Shown: positions 1-43,618 of the stretch, piece by piece | Position numbering within the stretch: the first letter of the stretch is position 1 | Layout: the number at the start of each line of letters is the position of its first letter | Assembly: GCA_017524595.1 (NCBI GenBank) | Contig: JAFXVI010000075.1 | Span: 1-43,618 of the forward strand | DNA length: 43,618 bases | DNA from: Lachnospiraceae bacterium | GTDB taxonomy: Bacteria; Bacillota; Clostridia; Lachnospirales; Lachnospiraceae | Direction of reading: 5' to 3' | Translations under genes and position numbers: made by a program | The notes under the pieces: generated by a model | What the model saw: only the letters and a program-made list of their open reading frames with translations | Told to the model about the DNA's origin: nothing | Database searches by the model: none

Positions 1-53
1 CGAGACTGGGAAATAAGAATGCGGACACGGGCGGATTTAAATAATCAAATTAA

Positions 54-2801
54 GCAAAAAATAATAAGGCAGTACGAAAAGGCAGAAACAAGGCCGAAAG
101 AGAGCTTTCCAAAGCTAAGAAACAAATAGAGAACGGTGAAAAAGAGTATAACCAGAAGATCTCGGATGGTGAGGCAAAGATTGCACAGGGCAGGGAGGAG
201 ATGGAGAGGGAACTTGGTAAAGCAAGAGTTGAACTGCTTGACGCATCCCGAAAACTGGAAGAGGCAGAGGAAACTTTAAATGCGAAGGAAGTAGAATACC
301 GTGAAGGTGAACAGGAGCTTAAAAATGGAAGAAGAAAGCTGGATAAAGGTTGGAATGAGTACAATGAAGGAATAAACAAACTGGATAAAACCTTAAACAT
401 TGCCACAATTGATGAGATCATAGAAGTCCTTGTACAGTTTGATGGTACAGAGAGACTTGTTTCCGAACTGAATGTGCTTAAATCGGAGGGACCGCTGGAA
501 AGGGCATATCATTTATTGGCATATTATGATGAGCTTGAAACAGAGCTTGATGATATCGTTATTGGAGCGGAGTTCATAGATACCATAATTGAGACGGGCA
601 ATGAAGATAAAGAAGAAAAGATCGTGCCGGAAGATATAGTGGAAGAAATCAAGGCTGTCATCAATGAGTTTGTCGATATAGATGATTTCAGGAGGAATCT
701 GTCAAGGCTGTCAGATGCTAAGAAAGAGCTTGAGGACGGTGAAAAGGAATACAAAGAAGGGAAAGAGGAACTCAGAGCGGGAAGAGAGAAGCTGGATGCA
801 GGATGGAAGGAGTTTGAAGAAGGTAAAAAGAAGTTTGAAGGCGGTCAGGAAGAATACAACAGCAAGGAGGCTGATGCCCTAAAGCAGCTTGCTGATGCAG
901 AAGCCGAGCTGGAAGATGGTAAAAAGGAGGGTGCAAGGCAGCTTGCCAAGGCGAGGGAAACGTATGCTTCCGAAAAGAGGAAAGCGGATGAACAGTTGGC
1001 TGATTATACAAAGAAACTTGAGGAGGGAAAGGAAGAGTATAATAAAAGAAAGAAAGAAGGAGAAAAGGAGCTTGCAGATGCTGACCAGGAATACGAGGAT
1101 GGCAAAAAGCAGGCTTATGAGCAGCTTGATGAGCTGAAAGCGCAAATAGAGGAAGCCAAAAGTTTATCGTGTGAGTGGATTGTACAGACAAGGAACACAA
1201 ATCTCTATTATATGGAACTGGCATCAACCTGCAAGGTTCTCTTAAGCGTTAGTATTGTCTTTGCCGCCATATACGCTTTGGTCGTAGCTATCGTATGCTT
1301 CTTTACAATGGCGATAGTTGTTGAAGAGCAGACTGATCAGATAGGCGTCTGCAAGGCATTTGGATTTTATGTATCCGAAATCCGGATAAAGTACCTTATT
1401 TTCGGTGTGACGGCTGCCTTTACGGGAGCCATCATCGGTGATTTCATTGCTCCGTTCGTTGAAAGGCTGATCACAGAATCCCTGAGTGAATCCTACATTT
1501 TTGGTATTATTCAGCATAAGCCGGTACTCTTTCCATTTCTGATACTACCTGTGGGAGCGGTGCTTGTCACTTCCTTTGCTGTCATCTGGTCATCCCGGAA
1601 GATAATCGCACGTCCGGCTGTTCACCTTCTAAACGGCAGTGATCCGAACAAAAAACCAAAGAAAAAAGCAACTAAGGAAAACAAAGGCGGTATTTATACA
1701 AGGCTGATCATTAATAATTTCATGATGGATATGGGGCGAGAGACTGTATCCATTTTCATCATTCTTATATGCTGCGCTCTGATTGGGCTCGGAACAACTA
1801 TAAGGTTGAGTTATTCAGGGGCAATGGATCAGCAGATTGATGATATACTGATATATGATATAAGCGCCACGATGACCGAGGAGATTACGGAGGAAGAAAG
1901 GGATAAGTTTGTTGAAACCATAAGCGGATATCCATATATAGGGGTATGCAAGTCCGGGGGCATTCTCCAGAATGATGAAGGACAGACACTGACGGAGCTC
2001 TATTGTGTGGAGGATACTGAGAGTTTTTCCGAATTCTTTGCTTTAAAAGATAAGAAGGGCGAAATCCTGAATGTACCTAAAGAGGGGATACTGGCTACAT
2101 TAGAGATGAAGGAAAAGGATTCACTTGAAACCGGAAGCAATGTAACGCTGATAAATAAGGATCTGCATAGCGTAGAGGTTTATCCGCAAGGATTCTTTCT
2201 TTTGCATATGGGCAAGGTCATTGTAATGAGTTCTGATTATTACAGAGAACTGTATGGTGAGGACCCGGTGATAAACACCTATCTTATAAAGTCAGGAGAG
2301 TCAGGAACTGACGCTCTGACGGAGAAGCTTTATAAGCTGGATGGTATATCTGATATAACCAGGACAGATAGTATAATTTCACAATATGCGAATGTGACGG
2401 GTCTCTATAATGTACTGGTTCTGGTCGTGCTTGGTTTCTCGATCATACTCTCGTTCATGATCCTATTAAACCTTAGCAATATTCTGGTAAAACACAGGAT
2501 AAAGGAACTTCTTACTATGCGTGTTAACGGATTTGCATATGTTCAGGTGGTTGGATATCTGGTAAGGGAAATAATTGTGACCACATCACTTGGAATCCTG
2601 CTTGGATTGTTGGTGGGAATGCCTGCAACATCTGCAATCCTGCCGGCCATTGAATCGAATGGATTTATGTTTTTAAGAAGGATATTCCCTGCCGCATGGG
2701 CGCTTGCCATATCCTGCAATGTTATATTTGCGGTTATCATCAATTGGCTGGCATTTAAGAAGATCAAAAAGGTACCGCTCACCGACATTACAAAGTATTA
2801 A
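54..2801 (+). CDS. FtsX-type ABC transporter permease with long coiled coil (N-terminus missing or frameshifted)
   Basis: This is the C-terminal part of a large MacB/FtsX-family permease, which normally works with a separate ABC ATPase; no ATPase lies in the window. Counting from the first ATG (201), residues 1-340 are Lys/Glu/Ala-rich heptad-like coiled coil with repeated EDGKKE/EEGKEEY-type units. A first FtsX domain follows, with membrane spans near 344-375, 398-420 and 440-462. A span near 516-535, an extracytoplasmic domain of about 190 residues, and a second FtsX domain (spans near 735, 788 and 829) complete it. The coiled coil continues in frame upstream of 201 to an in-frame TAA at 51-53, while another frame is open from 1 to about 126. 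A one-base loss near 78 would join the two frames. The ATG at 201 has GGGAGGAG almost touching it, so it is a poor start. The expected N-terminal membrane span is absent. The family call is firm; the state of the 5' end is not resolved. Confidence 0.8.
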   Translation, partial: AKNNKAVRKGRNKAERELSKAKKQIENGEKEYNQKISDGEAKIAQGREEMERELGKARVELLDASRKLEEAEETLNAKEVEYREGEQELKNGRRKLDKGWNEYNEGINKLDKTLNIATIDEIIEVLVQFDGTERLVSELNVLKSEGPLERAYHLLAYYDELETELDDIVIGAEFIDTIIETGNEDKEEKIVPEDIVEEIKAVINEFVDIDDFRRNLSRLSDAKKELEDGEKEYKEGKEELRAGREKLDAGWKEFEEGKKKFEGGQEEYNSKEADALKQLADAEAELEDGKKEGARQLAKARETYASEKRKADEQLADYTKKLEEGKEEYNKRKKEGEKELADADQEYEDGKKQAYEQLDELKAQIEEAKSLSCEWIVQTRNTNLYYMELASTCKVLLSVSIVFAAIYALVVAIVCFFTMAIVVEEQTDQIGVCKAFGFYVSEIRIKYLIFGVTAAFTGAIIGDFIAPFVERLITESLSESYIFGIIQHKPVLFPFLILPVGAVLVTSFAVIWSSRKIIARPAVHLLNGSDPNKKPKKKATKENKGGIYTRLIINNFMMDMGRETVSIFIILICCALIGLGTTIRLSYSGAMDQQIDDILIYDISATMTEEITEEERDKFVETISGYPYIGVCKSGGILQNDEGQTLTELYCVEDTESFSEFFALKDKKGEILNVPKEGILATLEMKEKDSLETGSNVTLINKDLHSVEVYPQGFFLLHMGKVIVMSSDYYRELYGEDPVINTYLIKSGESGTDALTEKLYKLDGISDITRTDSIISQYANVTGLYNVLVLVVLGFSIILSFMILLNLSNILVKHRIKELLTMRVNGFAYVQVVGYLVREIIVTTSLGILLGLLVGMPATSAILPAIESNGFMFLRRIFPAAWALAISCNVIFAVIINWLAFKKIKKVPLTDITKY

Positions 2802-2835
2802 ATAAGCAGAAAAATAAGCAAGGATAGGATTTGCC

Positions 2836-3624
2836 ATGGAAAAAGTAGTTGTGATAACAGGAGGAAGCAGCGGCATTGGCTTAAATACAGCCAGGGCGCT
2901 TGCCTTAAAAGGTTGCCGTGTATATGAGATAAGCAGGAGAGAGGCTGGAACAGATGCAGCCGTCCACATCCGGGCGGATGTGACCGATGAAGCGGGCATC
3001 CGTCTGGCAATTCAGCAGGTTGTTGATAAAGAGAAACATATAGATGTTGTTATAAACAACGCAGGGTTCGGTATCTCAGGGGCGACAGAGTATACGGATA
3101 TCGGGGAGGCTCAACGCCAGTTTGATGTGAATTTTTTCGGAATGGCCCGGGTTAACAGGGTGATCTTACCGATCATGCGCAGGCAGGGATATGGACGAAT
3201 AATCAATATCAGCTCGGTGGCAGCTAAGATAGCGATTCCGTTCCAGGCATACTATTCGGCGTCCAAGGCTGCAATGACAGCCTATAGCATGGCTCTGTAC
3301 AGTGAGGTTAAGCCTTATGGGATCGAGGTATGCACTATTATGGCAGGAGACGCTTCGACAGGATTTACGGATGCCCGTGAAAAAAATCTTGACGGCAATG
3401 ATGAATATGACGGCCGTATTTTACGAAGCGTAGGGGTGATGGAACATGATGAGCTGACAGGCATAACAGCCGGTGAGGCCGGAGAGTATGTGGCAGGGAA
3501 AGCGCTTAAGAAAAGAGTCCCTGTTCTATGTACGCTTGGAGGCAAATACAAGCTCTTTGTTTTTTTGACACGACTGCTCCCGACAAAGATCATCGTTGAA
3601 CTGGTCGGTAAAATATATGCATAA
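2836..3624 (+). CDS. Short-chain dehydrogenase/reductase, candidate 3-ketosphinganine-type reductase
   Basis: Classical SDR of 262 residues. The NAD(P)-binding motif TGGSSGIG is at residues 8-15, NNAG follows beta-4, and the catalytic residues are Ser127, Tyr140 and Lys144 (YSASK). The enzyme should be a cytosolic NAD(P)H-dependent oxidoreductase. The gene ends 16 bp before the acyl ligase-ACP-oxoamine synthase fusion and shares its strand, so the two are almost certainly cotranscribed. The chemistry suggests it reduces the 3-keto group of the amino-ketone made by that enzyme, as KDSR does in sphingolipid synthesis. The TGGSSGIG motif also occurs in KDSR, but it is common in SDRs and does not prove substrate. 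The SDR family is certain; the substrate is inferred from the neighbour. Confidence 0.88.
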   Translation: MEKVVVITGGSSGIGLNTARALALKGCRVYEISRREAGTDAAVHIRADVTDEAGIRLAIQQVVDKEKHIDVVINNAGFGISGATEYTDIGEAQRQFDVNFFGMARVNRVILPIMRRQGYGRIINISSVAAKIAIPFQAYYSASKAAMTAYSMALYSEVKPYGIEVCTIMAGDASTGFTDAREKNLDGNDEYDGRILRSVGVMEHDELTGITAGEAGEYVAGKALKKRVPVLCTLGGKYKLFVFLTRLLPTKIIVELVGKIYA

Positions 3625-3640
3625 AACGGAGGTATTCTAA

Positions 3641-6600
3641 ATGGCTGAAAAGGTATGGCAGGAAACGCTTGAGGCGCTAAGGAGGAATCCGAGTTACAGC
3701 GGTATGTTCCATATGATGGAAAGATTCTCGGATGATACTGCTGCCGAGGTGAGCGACATAAATAACAATGCGGTAAAAAGAACCTACAGGGAATACATTG
3801 AAATGTCTATGGCGGCCTGTGGCGTCATGGAGAAGAAAAGACCGTCCGGCGATGTTGTCGGACTCATATACGATACCTGTATGGACTGGCCGGTTTTGCT
3901 CTGGGGTATCCTTATGTCGGGTCAGATACCGCTACTGCTGAATCCTGCGCAGAGACCCGAGCTGCTTAATTCCATAATGGCAGAAGCACGTGCGACCGCA
4001 TATGTTGCTGCAAAACCCGTAACGGACAGCCCGCTTCAGTTCATAGATGCCATGGAAGTTCTCTCGGGAAGTGAGCCGGGGGAAGAGAGATGGGGTGAAT
4101 ACATAGCGCTCTGTACTTCCGGTACCACCGGAAACAGCAGGATCTTTCTTTATAACGCAAATACCATAGCAAATCATATATTAAGCTTTGATGAGGCCAA
4201 GCAGATAAATCCGGATATGCCTTTTATCGAGGATAAGCCCTGTAAGCTTCTTGCATTCCTGCCATTTCACCACGTTTTTGGTTTCTCGGTGGTCTATCTT
4301 CTGTACGCCTGCACGGGAAAGGTTCTTGTATTCTGCCGTGACAAGTCAGTGCAGACCATCCTTGGAACCTGTTCAAAATTTGGCGTAACGCATCTTTACT
4401 GTGTGCCCATATTCTTTAATGCGCTGGCAGACGGCATTGCTAAGAAGCTTAACGGCAGATCACTTAACCCTGTCATCAAACACATCATCAAGAAGAAGAC
4501 ACTGGGAACAAAAATCCGTTCCATGATAACCGGCGGCGGTTATGTTCCCGCAAAGACGCTGGAAATATTAAATGATATCGGATATCCTCTGTGTAACGGT
4601 TTCGGAATGACGGAGACGGGCATCATAGCCGTTGAAAAGTCACTTGATCCGGAGCAACGTAAGAAAGGGAGTATAGGCGAGCCATTCTCGCTTACGGAAT
4701 ACAGAATAGGTGATGGAACGACAGATGAGGGTGAACTGTTCATCCGTGGTGAAGCGCTATATTCAGCATGCATGATAGACGGAAGGATCGTTCCCCGTGA
4801 TAAATCTGCATGGTTTGCGACAGGAGACATTATAAAGAGGACGAAGGATGGTCTGTTTATATGCGGACGTGTAAAGGATGTCATTGTAAATAGCGGAGGT
4901 GAAAATATCTATCCGGATGAGATAGAGAGTCTGTTTGCAGAGCTTCCCGGTGTAAAAAATTCATGTATCATCGGTGTGAAACACGGGAGCAGCGAGGATG
5001 TTGCCATAGTTTCACATAGGGGCGAGGACTTTGATGAAGGGGCATATCTTAAGCAAATAAAAGAAATAAATGAGACTCTTCCTATAGGCGAGAGGGTAAA
5101 AAGAGCTTTCATCAGCAATGAGGCGCTTCCTGTTTCCGGCAGTATGAAGGTTATGCGAGGTAAGCTTAAGGATAATATTGACGGTTTTATAGAACTGCCT
5201 CTTTCAGACAGGCAAAGAAGATTGGATGAAACAAATAAATGCATTGTAAGTGAAAATGTTTCTAATCCGGGTGAACAGGTTAAGGCGGATGAAATGAATG
5301 AAAATGAGCTTGTAAAGATCAGGGAGATAATCCGCGACATCATCGCTGAAACACTCAATTACAGCGAGGAGGAAAAGGCCTCAATATCCTATACCGATTC
5401 CCTGGTTGAAGATCTTGATATGAACAGTGTCGATCTGTATAGCTGTGTGGCTGAATTTGAGAACAGATATGGAGTTGTCATTGTTGACACGGATATTGCG
5501 GGATTTACCGATATCAATAAGATTGCAAGGTATATCTATGCCCTTCTCCATGGTATTGATATACACAATTCCGAAGATGATATTCCTGCGAGAGAAATTT
5601 TAAAAGAAACCAGGTCCCACGACAGTATGAATGCCGGGGATAATTTGAGAATAACTGATTTTGCAAAGAGCCATGAATACAGGGAGTTTAAAGACAGAAT
5701 GGAAGCGATCCTGTCAGACGGTTTTAATCCATTTTTCATTCCTCATGACAGCACCGTCAGGGATACATCCGTTATCCATGGCGAGTCCGTTATAAACTTA
5801 GGATCATATAACTATCTTGGTATGTCCGGGAATAAGGAAGTGGAGCAGGCTGCCATAGAAGCGATCAGGGAGTACGGCACTTCGGCCAGCGGTGCCCGTA
5901 TCCTTGCCGGAGAAAAGACGCTATATCGGGAGTTGGAAAGGGCTATAGCCGACTGGAAGCATACAGAGGATGCTATCGTATGTACCGGTGGGTGGGCTAC
6001 TAATGTGGCTTTCGTTAGCTGCTTCATGCATAAGGGCGACCTTATCATTTATGATGAATTGTCTCATAATTCACTGACAGAGGGCATCAGGCTCTCCGGT
6101 GCCGACAGCAAGATATTTGCGCATAACAACCTAAATATGCTCGAAAATATACTTAAGAAGGTAGAGGGCAGGTACAACAAGGTTCTCATCATAGTTGAGG
6201 GTGTTTACAGCATGGATGGAGATATAGCACCCATCCCTGAATTTGTCAGGCTTAAGAAATTGTATAAATGCTTTCTGATGGTAGACGAAGCTCACTCAAG
6301 CGGCGTGATAGGCAAGCATGGCGGTGGCTGCGATGAATATTTCGGTCTTAAAGATGATGACATCGATATCAAATACGGGACGCTTTCCAAGGCGCTTGGA
6401 ACCTGCGGAGGATATGTTGCTGCAAGCAGGGAAATAATAGAATACCTTAAATACAGTATGAACGGTTTTGTGTTCAGCGCCGGTATCGCACCTCCGCTTG
6501 CTGCAGCTTCAATGAAGGCGATTGAGATCATCCGCCGTGATAATAGCGCAGTCACCAAGCTTCATGAAAACATAGCCTGGTTTGTAAAAAGGGCAGGAGA

Positions 6601-6859
6601 GGCCGGCATGGATACCTGTTTGGCAGGCGAGAGTGCTATAGTTCCGGTTATGATCGGTAAGGACGCGGATGCTGTCAGGATATCTTCGAAACTTCTTGAG
6701 AAAGGTGTTTTTGTTCCGCCTGCCATGTACCCGGCTGTTCCCAGGGGAAAGAGCAGACTGAGATTCACTATCTCATCAACTCACAGCATCGAACAGCTTG
6801 AGAAGGCGATCAGTGAGCTAGAAAAGCTCATGGAGTCAATTGATGGTGCATCACGCTGA
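3641..6859 (+). CDS. Trifunctional acyl-AMP ligase / acyl carrier protein / alpha-oxoamine synthase (serine palmitoyltransferase-like)
   Basis: A 1072-residue fusion. Residues 1 to about 510 are an AMP-forming acyl ligase: core motif TSGTTGNSR at 159-167, NGFGMTETG near 318, FATGD near 391, and a C-terminal GSMKVMRGK lysine region near 500. Residues about 555-640 are an acyl carrier domain with phosphopantetheine serine Ser596 in DMNSVDL. Residues about 670-1065 are a PLP-dependent alpha-oxoamine synthase: NYLG substrate motif, DEAHS, and the internal aldimine lysine Lys917 in GTLSKALG. The predicted path is ATP-dependent fatty acid loading onto the fused ACP, then decarboxylative condensation with an amino acid to a 2-amino-3-ketone. 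BioF, Kbl, SPT and CqsA share this fold, but fusion to its own ligase and ACP plus an adjacent reductase favours a lipid product. The amino acid used (Ser, Ala, Gly or other) cannot be read from the sequence. Ribosome binding site GGAGG precedes the ATG. Confidence 0.9.
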   Translation: MAEKVWQETLEALRRNPSYSGMFHMMERFSDDTAAEVSDINNNAVKRTYREYIEMSMAACGVMEKKRPSGDVVGLIYDTCMDWPVLLWGILMSGQIPLLLNPAQRPELLNSIMAEARATAYVAAKPVTDSPLQFIDAMEVLSGSEPGEERWGEYIALCTSGTTGNSRIFLYNANTIANHILSFDEAKQINPDMPFIEDKPCKLLAFLPFHHVFGFSVVYLLYACTGKVLVFCRDKSVQTILGTCSKFGVTHLYCVPIFFNALADGIAKKLNGRSLNPVIKHIIKKKTLGTKIRSMITGGGYVPAKTLEILNDIGYPLCNGFGMTETGIIAVEKSLDPEQRKKGSIGEPFSLTEYRIGDGTTDEGELFIRGEALYSACMIDGRIVPRDKSAWFATGDIIKRTKDGLFICGRVKDVIVNSGGENIYPDEIESLFAELPGVKNSCIIGVKHGSSEDVAIVSHRGEDFDEGAYLKQIKEINETLPIGERVKRAFISNEALPVSGSMKVMRGKLKDNIDGFIELPLSDRQRRLDETNKCIVSENVSNPGEQVKADEMNENELVKIREIIRDIIAETLNYSEEEKASISYTDSLVEDLDMNSVDLYSCVAEFENRYGVVIVDTDIAGFTDINKIARYIYALLHGIDIHNSEDDIPAREILKETRSHDSMNAGDNLRITDFAKSHEYREFKDRMEAILSDGFNPFFIPHDSTVRDTSVIHGESVINLGSYNYLGMSGNKEVEQAAIEAIREYGTSASGARILAGEKTLYRELERAIADWKHTEDAIVCTGGWATNVAFVSCFMHKGDLIIYDELSHNSLTEGIRLSGADSKIFAHNNLNMLENILKKVEGRYNKVLIIVEGVYSMDGDIAPIPEFVRLKKLYKCFLMVDEAHSSGVIGKHGGGCDEYFGLKDDDIDIKYGTLSKALGTCGGYVAASREIIEYLKYSMNGFVFSAGIAPPLAAASMKAIEIIRRDNSAVTKLHENIAWFVKRAGEAGMDTCLAGESAIVPVMIGKDADAVRISSKLLEKGVFVPPAMYPAVPRGKSRLRFTISSTHSIEQLEKAISELEKLMESIDGASR

Positions 6860-6877
6860 AATTATACATAACAGTGA

Positions 6878-7015
6878 AAACAGGCCCAAATGGATGGCCA
6901 CTGTGTTATACAGGATGACCAGAACAAAATACTTGATCTTTATACTAAAGCGGATGTGATCATATGGAGTTTTCCTTTATACTGCCAAAGAGGAATACTT
7001 AAGAGGAGTGAACAC
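6878..7015 (+). pseudogene. Remnant of a flavodoxin-fold NAD(P)H-dependent oxidoreductase
   Basis: About 40 codons in the frame of the downstream acetyltransferase read DGHCVIQDD...ADVIIWSFPLYC. This is the central segment of small NAD(P)H/FMN oxidoreductases, normally GxCVIxDD followed by ADxIIWSFPLYxYGMPS. The N-terminal third and everything after the LYC motif are missing, and the frame runs without a stop into the GNAT gene. A stop at 6875 closes it upstream. No ribosome binding site suits the ATG at 6890. I read it as a decayed fragment, not as an N-terminal domain of the GNAT. Confidence 0.6.
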
Positions 7016-7018
7016 ACA

Positions 7019-7525
7019 ATGAATATAAAAACAGAGCGTCTTATAATATCGGAATTCAGCCATGATATGGCAATAGCGGTACATAAGAATTCCATTGATG
7101 AGGATACAAGACGTTTTTTACCTGATGAAGTTTTCGAAACAGTAGAGGACGCAGAGGAAACAATAGAATTTCTTATGTCGCAATACGGAGGAGCAGAGGG
7201 ACCTTTAGTATATCCTGTCATTTTAAATGATGGCACAAATATAGGATATGTGCAAGCGGTTCCCATAGAAGATGATAATTGGGAGATAGGATATCATATA
7301 GGTAAAGCTTACACATGCAAGGGATATGCAACTGAGGCAGTAAGGGCATTTTTACCTGTTATCATGAGTGATCTGGGTATAAGCAGGATCAGCGGAATAT
7401 GTGTTAAAGAGAATGTTGCATCGTGTAAAGTGCTTGAAAAGGTCGGATTTACTCTGGTTTACGAAGGTATCGGATGCTATCAGGGTAAGGAAAGAGAAAT
7501 ACATCAATATGTATTTGAAGATTAA
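7019..7525 (+). CDS. GNAT family N-acetyltransferase (RimJ/RimL-like)
   Basis: 168 residues starting MNIKTERL, the usual opening of RimJ/RimL-type acetyltransferases, with the acetyl-CoA region GKAYTCKGYATEAVRAF and the C-terminal NVASCKVLEKVGF motif. The enzyme moves an acetyl group from acetyl-CoA to an amine; the substrate is unknown. I chose the ATG at 7019 because GAGGAG lies about 10 bp upstream and the protein begins at the family's normal N-terminus. The longer frame from 6890 adds only the flavodoxin remnant. The gene sits at the start of the accessory patch and shows no strong functional link to its neighbours. Confidence 0.85.
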   Translation: MNIKTERLIISEFSHDMAIAVHKNSIDEDTRRFLPDEVFETVEDAEETIEFLMSQYGGAEGPLVYPVILNDGTNIGYVQAVPIEDDNWEIGYHIGKAYTCKGYATEAVRAFLPVIMSDLGISRISGICVKENVASCKVLEKVGFTLVYEGIGCYQGKEREIHQYVFED

Positions 7526-7582
7526 AATGAAATATATGTTTATCAGAAGATGGCATGAAGATGTACAAAGGATGGATGGAAA

Positions 7583-8074
7583 ATGAGAATGATAATTCAT
7601 GATCTGGATGAGGATTTTAATGAACGGCTTAAAACCAAATCTGAAGAAGTGATATGGGCCGACGGTAAATATGCCCCGTGTCAGGGCTGCTTTAATTGTT
7701 GGACAAAAAATCCGGCAACCTGTAGCCTGAAAGATTCCCTGCATGAAATGTGCAGGGTAGTCGGACAGGCAGATGATGTTGTGATAATCACGGAGAATTG
7801 TTACGGTGAGTACAGTCAGGCGGTCAAGAATATCCTTGACAGAACAATAGGTGTATCAACTCCCATGAGTACATATCGCGGGGGAGAAATGCATCATACT
7901 CTTCGATATGGAAAGAAGGGAAAGCTTAAAGTGATCGTTTATGGGGATGTAAGTGATAATGAAAAGGCAACATGGAAATTAATGACAGAAAGAAACCGGA
8001 TAAACCACGGTTATCAGTTAAAGGAGCTTGTATTTGTGGATTCCATCGCCGATCTGGAGGTGTCTAAGATATGA
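7583..8074 (+). CDS. Flavodoxin-fold NAD(P)H-dependent reductase family protein (first of a coupled pair)
   Basis: 163 residues opening MRMIIHDL, with the Cys-rich CQGCFNCWTKNPATC segment and a central segment ending in a conserved VKNILDR. These mark a Clostridia flavodoxin-family group related to FMN reductases. It is soluble and probably binds FMN; the electron acceptor is unknown. The stop overlaps the next start (ATGA at 8071-8074), so translation of the pair is coupled. The start at 7583 lies in a short gap after the GNAT gene, with GGATGG upstream. Confidence 0.8.
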   Translation: MRMIIHDLDEDFNERLKTKSEEVIWADGKYAPCQGCFNCWTKNPATCSLKDSLHEMCRVVGQADDVVIITENCYGEYSQAVKNILDRTIGVSTPMSTYRGGEMHHTLRYGKKGKLKVIVYGDVSDNEKATWKLMTERNRINHGYQLKELVFVDSIADLEVSKI

Positions 8075-8826
8075 AAACTGTATTCATAGATTGCAGTCCC
8101 AAAAGAAAGTTTTCTGCATCGGGATTTATTGCCGTCATGACAAGTCTTTTTGTGTTCGGAAGCAAAAAAAAGATGAAACTTCGTACAAAATCAGATCATG
8201 AAGGTATTCTGAAGGAGCTGGAAGATGCAGACGCGGTTGTATTTTCAATGCCACTTTATGTGGACGGTGTACCGTCACATGTTCTTCCGTTTCTAAAGGA
8301 AATGGGAGGGTGGTGCAGGAATAATAATTCTCATATCAGAGTATATGTTATTGCCAATAACGGTTTCATCGAAGGAAGACAGAATGAGCCGCTCATGCAG
8401 GTTATTGAGAATTTCTGCTTAAGGAGCGGGATAGAATGGTGTGGAGGACTTGGGATCGGTGGCGGTGTCATGATGAATGTGATGAGGATAGTGATCGTTG
8501 TTCAATTAATACTCACGCTTATAAGTCTGATTTTCACCGGTATCAGTACCGGAAATTTCTTTGATGGACAGATTCTGCTGGGATTTCTTAAGAGTCTTGC
8601 AGAGGTATTGTTCTTCGGATGCAGTATCATCATGTTTGATATCTGGCTTGCAACATGTATCAACGGAAAAAAGGAATATGGAAAGCATTACACAAGGATC
8701 ATGGTTCCATCATTTTTGTTCATTATTTTTGCTGATATATTCTTTACGATCATATCTATAGTAAAGGGTGGTATTTTCCGGGGATGGTTTTCAAAAAAGA
8801 GGCCGGCATCTTATAAAGATTTTTAA
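8071..8826 (+). CDS. Flavodoxin-like domain fused to a three-span membrane tail (second of a coupled pair)
   Basis: 251 residues. Residues 1-130 are flavodoxin-like (FIDCSPKRKFSAS at the N-terminus, DADAVVFSMPLYVDGVPSHV in the middle, IANNGFIEGRQNEPLMQV later). The C-terminal 120 residues carry three hydrophobic spans, near 133-157, 165-195 and 210-232, and end in a basic tail. This would anchor a flavoprotein module to the inner face of the membrane. It overlaps the soluble flavodoxin gene by four bases, so the two products are probably partners in a small redox complex. The fold is clear; the reaction is not. Confidence 0.72.
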   Translation: MKTVFIDCSPKRKFSASGFIAVMTSLFVFGSKKKMKLRTKSDHEGILKELEDADAVVFSMPLYVDGVPSHVLPFLKEMGGWCRNNNSHIRVYVIANNGFIEGRQNEPLMQVIENFCLRSGIEWCGGLGIGGGVMMNVMRIVIVVQLILTLISLIFTGISTGNFFDGQILLGFLKSLAEVLFFGCSIIMFDIWLATCINGKKEYGKHYTRIMVPSFLFIIFADIFFTIISIVKGGIFRGWFSKKRPASYKDF

Positions 8827-8832
8827 AGAGGA

Positions 8833-8861
8833 TTGACAGATAATTAAGGTAGTATTATATA
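8833..8861 (+). promoter_or_regulatory. Sigma-A promoter for the mutS2-like leader transcript
   Basis: TTGACA at 8833-8838, a 17-bp spacer and TATATA at 8856-8861. The -35 box is consensus and the spacing ideal. It lies directly after the membrane flavodoxin gene and would start transcription near 8868, about 258 nt before the mutS2-like ATG. Confidence 0.7.
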
Positions 8862-8896
8862 TAAAGAAAATTGGTATATTTACAACAGGAGTTTTT

Positions 8897-8920
8897 ATGT
8901 CATTAAGTGTGGTGAAATAA
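8897..8920 (+). CDS. Putative leader peptide MSLSVVK
   Basis: Seven codons plus TAA, with a good AGGAG Shine-Dalgarno at 8887-8891 and 5-bp spacing. It begins about 30 nt after the predicted transcription start and lies upstream of the competing hairpins. That is where leader peptides of ribosome-mediated attenuators sit. The peptide resembles nothing I know; its role would come from ribosome stalling, not from the product. Confidence 0.45.
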   Translation: MSLSVVK

Positions 8921-9066
8921 CCAACGCAAGTTTATATTGCAGGGTTGAGTTTTCGGCATTGCCGATGACTTGGATTACTATGCTTAATATCATGTAATAT
9001 TTGGAACAGCACATTTTAGCCTGTTCTGAATAGGAAGTATAAGAATAATATATAAGACCATTATAT

Positions 9067-9111
9067 AAGACCATGATATCTATGCATATGGATATTGTGG
9101 TCTTAGTTTTT
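9067..9111 (+). terminator. Intrinsic terminator or attenuator 15 bp before the mutS2-like ATG
   Basis: A 14-bp stem, AAGACCATGATATC paired with GATATTGTGGTCTT (12 Watson-Crick pairs), is followed by AGTTTTT. It sits between the leader promoter and the ribosome binding site of the next gene, so it controls read-through and does not simply end the upstream operon. A 12-bp direct repeat, ATATAAGACCAT, lies at 9049-9073. Confidence 0.65.
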
Positions 9112-9125
9112 GAAAGGATATAAAA

Positions 9126-11027
9126 ATGAATACTGAAAATCAGATAGAATTTAATAAAGTTAAGGAAATATGGTCAGAACTCGCTGTTACTGACTATGCC
9201 AAGGATAAGATTAAAGAAACATGGGTATTTACGGATGAAACAAGGTTAAGGAAGGAGCTTCGCGACACGACAAACAGCAGGAGGATGATAGAGAAACTTG
9301 GCGAACCGCCCCTTCAGAATGTTTCTGAAATGAAAGAGATACTCGATATCGCAAAAAAGGGTAACTGCCTGACGCCATATCAATTAACAAGGGTTGAGAA
9401 TATCCTGGTTGCCGTAGACAGAATTAAGGATTATCTTAGCCGGGGCAGACATTATGAGAATTCGCTGGCTTTCTATGATGAAAACTTTAATCCGATTCCG
9501 GAGCTTAAAGAGGAAATAGTAAGACAGATAAGAAATGAGGCTGTTGATGACAAGGCGACAAAAGAACTGTTTGATATAAGGAGTAATATCGTATCAACAG
9601 AAGATGCGATGAAACAGAAGGCCGAGCAGGTCATTAGAAATAATAAGGATTGTATGGCGGATACATATTACACCTTACGGAACGGAAGAGTATGCGTTCC
9701 GGTAAAGAAGGAATGCAAGTTTAAAGTCCCGGGAAGCGTGATCGATAAATCTTCGACCGGAAGTACCTTTTTTATAGAACCGACGGGAGTTGCCAAACTG
9801 TTTGAGGAGCTTCAGCTGTTTGAGATCGATGAAGAGAATGAAGTATATAAGATCCTTTATGCTTTGACAGCTTTTGTATCCGATTGCATACCGGTCATGG
9901 AAGAAAATATAAAGATGATAGAGAAGCTTGATCTTATCTTTTCCAAGGGCAGGTTAAGTCTTGAACTTGACTGCAGTGAACCCGTGATCAATACAGAAAG
10001 AAGGATTGCATTAAAGGAGGCAAGACATCCTCTAATGGATAAGGAAATAAACGTTCCGCTTGATTTTGCAATGGGAGATGACATAAGGGGTGTTGTTATA
10101 ACCGGCCCCAATACGGGAGGTAAGACGATTGCCATAAAGACAGTGATGCTTAACAGTATAATGGCTCAGTGCGGTCTTCATGTTACATGCAAGGAAGCTG
10201 ACATATGTATGAACTCTGACTATCTGTGTGACATAGGTGATGGGCAAAGCCTTTCCGAGAATCTCTCTACATTCTCGGCGCACATTAAGAATGTGCTGGA
10301 TGTTTTAAGCCATGTAAACAGCGACAGCTTTGTGATAATGGATGAACTTGGTTCCGGCACGGATCCTGCAGAAGGAATGGGTATAGCTGTTGCGATCCTT
10401 GAAGAACTCAGGAAGAGCAAGGCAAACTTCCTTGTTACAACCCATTACCCGGAGATCAAGGATTATGCGGAAAGAACGGAGCATATTGTTAATGCAAGGA
10501 TGACCTTTGATAAGGAAACCCTTAAGCCGACATACAGGATGCTTGTCGGGGAAGCGGGCGAGAGCTGCGCCTTTTACATAGCGGACAGGCTGGGCATGCC
10601 TGAGAATATGTTAAAGACTGCTGTGGAAGCAGCTTACGGCGTAGAAGCGGTAGAGGGATATCGTTTCAGTAATACGGGCAGTATGAAAAAGCAGAGTAAA
10701 GGTAAGATCAGAAAGACCAAAAAGGCTACCGTAGATGCGTCTATGGCAGATATGTATTCGATAGGCGATTCGGTCATGGTCTTTCCAGAAAAGAAGATAG
10801 CTATAGTATGTGAACCGGTTAATGAAAAGGGAGTTCTAAGGGTGCAGATGAGGGATAAGAAGATCTGGATAAACCATAAACGTGTGAAGCTTCATGTTAA
10901 GGCTGACCGGCTGTATCCCGAAGATTATGACTTTTCGATCATCTTCGATTCAGTGGAAACCAGAAAGAAGAGACATGATATGGATCGGAAGTTTACACAG
11001 GAGACAATAATATATTCCGATGACTGA
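9126..11027 (+). CDS. MutS2-like ATPase lacking the Smr nuclease domain
   Basis: 633 residues, against about 785 for full MutS2. The MutS core/lever region fills residues 1-300. The ABC-type ATPase follows, with Walker A GPNTGGKT at 327-334 and Walker B IMDELGSGTDPAEG (Asp406-Glu407). About 80 residues then lead to a KOW-like module beginning SIGDSVMVF. The C-terminal Smr endonuclease domain is absent. Full-length B. subtilis MutS2 senses and splits collided ribosomes through its KOW/Smr region; this shorter protein keeps the ATPase and KOW parts. The leader suggests induction by ribosome stalling, which points to ribosome rescue or drug tolerance more than mismatch repair. Ribosome binding site GAAAGGA; ATG at 9126. 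The family is certain; the role is inferred. Confidence 0.88.
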   Translation: MNTENQIEFNKVKEIWSELAVTDYAKDKIKETWVFTDETRLRKELRDTTNSRRMIEKLGEPPLQNVSEMKEILDIAKKGNCLTPYQLTRVENILVAVDRIKDYLSRGRHYENSLAFYDENFNPIPELKEEIVRQIRNEAVDDKATKELFDIRSNIVSTEDAMKQKAEQVIRNNKDCMADTYYTLRNGRVCVPVKKECKFKVPGSVIDKSSTGSTFFIEPTGVAKLFEELQLFEIDEENEVYKILYALTAFVSDCIPVMEENIKMIEKLDLIFSKGRLSLELDCSEPVINTERRIALKEARHPLMDKEINVPLDFAMGDDIRGVVITGPNTGGKTIAIKTVMLNSIMAQCGLHVTCKEADICMNSDYLCDIGDGQSLSENLSTFSAHIKNVLDVLSHVNSDSFVIMDELGSGTDPAEGMGIAVAILEELRKSKANFLVTTHYPEIKDYAERTEHIVNARMTFDKETLKPTYRMLVGEAGESCAFYIADRLGMPENMLKTAVEAAYGVEAVEGYRFSNTGSMKKQSKGKIRKTKKATVDASMADMYSIGDSVMVFPEKKIAIVCEPVNEKGVLRVQMRDKKIWINHKRVKLHVKADRLYPEDYDFSIIFDSVETRKKRHDMDRKFTQETIIYSDD

Positions 11028-11094
11028 TCACCTTTATATCTGTTATTCTCTTAGTGTAGCAAAAAAGAAGATTTATATTGAAGGGAGAGGTAAA

Positions 11095-11211
11095 ATGGGA
11101 GAAAATAATAAGCAGAACAAGTTAATGGCAGCGGAAGATATTTGTGATAAGTGTACCTTGGGCAAGCAGAACAGGTGCGCACATGCATATTATTATCACT
11201 GCGACAGCTAG
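11095..11211 (+). CDS. Small cysteine-rich protein of 38 residues
   Basis: Starts ATGGGAGAA behind GGGAGAGG at 11083-11090 with 4-bp spacing. The last 23 residues carry CDKC, then a Cys after nine residues and another after seven. A CxxC...C...C pattern with adjacent His residues (CAHAYYYHC) could bind a metal. I do not recognise the family. It lies between the mutS2-like gene and a flavodoxin gene on the same strand. The frame is open from 11020, but no earlier start has a ribosome binding site. Confidence 0.6.
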   Translation: MGENNKQNKLMAAEDICDKCTLGKQNRCAHAYYYHCDS

Positions 11212-11237
11212 GGTCAAAGCCTTGATATGGAGGTGTT

Positions 11238-11957
11238 ATGAATATTACAGTTATCAATGGAACAGAGATAAAAGGTGTCACTTTCAAAATGAAAGAGCTT
11301 TTTTTGGAACATCTGAGAGATAAGGCGGATATAACGGAGTTTTATCTGCCTAAGGATTGTCCTTCATTTTGTATGGGGTGCAAAACCTGTTTTCTGAAGG
11401 ATGAGCATAAATGCAAGGATCGTGAATATGTTGAAAAGATTGAGAATGCGATGCTTGAGGCGGATTTACTTATATTTACTTCACCTGCTTATGTCTTTCA
11501 TACAACAGGAGCTATGAAAACAATGCTTGATCATTTTGGCTATCGTTGGATGCCGCATCGACCTGCTAAGGAGATGTTTGGAAAAAGAGCCGTGATCATC
11601 ACGCAATGTCTTGGATCTGGAGAGAAATCTACAGCTAAAGATATAAAGGACAGTCTTTCGTGGTGGGGGATTAGTGATATCAGGGTCATATCCTTTAAAC
11701 TGATGTCTGAGATTGATTGGAACAGGATTCCCAAGAAGCGGCGGGTTGTTTTTGAAAAGAAGCTATATAAATCAGCCGATAAAGTCAGGAATATTGACTA
11801 TACAATACCTGCAAGGAGTTCACTACCAGTCAAGCTGAAATTCTATATGGTCAGGATGCTTCAGACAGGACTTGGAAAAACTGATCCTGAATACACAGAT
11901 TATAAATATTGGAAACAAAACGGATGGATAGATGATGTCAGACCTTGGAAACAGTAG
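11238..11957 (+). CDS. Flavodoxin family protein (NAD(P)H-dependent FMN reductase-like)
   Basis: 239 residues. The N-terminal MNITVINGT strand, the Cys pair CMGCKTCFL, ADLLIFTSPAYVFHTTGAMKTMLDHF and the KRAVIITQCLGSG strand fit the iron-sulfur-flavoprotein/NADPH-dependent FMN reductase superfamily. The C-terminal 70 residues are extra, basic and aromatic, and may dock to a partner or membrane. GGAGGTGTT precedes the ATG. It is one of four complete flavodoxin-fold genes in this patch. The electron donor and acceptor are unknown. Confidence 0.82.
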   Translation: MNITVINGTEIKGVTFKMKELFLEHLRDKADITEFYLPKDCPSFCMGCKTCFLKDEHKCKDREYVEKIENAMLEADLLIFTSPAYVFHTTGAMKTMLDHFGYRWMPHRPAKEMFGKRAVIITQCLGSGEKSTAKDIKDSLSWWGISDIRVISFKLMSEIDWNRIPKKRRVVFEKKLYKSADKVRNIDYTIPARSSLPVKLKFYMVRMLQTGLGKTDPEYTDYKYWKQNGWIDDVRPWKQ

Positions 11958-11983
11958 TACTTTGACAGTAAGGATGATGAGAT

Positions 11984-12436
11984 ATGGAAGTAATTAATTA
12001 TTTTACAAGTGATAAAAAAGATCATTGGCTGGGTGAGATACAGAAAAGCGTATGGGGTGCGGGAAAATACCTTTATGAATTGCTTAGTGACCATAAACTG
12101 AAAGGATTATGTGGGGAATCAACCATGGTATTCCTGCTTGTTGAAGGGGATGAACTGCTTTCGTTCTGCACCTATGCGGAACAGGATGAAGTACGTGAGC
12201 CTTCATTAACACCGTGGGTTGGATTTGTGTATACCTTTCCTGAGCACAGAGGAAAGCGGCTTGTGGGTAATCTTCTTAAAAAGGCATATGACCTGGCAAA
12301 AAACTACGGACATAAGTATATTTACATTTCTACGGGTGAAACCGGATTGTATGAGAAATACGGATACAGTTTCTGGAAGATGATGAAGAATGTTGAAGGT
12401 GGAGACAGTCGAGTATACAGGATTGAAATAGTGTAA
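11984..12436 (+). CDS. GNAT family N-acetyltransferase
   Basis: 150 residues with VGFVYTFPEHRGKRLVGNLLKKA, where the acetyl-CoA loop is a variant (R-G-K-R-L-V-G) of Q/RxxGxG/A, and the C-terminal ETGLYEKYGYSFW strand typical of GNATs acting on small molecules. The start at 11984 follows GGATGATGAG. It is on the same strand as the flavodoxin and C_GCAxxG_C_C genes with short gaps, so they may share a transcript. The substrate is unknown. Confidence 0.82.
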   Translation: MEVINYFTSDKKDHWLGEIQKSVWGAGKYLYELLSDHKLKGLCGESTMVFLLVEGDELLSFCTYAEQDEVREPSLTPWVGFVYTFPEHRGKRLVGNLLKKAYDLAKNYGHKYIYISTGETGLYEKYGYSFWKMMKNVEGGDSRVYRIEIV

Positions 12437-12467
12437 GTGTGATCTTTTTACAAACAGGGTGAATAAT

Positions 12468-12926
12468 ATGGCTAATATTCATGAAGAAAAGGCAGTAGAA
12501 TACTACTCTAATAATTTCAATTGTTCACAGGGAGTTTTTACGACTTATGCGATCGAACATGGTATAGATGAAAAACTGGCATTACATATTGCCACAAATT
12601 TCGGCGGTGGAGCAAGAAAAGGTGAAATGTGCGGGGCTGTGTCCGGTGCGCTTATGGTGTTGGGACTTTTGTATGGACATTCGGAAAGCAATGATATTGA
12701 AACCAAGTCAAAATCATATGCTATGGCTGAAGATTATATGAACAGATTTATCGAAAAAAACGGCAGTGTTGTGTGTAGAGAGCTGTTGGGTTATGATCTT
12801 TCAAAACCGGATGAACGTGAAAAAATAGTGGAAAAGAATCTTTTTCGAACCTTATGCCCGGAAATGATAAGAAGTGCGGTCAGTATACTTGATGAGTTGT
12901 TGGATGAATACGAAAAAAAAGATTAA
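12468..12926 (+). CDS. C_GCAxxG_C_C family redox protein
   Basis: 152 residues matching the family's cysteine pattern: NCSQGV near residue 20, GGGARKGEMCGAVSGALMVLG in the middle, VCRELLGYDLS and a late LCPEMI. The family is widespread in anaerobes and thought to be redox-active, possibly cofactor-binding; its reaction is not established. I chose the ATG at 12468 (AGGGTG upstream) over the GTG at 12459. The 3' end overlaps an alpha/beta-hydrolase remnant. Confidence 0.88.
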   Translation: MANIHEEKAVEYYSNNFNCSQGVFTTYAIEHGIDEKLALHIATNFGGGARKGEMCGAVSGALMVLGLLYGHSESNDIETKSKSYAMAEDYMNRFIEKNGSVVCRELLGYDLSKPDEREKIVEKNLFRTLCPEMIRSAVSILDELLDEYEKKD

Positions 12927-13094
12927 AACCAAATATATGTATATTATAATTTCTTTAATACTGATCATCATCATATTTGCCATAATTCCTCCGAGTACCG
13001 GGAAACTGCCCAAGGGCCATGCGCCCACAGCACTATCTATGAGGATGGAGAAAGGACACGGGAAATACTGGAGAAAATGTTGGGGAAGGAATAA
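12904..13094 (+). pseudogene. Alpha/beta-hydrolase remnant with its middle deleted
   Basis: The first 30 codons (from ATG 12904) encode a basic start, a hydrophobic anchor (MYIIISLILIIIIFAII) and PPSTGKLP, which resembles the N-terminus of membrane-anchored alpha/beta-hydrolases of Clostridia. In another frame the tail reads AHSTIYEDGERTREILEKMLGKE and stops at 13094, like a hydrolase C-terminus around its catalytic His. The 200 or so residues between are missing and the frame changes near 13015. As written, the first frame runs on to 13104 as nonsense. The family call is from memory and tentative. Confidence 0.45.
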
Positions 13095-13141
13095 TAAAAG
13101 ATAAGAGGGTAATACTATCAGGACAGGAAAAAAGTTCAGAA

Positions 13142-13180
13142 CATGACATACAGTTGTCGTGTTAGGCTTGATAGAATATA
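13142..13180 (+). promoter_or_regulatory. Promoter/operator shared with the WYL regulator gene
   Basis: A 39-nt element with inverted GACA-N6-TGTC at 13146-13158 and an extended -10, TGATAGAAT. It aligns without gaps to 14779-14817 upstream of the WYL regulator, with 29 of 39 identical positions. Both the palindrome and its distance to the -10 are conserved. It drives the DUF3795 stub, hydrolase and yoaP genes and is probably bound by the WYL protein. Confidence 0.6.
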
Positions 13181-13263
13181 TGAAGAAGTTGATCAACAGA
13201 CTAATATAAAACCAGCGATCAGGAAGTTATAGAAATGGAATTTACAAGAAAAGGAGATTTTTT

Positions 13264-13368
13264 ATGAAGGATTATATTGCATTTTGCGGATTGGACTGTG
13301 AGTTTTGCGAGGCCCGTATTGCCACGGTTAACAACGATGATGACCGCAACAGGTTGAAGGAAATATGA
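13264..13368 (+). pseudogene. DUF3795 protein truncated to 34 residues
   Basis: A good AAGGAG ribosome binding site precedes ATG 13264. The product opens MKDYIAFCGLDCEFCEARIATVNND, the Cys-rich start of DUF3795 proteins, which are normally over 100 residues. Here a TGA follows 34 codons, and the ATGA overlaps the start of the next gene. The rest of DUF3795 is absent. It may now serve only to bring ribosomes to the hydrolase start. Confidence 0.65.
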
Positions 13369-13877
13369 AAGGACAGATAGAAAACGTGGGAAACAAAGCA
13401 CTGGTCGTGATCGACATTCAAAATGACATTACGAAAAATTACAAGAAAATCATAGATAAGATCAATGAGGCCATTGACTGGGCTGTGACAGAGAATATGC
13501 GAGTCATCTATGTAAAACATAACAACCTGTCACCGGGAACCAGAACCTTTAAGCCTGATACGAAAGGAGCCGAACTGGTTCCGGAAATGAAGGTGGTTTC
13601 CGAGAACATATATGTTAAGTCAAAGTCAAATGCGCTTACAAGCGAAGAATTCGTGAGATTTATAGAGAAAAACGGACTGGATGAGTTTTATATAACAGGC
13701 GCGGATGCTACCGCCTGCGTGAAATCAACGTGTTTCAATATGACAAAGTCAGGGTATACGGTACATGTGATATCCGATTGCATAACAAGTTATGATCTGA
13801 AGAAGCTGGACGAAATGTATACCTACTATGCGAGCAAGGGCTGTGAAGTAAAGGAGCTTAAAGACTATCAGTCTTGA
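13365..13877 (+). CDS. Isochorismatase-like cysteine hydrolase
   Basis: 170 residues. The catalytic aspartate is Asp17 in VVIDIQND, the lysine is Lys85 or Lys87 in YVKSKSNA, and the nucleophile is Cys118 in ITGADATACVKST. These define the isochorismatase-like/nicotinamidase superfamily, which hydrolyses amides or vinyl ethers. The substrate is unknown. The start overlaps the stop of the DUF3795 stub, and yoaP begins 10 bp after the end, so the three form one unit behind the 13142 operator. Confidence 0.87.
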   Translation: MKGQIENVGNKALVVIDIQNDITKNYKKIIDKINEAIDWAVTENMRVIYVKHNNLSPGTRTFKPDTKGAELVPEMKVVSENIYVKSKSNALTSEEFVRFIEKNGLDEFYITGADATACVKSTCFNMTKSGYTVHVISDCITSYDLKKLDEMYTYYASKGCEVKELKDYQS

Positions 13878-13887
13878 GGAGGAAGTC

Positions 13888-14634
13888 ATGGAGTATATCA
13901 GAGTCACTAAGGAAAATCTCGAAAATGAGCATATCTGCTGTGCCATTTCAAACAATAAGGATGTGCAGGTATCATCGAAAAAGGCGTGGCTTGCTGACAG
14001 ATTTGATGAAGGACTTGTGTTCTTAAAAAGTGTGGAGCGTGGGAAGTGTTTTATCGAATATATCCCGGCGGAGTATGCATGGAATCCCATAAGCGCCCCA
14101 GGTTATATATACATAGACTGTCTGTGGGTTTCGGGATCTCTCAAGGGACACGGATATTCAAGCGACCTTCTTTCTGAATGCATCAGGGACAGTAAGGAAA
14201 AGAGAAAGACGGGGTTATGTATTCTGGCGGCAGCAAAGAAGAAACCGTTTCTTGCTGATCCGAAGTTCCTGAAATACAAGGGTTTTGAGGTAAGTGATGA
14301 AGCTGATAACGGCATTCAGTTATGGTATCTGCCTTTTGAAAAGGATGCAGAAATCCCGTCTTTTAAGGAATGCGCAAAGCATCCCCATATTGATGAAAAG
14401 GGATATGTGCTATTCTATACGAACCAGTGTCCGTTCAATGCGAAGTATGTGCCGGTCCTTGAAGAGACTGCAAAGAATAATGGAATACCCTTCAAGGCAG
14501 TGAAGATCGAGAGCAGGGAGGCTGCCAGGAATGCGCCGACTGCGATCACTACATACGCACTTTTCTGTGATGGGGAATACGTTACGAATGAACAGATGAA
14601 CGACAAGAAGTTTTTGAAGCTTGTAAACGGGTGA
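13888..14634 (+). CDS. yoaP: YoaP-like protein: GNAT domain plus C-terminal thioredoxin-like domain
   Basis: 248 residues. The N-terminal 150 form a GNAT domain (IDCLWVSGSLKGHGYSSDLLSECI is the acetyl-CoA loop). The rest matches the YoaP C-terminal domain: YVLFYTNQCPFNAKYVPVLEE is thioredoxin-like, with one Cys in place of CxxC, and ends in APTAITTYALFCDGEYVTNEQM. Ribosome binding site GAGGAGG lies just upstream. It is cotranscribed with the hydrolase and likely under WYL control. The biochemical role of YoaP is not established. Confidence 0.85.
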   Translation: MEYIRVTKENLENEHICCAISNNKDVQVSSKKAWLADRFDEGLVFLKSVERGKCFIEYIPAEYAWNPISAPGYIYIDCLWVSGSLKGHGYSSDLLSECIRDSKEKRKTGLCILAAAKKKPFLADPKFLKYKGFEVSDEADNGIQLWYLPFEKDAEIPSFKECAKHPHIDEKGYVLFYTNQCPFNAKYVPVLEETAKNNGIPFKAVKIESREAARNAPTAITTYALFCDGEYVTNEQMNDKKFLKLVNG

Positions 14635-14705
14635 CCTTGATCTGAAGAATATACCAATCTGTGCAGAACCGGCTGAAATCAGTGCGATTTCAATTTTAAA
14701 TAGGG

Positions 14706-14772
14706 TTAGCCTTCTATTAGGAAGTCCGAATCGTTCCTAAGAGGAGGCTAAAAATAAATATATTTTTTTTAT
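14706..14772 (+). terminator. Terminator after yoaP
   Basis: An 18-bp stem, TTAGCCTTCTATTAGGAA against TTCCTAAGAGGAGGCTAA with two non-Watson-Crick positions, spans 14706-14751. An A/T stretch ending in eight T follows. The T run is about 12 bases from the stem, so its efficiency is uncertain. It separates the yoaP unit from the WYL regulator gene. Confidence 0.6.
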
Positions 14773-14778
14773 AAAGAA

Positions 14779-14817
14779 CATGACACATTGTTGTCTTGTT
14801 TACTTTGATAAGATATA
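14779..14817 (+). promoter_or_regulatory. WYL regulator promoter with likely self-operator
   Basis: GACA-N6-TGTC inverted repeat at 14782-14795 followed by an extended -10, TGATAAGAT. It is the same 39-nt element as at 13142-13180, so the regulator probably controls both itself and the neighbouring operon. AAGGAG at 14819 and the ATG at 14831 follow at once. Confidence 0.62.
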
Positions 14818-14830
14818 GAAAGGAGATCAA

Positions 14831-15763
14831 ATGAAGATAGACAGGCTGATCGGAATACTATCTATACTGCTGCAGAAAGATATGACAACGGCTCCGGAGC
14901 TGGCCGGTTATTTTGAGGTGTCCAGAAGGACGATCAACAGGGATATCGAAGCTCTATGCAAGGCTGGAATACCGATACAGACATCTCAGGGAGCCGGAGG
15001 AGGTATCAGCATTATGAATGGATACCGGATGGACAGGACACTGTTGACATCCCGTGATATGCAGATGATCCTTGCAGGACTTAGAAGTCTGGACAGCGTG
15101 AGTGGAAACAGATATTACGGACAGCTGATGGAAAAGATCCAGGCAGGTTCCTCCGAATTTGTAAACGGCAGGGATTCTATCCTGATCGACCTGTCCTCAT
15201 GGCACCGGGATACACTTGCGCCGAAGATAGGCCTTATACAGGATGCAATTGAGCTGGGGAAGAATATCAGGTTTGACTACTATTCACCGGGCGGCCAAAC
15301 AAAAAGGGAGATAGAGCCATATTTTCTGATCTTCAAATGGTCCAGCTGGTATGTATACGGTTTCTGCCTGATGAGGAAGGATTTCAGGTTGTTCAAGTTG
15401 AACCGGATGATCGGTATCGTACATGGAGAGAGCTTTGAAAGAAGAGCCGAGATTCCTTGGCCGGAGCTGTCGAATGAAAAGATCTTTTCTGCTGTGGGAA
15501 GAGTTAAGGCGGTTTTTGATCCGTCCATGAAATGGCAGCTTGTTGAGGAGTACGGTGTTCGTTCCTTTGAAGAGCAATCGGATGGAACGCTTCTGTTTGA
15601 ACATGAATATGCGGACGAAGATGGTCTTATATCATGGATGCTTTCCTTCAGGGATAAGGTGACCGTGATCGAACCGGAGTCTGTTAAGGATAAGTTGTAT
15701 CAGATCGCATGCGATATGATAGAGAAATATAAAAGGACAGATTATAAAAAAAGTAGCCATTAG
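14831..15763 (+). CDS. WYL-domain transcriptional regulator (YafY-like)
   Basis: 310 residues. An N-terminal DeoR-type helix-turn-helix (residues 1-60, ELAGYFEVSRRTINRDIEAL) is followed by a WYL domain (about 140-215, with the sensor strand SSWYVYGFCLMRKDFRLFKLNRM) and a WCX-type C-terminal region. WYL proteins sense ligands, nucleic acids or stress and act as repressors or activators. The matched operators upstream of itself and of the hydrolase/yoaP unit suggest local autoregulated control. The ligand is unknown. Confidence 0.9.
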   Translation: MKIDRLIGILSILLQKDMTTAPELAGYFEVSRRTINRDIEALCKAGIPIQTSQGAGGGISIMNGYRMDRTLLTSRDMQMILAGLRSLDSVSGNRYYGQLMEKIQAGSSEFVNGRDSILIDLSSWHRDTLAPKIGLIQDAIELGKNIRFDYYSPGGQTKREIEPYFLIFKWSSWYVYGFCLMRKDFRLFKLNRMIGIVHGESFERRAEIPWPELSNEKIFSAVGRVKAVFDPSMKWQLVEEYGVRSFEEQSDGTLLFEHEYADEDGLISWMLSFRDKVTVIEPESVKDKLYQIACDMIEKYKRTDYKKSSH

Positions 15764-15781
15764 GAAATCCACAGGCTTTTT

Positions 15782-15790
15782 TGATATAAT
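15782..15790 (+). promoter_or_regulatory. Extended -10 promoter for the CHASE-like membrane gene
   Basis: TG-A-TATAAT at 15782-15790 with no recognisable -35 box, 83 bp before the ATG. A GGAGG ribosome binding site lies at 15858-15862. Confidence 0.45.
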
Positions 15791-15872
15791 AGTTTTATTG
15801 AAGTCTGATTGCAAGGCAAAATAATACTTGATAGTATATTCATGATGTATTGATAGTGGAGGTTTTCTCGGA

Positions 15873-16907
15873 ATGAAGACAGAATATAATAAACAGCTGG
15901 GGAATAGTATGAAAAAAGCTGTTCTTTCCACACTGATCAGTTTTATCCTGCTTACAGCACTTTACTATATTATACTTCAGCATGACCTCGCTGATGATAA
16001 AGAACGATATGGTTATATTGCCAGGAATCAGGCTGAGCACATAGTTACTACGATAGATTGTGTAATGTCGCGAACTAATACGCTGAAAACTCTGATAAAG
16101 GAAAACAACGGGGATACAACCTGGTTTAATAATGTTGCCAAAGATATCTATATTTCCATACAGGATGAAACAGGGGTCTCTCCCAGAAATTTTGCGATCG
16201 CACCGGGTGGTGTTGTATCTGATGTATACCCACTTGACGGAAATGAAGAACTTATCGGATTTAATTTTATGGATACAAGCCGTGAAGGAAATCTTGAGGC
16301 AAAAGAGGCGTACGAAAACGGTAAAACCATAATTACAAATCCTTTTGAGCTGATTCAGGGAGGGATCGGTATGGGCGGCAGAGCGCCGGTAGTACTGCAA
16401 AACGATGATAACACTTCCCTTTGGGGACTTGTAACGATTACAATTGATTTTGATAATCTGATAAAAGTACTCGGACTGGATAACCTGCAGGGCATGGGAG
16501 TGGATTATTCACTGTCGTACATTGATCCGGACGGCAGAGCTCAATTCATGTACGGAGATCGTAATCTTGGAAACAATACAGTGAAGACACAGTTTAGCGT
16601 TCGTAATCTGACGTGGGAAATTGACGTGAAACCAAGTAAAGGATGGGTTTCAGTATGGGATATCGTTTTTTCGATGTGTATCATTTTGATCATTTCATGT
16701 TTTGCCGGGATTTTGGAAAATGTGAATTCGATCGTGGATGGTTGGAAGGGGCATATCGTTGATAAGATGTCTATCTCCATCGGACATGCATCACATCGTG
16801 AGTTCCCCGATATGACAATCGAGGAGCTTGGCAAAACCGCTGACAAAAAGATGTATGAGGCTAAAAAAGAGTATTATCAAAAACATGACAGAAGGAGAAG
16901 GATTTAG
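15873..16907 (+). CDS. Membrane sensor with a degenerate GGDEF domain (active site deleted)
   Basis: 344 residues. A short cytoplasmic start, a first span at 16-35 and a large extracytoplasmic CHASE-like domain (about 40-255; GVSPRNFAIAPGGVVSDVYP, LIGFNF and WGLVTITIDFDNL are typical) are followed by a second span at 260-282. Only the last 60 residues of a diguanylate cyclase remain (MSISIGHA...ELGKTADKKMYEAKKEYY). The GG(D/E)EF loop and metal-binding aspartates are gone, and the frame stays intact across the junction near residue 285. It cannot make c-di-GMP. It may be a decaying gene or a ligand-binding remnant. Confidence 0.8.
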   Translation: MKTEYNKQLGNSMKKAVLSTLISFILLTALYYIILQHDLADDKERYGYIARNQAEHIVTTIDCVMSRTNTLKTLIKENNGDTTWFNNVAKDIYISIQDETGVSPRNFAIAPGGVVSDVYPLDGNEELIGFNFMDTSREGNLEAKEAYENGKTIITNPFELIQGGIGMGGRAPVVLQNDDNTSLWGLVTITIDFDNLIKVLGLDNLQGMGVDYSLSYIDPDGRAQFMYGDRNLGNNTVKTQFSVRNLTWEIDVKPSKGWVSVWDIVFSMCIILIISCFAGILENVNSIVDGWKGHIVDKMSISIGHASHREFPDMTIEELGKTADKKMYEAKKEYYQKHDRRRRI

Positions 16908-16919
16908 CACGTATTCAAT

Positions 16920-17465
16920 ATGAATGCTTTGATCATTAATTGCAGTCCTGTTCGTACAGGAGCAACAGCTGAAATAGTAAGAATAGTTACAGAACAATTA
17001 TCTGCTAAATACAGTGTCAGGAGCATATGTATAGATGATTATTCATTTCTGTTCTGCAAAGGATGCCGGTCTTGCCACAAAACAGCTAAATGTTTTATGA
17101 GTGATGCAGCCGTTATTCAGAGCATTATGGACGAATATGATGCGGCAGATATGATCGTGTCTGTATCTCCTTCTTATTGGGCGGATATTCCCGGGCAATT
17201 TAAGGCTTTTATAGATCGGTGTACTCCCTGGTGCAATACACATGAGCCGCATGCAACCATCAGATCCGGGAAAAAAGGATATGTTATTGCTTTGAGAACC
17301 GGACCGAGCATGCCCGAATGTGAGAGGATCATCGGAAGCATAGAACATTTTTATGGACATCTTGAAATAGAGTGTATGGGACATTTGGGACTGACATCTA
17401 TCGAATACAAGGAAAATGTCGAGCTAAGAAGGAAGGAAATCATAGATTTTTGCTCGAATATCTGA
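16920..17465 (+). CDS. Flavodoxin family protein (NAD(P)H-dependent FMN reductase-like)
   Basis: 181 residues opening MNALIINCSPVRTGATAEIV, which is the FMN phosphate loop. CKGCRSCHKTAKC and ADMIVSVSPSYWADIPGQFKAFIDRC follow, as in NADPH-dependent FMN reductases and iron-sulfur flavoproteins. The cysteines could hold an iron-sulfur cluster or act in disulfide chemistry. It begins 12 bp after the degenerate GGDEF gene and may share its transcript, although the functions are not obviously linked. Confidence 0.84.
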   Translation: MNALIINCSPVRTGATAEIVRIVTEQLSAKYSVRSICIDDYSFLFCKGCRSCHKTAKCFMSDAAVIQSIMDEYDAADMIVSVSPSYWADIPGQFKAFIDRCTPWCNTHEPHATIRSGKKGYVIALRTGPSMPECERIIGSIEHFYGHLEIECMGHLGLTSIEYKENVELRRKEIIDFCSNI

Positions 17466-17520
17466 ATATGTAAAGCTTCTAAAGAACGCATTGATGTGAA
17501 AGATGTATGGGAGGAAAAAT

Positions 17521-17835
17521 ATGTCATCAAGTAAGGATTATTTGGATTTTATTTTGGAACAGTTATCAGAACTGTCTGATGTAACATATAGAGTGATGAT
17601 GGGAGAATACATCATCTATTATCGCGGTAAGGTAGTTGGTGGGATTTATGATGACAGGTTTCTTGTGAAAAATATCAAGGCGGCTGCAGCTATGATGCCT
17701 GATGCAACACTTGAACTGCCGTATGAGGGAGCAAAGGAAATGCTGCTTGTGGACAACATCGAAAACAAGATATTTTTGAGAGAGCTATTGGAAGCAATGT
17801 ATGATGAGCTTCCGGCACCGAAGAGAAAAAAGTGA
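17521..17835 (+). CDS. TfoX N-terminal domain protein
   Basis: 104 residues with YRVMMGEYIIYYRGKVVGGIYDDRFLVK, the signature of the TfoX/Sxy N-terminal domain. TfoX/Sxy regulates competence in gamma-proteobacteria; stand-alone N-terminal domains are common in Firmicutes and uncharacterised. GGGAGG at 17509-17514 fixes the start at 17521. It is followed 22 bp later by the AlkD-like gene, a pairing that hints at a DNA-related role. Confidence 0.82.
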   Translation: MSSSKDYLDFILEQLSELSDVTYRVMMGEYIIYYRGKVVGGIYDDRFLVKNIKAAAAMMPDATLELPYEGAKEMLLVDNIENKIFLRELLEAMYDELPAPKRKK

Positions 17836-17857
17836 CTGCTGCAAAGGGAGTAATGAC

Positions 17858-18559
17858 ATGACACTTAATGACCTTGAACAGATACTGTTTCAGTATCAGG
17901 ATACAAAATACGCTGATTTTACCGCCAAATTGATACCTAATCTGACCAGAGATAAATTTATCGGTATCCGTTCTCCGGAATATAAAAAGATTTTGAAGCA
18001 GATCAAGGATGATCCGGTGATACCCGGATTTCTTTCAACGCTACCGCATAAATGGCACGAAGAGAACTGTCTTCATGCGGCATTGATAAATAAGATCAAG
18101 GATTACGATGAGTGCGTGGATGCCTTGGAGCAGTTTATGCCATATATTGATAACTGGGCAGTTAATGATTCCATAAATCCCGCCTGCTTTAAAAAGCACA
18201 GAGAGGAACTGATCGGTAGGGTGCAATCCTGGATCTCATCAGAGGCCACATTTACCCGTCGGTGCGGGATGAAGATATTGATGGCTAATTATTTGGATGA
18301 GGATTTTAAGCCCGGGTATCTTGACCTTCCGGCTGATCTTCGTTCGGATGAGTACTATGTAAATATCATGACAGCATGGCTATTTTCCGAAGCATTGGTC
18401 AAACAGTGGGATGCCGCAATTGTTTACATTGAAACTCACAGACTTGATGCATGGACAAATAACAAGGCGATCCAGAAAGCCTGCGAGAGCTATCGTGTCA
18501 CTGACGAAAGAAAAGCCTATCTTAAAACGCTGAAAGTAAAGACGCCTAAGAAAGTATAA
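17858..18559 (+). CDS. DNA alkylation repair protein (AlkD-like)
   Basis: 233 residues of alpha-helical HEAT-like repeats: LIPNLTRDKFIGIRSPEYKKI, HEENCLHAALINKI, FMPYIDNWAVNDSI and RRCGMKILMANYL. These match AlkD/DNA alkylation repair proteins, glycosylases that remove N3- or N7-alkylated purines without base flipping. AAGGGAG places the start at 17858. The AlkD active-site Trp/Asp pair may be the WAVND segment. It ends 11 bp from the converging ferredoxin gene. Confidence 0.85.
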   Translation: MTLNDLEQILFQYQDTKYADFTAKLIPNLTRDKFIGIRSPEYKKILKQIKDDPVIPGFLSTLPHKWHEENCLHAALINKIKDYDECVDALEQFMPYIDNWAVNDSINPACFKKHREELIGRVQSWISSEATFTRRCGMKILMANYLDEDFKPGYLDLPADLRSDEYYVNIMTAWLFSEALVKQWDAAIVYIETHRLDAWTNNKAIQKACESYRVTDERKAYLKTLKVKTPKKV

Positions 18560-18570
18560 TCTCTGGTTAT

Positions 18571-19290
18571 CTACAATCTGTATTTTAGGACCTTCTTCGG
18601 ACATGAATCAATACATGCACCACATTGGATGCATTCAGTACATTTGGGATTGGTTCCATCCGATACCATTGATTTTACATCGAGCCCCATCGGACAGGAT
18701 CTGTTACATTGTCCGCACCCAATACAGGCGTTTTTATCGGCTTCGATATGTATCTGAGGCAGGTGAAGTATCCTTCCCAGCGTACTTCCTATGACCATAA
18801 AGGGTGCCATCCAGCAAATATAGTGACAGGATGCCCGTTTTCCATGTATCAGTGCGGGAAGTACAAGTAACATTATTACGCCATAGTATATAACATAGTT
18901 GTATATGCCTGATACCGAAATTCCGTGATCTGTCATATAGAAGGGATCGATCGTAACATCATTTTTCCCAAGGATGAAAGTAACAACGATCGTGACCATC
19001 CAAATGATCCATATCATATATTTTATCCTGTTGCGCCATCCTTGTTTTGCAGGATCCGGTTTGCACATAAACAGACATTCCTGCAGTCCTCCTGCAGGAC
19101 ACAGATATCCGCACCATACTCTTCCAAAGAACATGGAAAAAACAAACATGGAAGCAAATACAATAAAGCTGCCGTTCATTATATGCTCTGACGCTGCCTG
19201 GATGATCAGGTAGGGTGAGAAATACCATATAGTGATCGGGAATAAAAGAAATGAAACTATCAATAAAGTTTTTCTGATCTTTTGTCTCAT
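18571..19290 (-). CDS. Membrane 4Fe-4S protein (NapH/CcoG-like)
   Basis: 239 residues. Four to five membrane spans surround WCGYLCPAGGLQEC and a second Cys pair, CHYIC. The C-terminal cytoplasmic part has two ferredoxin motifs, CIGCGQCNRSCP and CTECIQCGACIDSCP, ready for two 4Fe-4S clusters. NapH-type proteins pass electrons between quinones or flavins and soluble redox partners. Its ATG overlaps the stop of the PadR gene (TAATG), so the two are coupled and the PadR protein probably controls it. Confidence 0.86.
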   Translation of the reverse strand: MRQKIRKTLLIVSFLLFPITIWYFSPYLIIQAASEHIMNGSFIVFASMFVFSMFFGRVWCGYLCPAGGLQECLFMCKPDPAKQGWRNRIKYMIWIIWMVTIVVTFILGKNDVTIDPFYMTDHGISVSGIYNYVIYYGVIMLLVLPALIHGKRASCHYICWMAPFMVIGSTLGRILHLPQIHIEADKNACIGCGQCNRSCPMGLDVKSMVSDGTNPKCTECIQCGACIDSCPKKVLKYRL

Positions 19291-19835
19291 TATCTGGCCT
19301 CCAGTCTAAGCATCTTTTTTGCCTTGGTGCACCATTTAAGATACGCTTCGTAGCTGTCTATTCCAAAAGTAACGGTAAGATAGTAGTATAAATGATCTTC
19401 ATTCTTCATGTTATTTTCCAGATTTTTGCAATAAACTTTCAGAAGTTCCAGATCTGTTTTGATCTGTTTTTCAAAGTTCTCTATATTATGAAGCGCGGTT
19501 TTTCTGCTTCCGGCTCCCGAGAAGAACAGCTTCAAGAGTGTTTCATACCTTAACTCATTTATCGCCAGATCTTCATTAAGCCATTCCTTAAGAGCTTCTT
19601 TTCCTTCTTCCGTAATGTGATATGTTATCTTCTCGCGTCCACCGACAGAAGTATCGCTGCTTTGTATAAGTTTGCGGGTTTGCATATCTTTTAGTGACGG
19701 ATATATGTTACCGAAGCTTCCCTTCCAGAAAAAGCTTATTGCTCCGTCGATGCGTTTTTTGATATCATAGCCGGTAAGATCTTCATGAAAGAGAAGTCCA
19801 AGGATGACCATATCAATTTTTTTTTCTCGTGCCAT
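19290..19835 (-). CDS. PadR family transcriptional regulator
   Basis: 181 residues. The PadR winged helix opens the protein (VILGLLFHEDLTGYDIKKRI...GNIYPSLKDMQTRKLI...ITEEGKEALKEWL), followed by a Vir-like helical C-terminus for dimerisation. The second gene of the pair is the membrane iron-sulfur protein. A perfect 8-3-8 palindrome lies just upstream, so autorepression is likely. The inducer is unknown. Confidence 0.9.
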   Translation of the reverse strand: MAREKKIDMVILGLLFHEDLTGYDIKKRIDGAISFFWKGSFGNIYPSLKDMQTRKLIQSSDTSVGGREKITYHITEEGKEALKEWLNEDLAINELRYETLLKLFFSGAGSRKTALHNIENFEKQIKTDLELLKVYCKNLENNMKNEDHLYYYLTVTFGIDSYEAYLKWCTKAKKMLRLEAR

Positions 19836-19848
19836 ATCGCTCTCCTAA

Positions 19849-19867
19849 ATATATCAAAATGATATAT
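19849..19867 (-). promoter_or_regulatory. Probable PadR operator
   Basis: ATATATCA-AAA-TGATATAT is a perfect inverted repeat, 14 bp from the PadR start codon. PadR regulators bind such AT-rich palindromes over their own promoters. Confidence 0.65.
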
Positions 19868-19900
19868 CTGTGTGCTATATAATAATCAGCTTCATCCCTC

Positions 19901-20137
19901 ATGTCAACAGTTTTAAACAGATTAAGTGAAAAACAACCTCAAATCCGTGCAGGATGGAACCGGGTTTTATTGTTTGATATAATCTGTATATCAATAATTG
20001 CGAAAATACCGGAGAGGAAGGCTGCCATACCTTCAATTAAAGGGTGTTGGTATTGTAAGTATGCGGATTTCCATCTTAAGGAGGAACGTGCTCTTGAGGT
20101 TGGAATATGTAAATGGCCTAAGAAAATGATCGAGTAG
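19901..20137 (+). other. Short ORF with a Cys-rich C-terminus, probably a gene remnant
   Basis: 78 codons with no ribosome binding site before the ATG at 19901. The first half looks like non-coding translation. The last 30 residues (GCWYCKYADFHLKEE, then EVGICKWPKK) look protein-like with a CxxC and a later Cys, as in the tail of a metal- or cluster-binding protein. I do not recognise the family. The end overlaps a terminator-like hairpin, which fits the 3' end of a lost gene. Confidence 0.3.
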
Positions 20138-20200
20138 ATGAGGCCATTTTGGAAGAGAAAATCTACTTTCCAAAAAACTATATTTTGAAAGCGGATTTTT
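20111..20200 (+). terminator. Two terminator-like hairpins before the chemoreceptor gene
   Basis: AAATGGCC at 20111-20118 pairs exactly with GGCCATTT at about 20142-20149, followed by TTGG. A second stem, AAAATC-N2-CTTTC with GAAAG-N2-GATTTT (20158-20200), ends in a T run. They insulate the chemoreceptor promoter. Confidence 0.5.
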
Positions 20201-20221
20201 TGGGGTAAAACTGCAACATTC

Positions 20222-20250
20222 TTGATTTTACGTGATAAAAAGAATATAAT
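20222..20250 (+). promoter_or_regulatory. Sigma-A promoter of the chemoreceptor gene
   Basis: TTGATT at 20222-20227, a 17-bp spacer and a perfect TATAAT at 20245-20250, 38 bp before the ATG. No sigma-28-type motility promoter is seen. Confidence 0.75.
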
Positions 20251-20287
20251 AGTTGTTACAAATCTATTATTCAAGGAGAGGGTTCTT

Positions 20288-22375
20288 ATGGCAAAATCAA
20301 ATGTTAAGAAATCCAGGAAAGCGAAGGGTGCGAAGGGGAAGTCGGGACTCAATATGCGCCTTACGCTCATTATGTTTGCATTGATTCCCCTTGTAGTATC
20401 TTCAATTACGATAGGTATGGTTCTTATTAGAGAGAGCAGTACTGAAATGAAGAATTATACCCATAATTCACTCGTACAGGTTGTGGAGGATGTGGGTAAC
20501 GCCTTCGATACCATGACTCACAGAAATGAGGAGTTCCTTAAAGCATATACTACTGCTCCTATAGTCATGGAAGCACTGCATAATCCGGATGACCCGGATA
20601 TTCAGGCTAAGCTTCAGCAGTATACCCTTGATTATTTCGGTCAGCTTAACGGCTGGGAGGGTATATATCTTGCGGATTGGACCTCGTTTGTACTTGCACA
20701 TCCCGCGCCTCCGGTTGTAGGCAAGCCGCTCAGAGAAGGCGATGCTCTTAAGGCACTGCAGGATGCAATGCTTGGTGCGGGCGGTGATGTATATAATACG
20801 GGCATTATGGTAAGCCCTGCATCCGGTCAGCTTATCATGTCGATGTATTACCCGATCTTTGAGGACGGGCAGCCCATCGGTTATGCAGGGTGCGGTACTT
20901 ATGTTTCGACTGTTGCTGAGGGAATATCGGATGTATCCGGCCTTAACTTAAGCAGTGCCTATGTATACTTTGTAGATAATCAGGGAACCATGCTCCATCA
21001 TCCCAATGTGGAAAAGATCGGTCAGCCGGTTGAGAATGAAGCGGTCAAGGGACTGGTTGCAAGGCTTGAGAAGGGAGAGCATCCCGAGCCTGATATCATA
21101 GAATATGAATATAAGGGCAAGATCAAGTATGCGGGCTATTATGTGGGTGAACATGAGCACTATATAGCAGTTCTTACCGCTGATGAGGATGATGTGCTTG
21201 CCGGAATGTCCAAGATAAAGAATTATACGATATTCATATGTATCGCTTGCATAGTAATATTTACGATCATTGCACTGCTCGTTGAGAGGAAGATATCAGT
21301 ACCTCTTATCCAGATAACCGATTCGCTCGAGAGACTGAGCACCGGTGATGTAACAGTTGACTGCAAGGCAAAATCACACATCCGTGAGACTATCAGCATC
21401 GTAAATGCTTTCAAGGATCTTAAGACGGCGCTTGCAACATCAATGAGGTCTGTCAAGGATTCCGCATTTGTACTTAATAATGCGATAGTAAGTGTAGACG
21501 GAATGACAGGACATAATGTTGAATCCGTATCGCAGATAAATACAGCTATCAATGAGGTTGCAGATACATCACAGAGCGTTGCGGAGAATGCCCAGATGAT
21601 GGCGGAAAGAGCGGCAGAACTCGGTGACAATATCGAGAACTTAAATGACAATGTTCATAGGCTTTATGACGCTTCGGAGACTATCAGGACCGCCAATAAC
21701 GATGCTACTGAATGCATGAATTCGGTATATGCGGGAGCTAATGAATCAGTAGAAGCCATGACGGATATAACAAGCAAGATAGCTGAGACAAATCAGGCGA
21801 TCGCTGAGATCGGAACTGCCGTTCAGGCTATTGAGAGTATAGCGGCACAGACGAATCTTCTTTCGCTCAACGCTTCGATCGAGGCAGCGCGTGCAGGTGA
21901 AGCAGGACGTGGATTTGCGGTTGTTGCTGATGAGATAAGGACTCTTGCCGATTCTTCGGCTGAATCAGCCAAGGAGATCAAGCAGATAATAGAGAATGTC
22001 ATCGCACTATCAAACGGAACTGTTGATATGTCGAACCGCGTATTTGATGTCATAAGCAAGGAGCAGACTGATATAGAGATGGCTCAGGACAAGTTCAATA
22101 TTCTGTCGGATTCGGTTGAAGCTTCCATCGCTGAGATCGATACGATAAGGCAGATGACAGGTACGCTCGATCATATCAAGGTTCAGCTTACCAATGCGAC
22201 GACAGAGCTAGGCGCGATATCAGAGGAACTTGGTGCTTCCGCACAGGAAGTTGCGGCTTCCTGCCAGACAGTTACCGATGCATGTTCAGATACACAGAAT
22301 TCAACTGCAGAGATGCGCAATATCAATGAAGACATGAGCGCAGCGATAGATTTCTTCAAGCTGTCCGAGCAATAA
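20288..22375 (+). CDS. Methyl-accepting chemotaxis protein with dCache sensor
   Basis: 695 residues. A basic cytoplasmic N-terminus leads to a first span near 22-42, then an extracytoplasmic double-Cache domain (about 45-305) and a second span near 313-335. HAMP follows (to about 390), then a long coiled signalling domain. The hairpin tip ([34 protein letters not shown]) is the CheA/CheW-binding signature. dCache domains usually bind amino acids or other small metabolites. AAGGAGAG at 20274 fixes the start at 20288; a longer frame from 20222 would overlap the promoter. No C-terminal CheR-tethering pentapeptide is present. The gene stands alone, so it must work with chemotaxis genes elsewhere. 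Confidence 0.95.
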
Positions 22376-22398
22376 ACAATACAGGTCATGATGGAACT

Positions 22399-22424
22399 GC
22401 CTCCGGATATCCGGGGGCTTTTCC
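22399..22424 (+). terminator. Terminator after the chemoreceptor gene
   Basis: Stem GCCTCCGGA/TCCGGGGGC (one G-T pair) with a two-base loop, followed by TTTTCCTT. Confidence 0.8.
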
Positions 22425-22453
22425 TTACTTATGCATTTTTCCATGTATTGTCT

Positions 22454-22482
22454 TTTCAAGAAGCACTCCAAAATGGTATACT
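22454..22482 (+). promoter_or_regulatory. Promoter of rubrerythrin
   Basis: TTTCAA at 22454-22459, a 17-bp spacer and TATACT at 22477-22482, with an extended TG-G before the -10. It lies 42 bp before the ATG. Confidence 0.6.
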
Positions 22483-22523
22483 ATAGTCTGCAAAACAATC
22501 ATTTTAAAACAGGAGGTTACGAT

Positions 22524-23063
22524 ATGAGCAATCCATATGCAGGAACACAGACAGAGAAGAATCTTCAGGCAGCATTTGCAGGAGAATCACAGGCACGAAA
22601 TAAATATACATATTTTGCTTCGGTAGCCAAGAAGGAAGGTTACGAGCAGATTTCAGCAATGTTCCTTAAGACTGCGGATAATGAGAAGGAGCATGCGAAG
22701 ATGTGGTTTAAGGAGCTTAAGGGCATAGGTAATACCTCCGATAACCTCAAGGCAGCGGCTGACGGTGAGAATTACGAGTGGACCGATATGTATGAGGGAT
22801 TCGCAAAGACGGCCGATGAGGAAGGCTTCCATGAACTTGCCGAGAAGTTCAGGGGCGTTGCGGCAATAGAGAAGCATCACGAGGAACGCTACCGTGCTCT
22901 GCTTAACAATGTAGAGACAAAGAAAGTATTTGAGAAGAGCGAAGTCAAAGTATGGGAATGCCGTAATTGCGGGCACATAGTAGTGGGAACGGCTGCTCCT
23001 GATGTATGCCCGGTATGCAATCATCCGCAGGCATATTTTGAAGTGTGCGCAGAGAATTACTAG
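22524..23063 (+). CDS. rbr: Rubrerythrin
   Basis: 179 residues. The ferritin-like di-iron domain fills residues 1-135 ([40 protein letters not shown] supply the Glu/His ligands). A C-terminal rubredoxin domain has ECRNCGH and CPVCNH. Rubrerythrin reduces hydrogen peroxide in anaerobes, taking electrons through its rubredoxin centre. AGGAGG at 22511-22516 and the conserved [13 protein letters not shown] opening fix the start. It is monocistronic, with its own promoter and a terminator upstream. Confidence 0.96.
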
Positions 23064-23116
23064 GATTTTTATATATAGCAGTAATGAGATTCATGTGAGC
23101 TAGAGGTTTACATAAA

Positions 23117-25399
23117 ATGACAGAATATGATCCTGATGAAATATCAGAGGAGACCACTGCAGACCGGGATTTATCTGAAAAGTCACAGGCCGGGTCACGG
23201 GATATTAAGCTGACACCGTATATGTCTCCGCTTGGTGCGTGGGCATTATCGGTGGGCAGTGCAATAGGCTGGGGTTCTTTTGTATTTACCGGCAATTCAT
23301 ATCTTTTAAAGGCAGGACCTGCGGGCAGCGTTATAGGTATGTTCATAGGCGCTGTTATCATGCTTATAATCGGACGTAATTACCATTATCTCATGAACAG
23401 ATATCCTGATGCCGGAGGAGTATATGCCTATGTGACAGAGATTTTCGGGCATGACAGGGCTTTTCTGGCCGCATGGTTTTTGTTCCTCACATACATCGCG
23501 GTATTCTGGGCCAATGCGACATCGCTGCCTTTATTTGCACGTTATTTTTTTGGAGATCTTTTCCGTTTTGGACCGCATTATACGATAGCGGAATATGAAG
23601 TGTATCTGGGCGAAGCACTGTTGTCGATAACAGCCATTGTCCTTATGAGCATACTGTGCATGTATGCCAGAAAGCTTACGCAGGGGATAGTGATAATACT
23701 TGCCGTTGTGTTTACGGCGGGCCTTACCATATGTGTTGCAGTCGCATTGCTTAAGCGTGATCCGGCTGTTTATTCGATGAACCCGGTATTTCTGCCGGAC
23801 AGCAGTATAGCTTCGCAGATAGTGAGCATAGCCTGCATGGCACCATGGGCCTATGTGGGTTTTGAAAACATCTCGCATTCTGCAGAGGAATTCAGTTTTT
23901 CGCATAAAAAGTCATTTAAGATAATCTCATGGTCCGTAATAGTAACTACGCTTCTGTATATGTTTATAGTGATACTTTCAGTTACGGCATATCCGGAGGG
24001 CTTTAACAGCTGGCAGGAATATATTGCCGGCCGTGAGAGCATAACAGGGCTTGATGCACTGCCGACATTTTATGCGGGCGGCAGATACATGGGAGTCGCG
24101 GGGAAGGCGATCTTAAGTGCGGTTTTGTTCGGCCTTATTTTTTCAAGCCTGATCGGTATGATCATGGCCCTCAGCAGACTGCTTTATGCAATGGCCAAAG
24201 ATCATATAATACCGGTTAAGTTCGCTAAGCTCAGCAAGCGCGGCATACCTTACAGGACAGTTCTTATCATCACAGCGATTTCCGTGTTCATTCCCTTTGC
24301 CGGAAGGACCGCGATCGGATGGATAGTTGATGTTACCACTATAGGAACGATCCTTGTTTTTTGCTTTGTTTCTGCTGCGGTATATAAGATGGGACGTGTG
24401 GAAAATGTCAGGTGCGAAAGATGCATGGGTCTTGCCGGTATAATCGTCATGGTTCTGCTGGCTGTGCTGATCCAGGTACCATCCTTTACAGCCGACTCAT
24501 CAATGGCAAAGGAATCATACTTCCTGTTTACTATATGGGGAGTATTGGGATTCATCTTTTTCCGCGGAGTGATCAATAAAGACAGTGACAGAAGGTTCGG
24601 TAATTCGGTCATCGTCTGGATAGGAATGCTTGCTCTCATTCTTTTTACGGCACTTACCTGGATGGGAGAATCAACCAGGGAGGCGGCTGACGATGCCATC
24701 ATGGATGTCCGCGATTTCTATACGGGAGAGGCGGATATATCCGTTTATCAGATGAGCGAAACAGAATTCGTGGACAGCAAGATCGAGACCATGAACAAGG
24801 TCGCGATGAAGAACAGCATTGTTGTTCTGGGAATGTTTGCATTGTCATGCCTGATGATCCTCAGTAATTACAGGACTATGCGAAGGCGCGAGAAAGAAAA
24901 TGAGGAAAAGCTTGGAGAAGCCCGGAATAAGATATACCAAGATCAGCTTACCGGAGTTAAGAGCATGCATGCATATGCCGAGAAAGAGGCATCGATGAAC
25001 ATGCGTATTAAGGACAATCTCGTTGAGGAATACTCAGTTGTTGTCTGTGATGTTAACGGACTTAAGCAGATAAACGACACTCTGGGACATAAGGCGGGAG
25101 ATGAATATATAAGGACTGCCAGCATGATGATATGCAAACAGTTCAAGCACAGTCCGGTATACAGGATCGGCGGTGATGAGTTTGTTGTTATACTGGAAGG
25201 CGATGACTACGCCAACAGGCAGCACCTCATGAATGAACTGAACGAAACGGTAGAGTACAATAATGATGTTGGCGGAGTCGTAATTGCCGCCGGTATGTCG
25301 GATTTCATACAGGATGGCGATGTAAGTTTATATCAGGTATTCGAGCGCGCTGATTCGCTGATGTATACCAGGAAAAGGGAATTAAAGGGAGAAAAATAA
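23117..25399 (+). CDS. Amino-acid permease (APC family) fused to a GGDEF diguanylate cyclase
   Basis: 760 residues. Residues about 33-480 are an APC-superfamily transporter (SVGSAIGWGSFVFTG, YPDAGGVYAYVTEIFG, APWAYVGFENISHSAEEF, ALSRLLYAMAKD are typical). A further span near 497-515 leads to an extracytoplasmic segment of about 50 residues and a last span near 568-585. A coiled linker then joins a GGDEF domain (600-757). Its active site is intact (RIGGDEF, residues 683-689; KQINDTLGHKAGDEY upstream); no RxxD inhibitory site lies five residues before it. The protein probably couples amino-acid binding or transport to c-di-GMP synthesis. The stop and the next start share one base (TAATG), so it is coupled to the MEMO-AMMECR1 gene. 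Confidence 0.9.
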   Translation: MTEYDPDEISEETTADRDLSEKSQAGSRDIKLTPYMSPLGAWALSVGSAIGWGSFVFTGNSYLLKAGPAGSVIGMFIGAVIMLIIGRNYHYLMNRYPDAGGVYAYVTEIFGHDRAFLAAWFLFLTYIAVFWANATSLPLFARYFFGDLFRFGPHYTIAEYEVYLGEALLSITAIVLMSILCMYARKLTQGIVIILAVVFTAGLTICVAVALLKRDPAVYSMNPVFLPDSSIASQIVSIACMAPWAYVGFENISHSAEEFSFSHKKSFKIISWSVIVTTLLYMFIVILSVTAYPEGFNSWQEYIAGRESITGLDALPTFYAGGRYMGVAGKAILSAVLFGLIFSSLIGMIMALSRLLYAMAKDHIIPVKFAKLSKRGIPYRTVLIITAISVFIPFAGRTAIGWIVDVTTIGTILVFCFVSAAVYKMGRVENVRCERCMGLAGIIVMVLLAVLIQVPSFTADSSMAKESYFLFTIWGVLGFIFFRGVINKDSDRRFGNSVIVWIGMLALILFTALTWMGESTREAADDAIMDVRDFYTGEADISVYQMSETEFVDSKIETMNKVAMKNSIVVLGMFALSCLMILSNYRTMRRREKENEEKLGEARNKIYQDQLTGVKSMHAYAEKEASMNMRIKDNLVEEYSVVVCDVNGLKQINDTLGHKAGDEYIRTASMMICKQFKHSPVYRIGGDEFVVILEGDDYANRQHLMNELNETVEYNNDVGGVVIAAGMSDFIQDGDVSLYQVFERADSLMYTRKRELKGEK

Positions 25400-26796
25400 T
25401 GTCTATAGCAGGTGCGATGATGGTCCCGCACCCTCCGATCATGCTTCCGGAGGTTGGAAGGGGCGAAGAGAAGAAAATAGAAGCAACGACTAAAAGCTAT
25501 GAGAAAGCAGCGAAGCTCCTTGCCGGATTGAAGCCGGAGACAATTATCATTTCATCGCCGCACAGTGTTATGTACAGTGATTATTTTCATGTTTCTCCCG
25601 GCAGGGCAGCCAGGGGAGATATGGGAGGTTTTCGTGCACCGCAGGTTAGCTTCAATGTTGATTATGACTCTGAATTTATAAATGCTCTTGCCCGCAAGGC
25701 TGTGAAAGATGATTTTCCGGCGGGGGTACTCGGTGAGAAGGATGCTTCACTTGACCATGGGACAATGATACCTCTGTATTATATCAATAAGTATTATACA
25801 GACTACAAGCTTGTGAGGATCGGTCTTTCCGGACTGACATTGCCGGATCATTACAGACTTGGACAGATGATACAGTTTATAAGTAATGAGATTGATCGCC
25901 GGGTTTTCTTTGTCGGAAGCGGAGATCTGTCGCATAAGTTGCTTGCTGAAGGACCATACGGATTTGCGCCTGAGGGCCCCAAATATGATGAGCGCATCAT
26001 GGATGTAATGGGACGTGCCGCATTTGATGAGCTGTTTGATTTTGATGAGAGCTTCTGCGATAAGGCCGCCGAATGCGGACACCGGAGTTTCTGTATAATG
26101 GCAGGTGCGCTGGACGGGCTTGATGTAAAGGTGGAGAAGCTGTCTCATGAGGGCACCTTTGGTGTCGGGTACGGGGTATGTACCTATGTTGTAAATAATG
26201 ACGGGAATGTATATGAAGACAGGCAGTTCCTTTATAAATGGGAGAGAAAGATGGGCAGAATGCTTGATGAACGCAGGGCGAATGAGGATCCTTATGTGAA
26301 GCTTGCTCGTGAGACGATAGAGTCATATATACGTGACAGAAAAAAGCCTGCACTTCCTGCGGACGTTCCTCCCGAAATGAAGTCGGACAGGGCAGGAACA
26401 TTTGTGTCTATCCATAAGGAAGGAAGGCTGCGCGGGTGTATAGGAACCATATCTCCGGTGTATGGCTGCATAGGTGAAGAGATCATAGAGAATGCAATCT
26501 CCGCATCCACAAGGGATCCGCGCTTTAATCCGATCAAAGCGGATGAACTCGGTTCGCTTGAGATAAATGTTGATGTATTATCACCGGCCGAAGACATAAG
26601 CTCAAAGGATGAGTTGGATGTTAAGCGGTATGGCGTTATCGTGACCAAGGGTTATAACAGGGGACTGCTACTTCCGAATCTTGACGGGGTGGATACCATT
26701 GATGAGCAGGTGGCTATCGCGCTTAGGAAGGCAGGATTATCCGAGAATGAGAAAGGTTATAAGCTGCAGCGTTTCGAAGTTGTAAGGCATATATGA
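25399..26796 (+). CDS. AmmeMemoRadiSam protein: MEMO/LigB-like domain fused to AMMECR1
   Basis: 465 residues. The N-terminal 265 resemble the class III extradiol dioxygenase B/MEMO fold (AMMVPHPPIMLPEVGRGEE; SSPHSVMYSDYF; SLDHGTMIPLYY; GSGDLSHKL), with His and Asp residues that could bind iron or another metal. The C-terminal 180 are AMMECR1, with the hallmark LRGCIG at 344-349. In many genomes these are separate AmmeMemoRadiSam proteins A and B beside a radical SAM enzyme; here A and B are one chain and the radical SAM gene follows with an ATGA overlap. The system's reaction is unknown. It is coupled upstream to the permease-GGDEF gene. Confidence 0.92.
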   Translation: MSIAGAMMVPHPPIMLPEVGRGEEKKIEATTKSYEKAAKLLAGLKPETIIISSPHSVMYSDYFHVSPGRAARGDMGGFRAPQVSFNVDYDSEFINALARKAVKDDFPAGVLGEKDASLDHGTMIPLYYINKYYTDYKLVRIGLSGLTLPDHYRLGQMIQFISNEIDRRVFFVGSGDLSHKLLAEGPYGFAPEGPKYDERIMDVMGRAAFDELFDFDESFCDKAAECGHRSFCIMAGALDGLDVKVEKLSHEGTFGVGYGVCTYVVNNDGNVYEDRQFLYKWERKMGRMLDERRANEDPYVKLARETIESYIRDRKKPALPADVPPEMKSDRAGTFVSIHKEGRLRGCIGTISPVYGCIGEEIIENAISASTRDPRFNPIKADELGSLEINVDVLSPAEDISSKDELDVKRYGVIVTKGYNRGLLLPNLDGVDTIDEQVAIALRKAGLSENEKGYKLQRFEVVRHI

Positions 26797-27686
26797 ATAC
26801 GTTAAAATGCACAGTCTGTCCGCATGGCTGCGTACTTTCACAGGGAGCAGTCGGCAGATGCAAAGCCAGACAAAATACAGATGGGCGGATAAAGTCCATA
26901 AATTACGGTATAGTTACATCACTTGCCCTTGATCCTATAGAGAAGAAGCCGCTTAACAGGTTTTATCCGGGCAGCAGGATAGTATCGGTCGGGAGCTTTG
27001 GCTGTAATCTTGGTTGCCCTTTTTGCCAGAATCATGAGATAGCAGCGGTGGGTATCAGGGATATCCTTAAACCCGATGAAGTTAAAGCAGTGTTTGAGGG
27101 AAGGGCAAAAGAAGCGGTATCAGATAATTATATAAGCCCTGAAGAACTGGTACAGATAGCGATAAAGACAAAACCCAAGGGTAATATAGGTGTTGCATTT
27201 ACGTATAACGAGCCGCTCATAGGTTACGAATATGTACTTGATACGGCAAGACTTGTAAGGGATGCGGGACTTAAAACGGTACTGGTAACAAACGGCTGCG
27301 TGACTGTTGAGACGTCCGAAAAGATACTACCGTATACAGATGCGCTGAATATAGACCTTAAGAGTTTCAGACCGGAAATATACAGGGACACTCTGGGAGG
27401 TGATTTTGAGGCGGTCAAGGAATTCATCAAAAGAGCGGCGTCGCAGTGCCATGTGGAGCTTACGACCCTGATAGTTCCGGGCATTAATGATTCGCTTGAG
27501 GAAATGCAAAAGATAAGCGAATGGATAGCGTCTCTCCCGGGCGGTGATAAGATACCTCTTCATATTACCCGGTTCTTCCCAAGATACAGGTTGACTGACA
27601 GAGAGCCGACAGATGTGGAGCTTATCCTTAAGCTTACGGAAGTTGCGCGGGAAAAGCTTGAATATGTGTATCCGGGGAATATATAG
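26793..27686 (+). CDS. amrS: AmmeMemoRadiSam system radical SAM enzyme
   Basis: 297 residues. The cluster motif is Cys71-x3-Cys75-x2-Cys78 (GCNLGCPFCQN), which binds the 4Fe-4S that cleaves S-adenosylmethionine. An N-terminal four-cysteine set (Cys6, 9, 13, 23; CTVCPHGC) is typical of AmrS and PflA-like relatives. TYNEPLIGYEY, NIDLKSF and the C-terminal HITRFFPRYRLTDREPT motif confirm AmrS. Four-base overlap with the preceding gene. Confidence 0.94.
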   Translation: MNTLKCTVCPHGCVLSQGAVGRCKARQNTDGRIKSINYGIVTSLALDPIEKKPLNRFYPGSRIVSVGSFGCNLGCPFCQNHEIAAVGIRDILKPDEVKAVFEGRAKEAVSDNYISPEELVQIAIKTKPKGNIGVAFTYNEPLIGYEYVLDTARLVRDAGLKTVLVTNGCVTVETSEKILPYTDALNIDLKSFRPEIYRDTLGGDFEAVKEFIKRAASQCHVELTTLIVPGINDSLEEMQKISEWIASLPGGDKIPLHITRFFPRYRLTDREPTDVELILKLTEVAREKLEYVYPGNI

Positions 27687-27710
27687 GGTATTGGAAAGCC
27701 GATATGAAAG

Positions 27711-28616
27711 ATGACTGATCATATGGATAAGCTTACTGTTATAACAGGGACAACAGCATCAGGTAAAAGCGATATAGCAGTAGAACTCGCAAAGAGGTTT
27801 GGCGCCGAGATCGTCTCTGCTGATTCAAGGCAGGTATTTGACGGACTGGATATAGGTTCCGGAAAGATAACAAAAGATGAGATGCAGGGTGTACCGCATC
27901 ATCTGCTTGACGTTGTAAGCCCTAATGAGTTTTTCTCAATGGCACAATTTCAGAAGCTTGCATATGATGCGATAGACGATATCCTGAGGCGTGACAGAAA
28001 GGCATTTCTTGTCGGAGGAACAGGATTATATGTAAATGCGGTCGTTGACGGTTATAATCTGCATGAAGAAAAGCCTGATCCGGTGTTAAGGAAGAGCATT
28101 GAGGCAAAACCGTTTGATGAACTCATTGAGATGATAAAAGAAGCAGATCCGGATATATTAAACCGAGTGGATTTAAAAAACAGGCGCAGGGTCGAACGTG
28201 CAGTTGAGAAAGCGCTTTCGGGGAAGTATAAAGATGCGCCGAGCAGTCCGATGTATGAAACTCTTGTGATAGGCGTGACTTGGCCCAGGGATGTTCTGTA
28301 CGAACGTATCAGGATCAGACTTGATAAGCGTATTGAACAGGGGATGATCGATGAAGTAAGAGAGCTGCGAATGCGGGGTGCAAGTGATGACTTTCTGTAC
28401 AGACTCGGACTTGAATACAGATATATCCTTATGTACCTTCGAGGTGAGTTTAGCAGTTACGATGAATTCCATGATAAGCTGTTTATGGAGATCAGGCACC
28501 TTGCCAAGGAACAGATGACCTGGTTCAGAAAGCGAAGAGATATACGCTGGATAGATATGGATGCTGATCCGCTGGCTCAGGCTTCGGCGATGTTAGAAGA
28601 GTTCTACTCGGGATAA
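27711..28616 (+). CDS. miaA: tRNA dimethylallyltransferase MiaA
   Basis: 301 residues. P-loop GTTASGKS at 13-20, DSRQVFDGLDIGSGK, GGTGLYVNAVVDG and the C-terminal RHLAKEQMTWFRKR motif are diagnostic. It adds a dimethylallyl group to A37 of tRNAs that read codons starting with U. The start could be ATG 27711 or 27723; neither has a strong ribosome binding site, and translation may be helped by the gene 24 bp upstream. Not linked here to mutL or hfq. Confidence 0.95.
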   Translation: MTDHMDKLTVITGTTASGKSDIAVELAKRFGAEIVSADSRQVFDGLDIGSGKITKDEMQGVPHHLLDVVSPNEFFSMAQFQKLAYDAIDDILRRDRKAFLVGGTGLYVNAVVDGYNLHEEKPDPVLRKSIEAKPFDELIEMIKEADPDILNRVDLKNRRRVERAVEKALSGKYKDAPSSPMYETLVIGVTWPRDVLYERIRIRLDKRIEQGMIDEVRELRMRGASDDFLYRLGLEYRYILMYLRGEFSSYDEFHDKLFMEIRHLAKEQMTWFRKRRDIRWIDMDADPLAQASAMLEEFYSG

Positions 28617-28624
28617 ATTAGTAC

Positions 28625-28653
28625 TTGCATTTTATGCGGATTGGTGCTAAAGT
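28625..28653 (+). promoter_or_regulatory. Promoter of the rimP-nusA-infB operon
   Basis: TTGCAT at 28625-28630, 17-bp spacer, TAAAGT at 28648-28653 with an extended TG-C. It lies upstream of a terminator hairpin, so the operon would start with a short attenuated leader. Confidence 0.55.
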
Positions 28654-28676
28654 ATTTGTATTATTAAGGATTACTT

Positions 28677-28705
28677 AAGTGGACTTGCAGGAGTCCACTT
28701 TTGTT
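28677..28705 (+). terminator. Terminator/attenuator before rimP-nusA
   Basis: A perfect 9-bp stem, AAGTGGACT/AGTCCACTT, six-base loop, then TTGTT. The interrupted U tract is weak, as expected of a NusA-dependent terminator. It can end miaA transcripts and also the leader from the promoter at 28625. Confidence 0.75.
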
Positions 28706-28764
28706 ATGTAACACTATTGTGAGTGATCTGCAGGTATTCTGTTTTCGAACGGGTGGACAGGAAT

Positions 28765-29232
28765 ATGTCAAGACGAGAGGATTATGAACGCAGGACGGAG
28801 GCTCTGCTTAAGCCGATACTTGACAGGCTTGATTTTGTTCTGTGGGATGTTGAGTATGTTAAGGAAGGTGCGGATTATTACCTGAGGGCTTATATAGACA
28901 AAGAGGGCGGTATCACTATAGATGACTGCGTTGAAGTGAGCAGAACGCTTTCAGATGAGCTTGACAGGGAGAACTTCATAGACGATGCCTATATTCTGGA
29001 AGTCAGTTCACCGGGTCTTGGAAGGACGCTGAAAAAGGACAAGGATTTTGAACGCTCGATCGGTCAGTCGGTGGATATAAAGACTTATAAGGCCGTAGAG
29101 GGACATAAGGAGTATTCCGGCACGCTGATATCCTGCAATAAGGATATTCTGGAACTTGAAACAGGGGAAGGCAGGATCATGATTTTTAACAGATCCGATA
29201 TTGCCAAGGCTAACTTAAGCATTGATTTTTGA
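28765..29232 (+). CDS. rimP: Ribosome maturation factor RimP
   Basis: 155 residues with the RimP signature: FVLWDVEYVKEGADYYLRAYIDKEGGITIDDC, then YILEVSSPGLGRTLKK. It helps assemble the 30S subunit. I chose ATG 28765 (GGACAGG upstream) over a longer frame from 28723 that adds unrelated residues. First gene of the nusA operon, 31 bp from nusA. Confidence 0.95.
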   Translation: MSRREDYERRTEALLKPILDRLDFVLWDVEYVKEGADYYLRAYIDKEGGITIDDCVEVSRTLSDELDRENFIDDAYILEVSSPGLGRTLKKDKDFERSIGQSVDIKTYKAVEGHKEYSGTLISCNKDILELETGEGRIMIFNRSDIAKANLSIDF

Positions 29233-29263
29233 AAGTAATAATTTCACATTTAGGAGGAATGAA

Positions 29264-30478
29264 ATGAACAAGGAATTATTGGAAGCGCTTGATGCGCTGG
29301 AGAAGGAGAAGGAGATAAGCAAGGATTCCATTTTTGATGCCATTGAGAATTCCCTTATCCAGGCATGCAAGAATCACTTTGGCAAGGCAGACAATATGAG
29401 GGTTGTTATAGACCGTGAGACTGCTGATTACAGGGTGTTTTCAGAGAAGACCGTTGTGGAAAGCAGGGATGACATAACGGATCCGGTGCTTGAGATAGCA
29501 TTGGCAGATGCGCTTATTATCAATGAGGACGCCAAGGTGGGCGATGTGGTCGAGGTGGATATAAACAGTAAGGAATTCGGACGTATAGCCGCTACCAACG
29601 CCAAAAATGTGATCCTCCAGAAGATAAGAGAGGAAGAAAGGACTGTACAGTTTAATCAATATCACGAAAAAGAAAGAGATATCGTGACAGGTATTGTACA
29701 GAGATATATTGGAAGAAATATCAGTATCGATCTTGGCAAGGCAGATGCACTTCTCTCAGAGAGCGAGCAGGTAAAATCAGAGCATTTACGGCCGACAGAT
29801 CGTGTGAAGGTATATATTTACGAGGTGAAGGACACTACCAAGGGCCCGAAGATACTTGTCAGCCGTACTCATCCGGAACTTGTTAAGAAGTTGTTTGAAT
29901 CAGAAGTTACCGAGGTCCGTGATGGCACAGTGGAGATAAAGGCTATAGCGCGTGAGGCGGGAAGCCGTACCAAGATAGCTGTTTGGTCGAATAATCCCGA
30001 TGTGGATCCGGTAGGTGCCTGCGTGGGTATGAACGGCTCGCGTGTAAATGCGATCGTGGACGAGCTCCGTGGTGAGAAGATCGATATCATCTGCTGGGAT
30101 GAGAATCCCGGTATCCTCATAGAAAATGCATTATCACCGGCCAAGGTAGTCTTTGTTATCGCTGACGGTGATGAGAAGACAGCCAAGGTAGTAGTTCCGG
30201 ATACGCAGCTTTCACTGGCTATCGGCAAGGAAGGACAGAATGCAAGGCTTGCAGCACGCCTTACCGGTTTCAAGATAGATATCAAGTCAGAAACTCAGGC
30301 CAAGGATGCACCCGGCTTCCGTCTTGAGGACTATTATGATGATGAAGAAGAGTATTATGAAGAAGGCGAATATGATGAAGAAGGGTATCTGAATCCGGAT
30401 GATTTTGAAGAAGTGGAATATGAAGAGGAACCGGAGAATGAGGAATACCTTGAAGTAGATGGAGATACAGAGGAATAG
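29264..30478 (+). CDS. nusA: Transcription factor NusA
   Basis: 404 residues. An N-terminal RNA polymerase-binding domain (1 to about 125), S1 (about 130-200) and two KH domains (the second has IGKEGQNARLAARLTG) are followed by an acidic tail of about 45 residues rich in Glu, Asp and Tyr, absent from short NusA proteins such as that of B. subtilis. AGGAGG fixes the start at ATG 29264. NusA promotes pausing and termination and may limit its own operon through the upstream terminator. Confidence 0.96.
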   Translation: MNKELLEALDALEKEKEISKDSIFDAIENSLIQACKNHFGKADNMRVVIDRETADYRVFSEKTVVESRDDITDPVLEIALADALIINEDAKVGDVVEVDINSKEFGRIAATNAKNVILQKIREEERTVQFNQYHEKERDIVTGIVQRYIGRNISIDLGKADALLSESEQVKSEHLRPTDRVKVYIYEVKDTTKGPKILVSRTHPELVKKLFESEVTEVRDGTVEIKAIAREAGSRTKIAVWSNNPDVDPVGACVGMNGSRVNAIVDELRGEKIDIICWDENPGILIENALSPAKVVFVIADGDEKTAKVVVPDTQLSLAIGKEGQNARLAARLTGFKIDIKSETQAKDAPGFRLEDYYDDEEEYYEEGEYDEEGYLNPDDFEEVEYEEEPENEEYLEVDGDTEE

Positions 30479-30488
30479 GACTTCTGTT

Positions 30489-30782
30489 ATGGATAAGAGA
30501 GTACCGATGAGAACCTGCATAGGCTGCAACGCCTGTAAGCCCAGGAAGGAGCTTATAAGGATAGTTAGGCAGAGGGACGGAGTCATGTCGGCTGATGAAA
30601 CCGGACGCATGAACGGAAGAGGTGCTTATCTGTGCAGGAACCGGTCCTGTTTTGAAACGGCAGTAAAAAAGAAGGGTTTTTGCAGGACATTTAAGACAGT
30701 AATAACAGAGGAAGAAACGGAGCGTCTTAGGGAGGAAGTTGACGCGATCGTGTGTGAAGGAGTATCAGGTGAAGCCCGATAA
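30489..30782 (+). CDS. rnpM: RNase P modulator RnpM (YlxR)
   Basis: 97 residues with the YlxR signature RTCIGCNACKPRKELIRIVR, then GRMNGRGAYLCRN and CFETAVKKK. YlxR/RnpM binds the RNase P RNA and tunes its activity in B. subtilis. ATG 30489 (AGGAATAGGA upstream) is preferred to 30459, which overlaps nusA and adds ten atypical residues. Follows nusA by 10 bp. Confidence 0.93.
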   Translation: MDKRVPMRTCIGCNACKPRKELIRIVRQRDGVMSADETGRMNGRGAYLCRNRSCFETAVKKKGFCRTFKTVITEEETERLREEVDAIVCEGVSGEAR

Positions 30783-31071
30783 AGCATTACAGATGCTTGG
30801 CCTGGCACAGCGCGCAGGTGCAATAAAAAGCGGTGAGTTCATGACCGAAAACAGTGTAAAAGACGGCAGCGCTTATTTGGTTATAGTAGCAGGAGATGCA
30901 TCTGATAATACAAGGAAACAGTTCCTGAATATGTGCGATTTTTATAAGGTTCCGGTACGGTTCTATTCTGACAAGGAGACGCTGGGACATTGTATAGGTA
31001 AGGAGTTCAGGGCGTCTTTGGCAGTGACGAATGAAGGGCTGGCCGTTAAGATACTCAGTATCATTGATTAG
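30769..31071 (+). CDS. L7Ae/L30e-family ribosome-associated protein YlxQ
   Basis: 100 residues, with LQMLGLAQRAGAIKSGE, AYLVIVAGDASDNTRKQ and the basic C-terminal half of bacterial L7Ae-like K-turn-binding proteins. GTG start at 30769 with AAGGAG six bases upstream; it overlaps the end of rnpM by 14 bases. Position between rnpM and infB is the canonical ylxQ place. RNA target not known here. Confidence 0.88.
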   Translation: MKPDKALQMLGLAQRAGAIKSGEFMTENSVKDGSAYLVIVAGDASDNTRKQFLNMCDFYKVPVRFYSDKETLGHCIGKEFRASLAVTNEGLAVKILSIID

Positions 31072-31089
31072 AGAAGAGGTGTTGTAAGA

Positions 31090-33969
31090 TTGGCGAAGAT
31101 GAGAATTCATGAATTTGCAAAAGAACTTGATGTACCGGGAAAGGATATAGTAGCCATTCTCGAAGAAATGGGCGAAGGCGGCAAAACGGTTTCGTCTTCG
31201 ATAGATGACGAATTCCAGGAAAAAGTAAGGGAGAAGCTTAAGCCTGCTTCCAAAAAGAAAGCTGTGAAAGAGGAAGAAGCAAAGGCTTTGGCACCGGAAA
31301 AAGAACCTGATAAAGCTAAAACCGTCAAGAAAGAGCCGGTTAAGGCAGAGTCTCCCGTATCGGAAGCAGCCAAATCAGAGCCGGTGAAAAAGGCGGTGAC
31401 ACAGAAAACGGACGAAGCCGGGGTACCGGCGGCTAAGGTATCTGTATCAGGTTCACCTGAAGCACCCGTGAAGAAAAAGAAGCCCAATATCATCATAGTG
31501 AACAGGCATGGCAGTCAGGGCGGTGGAAGACCGGGCTCTGCTCCTGCTTCAAGAACCGGTACACCGGGACAGAACAGGGGTCAGGGTACACGCGGCAACG
31601 GCAACGGTACGGGGATGAGACCGGGACAGGGGCTTATTAAGCCTAAGAATGTACCCAGAACCGCCAATATGATGATGAACAGGGAGGAAGAGGTAAGGCC
31701 AAGGCCGGTGAGTACACCTGAACCCGAAGTTGTTGAGAAACCTGTTCCAAGCGCACCCGAAGCCGGAGGTGAGAAAGATCAAACAGTTACGAGTGTTAAA
31801 GAAAATATACAGAAGAGCAAGGAGAGTATACAAAGCAGTACTCGTCCTGTCAGGGCTGGCAGCAATAGTGCTGGCGATAGCAGAAGAACTGAAGAACGTA
31901 GAGATAAGACGCAAAGCGGCAGAGGTCCGGCCGGAGGAACCCAGGATTCAAGGGGAAGGGACAATCGTAACTTCAGGAGCGGAGACAGACGTGATAATGT
32001 CAGAAGCGGAATAAGCATTGCCTTCGGTTCTGAGCAGAAGGGTGCCGGCAAGGACAACCGACGCGATGATTCAAGAAGAAATAAGGATAAGAACCGTAAG
32101 GACATGAGCTTCTCCAATGAGGACGGTTTCAGGGGCGGTAAGCAGGTAAAGGGCAGCAAGGCCGGTAAGTTTATCAAGCCTGCTGAGAAGCCTGCCGAGA
32201 TCAAGGAAGAGGAGAAGATTAAGGTGATCGTTCTTCCTGAGAGCCTTACTATCAAAGACCTTGCGGAAAAGATGAAGGTACAGCCTGCCGTTATAATCAA
32301 GAAGCTGTTCCTTCAGGGCAAGGTTGTAACGGTTAACCAGGAAATATCATACGAACAGGCGGAAGAGATCGCTGTTGAGTTTGATATACTGTGTGAGAAA
32401 GAAGTAGTTGTAGATGTAATAGAGGAGCTGCTTAAGGAAGACGAAGAGGATACAAGCAAGATGGTTAAGCGTCCGCCCGTTATCTGTGTAATGGGGCATG
32501 TAGACCATGGTAAGACATCCCTGCTTGACTGCATTCGTAATACTAACGTCATCGACCGTGAGGCCGGCGGTATTACACAGCATATAGGTGCGTATGTTGT
32601 GAAAGTGGGCGATCAGAAGATTACCTTCCTTGATACACCCGGTCATGAAGCGTTCACGGCAATGCGTATGCGAGGTGCTAATTCAACGGATATTGCGATC
32701 CTTGTTGTTGCAGCTGACGACGGCGTTATGCCGCAGACTGTCGAGGCTATCAATCATGCCAAGGCAGCAGGTATTGAGATAATAGTAGCGGTTAACAAGA
32801 TAGATAAGCCCAGTGCCAATATAGACAGGGTTAAGCAGGAGCTTTCGGAATATGACCTCATCCCTGAAGATTGGGGCGGAAGTACTGTGTTTGCTCCGGT
32901 ATCGGCCAAGTCGGGTGAAGGTATTGAGAATCTGCTTGATATGATCCTGCTTACTGCAGATATACTTGAGCTTAAGGCTAATCCCAAGAGAAAAGCACGT
33001 GGTCTTGTAATTGAGGCTCAGCTTGACAAGGGGCGTGGTCCTGTTGCTACAGTACTTGTTCAGAAAGGAACTCTTAAGGTCGGCGATTATATAGCAGCCG
33101 GTGCATGTTCCGGTAAAGTCCGTGCGATGATAGACGATAAGGGCAGAAGAGTTAAGGAAGCAGGACCTTCAACGCCTGTTGAGATACTCGGACTAAATGA
33201 TGTGCCTAATGCGGGAGAGATATTTGTATCACCCGAGAATGATAAGGAAGCCAAGAATTTCGCGCAGACCTTTATTTCACAGAACAAGGTCAAGCTGCTT
33301 GACGATACCAAGAACAAGATGTCTCTTGATGATCTGTTTAATCAGATTCAGGAGGGCAATCTTAAGGAACTTAACCTTATCATCAAGGCAGATGTTCAGG
33401 GTTCGGTCGAGGCTGTCAAGGAGAGCCTTGTCAAGCTTACCAATGAAGAGGTTGTTGTTAAGGTCATCCACGGTGGTGTAGGTGCGATCAACGAATCGGA
33501 TGTTGTGCTTGCTTCGGCTTCCAATGCGATAATCATAGGATTTAATGTAAGACCCGATGCCACGGCCAAGAACATTGCCGAGACAGAAGGAGTTGATATC
33601 AGGCTGTATAACGTTATCTATAAGGCGATCGAAGATGTAGAGGCAGCTATGAAGGGTATGCTTGATCCCGTATTTGAGGAGAAGATACTCGGACATGCTG
33701 AGATCAGACAGATATTCAAGGCTTCCGGCGTAGGAAATATCGCAGGATCTTATGTCCTTGACGGTACATTTGAACGTGGATGCAAGATCCGTATAAGCCA
33801 TGAGGGCGAGCAGATATTTGAGGGCAATCTGGCATCGCTTAAGAGGTTTAAGGATGATGTCAAGGAAGTTAAAGCGGGCTTCGAATGCGGCCTTGTATTC
33901 GAGGATTTCAATGATTTTGCCGAGCTTGATGTTGTCGAGGCATACAAGATGGTAGAGGTGCCCAGATAA
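31090..33969 (+). CDS. infB: Translation initiation factor IF-2
   Basis: 959 residues. An N-terminal IF2N module ([12 protein letters not shown]) and a long Lys/Glu/Pro/Gly/Arg-rich disordered region (to about 375) precede a second IF2N. The GTPase has GHVDHGKT at 469-476, DTPGHEAF and NKID. Domains II-IV bind fMet-tRNA. The start is TTG at 31090, giving [11 protein letters not shown], behind AGAGGTG. The N-terminal stretch is longer than in B. subtilis but normal for Clostridia. Confidence 0.97.
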
Positions 33970-34039
33970 TATCATGAGGAATAACCTGCTTGCTGGAGTC
34001 ATCCTTATGATGAGGAGCCGGAAATAACAGGTGGTAAAT

Positions 34040-34414
34040 ATGAGAAAGAACAGTATAAAAAATACAAGAATAAATGCTGAGGTTCAGAAAGAACTCGCAA
34101 ACCTTATAAGATCCGAGATCAAGGATCCGCGTATTGCGCCTATGACCTGCGTTACCGACGTCGAAGTAGCGCCGGATCTTAAGACGTGCAAGGTGTGGAT
34201 ATCTACGCTTGGTGATGATGAAGCCAGAGAGGAGACTCTTAAGGGACTGAAGAGTGCAGAGGGTTTTCTTCGAAAGCAGCTGGCAATGAATCTTAACATG
34301 CGTAATACGCCTGAACTTCGTTTTCTTAAGGATACGTCTATTGAGTACGGCATGAACATGAGCAGACTAATTGATGAAGTATCCCCGCATAACGAATCTG
34401 ATGATGATCAATGA
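34040..34414 (+). CDS. rbfA: Ribosome-binding factor RbfA
   Basis: 124 residues with NAEVQKELANLIRSEIKDPRI and CKVWISTLGD, the RbfA KH-type fold that matures the 16S rRNA 5' end. CAGGTGG places the start at ATG 34040, not the GTG at 34031. Between infB and nrnA. Confidence 0.94.
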   Translation: MRKNSIKNTRINAEVQKELANLIRSEIKDPRIAPMTCVTDVEVAPDLKTCKVWISTLGDDEAREETLKGLKSAEGFLRKQLAMNLNMRNTPELRFLKDTSIEYGMNMSRLIDEVSPHNESDDDQ

Positions 34415-34439
34415 CAGAGATTAATGAGAGGAACAATAG

Positions 34440-35402
34440 ATGATCAATAACTTATTGGAAGAAACAGGTAGTCCGTTAACTATAGGGATTGCCGGACATA
34501 CAAGACCTGACGGTGACTGCGTGGGTGCAGTGCTGGGAATGTATTCCTATCTGTCCAATGTCTATAAAAATGCGAAGATAAAGATATTTTTGGAAAAGCC
34601 TGCGGATATGTATTCGTTTCTCAAGGGCTTTGACATGATAGATTCAACATTTGCATATCCCGGGCAGTTTGATGTTTTCTTTGCACTTGACTGCGGTGAT
34701 ATTGACAGGCTTGAAGGGGCAGGCAAGCTGTTTTTGGGTTCAAAGAAATCGATCGCCATTGACCATCATGTGAGCAACACCGGATATGGCGATGTGTCCC
34801 ATGTTGAGCCTGAAGCCAGTTCGACCTGTGAGATACTTACCCGCCTTTTTGAAGATGAGTATATGGATGCCGATGTCGCCAAAGCTCTTTATACAGGTAT
34901 CGCTCATGATACCGGTGTATTCCGTTACAGCTGTACAGGGCCGGACACTTTTATGGCGTTGAGCAAGCTTGTGAAGTTTGGTTTTGACGGTTCAAGGATA
35001 ACGGATGAGACTTTCTTTCAAAAGACATATGTTCAAAATCAGATACTGGGGCGGTCCCTGCTTGAAAGCATTTTGTTTATGGACGGCAGATGCATAGCCA
35101 GCAGCATAGACCGCAGGGCTATGGAGTTCTATGGAGTAGACAGCAAGGATCTTGACGGTATAGTCAACCAGCTTCAGATCACCAAAGGGGTTGAGGTTGC
35201 TATCTTCATGTATGAGACCGGAACTCTTGAATATAAGGTGAGCATGCGCAGTAACGGCAAGGTAAATGTTGCAGAGATAGCGTCGTTTTTCGGCGGCGGA
35301 GGTCATGTGCGTGCGGCAGGCTGCAATATGAACGGAACTTTCTATGATGTCCTGAATAATTTAAGCGCCCATATTGAAAGACAAATGGAAACGAGCCAAT
35401 GA
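34440..35402 (+). CDS. nrnA: DHH-family bifunctional oligoribonuclease/PAP phosphatase NrnA
   Basis: 320 residues. Metal-binding motifs are H20-TRPDGD, the aspartate in ALDCGD and D108-H109-H110; the DHHA1 domain ends in GGGGHVRAAG. NrnA degrades short RNAs and the signal pGpA to mononucleotides and dephosphorylates pAp. In a genome with c-di-GMP enzymes it may finish pGpG breakdown. Last four bases overlap truB (ATGA). Confidence 0.92.
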   Translation: MINNLLEETGSPLTIGIAGHTRPDGDCVGAVLGMYSYLSNVYKNAKIKIFLEKPADMYSFLKGFDMIDSTFAYPGQFDVFFALDCGDIDRLEGAGKLFLGSKKSIAIDHHVSNTGYGDVSHVEPEASSTCEILTRLFEDEYMDADVAKALYTGIAHDTGVFRYSCTGPDTFMALSKLVKFGFDGSRITDETFFQKTYVQNQILGRSLLESILFMDGRCIASSIDRRAMEFYGVDSKDLDGIVNQLQITKGVEVAIFMYETGTLEYKVSMRSNGKVNVAEIASFFGGGGHVRAAGCNMNGTFYDVLNNLSAHIERQMETSQ

Positions 35403-36301
35403 ACGGAATTCTTAATATATACAAGGAACGCGGTTATACCTCGCATGATGTTGTGGCCAGGCTTCGCGGAATATGCCGTCAGAGAAGGATAGGCCATACC
35501 GGTACCCTTGATCCGGATGCAACCGGCGTGCTTCCAGTTTGCCTTGGTAATGCAACTTCCGTATGCGATCTGCTCACGGATAAGAGCAAGGAGTATGAAA
35601 CGGCATTGTTGCTTGGTATCACTACAGATACACAGGATATTTCGGGAACAATACTTGAAACAAATGACGTCAACCTGTTGGAGGCTGATGTCATTTCATG
35701 TATCCGGAAATTTACCGGAGATATCGAGCAGATACCGCCGATGTACTCGGCGATAAAAGTCAATGGCAAGAAACTTTATGAGTTAGCCCGTCAGGGCAAG
35801 ACGGTGGAACGAAAGCCGCGTCCTGTTACCGTACATTCGATAGATATATTGGATATAAGCCTTCCACACATTTTAATGCGCGTGAACTGTTCAAAAGGGA
35901 CGTATATTAGGACACTCTGCCATGATATCGGTCAAAGCCTTGGCTGCGGCGGAACGATGGAAGAACTTACAAGAACGCGCTCGGGAGAATTTGGAATTTC
36001 GGATTCCGTCAGACTGGACACTGTGCAGGAATGGGCGGATAACTGTACGCTTGAAGAACATCTCATTCCGACCGACAGTGTATTTTTAGGGTGTGGAAGC
36101 ATATATCTTAATGCCGGTGCAGACAAGCTTCTCTATAATGGGAATCCGTTCCGCAAGCAGGATGTTTTAGAGCTTATCCCCGGCGCAGAACAATCCGTGC
36201 GCTATCGTATATATGATTCGCAGGGTACGTTCTATGGAGTATATGATTTCGATGATACACGCGGCATTTACAGGCCGTTTAAGATGTTTATACCGAATTG
36301 A
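35399..36301 (+). CDS. truB: tRNA pseudouridine(55) synthase TruB
   Basis: 300 residues. The catalytic aspartate is Asp38 in GHTGTLDPDATGVLP. KEYETALLLGITTDTQD, PPMYSAIKVNGKKLYELAR and GTYIRTLCHDIG follow in family order. Modifies U55 of the T-loop. Coupled to nrnA by ATGA overlap. Confidence 0.96.
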   Translation: MNGILNIYKERGYTSHDVVARLRGICRQRRIGHTGTLDPDATGVLPVCLGNATSVCDLLTDKSKEYETALLLGITTDTQDISGTILETNDVNLLEADVISCIRKFTGDIEQIPPMYSAIKVNGKKLYELARQGKTVERKPRPVTVHSIDILDISLPHILMRVNCSKGTYIRTLCHDIGQSLGCGGTMEELTRTRSGEFGISDSVRLDTVQEWADNCTLEEHLIPTDSVFLGCGSIYLNAGADKLLYNGNPFRKQDVLELIPGAEQSVRYRIYDSQGTFYGVYDFDDTRGIYRPFKMFIPN

Positions 36302-36346
36302 AATTCTGATATAGATATTTTGATTACTTATGCGGAGCAGATCATC

Positions 36347-37285
36347 ATGAAGATAATATCCGACACAATTGATTTTCATATAGATGCCGATACCGTGATC
36401 ACGATCGGGAAGTTTGACGGCATACATAAGGGGCATGCGGAGATTTTTAAACGTATGCTCAAATACCGTGAACGAGGTCTTAAGCTTACCGTATTTACGT
36501 TTGACATTCCTGTAGGCAGCCTGTTGAGTGGAAAAGAAAGCAGGGTTATCACGACAAGGATCGAAAAACGCCGGATATTTGAGAAGCTTGGTGCAGATTA
36601 TCTCATAGAATTTCCCTTTAATGAGAAGACGGCTTCGATAAGTGCGGAAACATTTATTGATGATTTTCTTGTTGGAAGCCTTAATATGAAGGCGATAGTC
36701 ATGGGTAGTGACTGCAGATTCGGGCACAGGGGTCTTGGCGACGGGGAAATGCTCAAGCGTTATGCCCATAATTACGGGTATGAAGTTGAGATAACTGATA
36801 AGCTTAAAAGCAGGGAACTGACGATAAGTTCAACTGCGATACGTAACTACATAGAAAACGGCGATATTGTCAGAGCGAATGAAATGCTGCTTAATCCATT
36901 TTTTTTCTATGGAGAGGTTGTTCATGGAAGGGCTGTGGGCAGGACACTTGGAATGCCAACGGTAAACATTGTTCCCGTGGAGGATAAGCTCCTGCCGCCA
37001 AACGGTGTTTATTTTTCGAAAGCTGAATATGACGGAGTATGTTATGATTCGATAACCAACATCGGACGTAAACCTACAGTGGCGGGAAGCAATAGTGCTC
37101 CTGTCGGAATCGAAACATATTTATATGATTTTGACATGCAGATATACGGGGAGGAACTCATGGTAAGCCTGTATGAGTTTCTTCGGCCTGAATACAGATT
37201 CGACTCGCTTGATGCTCTGAAAGAACAGCTGCAATATGATGTTGCGCAGGGTGAAAAATGGCATAAAAATCATCCGCAAATCTGA
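36347..37285 (+). CDS. ribF: Bifunctional riboflavin kinase/FAD synthetase RibF
   Basis: 312 residues. N-terminal FMN adenylyltransferase with GKFDGIHKGH and SSTAIRNYIENGD; C-terminal riboflavin kinase with GRAVGRTLGMPTVNI and VYFSKAEY. Makes FMN and FAD, which the many flavodoxin-fold proteins upstream need. ATG 36347 (GCGGAG upstream) is preferred to the TTG at 36320. I see no FMN riboswitch before it; it ends the operon. Confidence 0.95.
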   Translation: MKIISDTIDFHIDADTVITIGKFDGIHKGHAEIFKRMLKYRERGLKLTVFTFDIPVGSLLSGKESRVITTRIEKRRIFEKLGADYLIEFPFNEKTASISAETFIDDFLVGSLNMKAIVMGSDCRFGHRGLGDGEMLKRYAHNYGYEVEITDKLKSRELTISSTAIRNYIENGDIVRANEMLLNPFFFYGEVVHGRAVGRTLGMPTVNIVPVEDKLLPPNGVYFSKAEYDGVCYDSITNIGRKPTVAGSNSAPVGIETYLYDFDMQIYGEELMVSLYEFLRPEYRFDSLDALKEQLQYDVAQGEKWHKNHPQI

Positions 37286-37340
37286 CATGCCTTGTCATTT
37301 TTTTACAAAAATCCAAAGCTTTTTATAAACCTCTTGTTTA

Positions 37341-37370
37341 TTGAAAATCCTTATCATACAATAATATAAA
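37341..37370 (+). promoter_or_regulatory. Promoter of the Na/phosphate symporter gene
   Basis: TTGAAA at 37341-37346, 18-bp spacer, TATAAA at 37365-37370, 82 bp before the ATG. Confidence 0.55.
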
Positions 37371-37452
37371 ATGAACAGGTGACGGAAATCATAGCCGCGC
37401 ATGACGGATGTACGTATATGCGGATTGAGGGAGAGGCGGCAAGAGGAGAATT

Positions 37453-39132
37453 ATGGTAACGACAACTATATTGACACTGGCCGGAGGTCTTGGGCTCTTT
37501 CTGTTCGGAATGAGTATGATGAATTCCGGGATCGAGAAGACCGCAGGAGCCAAGCTAAGGAATATCCTTGAGTTCTTCACAAAGAACAGATTTACGGGAA
37601 TGCTGGTTGGTATTGTATTCACCGGTATCATCCAATCCTCAAGTGCCTGTACGATGATGGTCGTTACGTTCGTTAACTCCGGTATCATGACTCTTTCGCA
37701 GGCTGTAGGCGTTATACTCGGTGCCAATATCGGTACCACGGTAACCGCCCAGCTCGTTTCTTTTAACCTTTCAGAATACGCCCCCGCATTTGTTTTTCTG
37801 GGCGTGATAATGTTCTGCTTTATCAAAAAGGATATGATACAGAAGGTCGGTGAGATACTTACGGGCTTTGGTGTGCTGTTCATGGGTCTGGCTCTTATGT
37901 CGGAGGCTATGGGAGGCGTAAGTGATATCCCTGCCGTGCTTTCGTTTTTTGGTTCGCTTAAGAATCCGCTGCTTGCGGTCCTTATAGGTACAGTTGTTAC
38001 CGCTATAATCCAGAGTTCGTCTGTGACTGTCAGTATCATCCTTGTCATGGCAAATCAGGGCCTTTTGGACATCCGAATCTGTCTTTTCATAATACTTGGA
38101 TGTAATATAGGTGCCTGCGCGACCGCAATGATAACTGCCATGTCAGGTAAGAAAAATGCCAAGAGGGCAGCGCTCATACATCTTCTGTTCAATATAATCG
38201 GAACGATAATAATGTATGTGATCTTAAGGCTCGGAATGGAGTGGGTCGTTTCAGCTCTTGAGAATGTGTCCGGATCCAATCTCGGACGTCAGGTCGCTAA
38301 CGCGCATACGATATTCAAGCTCTTCCAGGTTGCGATCCTCTTCCCGTTCTCGGGACTTCTCGTTAAGCTTACCTACCTTCTGGTTCCGGGAGAGGAGAAG
38401 GAGATCGGGTACCGCGCCAAGCTTCAGCTTGAGTATATAGGCGGTAAGAATATCTTCTCTCCGGCAACAGCGGTATTCGAGGCTTCCAAGGAGCTTGAGC
38501 GAATGGCGCTACTTGCAAGCGAAAACCTTAACAGGGCGATGAATGCTCTTATCACGCTCGATCAGGAAGATATAGACGAGGTATACGAGGTTGAACAGAA
38601 TATCAATTTCCTTAACCATGAGATCACCAATTACCTTGTGAAGATAAGCCAGACTAATCTTCCTGTTGATGATGCGAAGAGTATAGGTGGTCTGTTCCAT
38701 GTGGTTAACGATATAGAGCGTATCGGAGATCATGCCGAGAATGTTGCGGATTCTGCAAGAATGAGGATAGAGAAGGGCGTTGGATTCAGTAAGGAGGCAA
38801 TGCGGGAACTTGGAGAAATGCTTGATATGGTCAATACTCTTATACGGTTTGCTATAGAGATGTTTTCAACAGGTGCGGATGAGCATATACGTGATATCAT
38901 GTCGCTGGAGGACGCAGTGGATGAGAAGGAGCGGGAACTTCAGCAGAAGCATATTGACCGTCTTACGCAGAATGAGTGCACTCCGGAGGCAGGAATGCTG
39001 TTCTCGGATATAATATCAGGGCTTGAACGTGTAGCCGATCATGCGACCAATATTGCTTTCTCGGTTATGGATAATGATCCGGATAATGCCAAGAAGGTTT
39101 CGGCAGCAGACGTACGCATGGTACAGGCCTGA
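37453..39132 (+). CDS. Na/Pi cotransporter family protein with PhoU-like tail
   Basis: 559 residues. Two inverted membrane repeats carry the QSSS signatures (IIQSSSACTMM near residue 60, IIQSSSVTVSI near 185), with about eight spans in the first 320 residues. A cytoplasmic PhoU-like helical domain (about 345-545, with HVVNDIERIGDHAENVAD and SGLERVADHATNIA) ends the protein. NptA/YjbB-type proteins move phosphate with sodium. GAGGAG precedes the ATG. Single gene with its own promoter. Confidence 0.93.
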   Translation: MVTTTILTLAGGLGLFLFGMSMMNSGIEKTAGAKLRNILEFFTKNRFTGMLVGIVFTGIIQSSSACTMMVVTFVNSGIMTLSQAVGVILGANIGTTVTAQLVSFNLSEYAPAFVFLGVIMFCFIKKDMIQKVGEILTGFGVLFMGLALMSEAMGGVSDIPAVLSFFGSLKNPLLAVLIGTVVTAIIQSSSVTVSIILVMANQGLLDIRICLFIILGCNIGACATAMITAMSGKKNAKRAALIHLLFNIIGTIIMYVILRLGMEWVVSALENVSGSNLGRQVANAHTIFKLFQVAILFPFSGLLVKLTYLLVPGEEKEIGYRAKLQLEYIGGKNIFSPATAVFEASKELERMALLASENLNRAMNALITLDQEDIDEVYEVEQNINFLNHEITNYLVKISQTNLPVDDAKSIGGLFHVVNDIERIGDHAENVADSARMRIEKGVGFSKEAMRELGEMLDMVNTLIRFAIEMFSTGADEHIRDIMSLEDAVDEKERELQQKHIDRLTQNECTPEAGMLFSDIISGLERVADHATNIAFSVMDNDPDNAKKVSAADVRMVQA

Positions 39133-39151
39133 TCTGCCATGATTTTCAGGC

Positions 39152-39180
39152 TTTACAAGGATTTGACTTTGTGATAGAAT
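39152..39180 (+). promoter_or_regulatory. Promoter of rpsO
   Basis: TTTACA at 39152-39157, 17-bp spacer, TAGAAT at 39175-39180 with extended TG-A. The transcript would carry a leader of about 118 nt. Confidence 0.65.
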
Positions 39181-39186
39181 ACATGA

Positions 39187-39298
39187 TGTTGTGTGACCCA
39201 TACCCGGCTGCGGGAATTCCGACCCGATGCTTGGTATGTGGCGGATAGCTGCGGATCATGAAACAGTGAGAAGTCGCAGCGCATATATAAACAGGAGG
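39187..39298 (+). promoter_or_regulatory. Structured rpsO leader, probable S15 autoregulatory element
   Basis: Three nested or adjacent pairings are visible: CCATACC (39198-39204) with GGTATGTGG (39233-39241), CGGG with CCCG inside it, and GCTGCG (39248-39253) with CGCAGC (39275-39280). The last stem ends 13 bases before the AGGAGG at 39293-39298. S15 represses its own translation through leader RNA in several bacteria by different structures; this one is inferred. Confidence 0.55.
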
Positions 39299-39305
39299 AA
39301 TTATT

Positions 39306-39572
39306 ATGATAAGCAAAGAGAAGAAGACAGAGATCATTCAGAAGTATGCAAGGACTGAGGGCGACACCGGTTCACCCGAGGTTCAGGTAGCGGTCCTTAC
39401 CGAGAGGATCAAGGAGCTTACCGAGCATCTTAAGGCCAATCCGGGCGATCACCATTCTGCAAGAGGTATGTACAAGATGATAGGTCAGAGACGTGGTCTG
39501 CTTGCATACCTTAAGAAGAAGGATATCGAGAGATACCGTTCGCTTATCGAGAGATTAGGCTTGAGGAAGTAA
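39306..39572 (+). CDS. rpsO: 30S ribosomal protein S15
   Basis: 88 residues, the usual S15 length. Four helices with [38 protein letters not shown] and the C-terminal [12 protein letters not shown] that touch 16S rRNA helices 20-22. AGGAGG is optimal. Followed by a strong terminator and pnp, the conserved rpsO-pnp order. Confidence 0.98.
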
Positions 39573-39592
39573 TACTGTTTTGCATGATAAAT

Positions 39593-39637
39593 GAACGCAG
39601 TTTTGCATGTACAGTGCGTGACTGCGTTCGTTTGTTA
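39593..39637 (+). terminator. Terminator after rpsO
   Basis: GAACGCAGT pairs exactly with ACTGCGTTC, with an inner TGCA/TGC extension, then GTTTGTT. The next promoter starts at its edge. Confidence 0.8.
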
Positions 39638-39641
39638 TAAT
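39633..39641 (+). promoter_or_regulatory. Extended -10 promoter of pnp
   Basis: TG-T-TATAAT at 39633-39641, directly after the rpsO terminator; no -35 box is evident. It gives pnp a leader of about 150 nt. Confidence 0.6.
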
Positions 39642-39680
39642 ATGAAATCAAAGGCGTGAGTCATGCTTTTGTTAAACAGG

Positions 39681-39767
39681 GGAGCTAAGCTGCAACCCGA
39701 GACCACTGAACTGTTTATAAATCATTTACAGCCAGTTCAGTAGTTTCGGTTCATTGGCTTAGTCTCC
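39681..39767 (+). promoter_or_regulatory. Long hairpin in the pnp leader
   Basis: GGAGCTAAGC at 39681 pairs with GCTTAGTCTCC (one bulge). Inside, AACCCGAGACCACTGAACTG pairs with CAGTTCAGTAGTTTCGGTT with few mismatches. About 30 pairs lie within 87 nt, 32 nt before the pnp ATG, with no T run after it. Such a duplex fits RNase III cleavage and PNPase self-control, as described for E. coli pnp. Confidence 0.65.
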
Positions 39768-39798
39768 TTCGATATATTTAATATGAAAGGAGAAAGAT

Positions 39799-41883
39799 AT
39801 GTACAAGAGTTTTTCGATTGAGATTGGCGGACGTACTCTTACAGTAGATGTTGGACGTGTTGCCAAGCAGGCTAACGGTGCCGCTCTGATGCATTACGGT
39901 GATACAACCGTATTGTCAACAGCAACAGCATCTGACAAGCCAAGGGAAGGTATTGATTTCTTCCCGCTTAGTGTTGAGTTCGAAGAGAAGATGTATTCGG
40001 TGGGTAAGATACCCGGAGGATTTAACAAGAGAGAGGGTAAGGCAAGTGAGAACGCCGTGCTTACCGCACGTGTCATTGACAGACCGATGCGCCCCCTTTT
40101 CCCTAAGGATTACAGGAATGATTGTACACTTAACAATCTGGTATTATCAGTTGATCCTGAGTGCCGTCCCGAGCTTGTTGCAATGCTTGGTTCTGCGATC
40201 GCTACATCTATTTCCGACATACCGTTCTGCGGTCCCTGTGCAACGACCCAGGTTGGAATGATCGATGGACAGTTCATCATCAATCCCAGCCAGGAACAGT
40301 GGAAGTCAGGTGATCTCAACCTTACGGTTGCATCAACGGCAGAGAAGGTTATCATGATCGAAGCCGGAGCAAATGAAATACCTGAAGCCAAGATGATCGA
40401 GGCCATCTACATGGCTCATGAAGAAAATCAGAAGATCATCGATTTTATAAACAAGATGGTTGCAGAGGTTGGTAAGCCCAAGCATGAATATGAGTCTTGC
40501 GCTATTCCTGATGAGATGTTTGCGAAGATGAAGGAGATAGTTACTCCCGAGGAAATGGAAGGCGCAGTATTTACTGATGAGAAGCAGGTTCGTGAGGAGA
40601 ATATACGTAACATCACTGCCCGACTTGAGGAAGCTTTCGCAGATAATGAGGAGTGGCTTGCCATACTCGGTGAGGCTGTATATCAGTATGAGAAGAAGAC
40701 AGTACGCAAGATGATACTTAAGGATCATAAGCGTCCCGATGGCCGTGAGATAACACAGATAAGACCTTTGGCGGCGGAAGTTGATCTTATTCCCCGCGTT
40801 CACGGTTCGGCAATGTTTACAAGAGGCCAGACTCAGATCTGCGATATCTGTACTCTGGCACCTCTGTCGGAAATGCAGAGGATCGATGGACTTGATTCAA
40901 ATGAAGTAAACAAGCGTTATATGCATCACTATAATTTCCCGAGCTATTCAGTGGGAGAGACGAAGCCGTCAAGAGGACCGGGACGACGTGAGATAGGTCA
41001 CGGAGCTTTGGCTGAAAGAGCGCTTATTCCCGTGCTTCCTTCAGAAGAGGAATTCCCTTATGCTATCCGCTGCGTATCCGAGACATTTGAGTCTAACGGT
41101 TCTACATCAATGGCGTCCACCTGCGCTTCATGTATGTCGCTTATGGCAGCAGGCGTTCCGATCAAGAAGATGGTTGCAGGTATTTCCTGCGGTCTGGTTA
41201 CGGGTGATACCGATGATGATTTTGTGCTGCTTACGGACATCCAGGGGCTTGAGGACTTCTTTGGCGATATGGATTTCAAAGTGACCGGTACAACGGAAGG
41301 TATCACGGCTATCCAGATGGACATTAAGATACATGGTCTTACAAGGCCGATTGTTGAAGGCGCTATAGCACGTTGCCGCGAAGCAAGGCTTTTCATCATG
41401 GATAACTGTATGAAGCCTGCTATTGCAGAGCCGAGACCGACAGTTAACGAGTATGCTCCCAAGATCATCCAGATAAAGATCGATCCCGAGAAGATTGGTG
41501 ACGTTGTCGGACAGCGCGGCAAGACGATCAATGCGATCATCGATGAATGTGGCGTTAAGATCGATATTACCGATGACGGTTCAGTTTCGGTATGCGGTAC
41601 CGACAAGGCCGGAATGGATAAAGCGATCGAATACATCCAGATGATAGTATCTGAGTTCGAGGAAGGTAAGATGTACACCGGCAAGGTGGTAAGCATCAAG
41701 GAATTCGGTGCATTTATAGAGTTTGCTCCGGGTAAAGAGGGAATGGTTCACATTTCAAAGATAGCAAAAGAGAGGATCAACCGTGTCGAAGATGTGCTTA
41801 CCCTTGGCGATGTTGTTAAGTGCAAGTGCCTCGGTAAGGACAAGATGGGCAGGATAAGCTTCTCTATAAAGGATGCGAACTAG
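39799..41883 (+). CDS. pnp: Polyribonucleotide nucleotidyltransferase (PNPase)
   Basis: 694 residues. Two RNase PH domains (the first opens with the GRTLTVDVGRVAKQANGA motif, the second contains KRPDGREITQIRPL), an all-helical linker, a KH domain (IGDVVGQRGKTINAIIDE) and a C-terminal S1 domain (FGAFIEFAPGKEGMVHIS). Degrades RNA 3' to 5' by phosphorolysis. AAGGAGA precedes the ATG. The usual long acidic tail after S1 is absent; it ends SIKDAN. Confidence 0.98.
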   Translation: MYKSFSIEIGGRTLTVDVGRVAKQANGAALMHYGDTTVLSTATASDKPREGIDFFPLSVEFEEKMYSVGKIPGGFNKREGKASENAVLTARVIDRPMRPLFPKDYRNDCTLNNLVLSVDPECRPELVAMLGSAIATSISDIPFCGPCATTQVGMIDGQFIINPSQEQWKSGDLNLTVASTAEKVIMIEAGANEIPEAKMIEAIYMAHEENQKIIDFINKMVAEVGKPKHEYESCAIPDEMFAKMKEIVTPEEMEGAVFTDEKQVREENIRNITARLEEAFADNEEWLAILGEAVYQYEKKTVRKMILKDHKRPDGREITQIRPLAAEVDLIPRVHGSAMFTRGQTQICDICTLAPLSEMQRIDGLDSNEVNKRYMHHYNFPSYSVGETKPSRGPGRREIGHGALAERALIPVLPSEEEFPYAIRCVSETFESNGSTSMASTCASCMSLMAAGVPIKKMVAGISCGLVTGDTDDDFVLLTDIQGLEDFFGDMDFKVTGTTEGITAIQMDIKIHGLTRPIVEGAIARCREARLFIMDNCMKPAIAEPRPTVNEYAPKIIQIKIDPEKIGDVVGQRGKTINAIIDECGVKIDITDDGSVSVCGTDKAGMDKAIEYIQMIVSEFEEGKMYTGKVVSIKEFGAFIEFAPGKEGMVHISKIAKERINRVEDVLTLGDVVKCKCLGKDKMGRISFSIKDAN

Positions 41884-41911
41884 ATATTGTAAGTCCAATA
41901 CATAAATATTT

Positions 41912-41951
41912 AAGAATTGCCCCTATCAAGCAAGCTTGAGGGGCAATTCTT
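41912..41951 (+). terminator. Terminator after pnp, within a larger inverted repeat
   Basis: AAGAATTGCCCCT pairs with AGGGGCAATTCTT, with a further TCAAGC/GCTTGA inside, so the hairpin is almost fully paired. TAAGTCCA (41890-41897) and TGGACTTA (41969-41976) form an outer inverted repeat. No long T run follows, so it may act in both directions or mainly protect the RNA end. Confidence 0.7.
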
Positions 41952-42079
41952 CATATTTCCGTAAGTAGTGGACTTAATGAAATTGTCAGACAAATTTTCA
42001 TAAAATAACACCCTATATATACAAATCAGAAAAAAAGTGCTTGACAAACAGAAGTGGCTCAAAAAGGCTTTCAACAGAC

Positions 42080-42243
42080 TTTTCCACAGAAAATGCGAAT
42101 ATTAAAACTTAATTTAAACATTTGCGAAATTATGTAAATTAAACGCCGAAATCGCAATGAATACTAGATTATTGTATTGTTGACATTGTGGATATCTGTA
42201 AAATCTAATGTTTCAAAAATGAAAATTTTTGAGATGTGGATAA
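42080..42243. other. Three DnaA-box-like sites in a gene-free, AT-rich stretch
   Basis: The 580 bp between pnp and deoB hold no convincing gene. TTTTCCACA at 42080-42088 (one mismatch), TGTGGATAT at 42187-42195 (one mismatch, reverse) and TGTGGATAA at 42235-42243 (perfect TTATCCACA on the minus strand) match the DnaA box. The flanks are very AT-rich. No dnaA, dnaN or rpmH is nearby, so this is more likely a DnaA-binding control or titration site than the origin. Confidence 0.5.
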
Positions 42244-42390
42244 GTCTGTAAATATAAATGGAGTGTGTGTTATTTATAAACAATTCATCGAGTTATCAGA
42301 CATGAGACACAGAGAGTTCTTTATGTGACGCAAAGGATCGTGAAGCAGTAGGTACCGGCCATTATATCCCATGATCGTGGCTGTCAGATA

Positions 42391-42419
42391 TGGAAAATCA
42401 TTGTTCTATATGGTATCAT
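42391..42419 (+). promoter_or_regulatory. Possible promoter of deoB
   Basis: TGGAAA at 42391-42396, 17-bp spacer, TATCAT at 42414-42419 with extended TG-G, 44 bp before the ATG. Confidence 0.45.
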
Positions 42420-42462
42420 ATGTCATTGGAGCATTGAGAGATTTCGGGTAAAGAGGTGTCTT

Positions 42463-43618
42463 ATGGGAAAAAGAGTTATTCTTATTGTAATGGACAGTTT
42501 TGGTATAGGTGACGCGCCTGATGCTGAAAAATTCGGTGATGCAGGAACAAATACAATGAAATCCTGTTACGGCAGCAGCGAATTTAAGGCCGATAACCTT
42601 AAGAAGCTGGGATTGTTTAATATAGACGGGGTTGATTATGCAGAAGGCGTGGATGAACCTGTTGGCGCTTATGCTAGGATGAGGGAGGCTTCTGCCGGCA
42701 AGGATACTACGATAGGCCATTGGGAGATAGCAGGTATCATTTCAAAGAAGCCGCTGCCGACTTTCCCGGATGGGTTCCCGCAGGATATTCTTACAGAGAT
42801 AAAAAAGAATACGGGAAGGGATGTATTATGCAACAAGCCATATTCGGGAACTAAGGTGATAAACGACTATGGTGATGAGCATGTAAAGACCGGCAAGCTT
42901 ATAGTATATACTTCAGCGGATTCGGTGCTCCAGATCGCGGCGCATGAAGACGTAGTGCCGCTTGATGAGCTTTATGAGATATGCAGGATATGCCGCAGGG
43001 GACTTATTTACCAGTATGGTGTCGGGCGTGTTATAGCGCGTCCGTTTATCGGAACGAGCGGTAATTATACAAGGACAAGCAACAGGCATGATTTTTCATT
43101 GATACCGCCGGCAAACACAATGCTTGATCATATCCGGGATGCGGGAATGGACAGCATTGCTATAGGCAAGATATATGATATCTTTGCGGGAGCCGGGATA
43201 ACCGCGCATACGTATACCACAGGGAATCCTGATGGAATAGATAAGACGATCGAATATATGGACAGGGACTGGAAGGGGATCATGTTCGTGAATCTTGTGG
43301 ATTATGATATGCTCTACGGACACAGGCGTGACATAGACGGCTATGCCAGGGCGGTTGCGTATTTCGATGATAAGTTGCCTGAAATAATGGGTAAGATGCG
43401 TGATGAGGACGTACTCATGATAACCGCCGATCACGGCTGCGATCCCGCATTTTTAAAGACTACGGATCACACCCGGGAGTGTGTGCCCTTCCTTATGTAT
43501 GGCAAACACATTAAGCCCGGTAATATAGGAACCAGGAACACATTTGCAGACATCGGTGCCACAGTCCTAGATTACCTTGGAGTAGTGGGACACGGGGACG
43601 GTTCTTCTGTCCTGTCCC
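42463..43618 (+). CDS. deoB: Phosphopentomutase DeoB (3' end at the window edge)
   Basis: 385 codons are present; the family has about 390-395. Alkaline-phosphatase-fold metal ligands are in MDSFGIGDAPDAE and ITADHGCDP, the phosphorylated threonine is Thr82 in GKDTTIGHWE, and YTSADSVLQIAAHEDVVPL, GRVIARPF and TDHTRECVPFLMYG are conserved. It interconverts ribose 1- and 5-phosphate in nucleoside salvage. AGAGGTG fixes the start. The last 11 visible codons come from a palindromic repeat instead of the usual C-terminus (GTSFL region), and no stop is reached. Confidence 0.94.
   Translation, partial: MGKRVILIVMDSFGIGDAPDAEKFGDAGTNTMKSCYGSSEFKADNLKKLGLFNIDGVDYAEGVDEPVGAYARMREASAGKDTTIGHWEIAGIISKKPLPTFPDGFPQDILTEIKKNTGRDVLCNKPYSGTKVINDYGDEHVKTGKLIVYTSADSVLQIAAHEDVVPLDELYEICRICRRGLIYQYGVGRVIARPFIGTSGNYTRTSNRHDFSLIPPANTMLDHIRDAGMDSIAIGKIYDIFAGAGITAHTYTTGNPDGIDKTIEYMDRDWKGIMFVNLVDYDMLYGHRRDIDGYARAVAYFDDKLPEIMGKMRDEDVLMITADHGCDPAFLKTTDHTRECVPFLMYGKHIKPGNIGTRNTFADIGATVLDYLGVVGHGDGSSVLS
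43587..43618. repeat. REP-like palindromic repeat at the 3' end of deoB
   Basis: GGGACA at 43587-43592 pairs with TGTCCC at 43613-43618, and GGGGAC with GTCC around GGTTCTTCT. I recall GGGAC...CGGTTCTT...TGTCCC repeats from many Firmicutes genomes, where they resemble REPs mobilised by RAYT transposases. Only one copy is visible, and it reaches the window end. Confidence 0.55.

Follow-up and report, generated by a model that had tools for sequence, protein, structure and literature searches.

Leader peptides of the ErmC/ErmA type are short and hydrophobic, their codons pair with downstream RNA, and erm attenuation is mostly translational. The ARE-ABCF genes CplR, VmlR and LsaA are preceded by a short uORF, reading MR[I/M], MIN or MAGN, and by a premature terminator that is relieved by ribosome stalling (PMC10201436). 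HflXr of Listeria is a homologue of a ribosome-splitting factor that constitutes an inducible antibiotic-resistance gene, and its control combines premature termination with a short leader ORF and alternative RNA structures (PMC6310831). With regard to MutS2, work on the B. subtilis protein reports that it splits ribosomes, that its Walker B motif is essential and that cells devoid of it are hypersensitive to chloramphenicol, tetracycline and erythromycin, the erythromycin sensitivity of Smr or KOW mutants being very modest; Smr was the most important part for binding of collided ribosomes, and the KOW residues Q668xxILK were needed for uS10 binding (PMC10897456).

Here we analysed a window of 43,618 nucleotides, namely positions 1-43,618 of contig JAFXVI010000075.1 from Lachnospiraceae bacterium (GCA_017524595.1), whose region 8833..11027 suggests an inducible defence against ribosome-blocking drugs of an undescribed kind. 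With a probability of roughly two in three, we propose that a ribosome-mediated transcription attenuator at this locus controls a ribosome-acting ATPase of the MutS2 family, which would be induced by stalled ribosomes and provide inducible tolerance to ribosome-targeting drugs. A literature search that covered few subscription papers and no bioRxiv returned neither a MutS2 leader or attenuator nor an Smr-less MutS2 of Bacillota, and 'mutS' is absent from the text of the attenuator survey PMC2965389.

Leader, anti-leader and terminator

The preliminary description had proposed a consensus promoter, a seven-codon ORF with a good Shine-Dalgarno, mutually exclusive hairpins and a terminator 15 bp before the gene, and these elements are present in the sequence (Table 1). 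The promoter was not on the list returned by a stricter scan of the locus, the antiterminator arm ATATCATG is the exact 8-bp complement of CATGATAT (9072-9079) inside the terminator hairpin, and the 15 bp are fair as an approximation, as the stem end and the gene start are 20 nt apart. The letters directly 3' of the stem read GTTTTTG. Since the leader ORF itself pairs with the anti-leader, the elements form a leader / anti-leader / terminator switch.

Table 1. Features of the attenuator locus and its gene; positions are those of the window.
Feature	Position	Strand	Details
Promoter	8833..8861	+	TTGACA 8833-8838, 17-nt spacer, TATATA 8856-8861; 10/12 matches
Shine-Dalgarno of leader ORF	8887..8891	+	AGGAG, read in sequence
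Leader ORF	8897..8920	+	MSLSVVK, seven codons and stop (ATG TCA TTA AGT GTG GTG AAA TAA)
OFF helix, 5' arm	8902..8915	+	leader codons 2-7; pairs with 8975-8988 in a 14-bp helix
OFF helix, 3' arm (anti-leader)	8975..8988	+	overlaps antiterminator
Antiterminator, 5' arm	8987..8994	+	ATATCATG; pairs with 9072-9079
Intrinsic terminator	9066..9111	+	18-pair hairpin 9066-9105 and GTTTTT, supported by orthologues; contains antiterminator partner 9072-9079
Shine-Dalgarno of main gene	9113..9118	+	AAAGGA, read in sequence; outside terminator stem
MutS2-related ATPase without Smr	9126..11027	+	intact, 633 aa; CDS and profile searches
Walker A	10104..10127	+	GPNTGGKT, residues 327-334; no variation at 327, 329 and 331-334 among 53 homologues
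KOW-like domain	10752..10898	+	about residues 543-591; aligns weakly, as a second profile stretch, with 566-687 of B. subtilis MutS2; hhalign E 4e-5 at 69 percent probability
C-terminal motif	10911..10967	+	LYPxxYD...RK, residues 596-614; family-specific, canonical MutS2 runs on into Smr here

In an unstressed cell, the leader ORF would be translated and cleared, leaving its codons to pair with the anti-leader (8902-8915/8975-8988), and with the anti-leader occupied the terminator would have no competitor, such that transcription would end at about 9106-9111. A ribosome stalled on the seven codons, presumably by an inducing drug, would mask the 5' arm and release the anti-leader, which could then pair with the terminator 5' arm (8987-8994/9072-9079) during its transcription and permit read-through into the gene. 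The product, which combines ATPase core, clamp and KOW with the loss of the collision-sensing Smr, might act on stalled ribosomes, most likely through ribosome splitting or by relieving the stall in some other way, and by doing so would serve as a tolerance factor.

Folding computations gave the OFF helix a probability of 0.86-0.97 in free RNA, and blocking of the leader ORF in silico, with the transcription start assumed at 8865, raised the antiterminator probability from 0.19 to 0.97-0.98 at 9088. At equilibrium the full-length leader folded preferentially into the terminator form, also when the ORF was blocked (P 0.98), the ON state being seen in partial transcripts only, and hence the switch must be kinetic. 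An Rfam covariance-model search of the window and 8 loci returned no T-box or other match over the leaders. The single T-box match of that search lay on the opposite strand of L048.

Recurrence of the switch in other genomes

A lone 8-nt complement would be weak evidence, and it is the recurrence in other genomes, measured against controls, that lifts it beyond chance. A fixed rule, tuned on the first of two orthologue sets that overlap at a few loci, found a leader upstream of 63/79 and 51/73 orthologues, compared with 1/27 canonical MutS2 genes and 19/392 other genes; it lets in chance peptides, as illustrated by a match (L111) inside a neighbouring gene. Phylum-wide, 26 of 29 homologues had a leader when inspected by eye. 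Under the rules used, 16/79, 22/73 and 3/29 homologues were without an adjacent leader, the fixed rule having demanded an SD-like site, and four weak R1 matches (L159, L160, L161 and L165) were left out of the counts owing to their chance-like appearance. A promoter with at least 10/12 matches stood upstream of 108/122 leader ORFs, against 7.3 expected from letter shuffles. The leader peptide is identical or similar to MSLSVVK in three genus orthologues and further relatives, other leaders read MLSVIVMEKIAK and MLGVVLN, and distant ones MSESVIN, MSAVGTK and MSASVQI; in the 12-codon leaders, variation is highest at third codon positions. The exact leader pattern of the window occurs in its own genome only, among 397 genomes, which places conservation of the leader at the level of peptide and pairing. 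While the preliminary description would have been contradicted by homologues lacking the leader ORF and the complementarity, both recur, in Lachnospiraceae as well as in distant Bacillota.

The pairing between leader and downstream RNA is species-specific. Across 67 leaders, own pairing was stronger than swapped pairing (-22.8 vs -18.7 kcal/mol, z -10), with the own downstream region being the best partner in just 8/67 and within the top tenth in 28/67, and for 26 phylum leaders, whose ORFs had been picked from pairing-sorted lists, 0/2000 permutations were as good. A pairing equivalent to that of antiterminator and terminator arm was found in most window-type leaders, with -11.4 kcal/mol in 24 rows as compared with -6.2 for shuffled arms, and was modest in a mixed leader set (17/2000 and 5/2000 permutations as low). 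When the named structure was placed on 40 aligned leaders, preselected for the anti-leader motif from 57 that passed the motif filter, 93 percent was paired versus 40-48 percent when it was slid. In the covariation check on homologous leaders that had been suggested, 55 cells of these 40 leaders were altered on both sides, compared with 15.7 in shuffles, but only 3 of the 11 covarying pairs lay in the leader/anti-leader helices, which had both-sided changes in only 3/20 pairs, and 6 lay in a variable hairpin. RNAalifold gave 5 pairs on the first covariance alignment, and the hand-named structure gave 34 on a tighter set.

An Smr-less MutS2 clade and its operon partners

Profile searches bore out the claim of a MutS2 relative that keeps the ATPase and KOW but not Smr. 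The 633-aa protein matches TIGR01069 mutS2 over residues 2-501, from profile position 3 onwards, with 533 bits (cut-off 400); MutS_V is its only Pfam match, and neither Smr nor mismatch domains I and II were found in it. In an alignment of 53 homologues, Walker A and B residues are invariant or nearly so, as are, without exception, Y597, P598, Y601, D602, R613 and K614 of the C-terminal motif. Of the uS10-contact KOW residues, only Q is clearly retained. The C-terminal profile alone matched no convincing solved structure (best E 0.21), and a search of a defence-system library gave no match.

The GKG-type Smr motif occurs in 0/66 family members and in 22/24 canonical MutS2 proteins, the remaining two of which carry LDLRG. 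A quick tree, from which a motif filter had excluded 17/90 rows, set 50 Smr-less rows apart from 23 canonical MutS2 rows (SH-aLRT 99), and by its sequence the protein is thus a member of a separate clade and no mere truncated MutS2. A second MutS2 homologue is encoded elsewhere in the genome, making the window protein a paralogue. The gene was present in 78/397 sampled genomes of the family Lachnospiraceae, about a fifth, and in 31/398 genomes of a phylum-wide sample, about 8 percent with the genome of the window counted.

At other loci the leader stands in front of operons in which an acetyltransferase, a methyltransferase or an ABC exporter is followed, in last place, by the MutS2-like gene, and the same leader class also lies upstream of stand-alone exporters. 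The partners comprise GNAT acetyltransferases, SAM methyltransferases and ABC-2 exporters, and together with MutS2-like genes they make up the identified genes downstream of the leaders, none of which is biosynthetic. Both stall-dependent induction and a rescue or resistance role, as we infer them, are strengthened by these partners and by the published MutS2 work. More tentatively, and with somewhat less than even confidence, we envisage a phylum-wide, undescribed family of inducible, MutS2-based antibiotic-tolerance factors that have dropped the Smr collision sensor, such that the leader senses and the ATPase removes any drug-stalled ribosome. In this view they supply the accessory end to resistance operons in which an acetyltransferase, a methyltransferase or an exporter is combined with a MutS2-like gene; these operons share one leader class and might form an attenuation regulon of rumen and gut Lachnospiraceae.

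If the attenuator reading is true, the annotation 'endonuclease MutS2' covers a stall-inducible ribosome factor, and a second ribosome-splitting family, after HflXr, takes part in antibiotic tolerance of gut and soil bacteria. In addition, the leader class would mark adjoining acetyltransferases, methyltransferases and exporters as likely drug-response genes, and the family would offer a natural test of the role of Smr in MutS2.

Alternative readings and known systems

One point against the tolerance reading is that Smr, the part of MutS2 most important for binding of collided ribosomes (PMC10897456), is missing here. Given this loss and the conserved C-terminal motif of the family, the protein may contact ribosomes in another manner than MutS2 does, and behind the same drug-sensing attenuator the protein could protect or reset the ribosome as ABC-F proteins do, without subunit splitting. 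Leaders of this kind are also found in front of ABC-F genes (PMC10201436), but the 633-aa protein lacks the tandem ABC domains of ARE-ABCF proteins, and profile positions 3-543, with core, clamp and ATPase, align with the disome-splitting MutS2 of B. subtilis; we regard protection without splitting as unlikely. A role on DNA, with the protein acting on recombination or repair intermediates and the leader coupling it to growth or stress, would agree with the database annotations of the family ('endonuclease MutS2' or 'DNA mismatch repair protein MutS'), with older MutS2 work that proposed a DNA role and with the binding of branched DNA by MutS2 proteins (PMC12292046). However, Smr and both mismatch domains are absent, a ribosome-read leader with resistance-type partners fits translation better, and the B. 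subtilis protein acts on ribosomes (PMC10897456), which makes this role very unlikely.

An attenuator that is real but senses a shortage of branched-chain amino acids is hardly probable either: MLSVIVMEKIAK has Leu, Ile or Val at 5/12 residues and codon 4 is Val in 97/125 leaders, but the leaders read contain no single-codon regulatory run, the distant ones are poor in these residues, the downstream genes are not biosynthetic, and no T-box was found at the leaders searched. A MutS-type reactivase or chaperone of a metabolic enzyme, akin to KamC, appears extremely improbable, for although NF052383 (KamC) ranks second among the NCBIfam matches of the protein and matches 42/42 members scanned, its 213 bits fall under the cut-off of 300, whereas the mutS2 score lies above its own.

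Over about 540 profile positions the MutS2-like protein of the window resembles B. subtilis MutS2 in core, clamp and ATPase, as it does in having a KOW-like domain, and it differs from B. subtilis MutS2 by a shorter pre-KOW linker (about 40 versus about 120 aa in the profile alignment), the lack of Smr, a C-terminal motif of its own and a separate clade. With erm the locus shares a short hydrophobic leader whose codons pair with RNA further downstream, and LSVV of the window leader resembles the ErmA motif IAVV, but a transcription terminator precedes the gene here and the main Shine-Dalgarno lies outside the stem. HflX is a GTPase, whereas the present protein is a MutS-family ATPase. The ARE-ABCF genes share the layout of short uORF and terminator, and would share its relief by stalled ribosomes, with a tandem ABC protein as the product there and a MutS relative here. 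The nearest analogue is HflXr, which shares with the present locus a leader ORF, alternative structures, a terminator and a second homologue elsewhere in the genome; its leader motif is RLR, which occurs in neither the window leader nor the other leaders listed, as compared with the M(L/S)xV type here, and resistance, documented for HflXr, would be the corresponding function of the MutS2-like protein.

The Smr-less MutS2 paralogue and its family

Promoter, leader ORF, hairpins and terminator were all found where the preliminary description had placed them, and its account of the product as a MutS2 relative with ATPase and KOW modules and without Smr held as well: the Walker motifs are kept, KOW is recognised by a weak profile match and an Smr motif is absent. 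The product matches the NCBIfam model mutS2 (533 bits, residues 2-501), with MutS_V as the sole domain match in a Pfam scan. A canonical MutS2 (open frame of 817 aa, 37 percent identity) is encoded elsewhere in the same genome, an assembly of 1.73 Mb and 60 percent completeness of which the window is contig 15, and the gene is therefore a paralogue. Of 37 genomes of the genus, 4, the window's own counted, have a match with 74 percent identity or more. Named relatives point to Lachnospiraceae, the C-terminal match listed first coming from a Butyrivibrio MAG.

Features of the window
Feature	Position	Description
Multidomain protein	3641-6859	1072 aa in a single chain; AMP-binding and PP-binding domains plus Aminotran_1_2; probable fusion of an acyl-AMP ligase with an enzyme resembling alpha-oxoamine synthases
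Neighbourhood	6890-14634	several GNAT and flavodoxin-like genes surrounding the MutS2-like locus; apparently outside its operon
Transcription start	8865	assumed for folding
Leader ORF	8897-8920	seven codons, MSLSVVK
Anti-leader	8975-8988	pairs with leader codons
Antiterminator	8987-8994	pairs with terminator arm
Terminator	9066-9111	
Terminator arm	9072-9079	
MutS2-like gene	9126-11027	633 aa, Smr-less

Positions 3-543 of the family profile align with B. subtilis MutS2, and a second, weak stretch (11.6 bits) spans its KOW domain, to residue 687; hhalign of the family C-terminal part against the canonical KOW region gave 69 percent (E 4e-5). The 53 homologues aligned include Lachnospiraceae members and, at the other end of the range, two from contigs annotated as Enterococcus phage and Listeria phage, which are probably bacterial DNA. 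Almost all residues of Walker A (GPNTGGKT) and Walker B (DELGSGTDP) are invariant or nearly so in this alignment. The pre-KOW linker is about 40 aa long, whereas canonical MutS2 has about 120 aa, and where the canonical protein continues to Smr the family ends in an LYPxxYD...RK tail with six invariant positions. Six distant members (L171, L173, L174, L311, L312 and L313) are extended at the C terminus by a further basic tail of the RGSKKAxKKxxKE type. The GKG-type Smr motif was found in 0/66 Smr-less members and in 22/24 canonical MutS2, the remaining two having LDLRG. A quick tree was built on 73 rows, a motif filter having removed 16 Smr-less proteins and one canonical protein from the initial 90; in it, a branch with SH-aLRT 99 parts 50 Smr-less from 23 canonical proteins. 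The TIGR01069 equivalog model 'endonuclease MutS2' accepts the window's paralogue above cut-off and matches 42/42 members scanned, so that the family takes its name from a domain absent from it.

Folding and pairing in the leader RNA

In the predicted fold of the window's free leader, codons 2-7 pair with the anti-leader (P 0.86-0.97), and the terminator forms as well. For polymerase at 9088-9092, a modelled footprint of a ribosome stalled at codons 1-4 raised the antiterminator to P 0.97-0.98 and one at the stop codon to 0.97, then 0.88, compared with 0.19 without a ribosome. Once the full hairpin was transcribed the terminator prevailed in all cases folded, ribosome or not, and the ON/OFF choice must therefore fall during transcription.

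In a swap test on 67 leaders, pairing of the ORF was stronger with its own downstream region (-22.8 kcal/mol) than with swapped-in regions (-18.7 kcal/mol, z -10), the own region being the single best partner in only 8/67 and in the top tenth in 28/67. Own-region pairing was also better in 26 leaders from across the phylum (0/2000 permutations), their ORFs having been picked from lists sorted by pairing energy. In 40 twelve-codon-type leaders, selected for presence of the anti-leader motif, the named structure was 93 percent paired vs 40-48 percent when slid, and 55 cells had changed on both sides vs 15.7 in shuffles; the structure has 11 covarying pairs, of which 6 belong to a variable hairpin and 3 to the leader/anti-leader helices. 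One or more terminator-like hairpins were called in 63/67 leaders vs 27/67 reversed sequences, by a detector that overlooked the window's own terminator, which a separate terminator scan finds. The antiterminator signal is weaker (17/2000 and 5/2000 permutations in 64 mixed leaders). In 24 window-type rows, which exclude the window and contain two near-identical pairs, ATCATGG-like arms paired with the terminator arm at -11.4 and shuffled arms at -6.2 kcal/mol, with 59/2000 swaps equally low.

Distribution of the leader and the operons that share it

The Smr-less gene (E 1e-110 or better) is present in at least 78/397 Lachnospiraceae genomes, a lower bound because split genes are missed, and a short ORF after a Shine-Dalgarno is common upstream. 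Nearer relatives of the window have MLSVV plus one or two residues, many other orthologues MLSVIVMEKIAK and variants, and further ones MLIVSVLEITA or MLIAS. A fixed peptide rule, applied within 900 nt of the gene, found a leader at 63/79 family orthologues, the set from which it was derived, and at 51/73 named orthologues, a few loci being common to both sets and a few matches due to chance; it also found one at 1/27 canonical MutS2 and at 19/392 other genes of those loci, one of the 19 heading an exporter operon with a leader. A near-consensus promoter lies 5' of 108/122 leaders, against 7.3 expected from letter shuffles. Mean entropy at codon positions 1, 2 and 3 of 52 distinct twelve-codon leaders (0.58, 0.73 and 0.97 bits, with some codons deviating) mildly supports coding. 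Rfam returned no family match over the leaders searched.

Across the phylum, a C-terminal profile search placed the protein in 31/398 genomes, the window's included, and by eye a comparable leader stands in 26/29 upstream regions, being absent at L308, L309 and L311. These peptides include MLGVVLN, MSEVVLN, MSVNVLN, MLVTVLN, MSESVIN, MSVLSVMVIIN and MLNVSVMVIFN. Many of these leaders end in codons that are complementary, fully or nearly so, to a downstream stretch varying in step with them: GTTCTTAACTA/TAGTTAAGAAC and GTTCTGAACTA/TAGTTCAGAAC are exact, while GTTCTCAACTAACCG/CGGTTATTGAGAAC and GGTTCTTTAACTGG/CCAGGTAAAGAACC have one mismatched base. Cytobacillus and two Paenibacillus loci are of the first kind.

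A covariance model from 19 leaders gave 57 matches in 51/397 Lachnospiraceae genomes, training rows matching by construction. Among the matches read at a distance from known MutS2-like genes, the leader precedes three-gene ABC-2 exporters (an ATPase and two permeases) at L152, L154, L156 and L157 and GNAT acetyltransferases at L155 and L158; the genes after it at L153 and L162 turned out to be MutS2-like themselves, and four of these matches had the appearance of chance. The exporter ATPase of L157 is nearest to the DrrA subfamily, yet below cut-off (199 vs 312 bits). Three genomes (G384, G167 and G202) have one leader before the MutS2-like gene and another elsewhere. Among 35 orthologues, namely L111 and 34 of the 38 failing the peptide rule, a leader-like ORF lies no more than 4.5 kb away in 21 and mostly heads an operon, in a wider scan prone to more chance matches and with families grouped by eye and Pfam run on representatives. 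The orders are leader - GNAT - mutS2-like (Butyrivibrio and kin), leader - exporter - mutS2-like and leader - SAM methyltransferase - mutS2-like, the methyltransferase (about 240 aa) being found at L178, L196, L211, L212, L235, L242 and L111 by grouping by eye, with Pfam on L178 only. Exporter, acetyltransferase and methyltransferase genes often accompany drug resistance; the partner genes scanned gave no match above cut-off to any named resistance family.

Comparison with known systems

Each part of the system is known in kind; the leader motif is at most reminiscent of ErmA-type peptides. In the literature searched, no description was found of the combination, of its distribution or of the operons that share the leader. 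A mutS2 survey of 15,259 genomes by homology coverage does not, in the passages covered, set the Smr-less paralogue apart (PMC11633108). COG1193 MutS2 is listed, in the part of the source covered, among genes that different genera of the chicken and pig gut microbiota share through horizontal transfer (PMC10782964), an entry that may concern this accessory paralogue.

According to the passages covered of PMC10897456, B. subtilis MutS2 splits stalled ribosomes in an ATP-dependent manner, its Walker B is essential, its deletion causes drug hypersensitivity, and Smr or KOW mutants show only very modest erythromycin sensitivity; its authors suggest that the KOW-uS10 contact may be enough for partial activity without Smr. 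From what was covered of two further sources, HflXr is a precedent for a splitting factor acting as an attenuated resistance gene (PMC6310831), and CplR for the same leader logic (PMC10201436). Because of this B. subtilis work and these two precedents, we read the locus as probably encoding an inducible ATPase that would act on ribosomes, with the sensing done by its leader.
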